Shown one piece after another: positions 1 through 64,000 of a stretch of 64,000 nt of DNA. Origin of the DNA: Gossypium raimondii (Eukaryota; Streptophyta; Magnoliopsida; Malvales; Malvaceae); NCBI RefSeq assembly GCF_025698545.1, contig NC_068565.1, positions 2,170,001-2,234,000 on the forward strand, read 5' to 3'. The first letter of the stretch is position 1. Each line of letters opens with the position of its first letter. The notes beneath the pieces are model-generated. The model was not told the DNA's origin. It worked only from the letters and a program-made list of their open reading frames with translations, and ran no database searches. The position numbers and the translations under genes are program-made.

Positions 1-245
1 AGTGGGTCACATTGGATAGGCGCTCCAATTTCATGTGATTGAATTCAATACACTTTCATTGTTAACCTGTTGAAATTAATTACACATTCCATGTGAAAAG
101 GATATATATATATATATATATTGTTTCGTGAATATAATTTATGAAAGATGAGTATTAATCTCAAGAACTTTCAAATAATTATTTGAAAAAAAAAACTCAA
201 TTAATTTTTTTATATTAAATGAGATAAAAAATATACTTTTTAACA

Positions 246-412
246 TTAATCTCATTATAGGTTCTTATCATATTTGTTGTTACAATGTCTAGAACTATCC
301 ATATAGCCCATTCTCAACTCTTAAATAGGAGGATAACGCACTTCAACACGCTCGAACTTACTTATTCCTGTATTGATAATAATGTTGATGCCAATCGAGC
401 TAACATTCGATC
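246..412 (-). repeat. tRNA-like SINE, copy 1
   Basis: Read on the minus strand this has a box-A-like TTAGCTCGATTGG, a box-B-like GGTTCGAGYG core, then a conserved segment ending near TGATMAGAACCTATAATGAGATT. It matches at least nine other copies in the window. The family is called from the internal Pol III promoter layout and copy number. No host gene is disrupted. Confidence 0.65.
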
Positions 413-1046
413 AAAATCCAATTATTAAAAGAATGGAACTTGTTATTTTATGTAAACTTTAGCTAAAAGGAATATTTTATTTGGAAAATTATGAAGTGTA
501 ATGATTGATTTTTATTATCTTTATTAAAATGTATTTTTATAGAATGTTTAAAATTATAACCCCATTTAAAAACTAACTTCCTTTTAAAAAATTAACTTAA
601 TTTTCTCCTATAATTAAAAAACATCTTTTGACCCTAAAATTTTGTAAATTCTAAATTAAAGATAGTAATCAATGAAAGGGTTTTTCAGTTATCCAAAAAT
701 TTCAGTTCAATATCATAAATCATTACTACAAAAGTCTAATTTAAATTCAAAAAACCCAAAATTGATTTAAGAACATTTTAAACCCTAAAAAACAATTAAC
801 AAAAAAGAAGAAGAAGGTAAAATAACCTTTAGAAATTCTCAATGATATTTAACATCAAATTAGCCAAAATGGCAAAAGCCCCAACAATACTCTTTTCTTC
901 CCACCAACTGATCCACTTTCAAAATAAACTTCTTAACCGCTCCACCTTTCAATTTTACATTATTTCTTCTCTCATAATCCCATGTTTTGATTCATTCAAT
1001 TCTTAGGCTTTACCCTTTTTTCTTTTTGTTTTTCAATCTTCAAACA

Positions 1047-2742
1047 ATGGGGAGAATTGGGTTTGAATCATTATTAGATTCTAAATCACAGTTGGTACTG
1101 GAAATTTGCTCCATTTCAACAACAAACCCCATTGCATGTTCTCACAGGCACCATATCGAACACCTTGTAAAGTCACCTTTCATTGACTGGTATCGTCTCC
1201 TTGGAGTATGTTTTTTCGTTTTTCAGGCTTTTAAATGAATCTTTTGAACATAATATTCAAATTCAACCCTTTTTTTTTCGGGGGGGGGGGGGATTATTTG
1301 ATTTGGTTCATGATCTTTCCTTTGCAGGTTGCAGAAGATGCCGGATCAGAGCTTATCAAAAGGCGTTATCATAAACTTGGTAGGCTTTTTTAATCAATGC
1401 CAGAAATTGAAATTTTTGCATATGTTTTATAACTGATATATATTCGTCATTGTGTTGTTGAAAAAGGGTTGTTTTTGTTTTCTGGTTTTTGTACTTTGCA
1501 GCTTTGCAACTTCATCCTGATAAGAATAAGCATCCAAAAGCTGATGTTGCCTTCAAGCTTGTCTCAGAGGTTAGATTACACTTTCATTGCCTTTTTTCTT
1601 TCTTTATTTCTTTTGGTGGGGTTGTATATTGTTGAAGAAAAATAGAAAGTACCGAAATTGCTAACCTTTCTGATTGCATTGTGGGTCGTGTTTATCGTAA
1701 TTATGGATTTAACGAATATTATCACAATCAATTATAATAACTAGAAATAAAAAATATCAAAACCTAAGGTAATCTATTTAAAATTCTTTGGATTATTTAA
1801 TATTGAGTTAATTTTGAATTCGAATTATTTCCGGTCTAAGCCGGTTAACGTTTTGGCTTGGGGCTTTGAAATGAGGTCTTGCTCATTTTAGGTTAGTATT
1901 GTTTGAAGTTTAGGATGGATAATTTATGATAAAAATTGAGCTAAACTGATTCAAATTTTCGAGTTCCAAGCAGAATCAATCGTCCAATTAAACCTAATCA
2001 AGGGCACATTTTTTAGAACTAAAATGTAATTTTATTACTGTTTTATATGGATGAAATCATAATTATATCATTCTTGAAGGGCTAAAATGCAGTTTCACCA
2101 TATTTAAACTTGTAATTTTACGAAATTTCCCATGTAGGGGAGAGCAAGGCACCCTTTCCACCCCTGGTCATGGGAATAATGAAAAACAGTGTTTTGTTGC
2201 AGGCATATTCATGTCTTTCAGACAATGTAAAGAGAAGAGCATTCAACTCAGAGAGGTGGAAACACGTCTGCACTGAATGCAGCAACAACAACCCACATCC
2301 CAATCCCAATCCATTGATCAATAACACACAAAACCCATCAAAACCCAAGTCTCAACAACACCCAATAAACAGTTCAAAACCTGGGAAATCACTGCAAATC
2401 TTGACAGATATAAGGAGCAGATTGAAAGAGGAAATAAGGGTAATAGAACACTGCTTGAAAGTTAATTCCAGGAAGGAATCCCCAGTGTTCAACCCATCAA
2501 ACAACCATCATTGTCATAATGGGATTAAACATAGGATTCAAAGAGAGACCCCTATTTTTGAACCTTCAGAGTATGCATTTCATGGCTACCCACACCTGAG
2601 GAGTGAGGTTTATAGGGAAAGTGATAGGTTTAGGCACTTGAAAAGAGGGAGTTTGAAGGGAAAGAGAGGGAGTTATGGTACCCCAATCTTTGAACCAGTG
2701 AAAGGGAGATTTGGGGATGTTTTTAAGACCCAAATTTGTTAG
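1047..2742 (+). CDS. DnaJ (J-domain) protein, four exons
   Basis: Exons 1047-1205, 1328-1379, 1502-1569 and 2203-2742 join in frame with GT/AG borders to give about 272 residues. Exon 1 supplies DWYRLLG and exon 2 VAEDAGSELIKRRYHKL. Exon 3 supplies LQLHPDKNKHPKADVAFKLV, which holds the HPD motif that stimulates Hsp70 ATPase, and exon 4 opens AYSCLSDNVKRRAF. This is a full J domain at about residues 45-115. It is followed by a basic, Asn/Pro/Ser-rich tail with no Gly/Phe or zinc-finger region, so it is a type C (class III) J protein. The start at 1047 was preferred to an upstream in-frame ATG at 987 because DnaJ proteins of this plant group commonly begin close to MGRIG-type sequence, and the stretch 987-1046 reads as a pyrimidine-rich leader. 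The tail repeats a TPIFEP-like motif (SPVFNP, TPIFEP, TPIFEP). Client and compartment are unknown. Confidence 0.85.
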
Positions 2743-2799
2743 GGTTTCATTTATGGATCTTTCATTCTTTTAGCATTAAAATTTAGATTGCTTTTTTGG

Positions 2800-3118
2800 G
2801 TTTTGAAAGGAATTTTGGTTTTTGAGGCATTTGTGAAAAATTTGACTTTAAGGTTTAATTTAGTGTTTGAGATTTTTTTTTTCAATTTGGTACTTAAGTT
2901 TTTTGTTCTTAAATCAAATGATATCATATAGTTCAATGAATATTTGGCACGTGCCCTCTAATAAAAAAACATATAAGTATTTAATTGGGATAAAGAAAAA
3001 AAACTTCCAAGTACAAAATTGAAACCTTTAAGCCAAATTCAGGTACGATAAAAATTTGAAGTATCGACTTGAAAAAATTCAAATGCCAAAGTAAAGTATC
3101 AAATAATATATTAACCCA
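2800..3118. repeat. Foldback (inverted-repeat) element, type 'TTTGGTACTT'
   Basis: The left arm (around 2860-2910, TTTGGTACTTAAGTTTTT) is complementary to the right arm (around 3015-3118, ending ATATTAACCCA). A second copy lies at 59700-59943. It is short and AT-rich with no coding capacity, as expected of a MITE. Boundaries are approximate. It sits directly downstream of the DnaJ gene and may contribute its 3' end. Confidence 0.5.
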
Positions 3119-3395
3119 AAAATATGTATTTTAAACACATCAATTTTTTTATTGAAATTTGTATGTATTTTGTAAATTTATTACTGAATATTGTTTTAAA
3201 ATTATAAGTATTTTTAAATTATATGTAATATATAAAATATATTTATAAATAAATTGAATCAATTATATAAAATATTTATTTTATTAAAAATATAAAATGC
3301 TCATTAATAAAAATTCATTATTTAATAAATTTTAAATAAACAAGAAAAATTTATATCATATATGTAATTTTTCATTTTTATAAAAAAATTAAGGG

Positions 3396-4140
3396 TTTGT
3401 TTGGACAACACAAAGTAATTGAATGAAAATGTAATTATCGCTCTCTTGTAATTACAAAGAATTGTAATTTTCTAGGCGTGTTTGGTGATGAATGTAATTA
3501 CATTGTAATTCATTATGTCATGTTTGATAGTACACATTGTAATTACATAGTAATTTATAATTTTAAAAATATTAATTACTATAAAAAGTATTAATATGAT
3601 AAAATAATTTCTAAACAAGTAACAAAATTAGAATCAAGTCATCATATGTGTTATGTTAGTGTAAAAAAATTAATAATACGATTACTAATACAAATAGAAA
3701 GAAAAATAAACATTATATGTAATTTTATCTAATTGTTTGATGCATATTTATTAGATTATTTCCTCTTTAATATTTAACATATTCTCCTTATTATCGGTTG
3801 TCGATCTTTAACTGAATTTATCATAATCTAAATTTGAATTTATGTAATTAATATTATCAAGTCCATATGCTTTTCTCAAGTATAAATCATCTCAATTCCA
3901 CCTCGACCAATTTAAAATTTCACTAACAATAACAATTTTTAATTATATAAATAAAATTAAAAATATTATATGTACCATTTATCTAATTTTTATTTTAAAA
4001 AATACTAATTAAAGGCCCATCATGAATTTTTTAAAATCCATTTGTATAATTTAAAATTACACTATCAAATTATAACTTTTAAATAAAAAAATTAACAATG
4101 AAAGAATTAAAATATTTTTAAAAATAAATAAAAAGTAGGC
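3396..4140. repeat. Low-complexity TGTAATTAC-rich MITE-like region
   Basis: The block opens GGGTTTGTTTGGACAAC and holds many copies of TGTAATTAC/GTAATTACA in both orientations around 3430-3560, followed by very AT-rich DNA. No reading frame with family features is visible. The repeated short motif in both orientations suggests a subterminal-repeat MITE, but clean ends and a target duplication were not found. Confidence 0.35.
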
Positions 4141-4179
4141 ATATTAATGTTTTTTCTTTTTGTTTGTCTTGGTATGGTT

Positions 4180-4262
4180 GATGGGACCCACGACACGTCA
4201 CATTATACTACTTGCCTCTCTGCTGACGTGGAAACCTATAAAGTGGTGCTGTGGGTCCCATC
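4180..4262. promoter_or_regulatory. Symmetric hairpin module with paired ACGT boxes
   Basis: A perfect 12-bp inverted repeat, GATGGGACCCAC (4180-4191) and GTGGGTCCCATC (4251-4262), encloses a second perfect inverted pair, CACGTCA (4194-4200) and TGACGTG (4224-4230). CACGTCA/TGACGTG are ACGT-core sites of the kind bound by plant bZIP factors. A CTATAAA box lies at about 4236. No gene start is recognisable directly downstream, so it may be a remnant promoter or a tiny mobile element. Confidence 0.4.
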
Positions 4263-5255
4263 CTCACCTCAAAGGTGGGTTCCCTAACTCTTGTATCAGT
4301 TTTGGTTGTAACGTGTGTTAAGCAACTGCAACTCAACCCATGTTGTCTTGCATTAGATAAGCAACTGAATCCACATTCTCTTGCATTAAGAAGAATGTTG
4401 ATGTCAATCAAAATTTATAAAATTATAAAATTCGGCTCAACTAATTTTTAGTTTCATTCAATTAATATGTATTAATTCACAAACTAATTAACTTTTTAAC
4501 TTATTTATAATAAGTGTACCGATTAATTTTTAGCTCAGCCAACCTGATCTGATTCTAAACTCATCAAACAAAATTCATTACACCATTAGGTATGGAATAA
4601 GATAATATTTTGGATGTTTTGGAGTTGCTTAAAACATGCCATAAATCTCGGTACTCTTTAAAATTTAGAAGTTAATTTATATATTTTTATTTTAGAAATT
4701 TAATTTATTTATTTTTAGATTTCAAAATTTATATTCAATTATTAACACTGTTAATTTTAAAAGTGTTAACAATTACACTTAAATTTTAACATCTAGAAAG
4801 TAGGACTAAATTTGGAAAAATAAAAGTATAAAAACTAAATTTAAAATTTTCAAAAGTACAGGGGCTATGGCATACTTTAACCTTCGGGGTTTGTTATTAT
4901 ACTTTATAAACGTGAGCTGGATCCACACTTCTAGGACTGACCCACATTTGAACAAAAAATTATTTAAATAAATTAAAAATGATAAAAAATAATTAAAAAA
5001 AAAAAAGCTTCAATGGACTTCAACTTGAATGAATCTCCATAAAAAAAAGGAAAAAAAAACACAATTTCCCTTCGATTTTTACCTTATCATAACTTCGGTT
5101 TCTTTGAATTTTCAACCCTGGGTATCAAGTATCGATCTCTTTTTTATGCTTAGTGAGTCCAGTTCAACTTTAGACATGTGAAACCCAGAATCTTTAGTGC
5201 AAAATTTCTCGTTTTTCTGGGTTTTGGATCGGGGTTTTTTTTTTCTTTTCAAGTG

Positions 5256-8200
5256 ATGAAAAATTCAAGTGGTGGAAAAGGATCCATGTCGACTGCTAGT
5301 TCAATTACTACTTGGAAAGCAGGAGATGTAGTTCCAGTTCCAGATCAGTTCCCTGCTGGTTTGCGTGTGCTTGTTGTTGATGATGATCCAACATGTCTCA
5401 TAATCTTGGAAAAAATGCTAAGAAATTGTTCATATGATGGTACAATCACAATTTTCTTCCTTGGGTTTTCTTTAATTCTTCATTTTGATCACTAATTTCA
5501 GTGTTTAAGATAGTAATTTTGTTGTTTCTGTTTTAGGTTTTCAATAAATTTTTTTTGGCTTGTATCGATTTTGTTTGTGGGTACATATAGTGGGGCGAAA
5601 AGGAATTGATCTTTGTTTCTTGGATTTTGGGAAATTATGAAACTTTATAATGCTTTCTGCTAATTTGCTTGAAGTATTTCATTAGCTATAAAGGCCTGTT
5701 TTGCTTTGATTTGTGCATATATATATATATATATATATATGTAAAACATAGGGAGTTCCTTTGGAGCTAAGAGGTTGATATTCTAGTAATTTGATGGATG
5801 ATTGGTTGATTTGTGATTGTTCATTTTCCAGTTACCAAATGCAATCGAGCCGAGACCGCATTATTGAAGCTACGCGAGAACAGAAACGGGTTCGATATCG
5901 TTATCAGCGATGTCCATATGCCAGACATGGATGGATTCAAACTTCTCGAGCATATTGGTTTGGAGATGGATCTCCCTGTCATCAGTAAGCACTCTTTATC
6001 ATAAATGTTTGTCATGGATTTACTCACCGTGAATTAACGATTTACTCGGGCTTGGATTTCGTTATGGCCTCATGTTCGACTTGTATTTTCTGCAGTGATG
6101 TCGGCGGATGATGGAAAAGATGTTGTCATGAAAGGTGTTACACACGGTGCCTGCGATTACCTAATCAAACCAGTTCGAATTGAGGCACTGAAGAACATAT
6201 GGCAACATGTGGTTCGGAAGAGGAAGAATGAGTGGAAAGACTTGGAGCAGTCGGGAAGTGTAGAAGAAGGAGATCGGCAGCCAAAACAATCTGAAGACGC
6301 AGATTACTCATCCTCGGTTAATGAAGGAAATTGGAAAAGCTCGAAAAAGAGGAAGGATGATGAAGATGAAACTGAGGATAGAGATGATACATCCACGCTA
6401 AAGAAGCCGAGGGTTGTTTGGTCCGTTGAGCTCCATCAACAGTTCGTTGCAGCTGTTAATCAACTAGGCATCGACAGTATGAGCCTTTTACCCATTTCTT
6501 TTATGAAATTACTATATATGTTAAAACCTTATAGTCATAGTGTTTATTTTCCAAAAACCGGTGAAACTCCCTTGTGCTTTTACACTATGTTATTCAGTCT
6601 GGGGTCTGAGTGTCGGATTCAGTTATGCTCAGTTTTGGCAAATAACTTGAGGATTTGAGTTGAAGCGTGTTTCCTTGGTTAGCGTGTTTCCTTGGTTAGC
6701 GTGTTTCCTTGGTTAGGGATATTTCAATATCGATGTTGTATTACATTGTTGTTTATATAAGCTCATGATTTCGGATAAAATTATGTTACTTTTGCCAAAA
6801 GAATCGAGTATTAAGTCCTTGTTTATGGTTGAAATATGTTTTCGACCACAACTATTTGCCTGTTGATTTTTTTTTGTTTCTCTTCGTTGACATTTGCTGA
6901 CGTTTTATCTTTTACTTCAGAGGCTGTCCCGAAGAAAATTTTGGAGTTGATGAACGTTCCTGGCCTTACCCGAGAAAATGTTGCTAGCCATCTTCAGGTA
7001 CAGTACATGTTCACTAAATATACAAACTTCTTACTAGCCTAGATTTGCATCTAATAAATATACAAACTTCTTACTTGCCTAGATTTGCATCTGATAAATA
7101 GTTCTCGGAAATCAAAATTATGTTTTATTCACTAATGATAATTGTTTCGTTGTCATGTGATCAGAAATATCGGTTGTATCTTAGAAGGCTGAGTGGGGTA
7201 TCACCACACTCATGTAATCCGAATAATTCTTTTATGAACCCCCAAGATGAAACTTTCGGTCCGCTGTCTTCAGTCCATGGGCTCGATCTGCAAACGCTTA
7301 CTGCCACTGGTCAACTTCCTGCACAATGTCTTGCCACACTCCAAGCAGCTGTGCTCGGTCGGTCAACTGCTAAATCGAGCATACCTATGCCCCTTGTTAA
7401 TCAAAGAAACATTTTTAGTTTTGAAAATCCAAAGTTGAGATTTGGAGAAGGGCAGCAACAACATGTGAACAATAATAATAAGCAAGTAAATTTACTTCAT
7501 GGAATTCCAACAACAATGGAGTCAAAGCAGCTTACCAGCTTGCGCCGCACCTCACAATCGATAGGAAACGTAAGTATGCAAGTTGCTCCCCACGGTGCAC
7601 AAAGCAGTCAAAACAACTCATCATTGATCGAGATGGGTCAGCCATTGTCGAGAGTCCAGATACTGAACGATTCAACTGTTCCATTATCTGTGGGGCAGCC
7701 TATAGTACCAAATGGAATTGCTGCAAATGTCTCTACACGAAATGGGATTCCAGAAAATATCCGAGCCCCTGGTTATAATCTGGTTTCACAGACCTCTTCG
7801 ATATTGAATTTCCCCATGAATCATGCTTCCGAACTACCTGTTGATTCTTTCTCCCTCAGAAGTACACCGGGAATGTCTGATCACACATCGAAAGGTGCTT
7901 TTCACGAAGATTTTAACTCAGAAATTAAAGGATCAGGGGGATTCTTGCCTACTTACGATGTATTTAATGACTATCAATATAAATCCCAAAATTGGGAGCT
8001 ACAGAATGCAGGCATGATATTAGAAGACTCTCAGCATTCAAACTCTCTTCAAGGCAACCTTGATCTCGCGCAATCGGTTTTAGTTCAACAAGGATTTCCT
8101 TCGGGCCAAATAAATGGACAAAACAGGAGTGTACCCATTGTAAGCAAGGCGATGTTCTCAGCCGGAGATAGTACAGAACCTGGGAATCTGCTAAATGTCA

Positions 8201-8482
8201 ATCATCATCTCAACACAATTCGTGCTGAAAATACGGTTCGGGTCAAGTCCGGGAGTGTTGCAGATGGGAATCCTTCCAATCTATTTGCCGATCACTTCGG
8301 ACAAGAGGATCTCATGATTGCTCTTCTGAAACAGGTTGGTTTTTTTATTCTCTTTTATTCACTTATCAATGGGAATATTCATTTATACATACAATTTGAT
8401 TTTCTGACAGCAACAAGGCATCGCACCAGCCGAAAACGAGTTCGATTTCGATGGGTATTCCTTGGATAATATCCCAGTGTAG
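5256..8482 (+). CDS. Type-B two-component response regulator, ARR1/ARR2-like
   Basis: Six exons (5256-5439, 5832-5984, 6096-6476, 6921-6997, 7165-8334, 8411-8482) splice in frame to about 678 residues. The receiver domain runs from about residue 33 ([12 protein letters not shown]) through [12 protein letters not shown], which carries the phospho-acceptor Asp, to [15 protein letters not shown] Lys/Glu-rich acidic linker follows. Next comes the GARP (Myb-like) DNA-binding domain, [20 protein letters not shown] to [20 protein letters not shown]. The long Gln/Asn/Ser-rich C-terminus is an activation region. It ends [33 protein letters not shown], the conserved type-B tail. Known role of the family: nuclear transcription factors activated by His-to-Asp phosphorelay in cytokinin signalling. 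The start was chosen at MKNSSGG because the adjacent paralogue also begins at the equivalent point. The neighbour at 11344 is a tandem duplicate. Confidence 0.95.
6665..6715 (+). repeat. 17-bp tandem triplication in intron 3
   Basis: The unit GCGTGTTTCCTTGGTTA occurs three times head to tail without a mismatch (6665-6681, 6682-6698, 6699-6715), inside intron 3 of the type-B response regulator. Perfect identity implies recent slippage. Confidence 0.9.
7015..7100 (+). repeat. Short direct duplication in intron 4
   Basis: A segment of roughly 45 bp (AATATACAAACTTCTTACTAGCC then AGATTTGCATCTAATAAAT) occurs twice in succession inside intron 4 of the type-B response regulator, with one or two differences. 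It lies between exon 4 and the exon that begins KYRLYL and does not touch the splice sites. Confidence 0.75.
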
Positions 8483-8569
8483 GTGATCTCCTATCGCACT
8501 ACACCATTATATGATGTACATAATATCTCTTCTGAAATCAATGACTGGGACCTCAAGTTCATGTTTCTT

Positions 8570-8677
8570 CAAGAAACTGGATTTGCTTCGCTCCAAGAAC
8601 TGCATCAAGAAACTGGATTTGCTTCGCTCCAAGAACCGCATCAAGAAACTGGATTTGCTTCGCTCCAAGAACTGCAT
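8570..8677 (+). repeat. 36-bp tandem triplication in the 3' UTR
   Basis: Three head-to-tail 36-bp units (8570-8605, 8606-8641, 8642-8677), each starting CAAGAAACTGGATTTG, differ by a single base. They lie about 90 bp after the stop codon of the response regulator. The unit length is a multiple of three and lacks stops in several frames, which creates spurious open frames on both strands. Confidence 0.9.
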
Positions 8678-9112
8678 CATCGTTTGCAAATGTCATGCTC
8701 TGCCAGTTTCTTTTGAACATAACAGGATCTGATGAATGGATAATCAAGACGGATGAGTAACCTTAGGAAGATCATGCTGGTGCATGATATGCTAAGGAAT
8801 TTCGGTCGAAAATTTTTATCGTTTTCAGTAACCAAATCCGGCTTGACTGACTAATTTTTAGGGTGATTTTTGATGTTGTCCAGCAGCATTCCAAGTTGTG
8901 GAGGACCATTTTTAAACAGGGCCACTTGTAGGCTTTCTACATGAAATTTGCTGCCTTTTTCTTCTTGAATTGATTTGTGATGTACATATATATTTACTCT
9001 AGACATAAGTCTGGGCATTGAATTCTGGTAAATTTTCATTGTATCTGTATTTATCATTTGATTTTTATATAAAACTGGTTATTGAACCCGTGATGCGAGG
9101 TTGAATTTTTTT

Positions 9113-9585
9113 TTTGGCATAATTATTTTTGCCTTTAACTTTACAAAAAAAGAGTCATTTTAATCACTCATTTAATTTTTTGTTTCTTTTAGTCCTTAAA
9201 ATTACATTGATTGTTAAATCATCTCAAAATAGATGGAAAAGTTAACCTCTGTTAACTTTGTTAATGTGGCATCTATATGGTAGTCCATGCGTATGGCGTA
9301 TCAATAGTTAATTTTTTTAAAAAATTAAAAAAACATTTTTATATAAGTATTATACTTTTTTAATGGTTTTTTAATAATTTTTGAATTTTAAAAATTAATT
9401 AATTGCTGATATCGCATTCATGTGTATGTCATGTTAGCAAAGTTAACAGACGTTAACATTTTCATCCATTTTTAGGTGATTTGATAAACAACACAAGTTT
9501 AAGGGTTAAAAGAGGTAAAAAATTAAATGGAGTGCTAAAATGATTTTTTTTACAAAGTTGGAGGGCCAAATAAGATATTATACCA
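9113..9585. repeat. Foldback MITE
   Basis: The left arm (TGGCATAATTATTTTTGCC..., 9113 to about 9200) is complementary to the right arm (about 9500-9585, ending GGGCCAAATAAGATATTATACCA). Both arms carry a 'TCATTTTAR-CACTCCATTTAAT'-like block. The interior is AT-rich and non-coding. Confidence 0.65.
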
Positions 9586-9608
9586 TTTTTTGTATGGATA
9601 GAAAAGTC

Positions 9609-9944
9609 TTGGTAAAAATCTTTTTGTCACTCTCAATTTTGATATTAAGCAAATTGTTCTAAAAAATAAGAGCAATTTAATCTCTGTTAATTTTAAAAGT
9701 GAGCAATTAAGTACAATTAATTTAACTTGTAATATTTACAAATTTTGCTAATATTTACAAAAAATATGTAAAAATTGAGGACTAAATTTAGTATTATACT
9801 AATTAAAATTATATATTACGTTGTGATTGACTGTCTTGAGTCATTGAATTTTAAAATTTATAGGGATTAAATTGTTTCGATTTTAAGAGGGATAAATTTA
9901 TTTAATATCAAAATGGAAAGAGACTATAAATGTGTTTCTACCAA
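9609..9944. repeat. Foldback MITE, 'TTGGTAAAAA' type, copy 1
   Basis: It starts TTGGTAAAAATC and ends TTTCTACCAA. The arms contain TTTTGATATTAAGCAAATTG and its near complement. The same family recurs at 14153-14612. Non-coding. Confidence 0.6.
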
Positions 9945-10033
9945 AAGTTCTTTTAGACAATAAAATTGTATATGGAAGTTATTTATATTTTTTTATTAGA
10001 GGTTGTATCTAAATAATGCATTATTAAAATAAA

Positions 10034-10190
10034 ATGGTAAATTACAAAATAGTCATTAAACTATGCTTTTGATTATGTTTTAGTCATGTTTTTCTTTTTC
10101 ATTTAGTCACTCAACTTTTCAAAATTAATTATTTTAGTCACTCTCTCATTGTTGCCACTAGATGAGTGATGAAAGCTGATGTGAGCTTTT
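10034..10190. repeat. Single arm of a foldback element ('TAGTCATTAAACTAT' type)
   Basis: The sequence GGTAAATTACAAAATAGTC... TTAGTCACTC resembles the left arm of the large element at 57551-58804. No matching right arm is found nearby, so this is probably a truncated or rearranged copy. Confidence 0.4.
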
Positions 10191-10194
10191 TTTT

Positions 10195-11150
10195 TTGGTG
10201 TAATAACCAATTTTAACACTTCAATGTTTACACATTCTATTAATTTGATTCTATATCTTAAAAATAACAAATTTAGCCCTCAATATTTATAAAATTTGTC
10301 ATTTTAATTCAATTCTAAAAATCAATAAATTTAACCTTTGAAATTTACAAAATCTATCAATTTAGTTCCAATTTTAAAATTTCAAAATAAGAGAGAATAA
10401 TTTAAAATATTCATTTATTTATTTTTTTACTTTAACAATGACATGTTAGGATAATAATGCACATTTTCTCTTTTTCTATCTTGAAGGAATTTTTTTAGAA
10501 TAATAAACCCTTTGAATCGGTAGCGATTCGGATGTTTTAATGGTGTTCGATTAACTCGAGTACATAGTGACACGTTTTTGTTATTTGATTGTTAAAAATA
10601 AAAAAATCTTTAAGACACTTTTTGTATTACTTTAACGCTTTCTATCCTAATAATTCAAACAAAATTTCTCTTCCTTCAACTTTTTCACATGTAGGTTTTT
10701 TTATTAGCCTAATAATAAATTTAATTTTTTAATGTTTACGCATTTTATCAATTTAATTCTAAATATTCAAAAAATCAATAAATTTAATTTCTCAATATTT
10801 ACAAAATTTGTTTATTTAGTTTAAATTCTAAAAAATTCAAAAATTAAAAAAAAATCATTTTTTTACTTTAACAATAACATGTTAGGATAATAATGCACAT
10901 TTTGTCTTTTTCCATTTTGAATGAATCTTTTTCGGAATAATAAAGTTCATCGAATCAGTAGTGATTCAGACCTTTTTAAAAGCGCCACGTTTTGTCAAAA
11001 TTAGCGGTGCTCGATTAACTCAAGTACATAGTGATACGGTTTGAGTATTTAATTATTAAAAAAACAAATCTTTTAAGGCACTTTTTTGTAATATTTTAAC
11101 GCTTTCTATGCTAATAATTCAAACAAAATCTTTCTTCCTTTTTCACCTTT
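10195..11150 (+). repeat. Tandem duplication of a ~480-bp promoter-side block
   Basis: Two diverged copies lie head to tail, about 10195-10695 and 10696-11150. Shared landmarks are ACATGTTAGGATAATAATGC (10441 and 10878), TTCGATTAACTCGAGTACATAG versus TGCTCGATTAACTCAAGTACATAG, and TAACGCTTTCTAT.CTAATAATTCAAAC (10631 and 11098). The second copy abuts the 5' leader of the receiver-only response regulator that starts at 11344. Confidence 0.75.
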
Positions 11151-11343
11151 ATATCTCTCAACTCTGGCTTTTGTTTTTCAACACGGTATCAATAAAAAAT
11201 CTTTCTTTCATAATTTATTCTCTCTTTTCTTTTCTTTTTTTGTTCATAAATTATTATTGTAATCGCTTAGTGAGTTCAAATTTAAGCATGTGTAAAAGGC
11301 AGTAGCATCTTCATATAGCATTTTTCCCCCTTTTTTTAAACAG

Positions 11344-13256
11344 ATGAATCCAAGTAATGGAAATGGATCCATGTCGACTGCTAGCTCAAGCGGTGCGTGG
11401 GACGGTAGAGATCAATTTCCTGCTGGTTTGCGTGTGCTCGTTGTTGACGATGATCCAACATGTCTTATGATCTTTGAAAAAATGCTAAAAGCCTGCTTAT
11501 ATCAAGGTACTAATCAACAATTTCTTTAAATTTTCATTTTGAACACTAATTTCAAGTTGAAGTTATTTTGGTTCGGGTTTATGGGTTTGTATTACTTCTT
11601 CTATAGTTTGAATATTTTTAGATTTAGATTTTTCATATTCCATGGTTGAATTGAGTTTGAATTCATGTTAATTGAATTGGATTTTCAGATTTAAGTGAGG
11701 ATTGAGTGTATTTCAAATGTGTAAACCTGTCCATGAGCTAGGTAGACCATCTGACCCGACTTGAGCTAGGGTTGATTAAATAATTTTTTGCCTTTGGCAT
11801 GTTAAATTAAATAAATTTTAAAATATTTTTATTTTTATTTTAAATTTAATTTAATTATAATATATAAATATTAATATAAAATAATATGTTTTTAATATTT
11901 GGGTAAATTCCCAAAATAGTCACTTTTGTTTCCCTCAGTTACATTTTAATCACTGAGCTGTTAATGGTGTAACAGTAAGCTGACGTGACACGTAAACCAT
12001 CATTTTAAACAAAATTTTTAGGTTAAATTATACAATTGATCTTCATTTTTTTTCGTTTTGAGCAATTTAATTTTTTTCTTTTATGTCAACTTTCCTTTTC
12101 TTTTTCTTTTTTTCATTCTCTTCTGATTTTCCCTCTATTTTCCCCCCTTCTTCATCTCTTTTAACGGTAAAAGAAAAAAATCACATTGCTCAAAACAAAA
12201 AAATATATAGGGACCAATTATATAATTTAACCTAAAATTTACGTTTGAAATGATGATTTAACGTGCCACATCAGCTTACCGTTACACCGTTAACAATGAT
12301 TAACGCTCAGTAACTAAAATGTTACAACACGATAACGTAAGTGACTAAAATGTAACCTGAGACAAACATAAATGACTATTTTAATAGTTTACTCTTAATA
12401 TTTTTATTACTTTGAAGGATTGAGACAAGACCGGATTTTTTTAAATTTAAATCCGACTCATGAATAAGTCTACCATATGATTGAAAATCTACAATAAAAA
12501 AATTTTATTTCGAGCCTAGCATATACTGAAAACTGGAATATATTTGAAGTAAAAATAAATTTGAACTGATATTGAATCAATGCCTATTGATAGCATGCCA
12601 CTTTATAATGCTTTGCCTTTTTTGAGATTACCTATTTTCATAAATTTGATGTGTGAATGTTTACAGTTACGAAATGCAACAAAGCTGAGACTGCATTGTC
12701 GGTGCTACGTGAGCACAAAAACGAGTTCGATATCGTTATCAGTGATGTCCATATGCCAGACATGGACGGATTCGAACTTCTCAAGCATATTACTTCGGAG
12801 ATGGATCTCCCTGTTATCCGTAAGAACCTATTATTTATCATTTTGCTTTGGATTCATCGAGTTCGGAGTAAATTTCTTAATTTTGATCCGAATTCGAAAA
12901 ATTAATCCGCTTAACCCAAACCAAACTTGCTCGAATCCGAAATAAAACTAAACTTGAATTGAAAATGATTTGACAAGTAACCAAAAATGATCTGAACTTA
13001 AAAAGATTAGATTCTATAATGATCCAAACCTAATTAAGCCTCAACCCCAAATTACACAAACTCGAAAATAAATTTCAACCTGAAATGACTTGAACTTGTA
13101 TTTTATGCAGTGATATCGGCAGATGCTAGAAAGCAAGTTGTTATGGAGGGTGTTACATATGGTGCTTGTGATTACTTAATCAAACCGGTTCGTATCGAGA
13201 CGCTCAAAAACATATGGCAGCATGTGGTTCGGAAGAAGGCTCGAAATACGGTCTGA
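11344..13256 (+). CDS. Receiver-only response regulator, truncated tandem copy of the type-B gene
   Basis: Three exons (11344-11506, 12667-12819, 13111-13256) splice in frame to about 153 residues. The receiver is complete: [39 protein letters not shown] with the acceptor Asp, and [20 protein letters not shown] with the conserved Lys. Exon borders and the 153-nt exon 2 match the paralogue at 5256-8482. The reading frame stops a few codons after the receiver ([10 protein letters not shown], stop at 13254). No linker, GARP domain or activation tail is found downstream before the hAT element at 13463. All phosphorelay residues are kept, so a stable short protein could still accept phosphate, like a type-A or type-C regulator. 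Alternatively it is a decaying copy that still looks open. Intron 1 has been enlarged by a Mutator-type foldback element. Confidence 0.8.
11901..12394. mobile_element. Mutator-type foldback MITE with 9-bp target duplication
   Basis: The ends are GGGTAAATT... and ...AGTTTACTC, flanked on both sides by the exact 9-bp direct repeat TTAATATTT (11892-11900 and 12395-12403). Long inverted arms contain TAAGCTGACGTG and CAYGTCAGCTTA-like blocks, GTTAAATTATACAATTGATC and its complement. A 9-bp duplication is typical of Mutator-like elements. It sits inside intron 1 of the receiver-only response regulator. There is no transposase. Same family as 41883-42676. Confidence 0.85.
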
Positions 13257-13462
13257 TTTCAATTGAGTTTTAATTTTCAAATTGAAGTTCGAGTTGAGAT
13301 AAAAATGGAATAATTCAAACTTAAATGAGTAAATTAGTTATTTTTCTAGTAAAGAAAAAACCTTCATTTGTATGCTCGGAATTGATTAAGTTTGATTGAC
13401 TTTACTTTATCAGCTACTCGGAATCAAATATTAAAGATAATTGAATTCAACTTACTTAATAC

Positions 13463-13964
13463 TAGAGGTGTTCATGGGCCGGGCGGCCCGGCCCGGCCCG
13501 ACAGCCCGCCCGAAATATGGGAGGGTTTGGGTAAAAATATAGGTCCGAAATATGGGCTTGGGCAAAAAAACGAGGCCCGATTAAAAAATAGGCCGGGCCT
13601 CAGGCACAACTTTTTGGGCCGGGCCTGGCCCGGCCCGGCCTGGCCCGAATATAATAAATAATTTTATTTTTAAAATTTTAAAATACTTTTATTAAATTTT
13701 TTTAATTTTAAAATATTTTTAAAATACTTTTTTTATTTTTTTAATTTTAAAATATTTTTAAAATACTTTTTTAAATTTTAATTTTAATTTTTAAAATAAA
13801 TTTTTGGTATTTATTTAAAAAACGGGCCGGGCCCGGGCTTGTGATTTTTTCCCGGGCCGGGCCTGGGCAAAATTCTAAGCCCATATTTCAGGCTGGGCCA
13901 GGCCCGGGCCTAGGACCCGGGCCAAAATTTTTTCTGGGCCCGGCCCGGCCCATGAGCACCTCTA
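13463..13964. mobile_element. Non-autonomous hAT element, GGCCCGGCCC family
   Basis: The terminal inverted repeats are TAGAGGTGTTCATGGGCCGG and its near complement ending GCACCTCTA. They are flanked by an exact 8-bp target duplication CTTAATAC (13455-13462 and 13965-13972), the hAT hallmark. The subterminal regions are GC-rich runs of GGCCCGGCC, while the core is very AT-rich. There is no transposase. An 89-codon open frame at 13392-13661 is an accident of the GC-rich end. Confidence 0.9.
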
Positions 13965-14152
13965 CTTAATACTGTTTGGCACCCAAGAAAATTCTGGGCT
14001 TTCCTTGAAAGTTTATTTTCTTTCTCTTTCCACCCTTATTCTAACTCAATAGTCCCCATTTTTTCCCTTCCTTTTCCTGGGAATTAAATGTGAAAATTTA
14101 CCTTTTTATTTTAGCCCAAGTTTATTTAAACCATCGTTCAATAAAACAAAAT

Positions 14153-14612
14153 AGTAAAAATACCTCTTTGGTCCCTTTAAATTTTGATATTAAGCAAATT
14201 GATCTCTTTAAAAAATTAGAGTAATTTAATCTCTACCAATTTTGAAAAAGAGTAACTAAGAACAATAAATAAAAAGTTAATATTTTTCTTCAATTTTACA
14301 TATTTTTATAAATATAATAATAAATTTAACCTCAAAATTTATACACTCAATCAATTTAATCTTGATTTAATAATTTTAACTCAAAACATTTACTAATTTT
14401 TCAACTTTTACATAAAATATGTAAGCAAGAAAATTAAATTTATTATGATACCAATCAAAATTAAAAACAATCGACAATAACCATCTACAGCGAGATTAAT
14501 TTTCAGTTATTGGTCAATTTTAAAATTTATAGAAATTAAATGCTCCAACTCTTTTAAGAGTAATCAATTTACTTAATATTAAATTAAAAAAACCAGAGAA
14601 ATGTTTTTACCA
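14153..14612. repeat. Foldback MITE, 'TTGGTAAAAA' type, copy 2
   Basis: The left arm AGTAAAAATACCTCTTTGGTC... with TTTTGATATTAAGCAAATTG is complementary to a right arm ending ATGTTTTTACCAA. Related to 9609-9944. It lies 3' of the GATA gene. Confidence 0.6.
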
Positions 14613-14859
14613 AACAAAATAAATTAATCCCAAAACCGAAGAAAATATAAACCCAAAAATATAAACTACTGCTAGAATTAAATTAGGAAAAATAGAACGA
14701 AATTTCCGAATTTTCTTACACTTTCCTTAAATTCTTCCAACAACACAGTTAATTAAAATACTTTTCCATTAAAAGAATTAAGGAAATATAACCAAAAATT
14801 ACACTTAATAATGGTTAGATACCCTTTAAAGATCCTATTATTTTAGCTAAAAAAAAACC

Positions 14860-15486
14860 CTAAGCATAAACAGAACCATAAGAAAGAGCCATTAATAGAA
14901 GAGCAGCTTGTTCTTCTTCTCCTAATTTTCTCATTTGATTCTCAACGGTTGATTTTTGCATCAAAACTTTTCTTCCCAAAGATATCAATCTTTGCTTTAA
15001 ATTATCCCCTAAATTTTTAGGGTTCTTTGATTTCTTGTCTAAAACTGCCCTTCTTTTTTTCCTGCTTTTGATCCCACAAGCATTGCACAAAGACTGCAAA
15101 AAAAAAAAAAACCCAAAATCACATAAAAACCCAGCCAGGAGTTAAAGATCAAAGATAAAAAAAACTTGTTGAAGTTGAAAAAAAAATAGAACTACCTTGG
15201 GACCAGCTGGCCCACCTCTCCAAAGGGGGGTTTTAGAAGTACCACAATTAGCACAAGTTTTCTTGATTTGTTCATTGCAAATTATTTGATTTTGAGTTAT
15301 TTTTGGTGAAATGGTTTCTGGGGGTTTCCTGTTTGGATCTTTAGAATTTGATCCCTGCAAGAAAATATGATAAAACAATAAAGAGAATCAGCTGAGAAAA
15401 AAATGGGAAAGTTAAAGCTCATATGAACAAATGAAGAACATTTTTAAGAGATAATGATGGCTTACTTTTTCACTCGGATCCAACAT
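14860..15486 (-). CDS. LLM-domain B-class GATA transcription factor
   Basis: Three exons on the minus strand (15466-15486, 15196-15354, 14860-15093) give about 137 residues. The zinc finger spans exons 2 and 3: CANC, then GTSKTPLWRGGPAGPKSL (18 residues), then CNAC. That is the C-X2-C-X18-C-X2-C pattern of plant class B GATA factors, followed by the basic GIKSRKKRRA. The C-terminus EEQAALLLMALSYGSVYA contains the Leu-Leu-Met motif that defines LLM-domain B-GATAs. The family's known roles are greening, cytokinin and light responses. The first exon encodes only seven residues (MLDPSEK). It was chosen because it splices in phase and the ATG is the first in that exon. The whole protein is close to the short GATA15/16/17 type in length and layout. 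Confidence 0.92.
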
Positions 15487-16088
15487 TTTTACTTGGGAGT
15501 TTCGAAGATCTGAAACCAACCCAATGTATGAAATCGAAAACCCAGATGGAAAATGATTACAAGAAAAAAAAAACAAATCAGTAGAAAAAGGAATGAAGAT
15601 CCAAGCAATGGAGCTGAAGAAGAAATGAAAGTAAAAATTTTCTATGGAAAGAAATGAAGGAAAGAGGGCTGATCCAGAAATTTTGATGGGTGCGGTTTTT
15701 ATCCCAAGTTGTCACCCGCCAAAATCCCTAAAAATGAACTGGAAAAAGGGCGCCATTGAATTAGGTTTTTTTTTTCCTGTTTGGTTTTTGCCTCCAAAAT
15801 TTAAATTTTTTCTGCCGTTTTTTTTCCCGGAAAATCTTTGGATTTGTTTTCATGTTTGCACCTAATTTTTTTTTTATTTTGCTATTATTTATTACATTGC
15901 CTCAAATATATTTATCATTGAATAATAAAAAACATTGAACCAATTATATCATTTGATTCATTTTTATTTGATCGAATTCACAATAAATTTAATTTTTCTT
16001 AAAAATTGTAAAACTCTAATAATTTTAATGATAAGTGTTAAATTAGATTTTAACTTTGATACAATTTACAACGTGATTTGAGGATTTT

Positions 16089-16215
16089 GATTTGATATAA
16101 TTATATAAATAAAATTTCGATTTAATTTAAAATTTCACATATCTCTAATTAGATTTGTGATATAATTATATAAATAAAATTTCGACTTAATTTAAAATTT
16201 CACATATTTTTAATT
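16089..16215 (+). repeat. ~63-bp direct tandem duplication
   Basis: GATTTGATATAATTATATAA through TTCACATATCTCTAATTA occurs twice (16089-16151 and about 16152-16215) with few changes, directly before the GC-poor hAT-like element. Non-coding. Confidence 0.75.
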
Positions 16216-16815
16216 AGATTTGTCTATGGGTCGGACCATCCAGTTCGGCCTAAAAGCTTGCTCGAAAATGAGAGGATTCTGACAAAAATACAAGCTCAAA
16301 AAATGGGCTTGGACAAAAAATAAGACTCATTTTCTAAATGGACCGAGCCTTAAGTAAGCTTTTTGGGGCCCAAAATTAAAAAAAAAAAAACTAATGCCCG
16401 TTTTTGTATTGTTTTGCTACTGCTTTTTTACTGATTTATTATTATTCGCTATTATATTATTACTATTTTGTTATAATTATTTGGATATTATATAACTCTT
16501 ATTTTATTATTAATTTTGCTACTATTTTAGAAGTATTTACTTGTTAAGTTGCACTTTATCTTAATATTATTTAAGTATATTTTTTAAATTTTGTTCAATT
16601 TGTTGGGAAACATATATTTTAATGTTTGAACTGTATTTGATGCATTATATTTTTAAAATTTTTTATATCAAAAATTTTAATACAGTGAGATCCGACCGAA
16701 CCGGGCTTAAATTTTAACATGAACAAAAATTTAAGTCCATTTTTTAAACCGACCCGAACTTAAAAATCCGACCTAAAACTGTTACTTGGGCGGTCCATGT
16801 ACAACTCCATCTCTA
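16215..16815. repeat. Old hAT-like element related to the GGCCCGGCCC family
   Basis: The left end (TCTATGGGTCGGACC... then CTCGAAAATGAGAGG) and the right end (ACTTGGGCGGTCCATGTACA) resemble the ends of the element at 13463 in order and spacing, with many substitutions. The core has the shared TTTTGCTACT...TTATTATTA stretch also found at 23385 and 27835. No clear 8-bp duplication remains. Confidence 0.5.
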
Positions 16816-16849
16816 ACACCATCGTTGACTTGTTATCATTTTAGCACTA

Positions 16850-18010
16850 TAATCCTAGTAAGTACTGTGGTGCCAGCTCCTCCGAATGGAAGAAAGAGTG
16901 CACCCTTTTGTAGCCTCAAATAAACTATTATTTGGATAATATCTTGCTTCGCATATATACTATTTCCAAAAGCGAATTGGGATTGAAAATAAGCCTCCAT
17001 AACTATTTTCCAAGCATAGCAATATTGAAAGTATTAAGGTTTTGGAACCCCAAGCCTCCACATTTCTTCGATCACATCCCATATTCTTTGATTGATCCAA
17101 TAACATCCCCACTCATATTTTGAAATCTACTAAGTTGTGCCTCTCAGCCCTTATCTCTTGCAGCCATTCTCACACCACCTCATTTTCGACATCTCTAGCA
17201 ATAGTTTGACAATTTGATTCACCATGTCCAATAATACCACATAGATAATATATCATTGGCACCAATTCATAATTAAAGGAAACCTCAAAAAACTCATCTC
17301 CATGACGTTTAATTCTCTTCTTTCACATAAACGATTCTCATTTATCTAATCGACCCTGAATTCTCATATATTTAATCATGTAATTCCTCGAAAAATAATA
17401 ATCTAGAAAGAACCAGCTCGTCACATTACAAAGATTTCTCATTAAATCCTCGGATGAAGATCCAGATGGAAGGTCTTACACCTGAACCTAGAAGTCCGCA
17501 AACTGAAATTCAATGTCTAATGATTCTCCCATTTGGTCAACTAATGAACCAACAAGTGATGGTTATTAAAAGACCATCCCTATAGCATCTTCTTCACATC
17601 AACATGGTAAAAAAATTGAATAACACAGAGCCCACTATTACCAATGCTCAATAGGTCTGTTGCACGCTCCTTAAATCGGTCTTCAAAGAGATAGAAGAGT
17701 ACGCTCCATGGCCGCAAAACTAACGACTCTCTCACTCATGAACTTTCCAACCAGATTATAGTTTTTTTTTAAAACAAAAACATAGATCATAGTTGATTTC
17801 CTTTATCAAAAGCCTCATTTGGATTTAGAATCAACTCTACTTCTTCCTTATCTTGAACTGTTACATCAAAAACTACTACCAGACATGAAAGCAATAGAAA
17901 AGCAAAACTCTGAAAGAACTTGACAAAACAAATACTAAGCATGCACACTAGGCATGAGAAAACTTGCCCTAAAAAATCTACCTAAAAGCCAGAGGCAAGA
18001 CCAAAAAACA
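16850..18010 (-). mobile_element. LINE fragment (post-RT block joined to DUF4283 block), array flank
   Basis: Minus-strand translation near 16900-17060 gives CGGLGFQNLNTFNIAMLGK, the segment that follows reverse transcriptase in plant LINEs. The segment 17280-17960 aligns with the DUF4283/zinc-knuckle block found in the defensin units at 20880-21440 and 24860-25470 (shared CCTTTGGTCAACTGATGAACC-like landmarks). The reverse transcriptase core is absent, so the copy is internally deleted. It has many stops and no intact frame. Confidence 0.7.
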
Positions 18011-18034
18011 ATCCATGAGAGTTTTTTTTTTTAA

Positions 18035-18120
18035 ATCTCGTTACAAGTTATGACCATATCTGTTTTTTTCGACACAATACTCAGAACTTTCTATAACCCC
18101 TCTCTAACTCATAAATAAAA
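18035..18120 (-). repeat. tRNA-like SINE, truncated copy
   Basis: The 3' half of the SINE family (minus strand), from AATCTCGTTACAAG to ACTCATAAATAA. The box A/B half is missing. It marks the left edge of the first defensin unit. Confidence 0.5.
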
Positions 18121-18344
18121 AAATATTATTGATTGATACTATGACAATGTTTTGAAATAAAAATATATTAAGTTTAACTTAATTTCTATAAAAATATCCA
18201 ACTGTTAATTTGGTAATGAACTAAAAAAAACCTATTAATTTTGTATTTTAAAAATAAATATAAAACAAATCAATTTTATAAGAATTTCAATAAGCGAAAA
18301 AATTGCCATCATATGTGCGCTACACAGTTATAACGTACATGAAT

Positions 18345-18437
18345 GTGATCTAAATCACTTGCATAAACGACAAATGTGGGGTTCATCCTTTTTTCTCGAT
18401 AAGTACTTCTGCAATCTCAAGTATATATAAACGTCTC
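18345..18437 (+). promoter_or_regulatory. Defensin 1 promoter: palindrome and TATA box
   Basis: The imperfect palindrome GTGATCTAAATCAC (18345-18358), a block around AAATGTGGGGTTCATCC, and the TATA box TATATATAAAC (about 18422) occur in this order upstream of the start at 18523. The same layout precedes the other defensin copies. A pyrimidine-rich leader follows. Confidence 0.6.
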
Positions 18438-18522
18438 TTAGTACTTTGTTTTCATTGTACTAAAAATTCTCTCAATTTCTCTCTCGCTTTCAATCATTCG
18501 CTCGGTTATAATAATATTTAAA

Positions 18523-19267
18523 ATGGGGCAATTTTCTCGTTCAATTTCAGCTGTAGTCCTTCTTATGTTGGTTCTTTTAGCAACAGGTTTTCTCTTTAAT
18601 ATTTTTTTTTCGATTTCTTTCCATTTAATTTATTATTTAATTTGCTAAAATTTTAAATTTTTTTATGAAATATTTGTATTTAACGTATTCATATGGGCAC
18701 GAATGTCAAATATATGTATTTACATATTTTGAAATTATATATATTCATATTTGACATTCACTTTAACAAAATGATATTTAGCATAAAGTTAACCTATTAA
18801 GTCATATTACCATGATGGATACTTGCTTGTTGCCCCATTTCTCTTTCAATAGTTTTGCTATTGATTCTTTATTTAATAAATGTACATATATTAAAGTTAA
18901 CTGTTCCATTTAGTACAAAGCTAGTCATCCCATATGCTTAAATATATATATATATATATATATTCATATTTGACATTCATTCTTTGGTAAGATAGTTTTT
19001 TTAATATAAAATTAATCACCTCATTTCTATTTTTAAAATTATGTTATTAATTTTTTATATGTCACATCTATCTATATTATGTGAAATGAAGCAGAGATGG
19101 GACCTGTGACAGCGGATGGTGATAAGATATGCGAGTCCCGAAGCAATGCATTCAAGGGGTTATGCTTACGTGATAACAATTGTGATATTGTTTGCAAGAC
19201 CGAGGGTTTTCCTAATGGAGGTTGCAAAGGTTTTATTCGCAAATGCGTCTGCACTAAGCCTTGTTAG
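18523..19267 (+). CDS. Plant defensin, array copy 1
   Basis: Two exons (18523-18586 and 19095-19267) with a phase-1 intron give 78 residues. Exon 1 is a secretory signal peptide (MGQFSRSISAVVLLMLVLLA). Exon 2 begins EMGPV and encodes the mature domain from about DGDKICESRSNAFKGLCL. It has eight cysteines in the defensin order, including CDIVCKTEGF and RKCVCTKPC, and the conserved Gly and Glu before the fifth Cys. The fold is four disulphides with a cysteine-stabilised alpha-beta motif. The family's usual role is secreted antifungal defence; this is not shown for this copy. Single-base splice phase and intron position match the family. It is closest to copy 4 (both have KICES, SNAFKGLCLRD and TEGFPN). 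Confidence 0.93.
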
Positions 19268-19499
19268 ATGAGCAATTTCATTATACTTTATCCCCTTTCC
19301 TCTTGTTATGCATGTGCACGAGAATTGAGAGAATAAAATTTTCACAACATATTTCTGTACAAGGAAATTTATTATTATTGAATATTAACTTCTAAATTAA
19401 TTCTCTTAATCATAATCTCTAGTTTCTTTTAGAATTATTTGTCTTAAATATATATATATATATATTAGGACTGTATGCTTAGGTTTGAGGCTTATTTTT

Positions 19500-19800
19500 A
19501 AACCATGCAAAATTTGATGAAATTTAAATAATAATTTATTTTGTTCAAATAATATCCTTAATGATGAAGCCAAACTGAAAATTGTCTATGGTGGAGTTAT
19601 TCAAAGCTTTAATAACCCGTGAGCCATCCGACTCCGAAATGAAACTATCCATGCGCATCTCCTTGAGCCAAGACATTGCATCTCGTACAGGAAATGCTTC
19701 CGCTAAATGACTCTCCAAACAACTTGACCAAAAACCCTAGCAACTACGACTAAACTTACCATTCGTGTCTTGAATCACAGTTGCCCAACTCGTCTTTGTT
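19500..19800 (-). mobile_element. LINE RNase H-domain fragment, unit A
   Basis: On the minus strand 19560-19690 reads approximately DAMSWLKEMRMDSFISESDG followed by SRVIKALNNSTIDNFQFGF. This is the RNase H (RVT_3) end of plant LINEs. No continuous frame remains over the whole fragment. Co-linear with 28500-28700 and 31735-32330 in other units. Confidence 0.7.
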
Positions 19801-19939
19801 TTCAGCAAACAACCACAGCAGTATCAACATTACATATAATCTTGCCCCTCGACGGTTTTTACCATTTCAATCCTTCTACTTCAATGCAAAAAATCACCTT
19901 TAGTCTCGACTCCCTTATGCAAAGAATTGAGTCCCTCAA

Positions 19940-21890
19940 TGCTAAGGATGGATAAGGGTCTCCTTGGCGAAGTTCACGACTCGGTACAATTGGACCCTAC
20001 TCACGCACATCATAACCCAATTCACCCATTTCTCTCCAAAACCCATCTTCAACAGAGTGTACCTCAAAAAGTTACAGTCAACGCTATCGTAAGCTTTATT
20101 GATATCGATCTTTACTGCAATTTCACCTTTTTTAGATCTACTTTTAATCTGCAGGTGATGGATAATTTCAAACGCAATCATAAATCATACGTGGAAGTAT
20201 AGTCTTGAGCCTGTTTGCCAAAATTTTAGCCACAATCTTATACAAAACGTTACAAAGTGCAATAGGCCGGACCTCAAACATACTATGAGGATGATCTTTC
20301 TTAGGAATCAAAGCAATGATTGATACACCATCATTGAGCCAAGTGCAGCATTGATTGAACATGTCCTCCCCAATAAAACAACAACAATGCTGGATGAAAT
20401 CCGGATTCCTACCATCCAGCCCCGACACCTTCTTCGGATTCATATCAAACACAGCCTATCGAATTTCTTCAATCTGAAACGGGGCTACAACTTGCTCATT
20501 ATCAACCTCTGTCACACAAGAAGGCAAATCCGAAAGGAGCTAAAAATTAGACACAGAAGAAGCCTCAAAGATATTTTGAAAATACTCAATAACAATCGAA
20601 TGCATCTCATTATTTTCAGTACAATGCTGGCCATGAGAATTAAGTAACATAGAAATTGGATTAACCCTTATTCGTTAAGACACCTATGCATGGAAATGCT
20701 TAGAATTCTCTTCGTCACGCTTCAGCCAAAATATTTTTGCTCATTGCTTCCAATAGACAACCTCTTGATTCAATCACGTCTCCACTTATTATTCAGAAAA
20801 CTATCCAGTCGTCATTCCACAGCCCTTATCTCTTCCGGCCACTCTCGAACCACCTTATGTTCCGGCATCTCACGTAATTTTCAGTAATTCAACTCACTGT
20901 GCCCGACAGCACCATATAGATAACACGCCAGTAGCACCCGTTCATAACTGAAGGAAACCTCAAAAGACTTATCTCATTTACATTTAATTCTCTTCTTTCA
21001 AATAAACGGGTTCCAGATATTTAATAGAACCTGAATAAAGCATAGTAAAAATATAATTTCACCATTTTAATAGCCTATCTTTATAATTTTTAAAAGATTA
21101 AATAAAAATTTTATTATTTTTAGTGAGGGTTAAAGTGCAATTTTATCTTCACTAATTTAAAATTTTAAAAATTTTAAAAGACTTAAATGAAAATTTTTAT
21201 ATTTTAAGAGAACCATACCCTGTCGGCCCCTAGTTACGCCCTTAGACCTCATGACATTACAAAGATTCCTCACTAAAACTTTAGATGCAAATCTAGGCGG
21301 AAGGTGATGTGCTTGAATCGATCTCCACAAATATATATAGAAGAGTACGCTGGATGGCCATAAAATTAAGGACCCTCTCACATATGAACTTTCCAACCAA
21401 ACAAAGATCATAGTTGATTTCCTCTACCAAAGCCTCATCTGGATTTAGAACCTACTTCACTTCTTCCTTATCTCAAACCGTAAGTTTTCAAAGCTCCGTT
21501 TCCATAAAAAACTAACACCAAACACGAAAACAACAAAAAAGCATAACTTAGGAAATATTCGACAAAGCAATAAACATGCACACAAGGCATAAGAGAAAGC
21601 CAAAGTCAAGACAAAAAAAAAAAATGACAGTATTTTTAAGAACAATATAATTGCTTTCTCCGAAAGCGCGATGTTTGATGGGTGGAAGAATCGGCGGTGA
21701 TTCAAGGGATTTTGGTGGTCGAAAAACAGAATACACACAAAACCACCTAACGAGTCCGGCTGTGCTAGGCAAGAGTGCTCAAAGTATGCTAATTAGGGTT
21801 TGCTTGGATCGCTTCAAACTAGAGCATTTCATCAAGTTTCTGTTGCGAGTTGAAGCGTTTTTGCTCGGTATGCGAGGGGGATTGTGAGGG
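19940..21890 (-). mobile_element. LINE fragment (RT, linker, zinc knuckle, DUF4283), unit A
   Basis: Minus-strand frames show the N-terminal RT region (VSGLDGRNPDFIQHCC, then VSIIALIPKKDHPHSMFEVR, then PIALCNVLYKIVAKILANRL at 20168-20452) and KGEIAVKIDINKAYDSVDC at 19942-20181. Upstream lie the pre-RT linker (about 20460-20750), a knuckle-like CYLYGAVGHSELNY near 20900, and the DUF4283 block to about 21460. Only part of each domain is open; stops and deletions interrupt the rest. 21460-21890 is a further shared non-coding stretch. Co-linear with 23960-26290, which shows it was copied together with the defensin gene. Confidence 0.8.
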
Positions 21891-22114
21891 ATAGGGATTT
21901 TTGTATAATAATAAAAGCATGTCTGCATTTTATTAAAAAACAATAACAACAATATAATTATCTAAAAAATAGATGACGTAGTTTTATACTTTATTTTTGT
22001 TTCACTTATATTATTAAATAGATGCACATTATTAAAAAACACATGGAAAAGTTTTAAGATATCCTTAAAATACACGTTATTAAAATATAAATATCATATA
22101 TTAAATCATCGTTA

Positions 22115-22275
22115 TTTATATTGGCATTGTGCTCAATGCGGGAGGATGTAGGTTTGAGTGCGCTGAAGCGTATTATCCTCTTAGTTATGAGTTAGGGAAG
22201 GGCTATAAATAGTTTTAGACATTGTGTCAGATAGAGAAGACATAATCAAAATCTAAAATAAAATTATTTAAAAAA
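22115..22275 (+). repeat. tRNA-like SINE, copy in unit A
   Basis: It contains GGAGGATGTAGGTTTGAGTG (box B region) and ends near CATAATCAAAATCTAAAAT. It is at the same place as the copy at 26490-26612, so it was present before the unit was duplicated. Confidence 0.6.
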
Positions 22276-22490
22276 AAAGTAATAATTTAGTACACCATTA
22301 TTATTTTTTAGTCCCAAACTTATTAATATTAGAAACCTAAACTTAATTTCTATTAATGTAATAATTATTGATTGATACTAGGCGAACAATGTTTCAAAAC
22401 AAATAAATTGAAATATACATATTTATTAAAATTTCAATAAGCGAGAAATTACCATAATATATGGGCTAAATAGTTATAACGTAAATGAAT

Positions 22491-22577
22491 GTGATCTAAG
22501 ATCACTTGGGAAAACAACAAATGTGGGGTTATCCTTTTTTCTCGATAACATTTTGCGATCTTAAGTTCATATAAAAA
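22491..22577 (+). promoter_or_regulatory. Defensin 2 promoter: perfect palindrome and TATA box
   Basis: The perfect 15-bp palindrome GTGATCTAAGATCAC (22491-22505), the block AACAAATGTGGGGTT, and the TATA box CATATAAAAAGG (about 22568) precede the start at 22672 at the same spacing as in the sister copies. Confidence 0.65.
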
Positions 22578-22671
22578 GGTCTCTTAATATTTGGTTTTCA
22601 TTGTACCAAAAACTCTCAATCTCTCTCTTTCTCTCCCGTTTTTATTCGTTCGCTTATTAATCATATTTAAA

Positions 22672-23219
22672 ATGGAGCGGTTTTCTCGTCCAGTTTCAGC
22701 AGTAATCCTTCTTATGTTGGTTCTTCTAGCAACAGGTTTTCTCTTTAATAGTTTTTCAATTCCTTTAAATTATATATATACTTATACATATATTCGTATT
22801 TAACATTTACTTTGACAAAATAATAACTCGTGACGTTTAGATGCCTATTACCTCATTTCTCTTTCAATAATTTTGCTACTGATTCTTTAACTAATATATA
22901 TACATAAATTAAAGCTAACCGTCCCATTTAATATAAAGCTAGTCGTTCTATGTGTTTAAATATATATTTATATTACGTATATAAACTTGTCTTTAATATA
23001 TATATTTTTACATAAATTTATGACGTAACTATGTGAAATGAAATAGAAATGGGACCCGTGGCAGTGGAAGGTGGTACAACATGCAAGGCCACGAGCAATA
23101 TATACAAGGGATTATGCTTACTTGATGATAGTTGTGATATTGTTTGCAAGAGAGAGGGTTTCCATAGTGGAAATTGTAAAGGCTTCCTTCGCAAATGCGT
23201 CTGTACTAATCCTTGCTAG
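22672..23219 (+). CDS. Plant defensin, array copy 2
   Basis: Exons 22672-22735 and 23047-23219 give 78 residues. The signal peptide MERFSRPVSAVILLMLVLLA is followed by EMGPVAVEGG and the mature domain TTCKATSNIYKGLCL, DDSCDIVCKREGF, HSGNCKGFLRKCVCTNPC. All eight cysteines of the defensin pattern are present. The start is the first ATG after the TATA box that yields a signal peptide; an upstream in-frame ATG at 22591 lies in the leader. It differs from copies 1 and 4 at the first-cysteine loop (CKATSN versus CESxSN), in the beta-hairpin before the fifth Cys, and in the C-terminal NPC versus KPC. It is nearly identical to copy 3. Confidence 0.93.
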
Positions 23220-23384
23220 ATGAACAACTTCTTGTTATGCGTGTACCTGAGAGTTGAGAGAATAAGATATTTCTGTACGAGAAAACTTATTATTATTGAA
23301 TATTAACTTCTAAATTAATTTTATCTTTGAGTATCTTTTAGAATTATTTCTTTTAATATATATAAATTAGGACTATATGCTTAG

Positions 23385-23897
23385 TAAATACACCTGCCCA
23401 TGGGCTGGGCTGGACCAAAGGCTCACCTAGAACTAGGAGAGTTTTGGCAAAAATATAAGCTTAAAAGATAGGTCTGGGCAAAAAAATAAGGTCTGTTTAA
23501 AAAATGTTGTTTTCTCATTATTTTGCTACCATTTCACTATTATGTTACTACTATTTTATAATTTGGATATTATATAGCTCTTGTTTTATTGTTAATTTTA
23601 TTATTATTTTAGAGAGATTTGCTGGTTAAGTTATACCCAGTGTTGTTTAAATATAAATATATATGTTTTATTTTATTTTCAATTTGTTGGGAAATATTTA
23701 TGTTAATATTTTTTTTGTATTTCCGATGTATTATATGTATTTTTTAAAATTATATAAAAATAATTACAGCGAGTTGTACCGAGTTTTAGCATTTTTATCT
23801 GGGCCAAACATAGCAAAATTTAGATTCATTTTTCAGATTGGACTAGACCAGGCTCGAGCCTCAAATTTTGACAAGACCCGATCCATGAAAAGATTTA
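23385..23897. mobile_element. hAT-like non-autonomous element in unit B, 8-bp target duplication
   Basis: It is flanked by the exact 8-bp repeat ATGCTTAG (23377-23384 and 23898-23905). The equivalent place in unit A (about 19480) carries ATGCTTAG only once and no insert, so this is a readable empty site. The ends include CCCATGGGCTGGGCTGG and GACCCGATCCATG. Related to the GGCCCGGCCC family. Confidence 0.85.
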
Positions 23898-23959
23898 ATG
23901 CTTAGGTTTGAGGTTTATTTTTAAACCATGCAAAATTTGATGAAATTTAAATAATATTT

Positions 23960-26290
23960 TTTTGTTCAAAGCTTTAATAACTTATGTACCTAATCGTTTC
24001 ACGCACATCACAACCCAATTCATCCATTTCTCCCCAAAACTCATCTTCAACAGAGTGTACCTCAAAAAATTCCAGTCTATTGTAAGCTTTACTGATATCG
24101 ATCTTTACTGTAATTTCACCTTTCTTAGATATACTTTTAATCTGCATGTGATGGATAATTTCAAACACAATCATAAATATTACGAGGAAGTAGAATCTTG
24201 AGCCTTGTTGGCCAAAACTTTAGCACAATCTTATACAAAACGTTACAAAGTGCAATAGGCCGGAGCTCAAACATACTACGAGGATGATCTTTCTTAGGAA
24301 TCAAAACAATGATTGATACACCATCATTGAGCCAAGTGCAGCATTGATTGAACATGTCCTCCCCAATAAAACAAAAACAATGCTGGATGAAACCCGGATT
24401 CCTACCATCCCAGCCCCGACACCTCCTTCGGATTCATATCAAACACAGCCTATCGAATTTCTTCAATCTGAAACGGGGCTACAACTTGCTCATTATCAAC
24501 CTCTGTGACACAAGAAGGCAAATCCGAAAGGAGCTAAAAATTAGACACAGAAGAAGCCTCAAAGATATTTTGAAAATACTCAATAACAATCGAATGCATC
24601 TCATTATTTTCAGTACAATGCTGGCCATGAGAATTAAGTAACATAGAAATTCGATTAACCCTTATTCGTTAAGACACCTATGCATGGAAATGCTTAGAAT
24701 TCTCTTCGTCATGCTTCAGCCAAAATAATTTTGCTCATTGCTTCCAGTAGACAACCTCTTGCGCAAGAAGTTTGCTTAACTCAGTGAGATTTGGAGCTTC
24801 CCATAACAGATTGGAGTCTTAGATGTTTAGGATAGATAGAAACATTGTTAACAATCCTTGATTCAATCACGTCTCCACTTATTATTCAGAAAACTGTCCA
24901 GTGGTCATTCCACAGCCCTCATCTCTTTCGGCTACTCTCGAACAACCTTATTTCCGGCATCTCCCGTAATTTTCAGTAATTCAACTCACTGTGCCCGACA
25001 GTACCATATAGATAACACGCCACTAGCACCCCTTCATAACTAAAGAAAACCTCAAAAGACTTATCTCATTTACATCTAGAAAGGATCCCATCACATTACA
25101 AAGGTTCCTCACTAAAACCTTAGATACAAATCCAGGCAGACAGTCGTGTGCTTGAATCCAAAACTCCACAGCCCGGAAATAAATGTCATCTGGATTGTCC
25201 CCTTTGGTCAACTGATGAACCAACAAAAGACAGTTATTAAAAGACCACAGACCACCCCATAGCATCTTCTTCATATCAACATGGTGAAATTTTTAATAAC
25301 ATATATAGATCCCACTATCACCAGTAGGTTTGATATACGCTCCTTGAATCTGTCTGCACAAAGATAGAAGAGAACGTTCCATGGCCACAAAATTAAGGAC
25401 CCTATCGCCTATGAACATTCCAACCAAACAAAGATCATAGTTGATTTCCTCTACCGAAGCCTCATCTGGATTTAGAACTGTTAGAGTTGTGTGACCCAAA
25501 TTCTAAGAGATTGTTTGCAAGTCAAGTTAGACAAAATATATCTTCTTTCTAAAAGATTTAGTATTTATGAGTATAATATATTTAGCATTTATTAGTATAA
25601 TATATTTGACTTTGATTAGAATTAGGTTTTTTCAACCTATAAATAGATGTAGTCGAAACTCCTCTTGTAATCATTCGAATTCGACATAGTGAATTTTCTT
25701 CTCCTCTGCCCGTATTTTTTATGTGGAAACTTTTTTCCTCAAAAGGGTTTCCACGTAAAAAATTATATGTTCTTTATTTTTATTTCTCTTTTTTTTTACG
25801 ATATATTGTCATTACCGACATTTTATTTTTACAATAACCTACTCCACTTCTTCCTTATCCCAAACCGTAAATCTTCAAAACTCCGTTTCCATAAAAAAAC
25901 TAACACCAAACATGAAAACAACAAAAAAGCAAAACTCAAGAAAATATTGGACAAAGCAATACTAAACATGCACACATGGCATAAGTGAAAGCCAAAGCCA
26001 AGACAAAAAAAAAAAAAAAAGCATGACCGTTTTTTTAAGAACAATATAATTGCTTTCTCCGGAAGCGCAATGTTCGGTGGATGAAGGAGGGGTGATTCAG
26101 GAGATTGTAGTGGCCGAAAAATGGAATACGCGCAAAATCACCTAACAGGTCCTACTGCTCTGAGAAAGAGTGCTAGAGCAAAGGATGCTAGCTAAGGTAT
26201 GCTTGGATCGCTTCAAACTAAAGCATTTCATCGAGTTTCTGTTGCGAGTTGAAGCGTTTTTGCCTGGTATGCAAGGGGGATTGTGAGGGG
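23960..26290 (-). mobile_element. LINE fragment (RT, linker, zinc knuckle, DUF4283), unit B
   Basis: Minus-strand pieces match unit A: KGEITVKIDISKAYNRLEF (24160s), VSIIVLIPKKDHPRSMFELR (24161-24355), the pre-RT linker with AKLFWLKHDEENSKHFHA near 24700, and knuckle-like YLYGTVGHSELNY near 25000. The DUF4283 block follows (MKKMLWGGLWSFNNCLLLVH at 25023-25274; LCLVGMFIGDRVLNFVAMER at 25293-25499). It is interrupted by several stops and by a solo LTR at 25479-25833. Not functional. Confidence 0.8.
25479..25833. mobile_element. Solo LTR, Ty1/copia type (fossil)
   Basis: It starts TGTTAGAG and ends TTTTTACA, with the flanks AGAAC (25474-25478) and ATAAC (25834-25838) as a slightly diverged 5-bp target duplication. 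A TATA-like CCTATAAATAG and the AAGGGTTTCCACGTAAA block near the 3' end are typical of copia LTRs. The matching place in unit A (about 21450) is an uninterrupted empty site. No internal domain or second LTR is present, so it is a solo LTR. Young relative to the unit duplication. Confidence 0.85.
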
Positions 26291-26489
26291 TTTTTGTATA
26301 GCAATAAAAGCATGTCGGCATTTTATTAAAAATATAATAATAACAACAATATAATTATCTAAAAAAAATAGATGACACAGTTTGATACTTTATTTTTGTT
26401 TCACTTATATTATTAAATAAATACATGGTAGAGTTTTAAGATATCCTTAAAACACACGTTATTAAAGTATAAATATCATATATTAAATC

Positions 26490-26612
26490 ATTGTTATTGG
26501 TATGAGCATTGTTCTCAATGCAGAAAGACGTGAGTTTGAATGCAATATTGAAACACATTATCCTTTTAATTATGGGTTGAAGCATATATGATCAAAACTT
26601 ATGATAAAATTA
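26490..26612 (+). repeat. tRNA-like SINE, copy in unit B
   Basis: Orthologous in position to 22115-22275: AGAAAGACGTGAGTTTGAATG, with an internal deletion in the 3' half. Confidence 0.55.
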
Positions 26613-26914
26613 TTCAAAATAATAATAATTTAATACACTATTATTTTTAGTAATCCTAATTTTATTAATATTAGAAACCTCAACTTACTTTCTATTAATG
26701 TAATAATTATTGATTGATACTATGCAAACAGTGTTTAAAAATAAATAAAAAACATATTCAAAAAAACTATTAAGTTTTATTTGGTAATGAACTAATAAAA
26801 AGCTATTAATTTCGTATTTTAAAAATAAAAATAAAACAAATCAATTGAAATATACATATTTATTAGAATTTCAATAAGCGGAAAAATTGCCATAATACAT
26901 TGGCTAAATTGCTC

Positions 26915-26993
26915 TGAGATCACTCGGGAAAACAACAAATGTGGGTTATCCTTTTTTTCTCGATAACTTCTGCGATCACAAATTTATATAAAA
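26915..26993 (+). promoter_or_regulatory. Defensin 3 promoter: palindrome left arm lost
   Basis: Only GAGATCAC (about 26916-26923) of the palindrome remains. Compared with copy 2, about 24 bp including the left arm and the TATAACGTAAATGAATG block are missing. The TGTGGGTTATCC block and the TATA box TTATATAAAAAGG (about 26984) are kept. Confidence 0.55.
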
Positions 26994-27089
26994 AGGTCTC
27001 TTAATATTTGGTTTTCACTGTACCAAAAACTCTTAATCTCTCTCTTTCTCTCTCGTTTTTATTAGTTCACTTTGTTAATAATATTTAAA

Positions 27090-27619
27090 ATGGAGCGATT
27101 TTCTCGTTCAGTTTCAACGGTGGTCCTTCTTATATTGATTCTTCTAGCAACAGGTTTTCTCTTTAATGTTTTTGCAATTCCTTTAAATTATATATATACT
27201 TATTCATGTATTTATATTTGACATTTACTTTGACAAATAGTAACTCGTGACGTTTAGATGCCTATTGCCCCGTTTCTCTTTCAATAGTTTTGCTATTGAT
27301 TCTTTATTTAATGTATATACATATATTAAAGCTAATCGTCCCATTTAGTACAAAACTAGCCATATTTATATTTTTGTGTGATTAACTTGTCTATAATATT
27401 TTTTATTTTGCATAAATTTGTGACATAACTATGTGAAATGAAATAGAAATGGGAGCTGTGGCAGTGGAAGGTGGTCCAATATGCAAGGCCACGAGCAATG
27501 TATACAAAGGATTATGCTTAATTGATGATAGTTGTGATATTGTTTGCAAGAGAGAAGGTTTTCATAGGGGGAATTGTAAAGGCTTCCTTCGCAAATGTGT
27601 CTGCACTAATCCTTGCTAA
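27090..27619 (+). CDS. Plant defensin, array copy 3
   Basis: Exons 27090-27153 and 27447-27619 give 78 residues. The signal peptide is MERFSRSVSTVVLLILILLA. The mature region is EGGPICKATSNVYKGLCLID, then DSCDIVCKREGFHRGNCKGF, then LRKCVCTNPC. Eight cysteines, reading frame and splice borders are intact. It differs from copy 2 at only a few mature positions (TTC to PIC, NIY to NVY, LLD to LID, HSG to HRG). One change adds a positive charge in the loop before the fifth Cys, a region that usually determines defensin activity. Downstream are the hAT element at 27835 and only a short LINE remnant. Confidence 0.93.
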
Positions 27620-27834
27620 ATGAGCAATCTATTAGGATTTTATTATACTTAAAAGATTGTCCTCTTTCCTCTTGTTATGCATGTACATGAGAGTTGAGAG
27701 AATAAGATATTTCTGTACGAGAAAACTTATTATTATTGAATATTAACTTTTAAATCAATTCTCTTAATCTTAATCTTTGAGTATCTTTTGGAATTGTTTC
27801 TCTTAATATATATAAATCAGGACTATATGCTTAG

Positions 27835-28431
27835 TAAGTGCACATGTTCATGGGCTGGGCTGGGCTGGTCCGAAGGCTTGTCTAAAAAGTCGGAGGTTTA
27901 TTTAAACAAAAATATAGGCTCGAAAAATAGGCTTGAGTAAAAAAAATGAGGTCCATTTAAAAAAACGGGTCAGGCCTCAAGTAATGCTTTTTTGGCTCAA
28001 CCCGACTCGAGTTAACAAAAAGACAAAAAAAAATTGTTATTTTCTTATTGCTTTCTCATTGTTTTGCTACCATTTTACTATTATGTTACTGTTATTTTCT
28101 TTAGATATTGTATAACTCTAGTTTTATTATTAATTTTGTTACTATTTTAGAGATATTTGCTTGTAAAGTTATTATACCTAATGTTATTTAAGTATAAATA
28201 TATATTATTATATTTTCAATTTATTGGGAAATATTTATTTTAATATTTTTTTGTATTTTTGATGTATTCTATTTTATAAAAAAATTTAGGCAGGTTAGGC
28301 CGAGTTTTAGCATTTTTATTTTGGCTGAACTTGGTAAAATTTAGATCCACCTTTTGGAATGGACCCGGCCATGATCGGGCCTAGCAAATAGGCTTAACGT
28401 TTTGATAAGGCCTGACCCATGAACAAGCTTA
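27835..28431. mobile_element. hAT-like element in unit C, orthologous to the unit B insertion
   Basis: It lies at the same position relative to the defensin gene as 23385-23897, after ATGCTTAG (27827-27834). The right-hand duplication is diverged (ATCCTTAA, 28432-28439). The ends are GTTCATGGGCTGGGCTGG and GACCCATGAACAAGC. Shared insertion by descent, not independent. Confidence 0.8.
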
Positions 28432-28439
28432 ATCCTTAA

Positions 28440-29070
28440 ATTTCAGGCTTATTTTTAAACCGTGCCAAAATTAATGAAATTTAAATAATAAGTTCTTTAT
28501 TAAGTAATACGCTTAATGATGAAGCCAAACTCAAAATTATCTATGATTGAGTTAATTTTAATAAGCCGTGAGCAATCCGACTCGCATCTCCTTGAGTCAA
28601 GACAATGCCTCTCGTAATGATAATGCTTCAGCTAATTGAGTCACCAAAAAACCCTAGCAACTACGAATAAACTTACCATCAGCGTATTGAATCACAGTTA
28701 TCTAATTAAACTTGAATTCTTATATAATTATTCACATAATTTCTACGCTTGAAAACATCATAATTTAAAAAGTATCTCATCACGTTACAAAAATTTGTTA
28801 CTAAAGTCTTAGATGCAAATGAGGCAGAAGGTTGTGTGCTTGAACCAGAAGCCCGCAAACCGGAAATCAATGTCTTTCAGATTCTTCCCTTTGGTCAATT
28901 AATGACTCAACAAAAGACAATTCTTAAAAAACCCGTGCCCATTGCACAAAGAACGTCTCATGGAGGTCTACATATTAAATGGGTCTTTTTTGACCCACTT
29001 GAACTGGCTCAATTCAAAGAACAAGTGATGAAGCCCATCTATGTGATGCCTTGGTGGCCTAGTGAAGCAA
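28440..29070 (-). mobile_element. LINE remnant, unit C (RNase H block joined to DUF4283 block)
   Basis: 28500-28700 aligns with the RNase H-end block of the other units. 28720-28930 aligns with the DUF4283-proximal block (CCTTTGGTCAATTAATGACTC). The RT part is gone. 28836-29084 is an open frame on the plus strand by chance. Confidence 0.6.
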
Positions 29071-29124
29071 TTATGGGAAATTAGGGCTACCTTAGTAAAT
29101 AGGGAAAGTAATCTTAAAATATAT

Positions 29125-29262
29125 TATAATATAGAACTATCTATAGCCTCTCCCTAACCCTTAAATTGGAGGATAAAGCGCTTCAATGCACTCGAACTCA
29201 CGTCCTCTTCTACTGGCAACAATGCCAATGTCAATCAAGCTAATACTCAATCGGCTACTATT
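29125..29262 (-). repeat. tRNA-like SINE
   Basis: A minus-strand copy with GGACGTGAGTTCGAGTGCAT (box B) and a box-A-like TTAGCTTGATTGAC. It bounds unit C on the right. Confidence 0.6.
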
Positions 29263-29654
29263 CGTTGTTAAACAAAAACAATTTTAATACATTTGAAATT
29301 AACATCTTCAAAAAAAATGCATTATTGAAATTAATCTCATTTATTTAATATTTATAAATATATTAAATATTTTCAAAAATAGCAATAAATTAGAAATGAT
29401 ACATCAAAACAAGTCAATACATACTAATTCTAGTAAAAAACGATATGTCCACCTATACGGTATTAACTACAAAACTTGATTTCTATTGATGTAATAATTA
29501 TTGATTAATAATATGCAAACAATGTTTCAAAATAATCAAATTTTGGTTTATTTAAACTATTGAATTTGAACAATGTCAAGATCTTTCAAGAAATAGAAAA
29601 TAAATAGTAAATATTACTATGATAATGAACAATAAAACCAGAAATTGAGACACT

Positions 29655-29905
29655 AATACTCAGGGTTTAGCTAAGGGGCTAGCAAGGGCCCGGCCCCCTA
29701 AATGGAAAATTTCCTTTAAAATTTTTACAATTTTATATTAGTAAATATAAAATTACACTTTAACCCTCTTAAAAAGATAAAAATTTGCTTTAATCTTTTA
29801 AAATTATAAAGATATAAACTATTAAAATGATAAAATTACATTTTACTATCGTAAAAATTATAATTTAATTTTGAACCCTAAAAGATTTTACGATTTTGCC
29901 CTACC
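29655..29905. repeat. Dispersed repeat ('AAAATTACACTTTRACC' family), copy
   Basis: The GGGGCTAGCAAGGGCCCGGCCCC head is followed by the AAATTTTTACAATTTTATATT... AAAATTACACTTTAACCC... CATTTTACTATCGTAAAAATTATAATTTAAT layout. The same layout recurs at 31895, 34545, 44840, 49505 and 60940. Class undetermined; no coding frame. Confidence 0.5.
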
Positions 29906-30219
29906 AATATTTCAATAAAGTATGTATGTAATGATTTCTATTTGTGATGCAAGTTTTTCTATTTATTTACTTTAAATAAATTTAAACTAACTTAGTAAAT
30001 TAAAATTATTTAAGAGGATTAAAATTATATTTTTATTTAAAATCATATTATTAATTATCTATTCAATTCAATCCCAAATTCTAATTTACAAGCTAAAGAG
30101 TTCACAGTGGGGCACTGAGATTAAGGGTTCATATGCATTAATAAACAGTATAAATTTTAATTTAATGTGAGCTATAAAAAATATCAAACTATTAATTTTA
30201 TAATGAATAAAAAAATTAT

Positions 30220-30408
30220 TGCCGATTGAATATTAGCTCGATTGATACCGACATTATTGTTAGTGTAGGAGGACGTGAGTTCGAGTACATTGAAAGCCTG
30301 AAACGCATTATCCTTCTATTTCAGGGTTGGAGAGGAGCTATAGTTGTTCTAGACATTATATCAAAAAAAGTTGATATGATAAAAACTTATAATGAGATTA
30401 ATGTTAAA
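30220..30408 (+). repeat. tRNA-like SINE, well-preserved copy
   Basis: It runs from TGAATATTAGCTCGATTGAT (box A) and GGACGTGAGTTCGAGTAC (box B) to AACTTATAATGAGATTAATG. One of the most complete copies, upstream of defensin 4. Confidence 0.7.
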
Positions 30409-30538
30409 AAATAAACATTAATTTCGTAATTTAATGATAAATATAAATTAAATAAACTTGAATAATTATTTTACATATGTAATAAAAATTAAAAAAAAAA
30501 CTAAAAATTTGCCATAAATAGTTACTGCGTAAATGAAT

Positions 30539-30624
30539 GTGATCTAAGGTCACTTTGAGAAAAAACAAATGTAGGGTTCATCCTTTTTTTCGGATAATTT
30601 TTGCAATCCCTAACTTATATAAAG
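30539..30624 (+). promoter_or_regulatory. Defensin 4 promoter: palindrome and TATA box
   Basis: GTGATCTAAGGTCAC (30539-30553), AAATGTAGGGTTCATCC and the TATA box TTATATAAAGG (about 30615) precede the start at 30711. Confidence 0.6.
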
Positions 30625-30710
30625 GTCTCTTCATGTTTTACATTCATTGCATCGAAAACTCTCAAGCTTTTTATCATTTTCACTCATCCGCTCTATTAAT
30701 AATATTTAAA

Positions 30711-31429
30711 ATGGAGCGATTCTCTCGTTCAATTTCAATCGTGGTTCTTCTTATGTTAGTTCTTCTAACAACAGGTTTGCTCATTAATCTTTTTTCAATT
30801 CCTTAATCATTTAAAGTTATTATTTGATTAACTAAATTTAAGTTCTATAAAAAATATTTATATTTAACATATTCATATGCTTCCAAGATTTTATATATAT
30901 ATTTGACATTCACTTTGACAAAATAGTAACTCGTGACATTTAATTTGAAGTCAACACGTTAACTCTTATAACCATGATGGATGCCTGTTGCCCCATTTCT
31001 TTCCATAGTTTTGCTACTGGTTCTTTATTTAATACATGTACATTTATTAAAATTAACCATCTCATATGCTTAAATGTGTTGGCCTGATAGTCAAGTATTC
31101 ATCGTTTCTGGTGTGGCCTGAGTTCAAGTCACACTAATCGCATTACTATTAGAGCTTTGCCCTTTCTCCTGTAATTTACCAAAAAATATTATATATATTT
31201 ATATATTTGACGCTCACTCTTTGGTACATCTATCTATATTATGTGAAATGAAACAGAGATGGGACCTGTGGTAGCGGATGGTGATAAGATATGCGAGTCC
31301 CCAAGCAATGCATTCAAGGGGTTGTGCTTACGTGATGACAATTGTGATATTGTTTGCAAGACAGAGGGTTTTCCTAATGGAGATTGCAAAGGTTTCCTTC
31401 GCAAATGCGTCTGCACTAAGCCTTGTTAA
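30711..31429 (+). CDS. Plant defensin, array copy 4
   Basis: Exons 30711-30774 and 31257-31429 give 78 residues. The signal peptide is MERFSRSISIVVLLMLVLLT. The mature region is ADGDKICESPSNAFKGLCL, then RDDNCDIVCKTEGFPNGDCK, then GFLRKCVCTKPC. All eight defensin cysteines are present, with phase-1 splicing as in the others. The mature part differs from copy 1 at only four positions (R to P, N to D, G to D, I to L). The 482-bp intron carries a second, different SINE-like insertion (about 31075-31175). Confidence 0.93.
31075..31175 (+). repeat. Second SINE type in the defensin 4 intron
   Basis: TTGGCCTGATAGTCAAGTAT resembles a box A and CTGAGTTCAAGTCACAC a box B, spaced about 30 bp apart, followed by a T/C-rich tail. 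It is absent from the introns of the other three defensins. A tRNA-derived SINE fragment is the simplest reading. Confidence 0.5.
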
Positions 31430-31689
31430 ATGAGCAATCTATTAATATTTCATTATACTTAAAAGATTACCCTTGTTCCTCTTGTTATGTGTGTGGGTGA
31501 GAGTTGAGAGAATAGAATATCAACAACATATTTCCTACGAGGAAATTTATTATTATTGAATATATCTATAATTTTCTTTTGTTGCATATGAATGAACTTC
31601 TAAATTAATTCTCTTAATCTTAATTTTTTTTCTAGAATTATTTGTCTTAAAATATATAAAAATTAGGACTAGGTTTGAAACTTTTTATA

Positions 31690-32340
31690 AACAATGCCAA
31701 ATTTGATGAAATTTAAATAATAAAAATTTGTTTGTTCAAATAATACCCTTAATGATCTAGCTGAAACCCGGAATTATCTATGTTCGATTTATTCAAAGCT
31801 TTAATAAGTCGTGAGTAATCCGACTCCAAAATATATATTATTCATAATTCATGCGCATCGCCCTGAGTCAAGACAACACTTATTATACCGATAATCAGTG
31901 GCGAAGCCACTAAGAGACTCAGGGGTTATGGTCCTCCTAAAATGGTAAATTTTTAACTTAGGTCCTTTATAATTTATAGAATTTTAAATTAATAATAGTA
32001 AAATTACATTTTGACCCCAAAAATGATAACAAAAAATTTGATTTAACCCTTTAAACCCTTTAAAAATTATAAAGATATTGGTTAAGTGAGGCTCCAAACA
32101 ACTTGACCATAATCCCGAGCAACTATGAATAAACTTGCCATCCGCGTCCCGAATCACAGTTGCCCGGCTCGTCTTGTTTTCAACAACAAACATAGTAATA
32201 TCAACGTTGCGTTTAACCTTGCACATCAGCAAAAGGACCAGACTTCTTTTGCTTTTGAGCACTCGGAAAAAACATGTTCCATATCTTCCAAGGTTCCACA
32301 GGTAACAGTCAAATTAGTCCCTTTTTCAAGCAAACAAGAT
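31690..32340 (-). mobile_element. LINE RNase H-end remnant, unit D
   Basis: It aligns with 19490-19800 (GATGAAATTTAAATAATAA, then the block reading toward VVENKTSRATVIRDADGKF on the minus strand at 32060-32200). It is interrupted by a dispersed repeat at about 31895-32090. No intact frame. Confidence 0.65.
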
Positions 32341-32759
32341 TTGCAAAGGAATGAAATGGGTTGAACCGATTGAACCGGTTAAAAAATTAATTAAATCATT
32401 TTTTACTTTTAATAATTTTTTAATCAGTTCGACCAAATCGACTAATCAATAATCTTACCGGTTTAACTATGATCTAATTCTAAAAACATTGGGTATACTC
32501 ACATTAGCATTGTGGTGCCATATTAATCTATCAGGGGTATTTTGTTCTGTATTTTTAAGCCATTTATTTTTCTTTTTTAACATTTTTTTTCTATTTATAA
32601 TGGAATTAAAGTTTTTTTTCCATAAAATTAAAGTTTTATGTGTTCAATTTACAAAATCAAAGTTTATATATTAAATTACACATTAAATCAAAGTTTATTT
32701 ATAATTTTGATGTTTATGATTTTCAAACATTATCATAATTTATTTTTTAAGACTTTTAA

Positions 32760-33930
32760 TAAACATGTTTATTAATGGAACTGTGCTCCAAGTTATAGAC
32801 CAGATGCTCGTCTATTGTTGTTCTTGCAAGCGGCCAGGTTTAGGTTTACAGCATGTATTGAATCATTTGAGGTGAAGGCAGACTTAGTATCTGCATTGGT
32901 GGAGAGATAGCGATCAGGACCCACACTTTTCACTTGCCGTGCGGAGAGGTCGTAAGAATGTTGGAGGATGTTGTGTTCCAACTGGGACTTCCTGTAGACG
33001 GAGTTGCAGTCACTGGTAGTAGCGCCATAAATGTGTCGGATCTTTGCCAAGAGTTGCTTGGTCGGGTACCAGGTTGAAACAAAACTTTGAAGTTGTTCTT
33101 ACGAATACAACTGAGCCGGAGTTATTTATGCCGCTCGAGCATTTATAATGCAGTTGATTGGCGGACCGTTGATGTTGAACAAATCAAGCTGTGGAGTTAT
33201 GCCTCGCATTTTTCGGTACAAAGCATTCCGAATGAACTGATCAACCATGATACCATTCACAGCAAGGACAAGTGCGGAAAAAGTAGTTGTAATTAGGCAG
33301 TCGAGCACAACCATCGAATTCAGTTCTGGAAGAGTCGGTTGGATGGGGTTCCTCAGATGGTCAACTGCGAAGGAAATTACATGGCATTGATTGCATACCA
33401 ACAATGGTATAAGCAACACGGATCCCCATATTATATGGTGGACAACATACGGTAATCTTGGAAGCTCAACACGGACGTGGACCTCTATCGAGTATGCCTA
33501 CCCGATCACACATCTTCAACACATTCCGAAACCTACTCTTTCGCTTGCATGTACACCTGGTCCTGCATCAACGTCTATACCTCTGCCTCCAGCTACTACT
33601 GAACCACTTAATGTTACTAAATACCAAGTGGGCACGAATCATCTAATCTGGCTCGATATTTCGGGTTGATGGAATCATTGTTTGGCCCTAACAACAGCCT
33701 ATCCCACAGCAGTCCATCTACGACGCCTTATTGTAGTGCATCGACTCAGTCAATTGGTAAATCACCATTTTCTGATGCATCCACAACTTCTAACACAACA
33801 ATGCAAGGGGGAATGGAAGTTATGAAGCATCCCATAAATCTTCACAACCAATTTAGCGCCCAACAAAGACCACCCAATAAATTTACACTACGAACAACTC
33901 CATCTAATCATCAATTTTAAATTTTTTAAA
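32760..33930 (+). pseudogene. Decayed plant-mobile-domain (MAIN-like) sequence
   Basis: Plus-strand pieces read VKADLVSALVER, DVVFQLGLPVDGVAVTGS and NVSDLCQELLGRVPG. These are the 'ALVERWRPETHTFH ... LGLPVDG ... ELLG' signature of the plant mobile domain. Further on, VDVEQIKLWSYASHFSVQ and similar pieces correspond to its C-terminal part, followed by a Ser/Thr/Pro-rich tail (33540-33920). Several interruptions make it non-functional. This domain occurs both in host MAIN/MAIL genes and inside plant transposons. The transposase-like scrap at 34330 favours a transposon origin. Confidence 0.65.
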
Positions 33931-34329
33931 TATTTGTAAATAATTTTCAAGAATGCAGTTTGTAAAGTCTAAATGATTAATGATTTTTTTTTTTAATTTT
34001 GCTTTTGAGTCAAATATAATTACTAGGATTAATAGTAAATTCCACTACCTACTATTCCATATTTAAGCATACGTGATTCAAAGTAGAGTAGGGGACAAAA
34101 GCTAAATTCTAACACATGTTTTATCTTTCTAGCTTTGAAACATTTTTGGCCATAAATACAAAGCTTTGCGATTCATGTTAAGTTGGTACTTGGTAAATTA
34201 GATTTTCACTTTATTTAACGACAATGATGAATACAAATACAAACTCGAATATAACAGTTTATATTGAAATGAAAATTAAAATAAAGATTTGATACTGATA
34301 TTTTGATCTAGTCAATATTACAAAATCGT

Positions 34330-34450
34330 ATTTATAATCTTGCCCTTGAGGTTTTGAAGTTGTTTTGGATGATGATGTTGCTGAGGACACTTGTTGCAAC
34401 TATACCCAACAGTTCTATAAAGTCCACAACACTTTGGTTCACCCTTTTAA
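34330..34450 (-). pseudogene. Zinc-knuckle scrap, Mutator/PMD-type C-terminus
   Basis: The minus strand reads EPKCCGLYRTVGYSCNKCPQ followed by a His-rich run. It resembles the C-terminal CX2CX4HX4C knuckle (CGLCRxxGHxRxxCP) of MULE transposases, with the second Cys and the His replaced by Tyr. It is isolated, with no transposase core next to it. Confidence 0.45.
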
Positions 34451-34544
34451 TAACTATTTAGTCGCAGATACAACTTGGTGAGCTTTGTGAACTCGAGGCA
34501 ATAACAGATTCAATATTAAATGCACGTTCAAGTTCAGTGGTGAT

Positions 34545-34760
34545 GCCAGGGCTTGGTAACCTAAAATAAAAAAATTATCATTTAAATATTTTATAATTTA
34601 TAAAATTTTAAATTAATAAGATAAAAATATATTTTTAACTCCCTATAAGATAAAATTTTGATTTAATTTTTTTAAAATTATAAAAATATAAAATGTTAAA
34701 ATAATAAATTTACATTTTACTATTATAAAAAATATAATTTAATTCCAACCGAGCAATACA
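34545..34760. repeat. Dispersed repeat ('AAAATTACACTTTRACC' family), copy
   Basis: GTGATGCCAGGGCTTGG head and the CATTTTACTATTATAAAAAATATAATTTAAT tail match the other copies. Non-coding. Confidence 0.45.
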
Positions 34761-35646
34761 CTTAGAAAGTAGAGCTTTCGATAGGTCTCTTAATCATCGA
34801 TACAACGTACGATTTTTATTTTAAATCAGTATCAAATAATTCAAACTCTATTCCAGTCAAAATTTCAATGTATTTCAAATACATTTTGTACTAGCATACA
34901 CTAGTTGGCACAGAACTTCAATATTTTAAACAAAACTATAATTTTATCACAGCTGTTTTTATTTTAAATAAATTAAAATATAAATGGAAAATAAAATATG
35001 GTTTTGAACGTAATACGAATCTTAACATGACACATTTTATCACATTTGATGTGTATCGTACTTCTATAGAAATTTTAACCCATTTACCACTCTTGTACTA
35101 TTAATCAACACTATCATATCACGTTATGGTACGAGACAACAAATACTGACCTTCTAAAACCCGAAAAACTCTGGACTCAAAACAACTGTGAGGCAAATAC
35201 CGAAACCTGGTAAACCAGCATGCCCGTTTACACTAAAGGGTCGCTGTATAAACAGTGACAAGCTTAAGAAACACCTCCCAAGGCCTTGCATTGTACTATT
35301 TCACATGTAATTTTTTTGGTTTAAGACGAGCAAAATACCTTGCCCACAACTTTTCTGGTCACAATGGTACCTATTCCCCTCTGTACCGGAAACCAGGTCT
35401 CAATAGACTTACCCAAGCACCTTCTTCACAACAGTGGACTCTGGACAGACTTTTATGTAACCAGACACATCAGGGTGCCCTGACCAAACCCAAGTATCAG
35501 TCGTAACCCGCATTACGAACTGTTTATTGTATAAACCCTGCAGTTTCAGTACAACTAGATCAGTAGAGTCAACGGTTAACTTCACCAAATAAACAGTAAA
35601 TAATATACAGAGCAAATGAAGAGAAAGTGATACGCTGTACAAACCT

Positions 35647-38600
35647 TCAACTGAAGTTGAATCCACCGGATGGAACTTGAAGCCCATTCTCCCCAAACTG
35701 AAAACTTTGCTGAGTACCGTCAGCAGGAGGTAGCGTCTCTTCATCCTCCTCCAGCCAGTAAGTCTCGAGAATCTTGACTGCCTTCTCATATATCTCACTA
35801 TTATCATGAGTCTGTAGATTTTCAATCTTCTCTAAACCATCAGCATCTTCTATCAGTTGGGCACAGAAGTTAAATTCTACAGCACCCGTGGCCTTCTCAG
35901 CTTCACCAACCTTCAAAAAGTTCTCCAGCCCCTCTAGACAGACCATTATAATTCTTGGATCAGGGCATGCAAGAAGATCACACAGTGGTTTTATGCATCC
36001 TTGACTGACCATGTACCTACATATACAGATAAGGAGAACAAGTTTCTCATCAATTCTTTGGCAATGGAACTAAGGCGGGAAAAACCATATTACTTGGACT
36101 TGGGGTGAGTGTCGGATACGAGTATGTGCCCAACACAAGTATGTTCAATTTTTGCCAAGTTTATTCATATATTGAGTGGCCAAAGTTCAACAATACCAAA
36201 AGAATCGACACAAACTACTTACTTGATTTGCTCATGGGCACCACCCGAAGTAGCATTTGAAATTGCCCATGCCGCTTCTTTCTTTACATCGAATTCAGCA
36301 TTTTGAAGTAGGTTGACCAGGGGCCCAATTAATCCAGCATTGATCACAGCCTATATAATTTTGAAATATAATAATCAGCATAACTTACTAAAAAAAATCA
36401 GTACCAAAAAAACAAATTTGAAAATGTTTGAAGCAACACTTTCCATGCTTTACTCACCTGAATCTGTTCCTTGTTTCCAGCTGTAATGTTTGAGATAGTC
36501 CAGCATGCTTCCTTCTTTATACTCTTTTTATAATTATTGGTCAATAGGTTCATAAGGCATGCTAATGCACCATGATCAATAATACACTGAAATGGAAAGT
36601 CACGAGATCAGAACAAACTAAAATAAAATATAAACCGAAAGATGCAGAAGGTCTAAAAATGAGACAAATCCTATGCCATACCTGAGTCTGTAAATCATCT
36701 CCAGTCACAATATTTCCAACAGTACGAAGAGCAGGAATGAGCACTGAAGGAGATGGATTGCTGCTAAAACACAAGTATAATCTCTCAGGTTAACAGAAAA
36801 GTCAAAACAACCAAAGATGTTAGGAGCAGTTCTACTCACAGCAGGAGCTCGACAAGGCGTGGGCAAACTCCTGCTTGAATCACAGCTTGAATTTTGTCAT
36901 TTGTACCATCAGACAGATATGAGAGAGCCCAACAGGCATCAGTCAGAACTTCTTCATCATTTGAATGAACAAGACGTTCAAGCGCAGGTAGAGCTGGTGT
37001 CACCTAGTGAACAGATTGCAGCATTTGAAAGCTCCATTAAAAGAAAGGGAGGGAGCATAAAAGAATAATGCAACGAACAAGATGAAAACCTGCTCAAATG
37101 GAGGCTGTGGCTTGCCCCTACAGAAATTTGATAATGTCCAAGTCGCATTTCTCAGCATTGACAGCTTAGCATGTTCATTTAACTGTGCTAATAGAGGCAT
37201 CAAAGCTCCATGACTGAGAACAAGATCACGGCATCTAGGGGAATCACCAGCAATATTCCCCAATGCCCACACAGCCTAAGAATTAACAATCAAATTACTC
37301 AGTCCAAAATTCTATATTCTCCTTTCTAGTTAAAACAGCAATCATACCAGAAAAGTTGTCAAGGGCACAAAGTGAAATCTAGGGGCTAGAACCCTTATAT
37401 TGAATAAGACGCAAGGCCAAAAAAATAAAGGATTCCCTGAGTGAAGTGAAGTGCAATATGTATGTGTTTTTCAATGTAAATATATATATAAAAGTTTAAG
37501 ATATATAGTAAACTCTAAAGGGTAGTCTGGTTTACCTACAAAACATCTAACTTTTTGTTTGCCATTATGAACAGTTTCCTTATGGTCCATATCTGTTGTT
37601 GGACTAAAAATTTTCAAAAGTAGAGAGTTGATACTATCTCCCTTCTTACCAGTAAAGAAATATCTACTAAAAAGAGCTTTAAAATAAAATAAACTAAAGA
37701 ACAGATTACTTCAATCAGGCAAGCTTTTTAAGCCTATCACCTTACGAAAAAGGGCACCTAGGCTATCCAAACATGCGTTGTATCATACAAACAGAGGCGT
37801 TTTTGTTGTCTAACGCTCCTTTGACAACAGTAATCCCAGAATTACAAGTATCACACTTAAAGGGTATAGTTTTTACTGGCATACCTGCTCGCGGACATCA
37901 TCACTTGGTGAAGCAAGAAGCTTTACAAAAATCGGAACAGCACCAAGATCAATTACTACCTTTGTATTGTCTGAGGTTCCAGAAGCAATATTCGTAAGCG
38001 CCCAAGCAGCCTCAAACTACAGATTCCAAAAAAGAAAAATACTACCGAAATTAGGATATAAAATGAACTCCTGATTCTTGAAAAAAGTGATTATTAACAG
38101 TCACTAACTTATACCTGAAGCTGTGGAAAATCTTCCCTACCAAGGAACTCAACAAAACGGGGAACGACGCCTGACTGTATAACTTCCTCAATTGGAGGAC
38201 TTCGCTCTGTTAACACATGTATATTTAATTAAGAGAATTCAGATAAAAAATAAAAGAAAAACAAAGTGAAATGCATGAATATACCAATCGAAAGCAATTT
38301 TCGAAACTGAGTAGTCGCCTCCAGCTGTGCAGCACCGTTATCGGACCAAACGCCAGCAACCATCGAAGGAAGACTCTCCAGCTGCAAAAAATAATAATAA
38401 TAAGCCCTAAATCACTCAAATTTCAAGAAAAGGGGAACAATTTGAAGATTTCGGTCGTGCGGCAGTGGTGTTCAGTTTTCACCTTCTTTTCGACATTAGA
38501 GGAGTGAAGAGAAGCAGCGAATTGTTGAGCTTGTAGGCCTTCGCGGCGTTTCTTTAGTAAACTCTCTTCGCGCTTGCTTTTACGGATCTCGACCATGTTG

Positions 38601-38692
38601 TCTTCCCTTCTACGACGGCCTTCCTCGGCGTCAACCGCCACCTTGTAGCGGTTGCGGCGGGCCTCGGTTCTCGTGCTCGGTCTCAACGACAT
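35647..38692 (-). CDS. Importin subunit alpha (karyopherin alpha), ten exons
   Basis: Ten minus-strand exons (38483-38692, 38285-38381, 38115-38206, 37885-38016, 37090-37275, 36840-37003, 36682-36763, 36458-36586, 36223-36350, 35647-36016) total 1590 nt and splice in frame to 529 residues, the usual length. Residues 1-70 form the importin-beta-binding region ([40 protein letters not shown]). Armadillo repeats follow with the Trp/Asn ladder that binds the [70 protein letters not shown]. The C-terminus [20 protein letters not shown] precedes an acidic segment and ends GGFNFS. Role: adaptor linking nuclear localisation signals to importin beta at the pore. The layout is close to Arabidopsis IMPA1. 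Confidence 0.97.
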
Positions 38693-38919
38693 AGTGGCGG
38701 CTGCTTGCCTTTGAAAAAAACAAATCCTAGGGAAGCAGAAAGCTAAAAGAAAAAAAATGGAGATTTTTATTAAGGATCGGAAGAAGTGAAAAAATCTGGA
38801 GTTGATGGGACTTTTTTCTTTGTGGAGAAGTATTTTAAAGTTCAAAGCAAAAATGAGAAAAATAAAATAAAATAAAAGGGCAACGGAGAATTAGGAAAGA
38901 CTTAAAAACGGAAGGATGG

Positions 38920-39780
38920 TAATCTAGCGGTCTCGCTCCAAATATTGTTAAATCTACTACCGCTCTATATTTGACACATTTAACTTCACTATTGGTAGAG
39001 AAATTATTTAATGTGTCATTCTCATCCTATCATTCATAATTTATTTTAATTATTTAATAACATTTCAGTATTTCTTTTATATTAAAAATATATATTTAAA
39101 AAAACGTAACGAAAAATAAGTTTAGGAAGAAAAGGGTTTTAAATTTTTTTTCAAAACAAGATCTTAGTTGTGATGTATAAAATAATAAACACTTAATCAA
39201 ATTTATACATTTTCGATTCGTGTAGTATGAGTGCTTCGACCGAGTAATCTTTTTCTTTATCCTCAAACTCATGTCTGTCAAGTGTGGACTCACTTCGAAT
39301 TAGAAAAAAATTTCACAAAAATTACTAATGAGATAATTTCACAATTTCTCTAAATTTTTTGGGTCAAGTTGTAAATTCTGAAATAATATTTTCAAACAAA
39401 TTTCTCTTAAATTCAAATATATGTTAAATAATGACCCAACATCTCTTTAGAAGGAGAGTTTAGAAAGTTAGATTAAACTTAATCACTTTAATATCTTCAT
39501 AAATATTAAATTTAATTTAATATTAACATTAAATTAAATTTAATGCTAAGATAATTATTAAATTTAATTTAATATTAAACTATTAAAAATGAAATGATGG
39601 TAATCTAGTGGGCCTGCAGCAAATATTGTTAAATCCACCACCACTCTATCTTTGATACACTTTACTTTACTATTGGTCGATAAATTAATTTGTGGGTCAT
39701 TCCTATCATATCATTCATGATCCTTTTTAATTATTTGATCATATTTCAACAATTCTTTTCATGTTATTAACACATAATTT
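38920..39780. repeat. Direct repeat of a foldback arm upstream of importin alpha
   Basis: GGTAATCTAGYGG... AAATATTGTTAAATC... ATTATTTAATAACATTTCAG occurs at 38922-39080 and again at 39597-39770. Part of it is inverted at 41170-41270 and again at 45030-45250. An AT-rich, non-coding repeat family whose ends are not resolved. Confidence 0.5.
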
Positions 39781-39799
39781 TGATAGCTTTTTTTTACCT

Positions 39800-41180
39800 T
39801 GAACCCGAACCCCAAACTCTTAACTCGGGATTCGAATTCGGATTTGGGTTTAGGTTCGAGATTCAGGGTTTAAAATTTAAATTCAAGGTTTGAAGTTTGA
39901 GATTTAAGGTTAGGGTTCGAGGTTTTGAGTCAGGTTAAACAATTATCAAAATTAATGTATTTTTAATTTTAATTATTTTTATAAGCATATTATTACTTTT
40001 CTTTCAATTAATGATATTTGCAATAAATATTTTATTTTATAAATAAAAGAGCTAGAAATAAAAATAATTTAAAAAATGAACAAAACATTAATTAAAAATT
40101 AAAAAAACTTGAAACAATATGAAATAAAAATACATGAATATGCTTATAAAATTAATGGAACCTCATACTCAAGGATGTAATCGCAATTATCTAATCATCT
40201 AACGGAATGAGCTAATATGCTAAAAATATTAATTAAAAAAAGCTTGATGAAGCAACATAAAATAAAAAAATATACAAATGTGAGTCGAGAGAAGTCGAAT
40301 TTAAGACTAAATGATGTAATTACAACTATATAATCATCTAACAAAAGAACTAATATGTTAAAAAATTGATTAAATATTTAAAAAGCTTGAAGTAACATGA
40401 AATAAAAAATACAAATGTGAGTAGAAGAGGAATCGAACCCGAGGCTCGAGGATAAAAATATTAACATTTAACCATTTTACCAAAGCTAAAAACACATTCA
40501 GTTAGAAGCGTTTTCCTACCATATCTGTTGAAAACACATCCAGTTATACACGTTTTTCCTTTCTCACTCCAAAATCGACCTAATCTGATAAATTTTGCAA
40601 AAACCGGCCTAATCTAATAATTATGGTTAAAAATCAACTTTTTTGGGTAATTTACCCAAATTAGTCTATCGACTATTAAAAATAATCAAATAATGTCAAA
40701 TTTTAATAGAGTTAACATTTACTAATTTAAAAAATATCATTTATTGTTTAATGAGTTAATATTTTTAATTTTTATAGTATTGTAAATGAAATCCTTCAAA
40801 TTGAACTGCAATTAAAAAAAATATATTTTCAAAATAATTCTTATACAATAAATATTAAGTTGTTAATTTAGTCATATTTAATCTTTTAATAATAACAAAA
40901 CTAAAGTAATCCATTTAATAAAAATAAGACTAATTTAATCCGGTTTTATAATATAATAATCTTCTAAACACTTTAACCTATTTTATAACCACGTTGATTT
41001 TAGAATTAAAAAAAATTTAGCATATTTATTTTTATAAACTAGTTTAGAAACACAATGTTGATATTAAAAACAATTCAAAATTTAATCTTCAAGACTTAAG
41101 GTTCGAGTTCAAAGTTTAAGGTTCGAGGTTCTGGGTTCATAGTTCTAGATTTAGGAATCAGATAAAAAAATTATCAAAAT
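39800..41180. other. Intergenic AT-rich DNA with degenerate GGTTCGAGGTT-type repeats
   Basis: 39800-39940 and 41090-41150 hold loosely repeated GGGTTTAGG/GGTTCGAGGTT motifs (CGAACCC on the other strand) that lie inside the arms of the larger inverted repeat. No gene seen; the only open frames are short and featureless. Confidence 0.4.
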
Positions 41181-41307
41181 TATGTATTAATAACATGAAA
41201 AAATTACTGAAATATCATTAAATAATTAAAAATAAACCATGAATGATGTGATATGAAAGATTCTTAAAATAATTTCTCGGTGTATATGTAATTGAGTTAG
41301 CTCAAAC

Positions 41308-41696
41308 TAGAGGTGTCTATGGGCCGGATGGCCCGGCCCGTCCGAAATATGGGAGGGTTCGGGTAAAAATATAAGCCCGAAATATGGGTTTGGACAAAAA
41401 AATGAGGCCCGTTTAGAAAACGGGTCGGGACTCGAGCACCACTTTTTGGCTTGGCCCGGCCCGAATATAATAAATATATATTTTTAATTTTAAAATATTT
41501 TTAAAATACTTTTTTATATTTTTAAAATAAATTTTTGGTGTTTATTAAAAAAATGGGCCGGGTTGGGCTCAGGCTTAGGAATTTTTCCTAGGCCGGGCTT
41601 GGACAAAATTTCATGCCCATTTTTTTGGGCCGGGCCCGAGCCTAGGACGTTGGCCGTTTTTTTGGCCCGGCCTAGCCCGGCCCATGGACACCTCTA
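41308..41696. mobile_element. Non-autonomous hAT element, GGCCCGGCCC family, second copy
   Basis: The ends TAGAGGTGTCTATGGGCCGG and GGCCCATGGACACCTCTA form inverted repeats. The flanks GCTCAAAC (41300-41307) and GTTGAAAC (41697-41704) agree at six of eight positions as a decayed target duplication. Same family as 13463-13964, shorter core. Confidence 0.8.
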
Positions 41697-41882
41697 GTTG
41701 AAACTATAAAAAATTCAATAATATTTAAAATTCATCTCGATCGATCAAAATATTAATTTTTGATCAATTTAAGATAAATTTAATTAAATTTAAAAATTAA
41801 ATTGAATCTTCAATTAAATTTATCGACTGTCCAAATAAATGTAAATTAAATCAAAATCGTGTTTTTTTCTAAGTTGAAACAA

Positions 41883-42676
41883 TGGTAAACTACACCCATA
41901 GTCACTTTAGTTTACCTTAGGTTACGTTTTAGTCACTTATGTTTGAAATGTTACGTTTTAGTCATTTACGTTATCATGTTGTAATATTTTAGTCACTGAG
42001 CCATTAATCGTCATTAATGGTGTAACGGTAAGCTGACGTGGCACGTTAAATTATCATTTCAAACAAAATTTTAGGTTAAATTATACAATTGATCCCTATA
42101 TTTTTTCGTTTTAAGCAATTTAATTTTTTTCTTTTATGTTCTTTAAACTTTCCTATTTTTTTTTTCATTCTCTTTTATTTCTCCCTTTGTTTTCATACCT
42201 TTCCCATTTCTTTTAACATATTAGGAAGTTAAATTGGCAGTAAAAAAAGTAGGAAGTCGACTGTCATCATTGCTTATAACCAAAACCCATAAACCCATAC
42301 CATGTTCTTTTTTCACTGCCAATTCGACTTCCTGGTATGTTAAAAGAAATAAAGAAGGTAGTAAAACAGAGGGAGAAGCAGAAAAGAATGGAAAAAAAGA
42401 AAGAAAGAAAGGAAGTTAAAAGAACATAAAAGAATTAAATTGCTCAAAACGAAAAATTATGGGGACCAATTGTATAATTTAACCTAAAGTTTTTGTTTGA
42501 AATGATAATTTAACGTGCCACATCAGCTTACCATTACACCATTAACGATAATTAACGGCTCAGTGACTAAAATGTTACAACACGATAACGTAAGTGACTA
42601 AAATGTAACATTTTAAACATAAGTGACTAAAATGTAACCTAAGGTAAACAAAATTGACCATGGGTGTAGTTTACCC
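41883..42676. mobile_element. Mutator-type foldback MITE, second copy
   Basis: The ends TGGTAAACTACACCCAT and ATGGGTGTAGTTTACCC are flanked by TTGAAACAA (41874-41882) and TTAAAACAA (42677-42685), a 9-bp target duplication with one change. The inverted arms are about 280 bp or more. Each carries an AGCTGACGTGGCACGTTAAA block (42031-42050 and the complement near 42510). There is no transposase. Same family as 11901-12394. It ends about 325 bp before the DUF3511 start. Confidence 0.85.
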
Positions 42677-43001
42677 TTAAAACAAACCATTAATAGCTGA
42701 AAACAAGGAGAAATGGAAGGTCATCCAAACCACGTTCTAATATTTTTTTTCTTCCAAAATTTAAGAGTCTAATATTAGGCAATTAATTAAATAATAATAG
42801 AAAACATTACACAGAAGTCATGAAAGAAGACAGCTTTACAGTTTTCCATGAAACTAAAAATAAAGGTTTCCAGAGCCTGTAAATTCCACCATTTTTAGCC
42901 ATAAACAAATATATATTATATATAACTAATATAAATATATGTTGAAGACACTATACCTTGAATTTTTTATAGTTCTAGTTTCTCTCTAGATATCTCCACA
43001 G

Positions 43002-43340
43002 ATGGGGGATTCTGCGAAAGATACGGAGGGTATCAAAGTGGCGAATCCTCCATCGGGTGGTGAATTGAAACTTGAAATGAAAGGCAATGATTCATCACCA
43101 AATCAATTATCTTCTTCGTCGTCGTCGTCGTCGTCGCCGCAGGTGACAATAGGAACGGTTAACAAAGAAGAGATCGACAAATATAAGATTTATGGTTATA
43201 ACAAATCGAATGATAGAATCGGCGTTGGCGATGCCGAATCGAAGAGACAACGCCGTATGGTGAAATATAATTCTTACGCCGTTGGAAGCAAACTGAAATC
43301 GTCGTTGATGAATTGGTTTCATTGGTCAAAGAACAAGTGA
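43002..43340 (+). CDS. DUF3511-domain protein, single exon
   Basis: An intronless frame of 112 residues. The N-terminal two thirds are low complexity, with a Ser run (about residues 37-45) and no signal peptide. The C-terminus KRQRRMVKYNSYAVGSKLKS followed by SLMNWFHWSKNK matches the DUF3511 pattern (R-[KR]-x-R-[VM]-x-x-Y-K-x-Y-x-[VM]-E/G-x-K-[VL]-K-x-S-[LF]) found at the C-terminus of small plant proteins. The family has no known biochemical function. The start at 43002 is the first ATG after the leader TCTCTCTAGATATCTCCACAG. A Mutator-type foldback with ACGT-core motifs lies just upstream and could affect expression. Confidence 0.8.
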   Translation: MGDSAKDTEGIKVANPPSGGELKLEMKGNDSSPNQLSSSSSSSSSPQVTIGTVNKEEIDKYKIYGYNKSNDRIGVGDAESKRQRRMVKYNSYAVGSKLKSSLMNWFHWSKNK

Positions 43341-43529
43341 AAAAAAAAAAACAGTGGGAAATTATTAAATTAATTGGGGAAGAAGGGTTATTTATTTTGT
43401 CTAAAATCTTTGTTGTGTTGGTGGAAATTGTAATTGTGAAGGATTTTGAAAAAAGAAAGTTGGTTGATTTGTGTTTGTGTTTACGTTCTCGTTATAGGTT
43501 TTGATATATATACATATGTTTGCTTTAAC

Positions 43530-43660
43530 ATAATATTAGAATTATTCATAGCCCCTCCCCAACTCATAAATAAGAGGATATTATACTTCAACATATTTGA
43601 ACTCACGTTTTCTATATTTACAATAATACTCATACTAATCAATTAAGATCCAATCGATAT
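43530..43660 (-). repeat. tRNA-like SINE
   Basis: A minus-strand copy ending in the box A region near 43645 (ATTAGTATGAGTATT), 190 bp after the DUF3511 stop. Diverged. Confidence 0.5.
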
Positions 43661-44004
43661 TTTTATCTATGTTTCTAATGATTTATTTTTCTATTTTTTG
43701 GAATTAATTGAAAAAAACTCAAAATCCATGGAGAGAATGAAATGAGGAAGATATAAAAGATTATATGCATGTTTTTTTTATGAAAATTAAAGGTCAAATA
43801 GTGTAGAAAGTGTTTTAGGTTTTGTTTACAATTTCATTCCTAAATTATATTTATTTTTATTTTGATACTTACATTATCATTTTCATTCCATTTTACCTCA
43901 AATTGATCCTTTCAATAGCATAAGGAAAAGCATGATTAGTACGTAAGTATTAAAATAATTTATCATAGTTTAGTCAATCTTGTTTTATAAAAAATTAAAG
44001 TTAG

Positions 44005-44180
44005 TCGTCGATTGAGTCTTAGCTTGATTGGTATGTGTATTGTTAATAATACAGGATGACGTGGGTTCGAGTGCACTGCAACGCATTATCCTCTTATTTA
44101 TAAATTGGGCAAGGACTATAAGTAGTTTTAGGTATTATGTCTACAAAAACAGATATATGATCAAACTTTAGCAGTTACAT
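44005..44180 (+). repeat. tRNA-like SINE
   Basis: A plus-strand copy: TCTTAGCTTGATTGGTATG (box A), GACGTGGGTTCGAGTGCACT (box B), 3' segment to about 44175. Confidence 0.65.
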
Positions 44181-44214
44181 ATTAACAAAAATAAAAATTG
44201 AGTATATTAGGATA

Positions 44215-44830
44215 TACGTTGAAGCTACTGTGGCGGAGAGGTCCGGATAATTTTTACGTATTTATCTCCATAATATATGTGCCATGCAATTTTTTGGTCC
44301 GTTGATGGGGATGTGTTGATGGTTACGCGTTAGTGCCCGACTTGTGTGCTTAGTTATCTCTAGCATGAGATTGGTATCTAAATTATACCTATGTCAAAAC
44401 ATCATCATCACATTGCAATACACAACCAAGTAAGAGAGGTTACCATAGATTGATGCGAACTTGAACTCATGGTAAGCATATATTCTGAGGGGCAATATTT
44501 TGCCAATCAATATTGACAACATCTTGGACCAATCGATTTGTCATGAAAGGTCAATAACATTGATGCAAAAATCGGATATTAAATTTAAGAAGTTCAAACA
44601 ATTAACTCGAAGTAAATCAAATAGAACATAAGTTGTCCTATAAAAAAAAGGAACTCAAGGCAATAAAAAGGTTTAGACCTTTATGAAACTTGCAAGAATT
44701 TCTAAAATTAAAGAAGCACATAAAATAAACAAAAATGTAAGCATGGAAATATGAAACTGAATTGGTAGAAGATGATAGGTGAAGGGTGACAAAGTTAGAT
44801 AAGTAGCCTCGCTTCATTTGATGACTTTGT
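44215..44830. other. Unclassified intergenic segment
   Basis: A less AT-rich stretch (GCTACTGTGGCGGAGAGGTC to GATAAGTAGCCTCGC) with no frame longer than about 60 codons, no RNA gene hallmarks and no recognised repeat ends. Confidence 0.3.
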
Positions 44831-44839
44831 ACGCATTGG

Positions 44840-45250
44840 CGTATTTAGGAGATTGACAGGGGCTCCGACTCTCTTAAAATAGAAAAATTTTCACTTAAAT
44901 TCTTTAATTTTTTAAAAAATTTAAATTAGTAAAGGTAAAATTACACTTTGGCCTCCTAAAATTGATAAAATTTTAATTTAATCCTTTAAAAATTTTAAAA
45001 ATATAGGTTATTCAATTAGTTAATGACATTTCAACAATATTTTTCATGTTAATGACACAAAATTTTGATAATTTTTTAACCCTCAACCTCGAACCCCAAT
45101 TCTAAGGGATTTAAGTTCAGGGTTTTAGGTAAAAGAAACCAAAATTTTGTATCAATAACTTGGAAAGAGTTACTGAAATGTTATTAAATAATTAGAAAAA
45201 AACTATAAATAATGTGGTGGCAAGAGTTCATAAAATAATTTCTCAACAAT
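44840..45250. repeat. Dispersed repeat copy followed by a foldback arm
   Basis: 44840-45005 is another 'AAAATTACACTTTGGCC' family copy. 45015-45250 repeats the arm family seen at 39597 and 41170, both orientations joined, with a central AACCTCGAACCCC motif. Confidence 0.45.
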
Positions 45251-45515
45251 GATATATTAATTTATTCAAAAGTTTATTTAAACTCTACTTAGATATATTT
45301 ATGTAGATTATAAATAGATTTATTTGGTAATAGAACTCTTAAATTTTTATTAAAAATAAAAATATATATAGGAAAAAGAAGAAGTTAAAGACTACTTCTA
45401 CCGCCCATATATAAATTACAAAGCCGCTCCACGATTTCCCCCACTCTGTGAATTAACACTCTCAAAAGAGAATCAAACAAAAGAACCCCGAAGTTTCTCC
45501 CTCTTCTCGAACAAG

Positions 45516-47312
45516 ATGAGTACCATGAAATTTTGCCGTGAATGGTCAGCTCTCACCGCTCTTCAATTTTGATGCTTCCATGCATTCATTTTTTGCAGTT
45601 TCTTTTAAACCCTTTTAGTATTCTTTCCCTTCCGTTACCTTTTTCATATCTGTTCTTAAAATTTTGAATTTTTGTTTGTTTGTTTGTTTATGAAGCAACA
45701 ACATTCTCTACCCAAAAGAAGACAGGGAACAGAAGATTCTCCTCTATGCCTGCCGTAACTGCGATCATCAGGTTCTTTTTCGGTTTTTCTTTTCTGTGAT
45801 TTAGAATTAAGATTAAGATTAGGGGGTTCCTTTTTTTCCCTCTTTTTCATTTAGGGCATGATTTGCTTTTAAGTTGTTTTTTGATTCAATGTTAAACCCA
45901 CTTAAAACCCTAGCCCCTTTTTTGCTGTTTCTCTCTTATTTTTCCAATAGAAAATGGGTTTCTTTTGTTTTTGTGAATTGTTGACTCAATACCAAAATTT
46001 TGAAAGTTTAAATCGGTATCCATATTTGTTAAGGTTTTAGGCAGTGAAACAATGAGGATTGATTTAATTTCACATAAAAGAGTTTCTGGGCATTTGAGTT
46101 TAAACGCTTGCATCTATTGTTATTATTTAACTGTAATTCATTGGAAACGAAGATTATCGTCTTCTTATCAATTTATCTATTTGTTCTCGCGACATTACAG
46201 TCATTATTGCTGTTGTTTATGTAGGAGGTGGCTGAAAACAACTGTGTGTATAGAAACGAAGTGCATCACTCTGCTGGTGAACGCACTCAAATATTGCAGG
46301 ATGTGGCTGCCGATCCAACTCTTCCTCGGACTAAAGCTGTAATTTGCGCAAATTGCAAACATGGAGAAGCTGTCTTCTTCCAGGTGAACTTCCTACATTT
46401 TTTGTCTATGCATATACTTTTTGTTGGAAAAATCCTCTTTATATGGAATGGAAGAATTTTGATCCATTGCTTGATAATTCTGCATGTTTTAGAAATTCGA
46501 AGAAAAGATTTCAGTATATATGCTTAATGCAAGAGAAGTTCATTCGGTATTAACCGGACATGACCAATAAAGTCAGGATTGTGTGTGCATTCTAATCACT
46601 TATAATGTTGCACCTGTTTTCAAGTTTTTTCAACTTTAGCATTGGACCTTATCATTGTTGTCAGTTATTGGAAGACTTATCATTGTTGTCAGTTATTGGA
46701 AGAGTAAAAACTCTGCTTAATCTAAGAGTTTATGGTTGTTTTCTGGCAAAATCCAATTTGAGTGTCATCTAAAATTAATGCTTAGCAGGAGCTCTGTAAA
46801 TTTCCTTAATTCTTCTTTTTTCTGCTTCTCTTATGACCTGTTTTTCTATTTGTTCTCCTCCTCATAGCATTAAGGGTTAGCCATATATATATATAATGAA
46901 TTGTCAATCTATGTTGCCTTAACTCTTCAAATATGTGCACAGTGGTATTATCATCCAAATATATGAAAAAACATGAAAAAAATTCATGTGTACCTGTATC
47001 TAAAACTCACTCCCTAATCGGGCCAACATAGATGCGGACAACTTATCGGATTTATCCTTGCCTTCGTTCATGAAATTTATTGTTAACTGATTGCTATTCC
47101 ACCCCCCCCCCCCCAAAAAAAAAAAAAAAGAGATTTTGTAGCAAGCTAGAGTTTTGTTTGCTGATGTCTTATTGCATGATGAGTAGTGATTATGTCTCCG
47201 CTAATGCAACAAATTTTGTTTTGTTTTTTAGGCAACTGCTAGAGGGGAGGAAGGTATGACACTGTTTTTTGTTTGCTGTAATCCAAACTGCGGACATCGG
47301 TGGAGAGATTGA
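45516..47312 (+). CDS. RNA polymerase II subunit RPB9-like
   Basis: Four exons (45516-45544, 45696-45771, 46225-46383, 47232-47312) splice in frame to 114 residues, the usual plant length. The N-terminal zinc ribbon has CREC (residues 7-10) and CRNC (about 29-32). The C-terminal ribbon has CANC and [10 protein letters not shown], with the DPTLPRT and KHGEAVFFQ signatures between them. RPB9 is a small core subunit that supports start-site choice, elongation fidelity and TFIIS-stimulated cleavage. In plants the family includes NRPB9A and NRPB9B, which are also shared with polymerases IV and V. A telo-box AAACCCTA lies in intron 2 (about 45906), common in plant housekeeping genes. Confidence 0.96.
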
Positions 47313-47905
47313 GATCCGAGATATCAAAGCTTGCTCGATTTAATGTCTTTTTTTTCAGTAAGACAGTTGTGTTGAATCCTTTTTTAAGGATTGTTAGTGT
47401 TTATTTACTAAGTTTTCACTTGCTATGATTTAGAGCCACTTTCACCATTATATTAGCATGAGTTTGTTAAGATTCAGACCCGTTTTTGACAACCCGAAAT
47501 CCGAAATTCTAAACCCTAAATCTTAAATTTCAAATTTATTTTTATTGAGTAATTTTCTTTGTTTTTATGTTTTCCTTGCCTAGAAATTTTCCAATAGCCA
47601 AGATTTGTGTGCTTCTTCCGATAATTATGAATTGTCTCCCGAAAGAGTCGACCTCTCAATATATATTGAAAATTTATTAGAAGTGGTTTAATATAAATTT
47701 ATTTGTTCTTACTACTAACCAAAAAATAATAATAATCAATGAATTGTCTAGATATAATTTAGTTTGCAATTAATTATTTTTAATGTGGTTTAATTACCAT
47801 GCAATCATAATTCATAAGTACTATTAAATTTGTTCACTCAAGTTCAAGGTTACAATATCCTTCTTCCTTTAGCCTTGTTGAAACGTATAAATAAATAAAT
47901 AAAAA

Positions 47906-48306
47906 TATGCTCAATTGTACCAAAAGTTCTTAAACTAAGTTTTAAATTTTAATTTAATTTAAAATTTTAAAAATATTAAAATATTAATATTGTATCAATT
48001 AGATCCCTTTGTCACTTTAACCTTTAGCTTGAGTGCTAAATATTAGTTCAAATCTTGTATTTGAAATAAGTATATAAAATTATAAGTATGTGTGCACCTA
48101 TTGCAAGGATAACTTGGATTTCAAGTATTAAAAATAAGATTAAATGTTTTAAATATGCTTCACGTCAAATCCAAACTAATATTTAATACCTAAATCGACA
48201 AATTAACCCATGGAAGGACATGATCGGTATAATACTCATAGTTTGAGGATAGGGACCAATTTAAAATATGAGTGATAGTTTGAGGATATTTTGTGGCATT
48301 AACCCT
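47906..48306. repeat. Probable foldback element
   Basis: The left part (CTCAATTGTACCAAAAGTTCTTAAAC) is roughly complementary to the right part (ATAGTTTGAGGATATTTTGTGGC), with TATCAATTAGATCCC facing its complement. Ends are uncertain. Confidence 0.4.
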
Positions 48307-48335
48307 TACTTTTTATATTATCATTTACTTTAAAA

Positions 48336-48652
48336 GAGTTAATTGCACTAGACGTCCCCAAATTATGACCCTTATTTTAAATTGGTCCCCAAACTTCTAA
48401 ACATTCTAATTACACCCCAAGCTATCGATGTTATATCAATCAGGTCCTTTTGTTATTTTAAATTTTTATTTTAAATTATGTTACTTAAGATTTGATGTGT
48501 CATTTAACAATTAAATTAACGATTTTATTAGTAATATAAGGACCTAATTGATATACCCTCAATAATTTGGGGATGTAATTAAAATGACTTAAAGTTTAGG
48601 GACTAATTTAGATTGAGGCTCATGGTTTAGGGATGTTTGGTGGAAACAACTC
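48336..48652. repeat. Foldback MITE upstream of the LdpA-like gene
   Basis: GAGTTAATTGCACTAGACGTC... pairs with ...AACATCC/TGGTGGAAACAACTC. The inner blocks TATATCAATCAGGTCC and GGACCTAATTGATATA are near-perfect complements. It ends about 140 bp before the start codon of the next gene. Confidence 0.65.
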
Positions 48653-48793
48653 GCGTTAAAAAAAAATATCATAGGTATATTTGCCCAAAGGCCCAAAACT
48701 AATCGCAGGACCCAAAAAGCTAGCAAAGAAAAATATCTATATAATTGCCTTACCGCGAAAAAAAAAGTTTATCCATTTAACCGTTGCTCCGCC

Positions 48794-51700
48794 ATGGCTA
48801 CGAGCTTCTACTGCAGTTCTGCAATTCACACTCAACACCAGGGTCCGTTTTTCTTCTCTTTTCGCCTTTATTTTTCACAATTCGATCATTTGTTCAATTT
48901 TTTTTTTTTAAATTTGAATTTGATAATTCTCTTTTGCTGTAGTGAACGTGTCATTTGGAAGCAAAAACCCTCTTCAGAACGTGAAAAACCTAATAAAATC
49001 ATTTGGGATTCCTTCAAAATCATGTTCTCCTCATGTATCTCTGCAACAGGGAAATTGGGTCAAGCTCATATGTGGTGCTAGCTTCGAGGTATATATCTAA
49101 GATTCTAAAACCTTTGATTTAAAACCCTCTCAAATGGATGTTAATTTCACCGCTTCGTTGAAACTTAAGCATTCATTTTTGTATGTTTTCTAGGATGTAG
49201 TTGATATCAGGAATCTCTCCCTTGTTTACACTCTAGCTGGAGGTAAAGATGCCAAGTTAATTATAGGTCGAATATCGCTATTAGTCCCTGCACTTTGTGT
49301 AAGTCGTATATTTAGTCTTTGTAAGTCTCTAAATCAAATTCTTTAATTACTCTCGTACTATGCCTAAGTTGTGGATTTAATCTATATTCTGTAACTTGAT
49401 CATTTTTAGTCTTATATGTTAAATCTATTCACTAAAATGGCATAACATTTTTGTGAGTATTATGTGGAAATAATAAATTAATATGACATTACATATGTGA
49501 TAATATATTTGTTATAAAGGACAAAGCCCAAATTTTTTTAATGGGGGCTGGAATTGAATTACGAAATTTTGAGAGATAAAAGTGTTTTTATATTGAATTA
49601 ACTTGTGATTTCATCATTTTCGAGGAACTAAATAAAAATCTTTTTTATTTTTGGGGGTCAGTGTGCAATTTTACAATATATAATCTTTTAATCTCATCAT
49701 TTATAAATGGACTAAAAAGGAAATTTATTTTTAGGGTGGCCAAGGCCACTGCCTGCCCCTTGTATTCATCTTTGTTTGCTGCTTAAGATTTTGAAAATAG
49801 TATAATTTTACTTAATAAATTTACGGTTCACCATTTGGGTCAAAATTACAGTTTCAAAATTCGTAATTACAGGGATAAAAAAAATCAAAACAGAGTACAA
49901 GAATTAAATCTGTAATTTAAGCATAATATAGAGACTGATGGTGGAATTTGACCTTAATCATATTACCTTTTCACTTAAAATCATATATGTTGTGAATGTT
50001 CTAAAAGTATATTGTTAATGAATGATTTGTTTTATTTATTTATTTTTACAGTTGATTGCATTGATTGTGCTGCTGATCCATCTGTAATCAACGCTGTAAA
50101 TGAGGGAATTGAAACAGCTAGGGAGATTGTATCTATTAGAAGACCTTGGGTGATGATAAGTGTTAATGATGATGAGGATCTTCATTTTCGTAAAGCTGGT
50201 ATATATATATATCCATTTCTATTTCCTGAATATTTGATCATCATTCCTTTGAATTTTGATGCTGCTTTCAATGGTTCATCAATATTCAGCATATATACAG
50301 AAATGCGTATATGGTATAATCTTCAAAATACATGAGATAACTTAAAAAGGAAGTGGGCAGACTCGTGTTGAACATATACAAATACCCAAGTCCGAGCAAC
50401 ATATACTGGATCGTGTTTTTGAACTACATCCTAATTTGATCAATTGATTTGTAAGTACTTGTTGAATGCATGGGGCTGACCTTAGTACTCTTTTTTTCTT
50501 AGAATTTGATCCAGAAGACTGTCCTTCCGATTGCTCGAGGCCTTGTGAGAATGTTTGTCCTGCAAATGCTATATCATTTGAGAGGGAAAATTCAACAATG
50601 GAAGTTCCCTTCGGTTCCTATCAAAAGGCAAAACCAAAGGTTTCTTTTTTCCACATGATTTGGTTTTCAGTTTCAATATCATCGTGAATCCGAATTTATG
50701 ATTTAGGTTCGTTTTAAGATGCAGGGCGGAGTGATAACAGAACGCTGCTATGGCTGCGGCCGTTGTTTTCCAGTTTGCCCTTATGATAAAATCAGTAAGC
50801 ATTGCTACTTTCTTGCTTGCATTAGCCTTTATTCCTCTGAAACTCAAACTCTTTACAATCTACGGCCATTCTTGGACCCTGGCACGTGTTTTTCTTCATG
50901 TTTTTATCAATTTCTTAAGCCTAATCTTTACTTTAAACTGATTCAGGAGAGATTACGTATGTAAGAGATGCTATGGCTACAGCCGAACTCCTTAAAACGA
51001 ATGATGTTGATGCTGTAGAGATACATACAAGTGGAAGGTACCATATTATTTCATCACAAATAAACACAGTTCGGATTGCAGTTGTGTGACTTTAAATTTG
51101 CAGGCAGACTAATCTCTTTAAGGAACTTTGGGACGATTTGGCGAATTCAGTTAAATACCTGAGATTAGTAGCAGTAAGCGGAGAACCATTTCTTACCTGT
51201 GATTGATAAGATGTCATCGCTTAAATCCCGGATTTTGTTCCCGATCACCAGTTTCATTACTACCTGCAGGTCAGCTTACCTGATACCGGGGACGCAACTA
51301 TTTCCACAATGAATCAAATGTACGCCATCATGGAACCTCATCTATCTTGCTTCAATTTATGGCAGGTGCAGCCTAGTTCTAAAACCTGATTTTATATATT
51401 TCCAAAATTTGAATGACATTATTGGAAATGATATAACTTATGAATTTACAGTTGGATGGTCGTCCAATGAGCGGAGATATCGGACGAGGTGCCACGAGAG
51501 AATCGATTGCTTTTGCTGTTCGCGTTGCTGCTTCTAGTGAAAGACCTCCTGGTAAGTATATGCGTATGTATATGTGCGCGTGATGTATGTATATATTAAG
51601 GTTCATCTTTACTCATTGCTGAGTTTCACCTGTTTATCTAGGCTTTCTTCAGCTGGCTGGTGGAACCAATGTTCATACGGTTGATGGTCTGAAGAAAAGG

Positions 51701-52318
51701 GGACTTTTTCGAACACACATCACATGTAAATTCTATGTTGCTCTGATTCTTTTTTTTGAAGTATCCATGTCTTATGCATATACGAATACGGGTTTCAGGG
51801 TTATACTCTTTAAAGATTTCCAAAATACACAGAAAAACTTTTAAAAAGTTGAACTTACGAGTGTTGGACATATATTCATATGCGATACTTGTATTCAAGC
51901 TCGAGGGAACTAATGGGATGAACTCATTCAACAGGTGCAGAACCTAATCATCTACAATCTTTAATCGGTGGAATTGCATACGGTGGCTATGCTCGAAAGG
52001 TAGGTTGTCCTTCTACTTCCGTGTTCGGCACATAGATATAAAGATCTTACCATGCACGGATTGAACACGTACCAGTGTCCAACACTTACACTCTAGTCAA
52101 ATAATCAGGCTTTCATTTTTCCTTTTTCACGTTCAATTATTAAAATTTTTCGATACGATCATCAGATTGTTGGAAGAGTGTTGAGCTCCATGGGGTCTGA
52201 GAATGGTGTTACAGGCATTGAGTGTCATGCTGAGCATCTTTTGAAGGCACTCAAAGAAGCCCTTCACTTGGTTGGATCTGTCAAGTCATATAATCATCCC
52301 GATGGCATGCAACGGTAA
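48794..52318 (+). CDS. Chloroplast LdpA-like 4Fe-4S protein, 13 exons
   Basis: Thirteen exons splice in frame to about 424 residues: 48794-48842, 48943-49088, 49194-49242, 50052-50198, 50503-50639, 50707-50794, 50947-51037, 51104-51173, 51270-51365, 51452-51551, 51642-51725, 51935-51999, 52166-52318. The N-terminus (MATSFYCSSA, Ser-rich, few acidic residues) looks like a chloroplast transit peptide. Next is DVVDIRNLSLVYTLAGVDC, an unusual Cys-rich segment CPSDCSRPCENVCPANAI, and a standard ferredoxin-type motif CYGCGRCFPVCPYDK. The rest (SLPDTGDATISTMNQMYAIM, LDGRPMSGDIGRGATRESI, QLAGGTNVHTVDGLKKRGLF) matches the C-terminal domain of cyanobacterial LdpA, the light-dependent-period Fe-S protein that links redox state to the circadian clock. 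The plant role is not established. Exon 6 could alternatively begin six codons later at an internal CAG. Confidence 0.85.
49255..49965. repeat. Foldback element with a nested dispersed repeat, in intron 3
   Basis: The outer arms (TATTAGTCCCTGCACTTT... and ...AGAGACTGATGGTGG, with GTACTATGCCTAAGTTGTGGATTTAAT facing ATTAAATCTGTAATTTAAGCATAATA) enclose a copy of the dispersed repeat at about 49505-49790. The nested repeat is therefore the younger insertion. It enlarges intron 3 of the LdpA-like gene to about 810 bp. Confidence 0.6.
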
Positions 52319-53930
52319 CTCGCTAAGCTATACGGACTCGGGTTTTGAATATCGAATACGGGTATGTTCAACCATTCGAAAGTTTTTTTTTCTCATATAT
52401 TCAAAAAATTATATTTTTATATTCACATCCAAACATATATTAAAGTAGATATTCAAAGTAGGTAGCTAATTTTTCATTTTTAAGGGATCCATAAGCTTAA
52501 GCACGTTCAAATCCATGTTTTTTAAATTGCTGTAATAACAACAGTATCAATTGAACTAAAATTCAATTAACAATTTTAGCTTTTTACATGTTATACACAC
52601 AAACGATATAAGTTCTACATTTTATGATTAATGTATCTTTCATGTTTGTTTTACAGCTCATGAAAATTAATTTTTTTAGGTTTGTGGCATGATTGCTCCT
52701 CTCAATAATATCATCTTTAATATTCGAACCTAAATTCTCTCTAAAATATAATATATCTTAATATTGCATCCATCACTTATCGATAATTATACATTGTTCT
52801 GCTAGTAAAAGTGATGGCTTTTATCTTTTAATGGAGAGTTAAAAGTTTGGAGGAGAAATACAACCACCAAAATATTCTCTGGATTGCCCAATAGATTTAT
52901 GGTAAATTACATCCAAGATCATTAAACTATTAATAAATTTATGTTTTGATCACTAACTACATAAAATTATAAAATGGTTCATGAACTATTCAAATGTTAT
53001 TATTTAAGTCACTTGGCTGTTAAGTTTTACTTTTTTTAGCGAGTTCTAAGTGAAGATTCGATGATCGATACGGTGAATCAATGCCCATTAACAAGTAGAA
53101 AAATATATTTTAGATCCAAGTTGATCTGATAGTAAGTGTTAGAGATTGGAGAAGAAAGCTATTTGGATATTAGTTCATAGATGGGTAATGTTCCAGGCTA
53201 TTTCATAAAATAAAATAAAAAATTTGAACTGTAAATAAGTAAATGAATGAGAAATTTTGATTGATACAGGTGGTACAAACAAAAAAGTCATAAAATTATT
53301 TTAAAGTTAGAATAAAGCATAAAATTAATTAATAAAATAATAATATAATTAATTTGAGATCCAATTTTCAATACATTTCCACCTAGCACTATAAAATGGC
53401 GGCAACGTGCAACTGCCAACACCGAACAACTTTAGCTATTTTAGTTCAAAAAAGAAAAATACCATAGTCAGCTATATAAAATTATAAATCTACATTGGAT
53501 TCAGATGTTTATAAATATTTAATTATTATTTATTTAAATATTATGAATTTCAATAATATTTATATCAGCATATTTATGAAGAATATTTTATATGGTTGAT
53601 GAGTTTTTATATATTTTTTGGTATTATAAATTTACATACGTGAGATTTAAACCCATAATACCAATAATTTTAAAATTTTATTTAGATTACTTCAACCAAA
53701 ACTTTATTTTTATGAGAATTTTATATTTGAGATTTATTTAGTCTCGTTATATGATATTTGTAAATATTTTATACATATATCAATTTTTTTAAAATAACGA
53801 TAAATTTGAAACTATATACTAAAATAAATTGATATCAGTACATATCAACATTAATAAAAACGACCTGTATTAGCTATATTAGTTAATACTCATTTTTTTA
53901 GTAGTATCAAATATTTATTATTTAAATTTG
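52319..53930. other. AT-rich intergenic DNA, one foldback arm
   Basis: 52895-53030 is a single foldback-type arm (GGTAAATTACATCCAAGATC... TTAAGTCACTTGGCTGTTAAG). The remainder is AT-rich with no credible frame, RNA gene or clear element ends. Confidence 0.35.
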
Positions 53931-54065
53931 ATTATTTTTGTTTTAAGATTTTCAAAAGATTTTCAGTATCTTAGAAATGCATCACGTGAATTTTTATTTT
54001 ATTTCAAAAATTATTGCATATTTCTTATAGGATACTTCACAACCCGAAATCCGACCCTCCTCTCG

Positions 54066-54310
54066 AGGTGGATCTTCCCATCGCTTCTTGCCACCTCGCG
54101 AGGTGGAGCATAAGGGAGATGCGTGAGCCGCGAGATGGACTGCCTCATCGCGTCTCACATCCCATCAACATGATGACCTGGCTAGGTGGAGCACAAGAGA
54201 GATGTGTGAGTCGTGAGATGGATCACCTCATTGTCTCTCACACCCCACCGACATGGCGACCTCATGAGGTGGAGCGCAAAGAACATGCGGGCACTACTCG
54301 CTCCCTATGA
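54066..54310 (+). repeat. GC-rich island of 83-bp tandem units
   Basis: AGGTGGAGCAYAAGRGAGAT recurs at 54101, 54184 and (diverged) 54267, a constant 83-bp period. A shorter related piece lies at 54066. GC content is far above the surrounding AT-rich DNA. Overlapping open frames (53928-54113, 54014-54310) follow the repeat and show no domain. It is followed at about 54437 by TTATAAATAC and could be the 5' part of an unrecognised LTR (fossil). Confidence 0.6.
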
Positions 54311-55414
54311 CGATACTTAGGTGCAAGTTCTATCAAAGAGACACGTCCAAAGGTACGTATCGAGCCTAAGAGGAGAACATATCATATGCATGGCACTTTA
54401 TTATCTTTTAACACATCACATCAAAGAATCGTACCTTATAAATACGAAAAAATTACTCCAAAAAGGGAGAAAAGACGAAAATAACTTCAACTATACTCAA
54501 TCAATGTCACATTGTCTTCAATGATATTTTTTTTTGTCTATTATTTTTGTTAATTTCACTTTTAAGTGCTGCAGAAATCGATCAATACGAGCATGTGGTC
54601 ATTTTTTTAAATTTATTATAAATAAATCGACAAAAAAATTGAATGTTTTATTACATTTAATTCATTTTGACTAAACCTTGAAGATCAAATTAGTTAAAAT
54701 AATAATAATAAAAGCTAAAATATTTTTAAGTTAATAAATTTATATTTATTCACAATGTTAAAAGAATAAGATATATTTCAAATTTATATATAAATTTTGA
54801 TTTAATGTATAATATAATATATTAATTTTGATTTGATATAATTATATGTATGAAATTTAGATTTAGTGTAATTATACATAAAATAATAATTTTAATTTAA
54901 TTGTATAATTTAAAAATGAATAAATCAAATTATTTTCATGTTCGGTAATAAACTTTTTTATGCATGTAATGCATAAATATAAAATAGTGTCTTGTCAGCA
55001 ATGATTTAATAGTATAGTAAGATTAATTGAAATTTAATATATATATATATATAATTATACAAAAAAAAATCATGTATGATGTATGTAGACATAAGGTTGG
55101 GATCATGATGATTGACGACGATTCGCCTAAGAGACAAAGAGCTGTAGGATGTAGTTAAAGTGTAGGAAGAGAAGGAAAGATGGCTGAGAGAGTACGAGAG
55201 AAAGCATCTCCATTTCATTAACAAAAAGAATATTATAAAAGGCACCATCAGTCATTCGTGAGGCATCACATATCGCTTTCTCATTAGATCCAAATTTCTT
55301 ATAACTTAGTTGATTTATTAATGTTTCTTCTTTCTATATATGAGTTGAAATGTCAGATAAATGTGATGTGTCTTATTCTTGTAGGACAACTTGCGAGGTC
55401 AATTGCTAAAATGT

Positions 55415-55582
55415 TTTTATAACAATCTCATTATAGATTTTGACCATATTTATTTTTTTTAGCACAATACCTAGAACTACCCATAATTCCTCTCAACCCA
55501 TAAATAGGAGGATAATCATCTTCAGCACACTTGAACCCACGTCCTCTTACATTGATAACAATACTCAATAATCAACAAAGTT
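55415..55582 (-). repeat. tRNA-like SINE
   Basis: A minus-strand copy: CAATCTCATTATAGATTTTG at the 3' end, GACGTGGGTTCAAGTGTG (box B). Nearly complete. Confidence 0.65.
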
Positions 55583-55944
55583 ATCTATTTTTTTAAAATG
55601 ATTGAAATGTAATATTAAATATAAGAAAATTTAAACAGCTCTGACCACATAAAAAATTTCTCTAGTTGATGGCAAATAACAAATTCTTTTATTAGTAGTA
55701 GTAGTATAAAAACTGAGCCATTTGTCGACCTTCCTATACTGTCAGCAGCCACATATGAAAAATTAGAATCAGTAATTTGTGCGTACCTCGTGTTAGCCTA
55801 TTAGGTATAATATATATAGTAGGATATAATGATCGATAGGATAAATGATTAAAAAAGTACTTCAATTTTCGCATTTTATAATTTTTTATACTATCAATAT
55901 TTTAACAGTTTAGTGGTTATATCTTATAATCCATTCATGTAGTT

Positions 55945-56520
55945 CGTGCTAGATCTGATAGCGGATCAGACCATTAGTTCAGGCCTGAAGGTCCACCTGA
56001 AAAATGAGAGAATTTGGATAAAAATATAGGGTTGAAAAATAGGTTTGGATAAAAAAGAAGAAGATCTGTTTAGAAAACGAGCTCGGCCCACATTTGACAA
56101 AAAAATTCTATTGTTGTTTAATGTTGTTTTGTTACTGTTATGTTGTTGTTTTGCTACTATTTCACTATTATATTGCTACTATTTTGTTGTTATTGTTTGA
56201 ATCTTGTATAATTCTTATTTTATTGTTAATTTTACCACTATTTTAGATGCATTTGCTTGTTAAGTCGCAACTATGTCAGTATTAGTTAAGTATAAAAACT
56301 TTTTTATATGTATTTTCAATTTGTTAGGAAATATCTATTTTAATGTTTCTAGTCTATTTGATATATTATATTTTTTAAATTTATTTTTATATAAAAAAAT
56401 AACCTTAAAAAATTAATACAGCCAGGTCGGGCTGGGCTAGGCTCGAGTTTAGTATTTTTTTTATTCGGGCCGAGTTTGGACAAATTTTTAAGCCATTTTT
56501 TTATATATTACTATGGACAG
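55945..56520. repeat. Old hAT-like element related to the GGCCCGGCCC family
   Basis: The left end TAGCGGATCAGACCATTAG... CTGAAAAATGAGAGAATTTGG and the core TTGTTGTTTTGCTACTATTTCAC parallel 16215-16815. The right end contains GGTCGGGCTGGGCTAGG. The target duplication is not recognisable. Confidence 0.45.
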
Positions 56521-57247
56521 CATTGTATATCGATATGATACAAATATCAAATAATTTCAAAAAGTTATACGCACAACAAGTATATATATTTTGATAAATT
56601 CTACAATTAGATTATTAAAATATTAATAGTATAAAAATTATGGAATGATGTAAAACGCTTAATTTTTCCATGCCGACGTAAGTAGATCTGTCTTCTATAT
56701 TCAAATATGCATTATTTGTAAATTTCAATAGAAAAATTAAAATAAGAAGTTACACAAATATATATATATATATATATAATTACTTAAATGAATTTTTAAA
56801 TATAATTGAATATAGCGATATTCTCAAAGCTAAGGATTGGTATTATATATAACATTTCCAAACGTGTTTAAATGTATTATATATAAATTATTTTTCAGAT
56901 TATTTTCATGTTTATTAAATAAAATAAATGGCATCATGTTGAAGATGGTTGAATATAGGAAAATTATTATTATTTTTAGCCAACCAGTGAAAATAGTCTT
57001 AATATATTAACTACGTACATGTTTATTCATTTATTTATTTTGCCAAAATGCATGCTTTATTTGAATTAGGCTAAATAGAATTCTTTATTTTGACCATTTA
57101 GAGATATTTATGCCACTTTTGAATTTCGGCATGAAATCTTTTACTTGCATAAAAAAAGAAGAAGACAAATAGTCTTTGACTACATCAGTCATAGTCCAAT
57201 ATGCTTCACTTTATTTTTTTCCTACATTAAAAAAAAAATTGAGTTAT

Positions 57248-57422
57248 AGCTGATTGAGTTTTAGCTCGATTGACATGGGTACTATTGTCAATACAGGAGG
57301 ATGTGGGTTCGAGTGTGCTGAAATGTATTATATTCCTATTTATGAGGTGGGAATGGGATATGAGTAATTTTAAACATTATGTCAAAAAACAGATACGATT
57401 AGAACCTATAATAAAATTGTTA
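57248..57422 (+). repeat. tRNA-like SINE, well-preserved copy
   Basis: TTTTAGCTCGATTGACATGG (box A), GGATGTGGGTTCGAGTGTGC (box B), 3' end AGAACCTATAATAAAATT. It lies 130 bp before the large foldback element. Confidence 0.7.
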
Positions 57423-57550
57423 AAAAAACACTTAAATCCACCTATCAACTTAAACTCACACAAATTTTGTCAATAAATTAATGTTGTAATTAGTAATAAA
57501 AATATGTCTAATATTACATAAATAAATCAATGCATTTTCTATGCGTTTTA

Positions 57551-58804
57551 GGGTAAAGTATAAAATGGTCATTAAACTATTGTTTATATTCTATTTTGGT
57601 CATTGGACTTTTAATTTTTTCGATTTAATCATTAAACTATTTGAAATCAAATTTTTCGGTCATTGAACGTTAACAACCGTTTGAAGTTTGACGAAAGTGT
57701 TGACATGAGCTTTTTTATTGGTCTAATAATAAATTTAGCCCTATAATGTTTACATATTCTATCAGTTTGATCCTATATATAAAAAATCAACAAATTTAGT
57801 CTTTGATGTTTGCAAAATAAAAATTTTTAAATTTAAAAAAACAACAACACCCAAACCTCTATTTCTCCATCGTGCTCACCTCCATCAACTTATACTCCTA
57901 ATGGTACCCGTCAATAAAAAAATTATGTCTTCACTCCAGCAAAACTCCGAGGGCTCTTATTAGATCCGCCACCAGCCACGTCTCTTCCATCTTTTTCTTT
58001 GTCAACACATTCACGATCGGATAAAGGTGCTGGCATTCAACCTACCATTTCCCATCATAACCTAAACCACATGCATCGATTCCTTGATCCTTTCGATTTT
58101 GCAGAGATGTGCAATGAGCGAATCAAATGCGTGCTTGCGCGTAAGGCCTTTGTCTAAATGATATAAGGTTTGGACTAAAGGGTCGAGGATCGAGGGAGAG
58201 GATTTCGTATTGGTGATGAAGTGGAAGGTTTTAATGGTGTTGAAGCACCTGTCTTTCACGGAAGATAGCCTATCGTCACATATAATTGTTTTGACCGGCT
58301 TTGTGAACTTGCCTATCATAGTCGACTAATGTGGGCTTGTCGGGTCGAATGGGTCGGGACAGAAGAGAAGTGCGTGAAGAAGAAGTGAAGGATTGATTGG
58401 GGATAAGGGGATTGGTTGTTGAGTTTTTGGAGAATCAATATGTTATTACAAATGAAGATTAGAGAAATAGAGCTTTGGGTTTTGGGGTTTTTTTTAAAAA
58501 AAATACAAAATTTTTAAAAATTAAAAATTTTCATTTTGTAAATGTTGAGGGTTAAATTTGTTAATTTTTTTATATTTAGGATTAAATTGATAGAATGCGT
58601 AAACATTCGAGAGCTAAATTTGTTATTAGACTAATAAAATAATCCACTTCAACACTTTTGTCAAATTTCAAACGGCTGTTAACGTTCGATAACAAAAAAA
58701 ACTTAGATTTTGAATAGTTTAGTGACTAAATTGAAAAAATTAAAAGTTCAATGACCAAAATAAAACACGAGCAATAGTTTAGTAACCATTTCTGTACTTT
58801 ACCT
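57551..58804. mobile_element. Long-TIR foldback element carrying a PPR gene fragment (Pack-MULE-like)
   Basis: Arms of roughly 270 bp (57551 to about 57830, and about 58500-58804) are inverted repeats: GGTAAAGTATAAAATGGTC... pairs with ...TTTCTGTACTTTACC. Shared internal blocks are AACGTTAACAACCGTTTGAA and its complement, and TCTATCAGTTTGATCC and its complement. Between them lies non-repetitive sequence of about 600 bp derived from a pentatricopeptide-repeat gene. There is no transposase. A precise 9-bp duplication was not found. Capture of host sequence between long inverted repeats is typical of Pack-MULEs. Confidence 0.7.
57880..58430 (-). pseudogene. Captured PPR protein gene fragment
   Basis: The minus strand from 58319 reads MIGKFTKPVKTIICDDRLSS through FNTIKTFHFITNTKSSPSIL and HAFDSLIAHLCKIERIKESM (ORF 58062-58319). 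After a frame change the similarity continues as YPIVNVLTKKKMEETWLVAD then LIRALGVLLE. The helix pattern and motifs (FDSLI, LCK..RIKE, NVLTKKK, RALGV) are PPR-like, as in plant organellar PPR proteins. At least one frameshift and in-frame stops make it non-coding. Confidence 0.6.
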
Positions 58805-58867
58805 TTTTTTATAGATACTGATATTGCTCGGTATCTTATTATTGAGATTGCAAATTGAATCTAAAAT

Positions 58868-59226
58868 AGGTAAAAGTATCATAGAGGTCCTTGTATTAAG
58901 AGTTGGGTTGTCTTTTGTCCACTCTACTCAAAAAATGGGTAAATTAATCATTGTATGTTAGATCAAAGAGCAAATTGATCATTTTGTTAAAATTTTCATC
59001 CACTTTTATTGTTAAAAACTAATCTTTGCACATCAGCATGAGGTACTATCTAATTATTTCATTAGCCACACCAATTTTTAACAATGGAAATGAATGAAAA
59101 AGTTAACAGAAATGATCAGTTTACTCTTTTATCTAACACATAGGGACTAATTTGCTTATTTTTTGAGTAAAATGGACAAAATGTAATATGACTCCTAGTA
59201 TAAATGCCTTCATAATACTTTTACCT
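58868..59226. repeat. Foldback MITE
   Basis: AGGTAAAAGTATCATAGAGGTCC... and ...GCCTTCATAATACTTTTACCT are inverted repeats. The arms share TTTTGTCCACTCTACTCAAAAAA and its near complement. Non-coding. Confidence 0.65.
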
Positions 59227-59699
59227 TTTAAAATATAAAAAAATTATTATAACTCGATAAATTTAAAGTGCAAATGAATTATGTTTTGCTCCTTGAACTT
59301 AGATGATACTATTTTTTTTGGACTTCAATTTACTAAAAGAAGCATGTCCCGAATGAATTGGGACAAAATAACATCTAGATTCATCTAAATTTGGGTATTC
59401 TTTTGTCCCAATTAATTCTAAACATGAAGTGATCTTTTCTAATTTTTAATAAGTTTATATATTTTTATATATTTTTATTGTTTATTAATACTTGTCACAT
59501 GTTGCAATTCAAGTCCGCCATATGGCATTATTTTATTGGTTGCTAATGTCACTTCATCACGTTCTACCGACATTAAAGAGAAGTTATCTAAATGTGAGAC
59601 GGATTCTAAGTTAAAGAATTAGTTAGGTCTCAAAAAAAAGAAGAAAAAAAAGGTACTAACTAGGTATGGGTGGCCAAGTCTAGGGAGAAAATATACATT

Positions 59700-59943
59700 A
59701 ACTCACTTGAAAAATATTTAAAAGTGTTAATGTATTATTTAGTATTTGAGTTTGACTTTAATATTTAATTTGGTACTTGAATTTAGGTTTATTGTTCAAT
59801 TTGGTACCAAATTAAAACATTAAATCCAAAATCATATGCTTAATTGGGACAAAAGAAAAGCTCGAGTATCGATTGAAAAAACTCAAATATTAAATTACAT
59901 ATTAAAACTAAATTAATGTACCAAATAGTATATTAACCCAAAG
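59700..59943. repeat. Foldback element, 'TTTGGTACTT' type, second copy
   Basis: AATGTATTATTTAGTATTTGAG... faces ...GTACCAAATAGTATATTAACCCA. Related to 2800-3118. Confidence 0.5.
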
Positions 59944-60144
59944 AAAAATCCAAATTCAAAACTTATAATGAACCACGAATGTACATGTGTGTGTTTTGCG
60001 GGGTACAATTAAAATATTTCGAAGCCATTAACGAGACAATGGCTGTTGATGTTATTCCTTGATTGCAAAATGTTGAGTTTGCAAGTTTCATTTAGTGTCC
60101 TTCATAATTCCAATTTAAACTCCATACTTAATTCTTTAATAATT

Positions 60145-60318
60145 TTGATTGAGTATTAATTCGATTCACATCGACATTATTATTAATGTAAAAGAATATG
60201 GGTTGAGTACACTGAAATGTATTATCCTCCTATTTATAGGTTGAGGAGGAACTATCAATAGTTCTAGACATTATATAAAATAGAACAGATATGATCAGAA
60301 CTTATAAATATCATTCAT
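60145..60318 (+). repeat. tRNA-like SINE, diverged copy
   Basis: TTGATTGAGTATTAATTCGATTC (box A), AATATGGGTTGAGTACACTG (box B altered), 3' GATATGATCAGAACTTATAA. Confidence 0.6.
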
Positions 60319-60319
60319 A

Positions 60320-61690
60320 AAAATAATTCTTTAATATTTTTTTATTAAATATAGCACAATTACCGCTAAAATCCATACTGCTTTATTAATATATCTAAAT
60401 TTCTAAGTCAAGTCAAGCCAACTTATTTAGCTTTACTCACCTAACGCCAGCCAGCCAACTAACCACCAAACCGCAGTTCTTATTGATCAAATTGTTTTGT
60501 ACATAACACTACAAACTAAATTTATTTATTTATTTATTTATTTATTTCTTAAGGAGGCCTAGAATTTAGATAATTAAAATCAGATTTTAAGTCGAATAAA
60601 TGAATCAATCAAATTAATTTGTTTTTACATTTAAACATTGATTTAATATAAAATAAATATTAAATATGTATTTTGCTTAATAATAAACTTTTAATAAAAA
60701 ATTAAAGGTGTTTCAAATCTTATTAAAATTAAATAAATTTTGTTATGTGCTAAAAAAAATTATTGTACCTCATCCTCATCTGAAGCTTACCTCATAGGAG
60801 GCATGCCATCACGAGTATCTCGTCATACTAACTGTACCTTGTTAAATGATTACATTTTGCCAATACACTTTTTAATTTCATGATACGTGGGATTCAGTCA
60901 CTTACATCATAGCTCATTCAAGTCGAATTACGAGATGTGACTTTTAAGGGTGGAGGGAGGGGGGCAAGTAGTGTGGCTTTGGATCCCAATAAAAATGAAA
61001 AATGACTCTCTTTAGTTTTTAGGAAATCACAAGTTAGTATAATGGTAAAATTGTATTTTGACTTTCTAAAAAAAACAATTCATTGTTTTGTCCTATAAAA
61101 CAATTTCTTGACATCACACTTGGTGACTTTTCGTATATTCCAACATGCGTTTAAGAGTAATGACTCATCAAAGCCTACAAACTAAAAGACAATTAGTTAA
61201 ACTGATGTTCAAAAGGTGATTCATACAAAAACAACTGTGAGAAAACTTCACGGGGCACACAACCAGAACTCTTAATCAAACTTCTCTCTCACATCTTCTC
61301 TTTCGCTCCTTTTGATTTATCTAATATTCTAGTAGCTCTCTGTATATTTTCTTGTAAACAGATTTTAATATTCATTTTAAACTTTTATCAATGATAGAAT
61401 TTTAACATAATATGCATAATAATATTTTTTATTTAATTTAATACTTATACACTTATAAAATTAACTACCTACTCTCAATTTGATCGGATCCATGCCTATT
61501 TTTTTTCCTTAAATATAAGTATATATTACAAAATTTAACAGCTTAAAAAACAAAACAAAATATATAGAAAAAGAAAATTAATGTTGTTCAGTGTCCTAAC
61601 TACCAAACGCCACGTGACCTACAATGGTCAGTTCAGCTGGCCTCTCTCTAACTAGCAGCTACCTTACTTTTTTTTTTTTTTTCAATCAAA
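60320..61690. other. Intergenic DNA upstream of ATP-citrate lyase
   Basis: It contains a (TTTA)n microsatellite (about 60525-60547) and a diverged dispersed-repeat copy (60940-61100). Otherwise AT-rich, with no gene recognised. A Y-rich tract (T16 at about 61669-61682) lies just before the leader of the next gene. Confidence 0.4.
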
Positions 61691-61796
61691 ATTTCCCTCT
61701 CTGTTATTCATATAAATTCCGTATCTACCATCCCCCATTTCCATCATAAATTTTCTCTCCGTTTCTCTCCATTTCCTTCCAACTGTCTCTCTTCAG

Positions 61797-62177
61797 GTAA
61801 AAAGGATTACATTTACTCTCAGATCAGCTTCTTTTTTTCTCTCTCAATTCCATTGTCCGTTGCTTTCCTAGTGCTTCTTTTACTTTTGATCCCGATTCTT
61901 TTAATGGAAAGTTTCTTAAAGATACTTTGATTTGTTGTTTTTTGTTTGTTTGGCTGAAGAATTAAATTATGTAAACGCTAGAGATCTCGCGTTTTCTTCT
62001 TCTTATTACTACTGTTTTTTAGCTGCATTGCGGTGATTTGATTTCCTTTGCTCTCGTCTTTTTTTTTCGGTTGAGATCTGGTTTGTTTTAGGTTCAAGTT
62101 AGGTGTAATTTTGGATCCGGATTGTTTTTTAATTGCTTGAATCGATGCAAATGAGTTATTCTGTTTTTGTTTAACAG
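61797..62177 (+). other. Probable 5' UTR intron of the ATP-citrate lyase gene
   Basis: A CT-rich leader (about 61690-61796, ending TCTCTCTTCAG) is followed by GTAAAAAGG. The matching acceptor TTTAACAG at 62170-62177 lies 19 bp before the start codon. T-rich content with a GT/AG pair fits a leader intron, a feature that often raises expression of plant housekeeping genes. Confidence 0.65.
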
Positions 62178-62196
62178 GTCCCTTTGAGCCGAAGCC

Positions 62197-63993
62197 ATGG
62201 CCACTGGACAGTTATTTTCTCGGACCACTCAAGCGTTATTCTACAATTACAAACAACTTCCTATTCAACGCATGCTTGATTTTGATTTCCTTTGCGGTAC
62301 GGTTCTCTTTCTGGTTTCATTTTTTTGTTGATCAAAGTTTACAGTTCATATTTTTCTTTAAGAACTTAAGTGGAATTGTTCGAATTAAGTTGTTTATTGC
62401 TTGATTCTTTATAAGTACTGAATTTTCTTTTTGAATTTGTAGGGAGGGAAACACCATCTGTTGCTGGTATTATTAATCCCGGTGCTGAGGGATTTCAGAA
62501 ACTCTTCTTTGGTCAAGAGGAAATTGCGATCCCAGTACATTCTACGTAATAAGCTCTTCTATTCTGTTTCTATTTTTATATCAGTCTTTGCTTTTCTTTG
62601 ATTATTAATTAGTATCTTCATAGTTCTTTATGGTAAATGAACTTTATGGCATGTTAGCTTTATGCATTATTATCCTACACACTGCCTGCTAAGTTTAGAA
62701 ATCTCCACAAAAGGTGCTTCTACGACCAATCTTGTGTAAAACTGGAAAGATACACTTGCTTCTATAGATTTTAAATTCTGCTGTTATAGGATGGTCATCT
62801 GTTATATTATAAATTTTCTTCGAGAAGATTCACTTCTTTTACTGTTAACAAATTATATATTAATTGGCCTATGATACTATAGATTGGCCTAGCTTTTCAT
62901 GAGCAGAAGGATTTTTTTTTGGTTATTCGGTTAACTGTTTCTCAAATATGGAAACCAATGTGTATTGTGCTTGTAAGTTGTAATCAATTAGTTCCTACCA
63001 ATTAATAATCTAGTTGTGTCATGATAAAGCACATTAAGTAAATACATTTGCTTTTACATCCTTTAAAGAGTACGACAATGCTGAAAGCTTACTCTATTGT
63101 TTAGTTGGTTACTTTCTTTCTCCAAGCTTTATGTTCTCTGACCTTTGATTTGATATGTTTTGCAGCATTGAAGCAGCATGTACTGCACACCCAACTGCTG
63201 ATGTTTTTATCAACTTTGCATCTTTCCGAAGGTTAGTCCTCATGTTTTATGCTGTTTCTTAGCGCAGGAGTTCTTGAATGCATAAGTTAATTATTATATT
63301 TTATTTCACTTGCAGTGCTGCTGCTTCATCCATGGCTGCTCTGAAACAGCCAACCATTCGAGTTGTTGCTATAATTGCTGAAGGTGTTCCTGAGTCAGAC
63401 ACCAAGCAGTTGATTGCATATGCACGTTCCAACAATAAGGTGAGGAAGATGATTTAAACCAAACTAGGCAATGATTATGATCATCAAATAAATACATGTC
63501 ATATTGGGTTCTTGCACAAGCAAAGTATCTGTTTTAGAGTTAACTGTTTGATCTTCTTTCACCTTCATTTGATTTTATTACTTACGAACTTGCAGGTTGT
63601 TATTGGCCCAGCTACCGTCGGAGGAATTCAGGCTGGAGCTTTTAAGATTGGTGACACTGCTGGAACAATTGACAACATTGTTCAATGCAAGCTGTACAGG
63701 CCTGGATCTGTTGGCTTTGTCTCCAAATCTGTACGTGATAATGATACTTTTTCTTTATGTATGGGTGCGCATGTCTGTCAATGCCTCTTTCTCTTCTGCT
63801 TAAGCAAATTCTACTTGGCACTTTGTGGGGGCAATCTATCCTCAATTTGACATTTACGTTATGTCTTTGGCAAGAATGTGAATCCATGCTCTTTCATCTG
63901 TTGTGACATGTTCTTTTATAAAATAATTGCAGGGTGGTATGTCAAATGAAATGTACAACACAATTGCCCGTGTTACAGATGGAATCTATGAAG
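62197..63993 (+). CDS. ATP-citrate lyase beta subunit (ACLB), 5' part
   Basis: Six exons (62197-62296, 62443-62545, 63166-63231, 63316-63439, 63596-63730, 63933-63993) encode the first 196 residues of a protein of about 608. A donor site GGTAAC at 63993 shows that the gene continues beyond the window. Sequence: [40 protein letters not shown], the CoA-binding/succinyl-CoA-synthetase-like region with [58 protein letters not shown] and [20 protein letters not shown]. Plants split the enzyme into A and B subunits. B carries the CoA-binding and citrate synthase-like parts. It acts in the cytosol, cleaving citrate to acetyl-CoA and oxaloacetate for wax, flavonoid and sterol synthesis. The expected active-site His of the citrate lyase part lies outside the window. 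Confidence 0.97.
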
Positions 63994-64000
63994 GTAACAA

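Follow-up and report, generated by a model that had tools for sequence, protein, structure and literature searches.

A tandem copy of a type-B response regulator gene of Gossypium raimondii that ends after its receiver

We found that the gene at positions 11344-13256 of the analysed window, a 64-kb stretch of G. raimondii DNA (2170001-2234000 of contig C1), codes for a brief N-terminus and one complete type-B receiver, and that it shares its strand (+) with a full-length ARR1/ARR2-like type-B response regulator gene at 5256-8482. We propose that this short gene has been retained, under relaxed constraint, as a receiver-only protein that would take up phosphate and act as a mild attenuator of a cytokinin-type phosphorelay, a functional reading to which we give about an even chance.

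The short gene has three exons with GT-AG borders and 462 nt of coding sequence, corresponding to a protein of 153 aa and approximately 17 kDa. Exon 1 (11344-11506, donor GTACTA) carries the N-terminal leader and the start of the receiver (DDD), exon 2 (12667-12819) is the phospho-acceptor exon (SDVHMPD) and lies within a block that is 84% identical to 5825-5999, and exon 3 (13111-13256) holds the end of the receiver (LIKPVR and the last helix), a six-residue tail (KARNTV) and the stop. The introns, GTACTA...TTACAG and GTAAGA...ATGCAG, interrupt the very codons at which introns 1 and 2 lie in the long gene. The product of the long gene, of 678 aa and with receiver, GARP/Myb domain and C-terminal region, is encoded by six exons (5256-5439, 5832-5984, 6096-6476, 6921-6997, 7165-8334 and 8411-8482). 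The matching DNA blocks of the two genes are 74-85% identical and 101 of 125 aligned receiver residues are the same, in agreement with an earlier sequence-only reading, which had described the short gene as a tandem copy of a type-B gene with a common receiver and common exon borders. The same reading had assumed a common leader. This held for the coding leader (74% identity over 74 nt) but not for the non-coding one, in which short conserved blocks were seen by eye, whereas local alignment scores against the neighbour stayed within shuffles (31 against a shuffle maximum of 32, and 34 against 44 in a second comparison). Directly 3' of the long-gene stop, three near-identical head-to-tail units of 36 nt were observed by eye (8570-8677).

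All five phosphorelay residues (D35, D36, D81, S108 and K130) are present in the short protein, as had been claimed. With Pfam (E up to 0.001), Response_reg (PF00072, 1.5e-25) alone was detected in the short protein, and Response_reg together with Myb_DNA-binding (PF00249) in the long one; the best PDB match of the short protein by sequence was ARR1 (8xat, E 1.8e-64). The frame contained no stop, frameshift or broken splice site, and the introns are retained. The likeness of the DNA to the long gene stops at 13236, directly past the last receiver helix (HVVRK), which bears out the view that the gene ends right after its receiver. The new tail, for the most part, and the stop come from the sequence directly past this break (13238-13468, +). 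In a search of the genome (750.8 Mb in 281 contigs), which skipped very common words and so falls short of proving rarity, these 231 nt matched only themselves, and therefore no transposon or other donor for the new tail was identified.

We take contig C1 to be chromosome D01, from chromosome correspondences that would number the contigs D01-D13. Several other positions in a published gene table of the G. raimondii family (PMC10102465) agree with this numbering. The short gene is already known from that table, as it is probably GrRR2.1 (XP_012453261.1, LOC105775279, B456_002G029300), and no test of its function was found in the literature. The short protein and the published GrRR2.1 are equal in length (153 aa), pI (6.07), instability (44.00), GRAVY (-0.134) and aliphatic index (91.05), and their molecular weights are 0.17 Da apart, likely owing to mass tables. 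The published position, chromosome 2, 2181758-2184016, forward and with UTRs included, is on the same strand as the coding span at 2181344-2183256 and has each of its ends less than 800 bases away. In 2023 GrRR2.1 was classed as type-B, and both GrRR2.1 and GrRR23 were stated to have no Myb domain (PMC10102465). According to the text of that paper chromosome 2 carries just two genes of the set. Among 58 of the 59 rows of its Table 2 we found no second type-B gene on the chromosome of GrRR2.1; its section on duplications leaves the tandem pair unnamed, and the text of its expression section does not mention GrRR2.1. Neither the long gene nor a paralog at C10:46.82 Mb could be placed in those 58 rows, so that the published family count looks incomplete. 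A literature search by the identifiers of the short gene and of its guessed neighbour found this paper only.

The sequence-only reading had suggested looking for transcripts of the short gene and for its counterpart in related species. A 2025 study of G. hirsutum (PMC12346069) describes a tandem pair on A01 (GhARR1/GhARR2) and another on D01 (GhARR45/GhARR46). In each, the second member (GhARR2 or GhARR46) is one of the eight type-B members that the study lists as lacking Myb, and Ka/Ks is given there as below 1 for every tandem or segmental pair. Judged from chromosome, order and missing domain, GhARR2 and GhARR46 are probable orthologs of the short gene. If they are, the short gene would predate the A/D split, and the copy in the A subgenome, at least, would be transcribed, since GhARR2 is among 13 genes that thidiazuron up-regulated at no fewer than four time points (PMC12346069). 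The printed record, as far as seen, is thus in line with a counterpart in both G. hirsutum subgenomes, and it speaks for transcription in part: the gene is annotated in G. raimondii and GhARR2 is induced, but GhARR46 is absent from the list of 13 induced genes.

Besides the short gene itself, the loci nearest to it were the long gene and the C9 and C10 paralogs, with 71-77% identity per exon and GARP matches in all of them. The receivers of the short and long genes were separated by a dS of 0.41-0.58 and a dN of 0.10-0.15 (four methods on two column sets, plus two methods in a separate run). For the long gene, dS was 0.65-0.71 to the C9 and 0.94-0.99 to the C10 paralog, and for the short gene it was 1.0-1.3 to both. 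As the Ks of the cotton polyploidy is approximately 0.5 (PMC5975490), the duplication would be of about the same age as this polyploidy or slightly more recent, provided that the long gene is the sister of the short gene. At C11:29385500-29391500 (match 1545-2525) we also observed part of the long gene as a dispersed copy, with the N-terminus MKNSSGGK... and intron 1 kept. In the nucleotide tree the short gene grouped with the long gene and this C11 copy (support 74), and the codon tree joined it to the C10 paralog instead (support 69). The log-likelihoods of the three main trees were -2096.88 (beside the long gene), -2097.51 (beside C10) and -2099.91 (outside the group), the latter two being 0.6 and 3.0 log units worse than the first. 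Intron 1 of the short gene scored 59 against that of the neighbour, with a shuffle maximum of 34, in comparison to 30 and 31 against C9 and C10, both within shuffles. For the 600-nt upstream stretch the scores were 34 (neighbour), 40 (C9) and 39 (C10), and C10 alone exceeded its shuffle maximum; cut points in C9, C10 and C11 were off by at most 3 nt in these comparisons. Adjacency and intron 1 favour a placement of the short gene beside its neighbour, whereas the upstream stretch and the codon tree do not.

Selection was estimated with our own branch codon model in five set-ups, using nine-row and four-row alignments. Placed beside its neighbour, the short gene had a dN/dS of approximately 0.24 against a background of 0.023 (nine rows) or 0.049 (four rows), which corresponds to a constraint five to ten times weaker than on the full-length paralogs, and in each of the five set-ups its dN/dS departed from that of the background (p = 0.001 or less). 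A dN/dS of 1 was rejected in three of the five (p = 0.002). All three put the short gene beside the long gene, and one of them had the highest likelihood among the nine-row trees; beside the C10 paralog the value was p = 0.062 and outside the group p = 0.97. The comparison of synonymous and non-synonymous change, also suggested by the sequence-only reading, thus spoke against neutrality in the first placement but did not firmly do so in the other two. By this model the short gene evolves under relaxed constraint, though on the favoured tree more slowly than under neutrality, and the rejection of neutrality depends on the tree. The C11 copy has an in-frame stop in exon 3, of which the first residues are unmatched. 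Its dN/dS of 2.3 was indistinguishable from 1, as fixing it at 1 costs 0.34 log units, and the copy can therefore be used as a neutral comparison. Under simulated neutrality, with substitutions only and indels ignored, an open frame with all five active-site residues was kept at frequencies of 0.001, 0.035 and 0.178 for 0.32, 0.16 and 0.08 substitutions per site, and an open frame alone at 0.064, 0.199 and 0.427.

A late loss of constraint, by which an intact-looking and perhaps transcribed duplicate would be turning into a pseudogene with no present function, is a possibility that we rate below retention and well above the other readings. Constraint that gave way to free decay for the final 20-27% of the branch would yield the same average dN/dS, so that a recent loss of function is compatible with the value of the short gene. 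The elevation of dN/dS over the background, and the two set-ups in which it was not confidently below 1, point in the same direction, and the C11 copy shows that decay occurs within the family. At 14 of the 122 receiver columns, moreover, the short protein differs where the long, C9 and C10 proteins agree, and 12 of these 14 private residues occur at those columns in no other row compared. On the other hand, the undamaged frame and splice sites and the five kept active-site residues argue against decay, and the Myb-less tandem members on A01 and D01, if they are orthologs, mean that the copy outlived the A/D split (PMC12346069).

We consider it rather unlikely that the short gene has undergone a full class switch, in which the loss of output and the divergence upstream would have led to a type-A-like negative regulator that responds to cytokinin, is induced by thidiazuron and has persisted from before the A/D split, with an activator and its own attenuator lying adjacent. 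Thidiazuron is cytokinin-active, and the induction of the probable ortholog GhARR2 is only suggestive of a type-A-like cytokinin induction. As a point against the attenuator that we propose, three of four type-B binding motifs showed no excess in the kilobase upstream of the short gene. The fourth, AAGATYTT, was observed twice with 0.4 expected, which was reached in 24 of 200 single-base shuffles and is not significant.

Slightly less likely still is a protein that is functional without being a phosphate sink, and that would bind phosphotransfer proteins, full-length type-B receivers or other partners, perhaps in the cytoplasm. Of the 14 private changes, nine lie within columns 64-100 of the alignment (37 of the 122 columns; P = 0.006, for a region picked after inspection), and this clustering would agree with such a binding role. 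We take these columns to run from helix 3 to helix 4 of the receiver fold. Helix 1, the usual docking face of receivers for phosphotransfer proteins, has one private change. With the C11 copy set aside, two of the 14 changed columns are invariant across the remaining 14 rows, and the converse changes in the long protein number three. The pattern would agree with a receiver in which docking persists while contact with a GARP domain has been lost, and we regard it as a lead and not as a result. The predicted localisations, cytoplasm for GhARR2 (PMC12346069) and cytoplasm/nucleus for GrRR2.1 (PMC10102465), also suit a binding role, although they are predictions, and binding alone does not need the phosphorylation residues, all of which are kept.

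That the gene model is incomplete, with a GARP exon downstream that is joined in some transcripts, is highly improbable, because a tblastn search of the 64-kb window with the long protein past its receiver, the long gene being masked, gave a best E of 0.70, which is chance level, the other GARP matches on the contig in the genome-wide search lie at 1.37 and 48.6 Mb only, and the published GrRR2.1 protein is equal in length and in four computed properties (PMC10102465). A downstream GARP exon for the short gene was accordingly rejected as a candidate, and the absence of output domains, which the sequence-only reading had reported and which such an exon would have overturned, stands for the window.

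Several further features were observed around the short gene. A possible 5'-UTR intron of 158 nt (11186-11343, +; GTATCA...AAACAG, abutting the ATG) was derived from the published GrRR2.1 span and transcript length, and it is the sole GT-AG interval of that length in 10900-14200 outside the coding sequence. In a control by hand on GrRR1, the five coding introns took up approximately 794-797 nt against the published 798, which leaves no space for the listed sixth; the exon counts of the table in PMC10102465 are therefore not dependable, and the 5'-UTR intron is just a possibility. Just 5' of the short gene, 10421-10676 and 10857-11140 form a direct duplication of approximately 260-280 nt, for which the genome search found no further copies. 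Comparison with the window and the genome showed a repeated element with inverted arms within intron 1 (11900-12400; 2336 candidate places, with non-self copies of approximately 80-85% identity among the 40 that were scored), and the genome search showed a high-copy GC-rich repeat approximately 210 nt downstream of the gene (13467-13965; 3684 candidate places, with non-self copies of approximately 83-90% identity among the 40 scored). A GATA zinc finger over two exons lies on the minus strand approximately 1.6 kb downstream (14863-15306), ending LLMALSYGSVYA by eye, with its 5' piece above and its 3' piece below the Pfam cut-off; from this ending we take it to be an LLM-type B-GATA gene. Also on the minus strand are pieces of an importin-alpha-like gene (35650-38845), with an importin-beta-binding domain and Arm repeats, and a MIR7502 microRNA precursor (58985-59108) that scored above the Rfam gathering threshold.

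In the retention that we propose, an ARR1/ARR2-like type-B gene would have been duplicated in tandem long ago, and one copy would have lost everything past the receiver. This copy would then have persisted as a small gene that has two coding introns and a receiver-only product of 17 kDa. This product is presumed to be translated and to be phosphorylated by histidine phosphotransfer proteins like its parent; having no DNA-binding output, it would be a phosphate acceptor that competes with the type-B regulators or drains them. Since all active-site residues are present and there is no output, the short receiver should take phosphate without gene activation. Type-B receivers obtain their phosphate from phosphotransfer proteins, a supply for which type-A regulators are thought to compete (PMC6518804, PMC6370222). 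However, overexpressed ARR2 was not blocked by type-A proteins, although these did block the endogenous response; ARR22 blocked both, which was attributed to phosphatase activity (PMC6370222). It is therefore doubtful that a receiver on its own would be a strong sink. If functional, the short gene would be a clean natural case of an activator that, minus its output, came to attenuate its own pathway, and this in a crop that is defoliated with thidiazuron. The long gene and the decayed C11 copy provide built-in comparisons. Compared with what was seen of PMC10102465 and PMC12346069, our analysis newly gives the point at which the similarity breaks off, the age of the copy, and estimates of selection for which a decayed copy serves as comparison. 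As the gene is already tabulated and receiver-only type-B relatives are known in Medicago, we regard the find as useful rather than surprising.

With respect to the known classes of response regulators, the short gene has a type-B receiver, to which the C9 and C10 paralogs and the long gene are nearest and for which ARR1 is the best match in the PDB, but not the GARP/Myb domain of a type-B regulator, as Pfam returned PF00072 only and no GARP sequence lies downstream in the window. It has the receiver-only architecture with a phospho-acceptor D that is found in type-A regulators, but by search ranking alone, the trees containing no type-A rows, its receiver does not belong to the type-A clade. 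The locus at C13:351846, presumably the type-A gene GrRR9 from its position, matches PF00072 and is missing from the list of loci nearest to the short gene. Ranking alone also places ARR1 and the type-B paralogs nearest, and not a hybrid-kinase-like receiver as in type-C, no named type-C or kinase receiver having been compared directly. We conclude from these comparisons that the short gene is a type-B-derived receiver without output domains, that it is not a full type-B regulator and that, by ranking, it is neither type-A nor type-C.

Type-A regulators are receiver-only phosphate acceptors and known dampers of cytokinin signalling; the short gene has this architecture in common with them, but in sequence it goes with the type-B receivers. 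The type-C regulators ARR22 and ARR24 are likewise receiver-only, but their receivers resemble those of hybrid kinases (PMC6518804, PMC6370222), whereas the short one resembles ARR1. Closest in kind are the type-B-derived receivers without Myb. In G. hirsutum, GhARR1/GhARR2 and GhARR45/GhARR46 are tandem in the same way, with a Myb-less second member (PMC12346069), and in Medicago truncatula MtRR31 and MtRR32 are receiver-only members of the type-B group, like the short gene, which differs from them in having D as the phospho-acceptor where they have E (PMC6518804).
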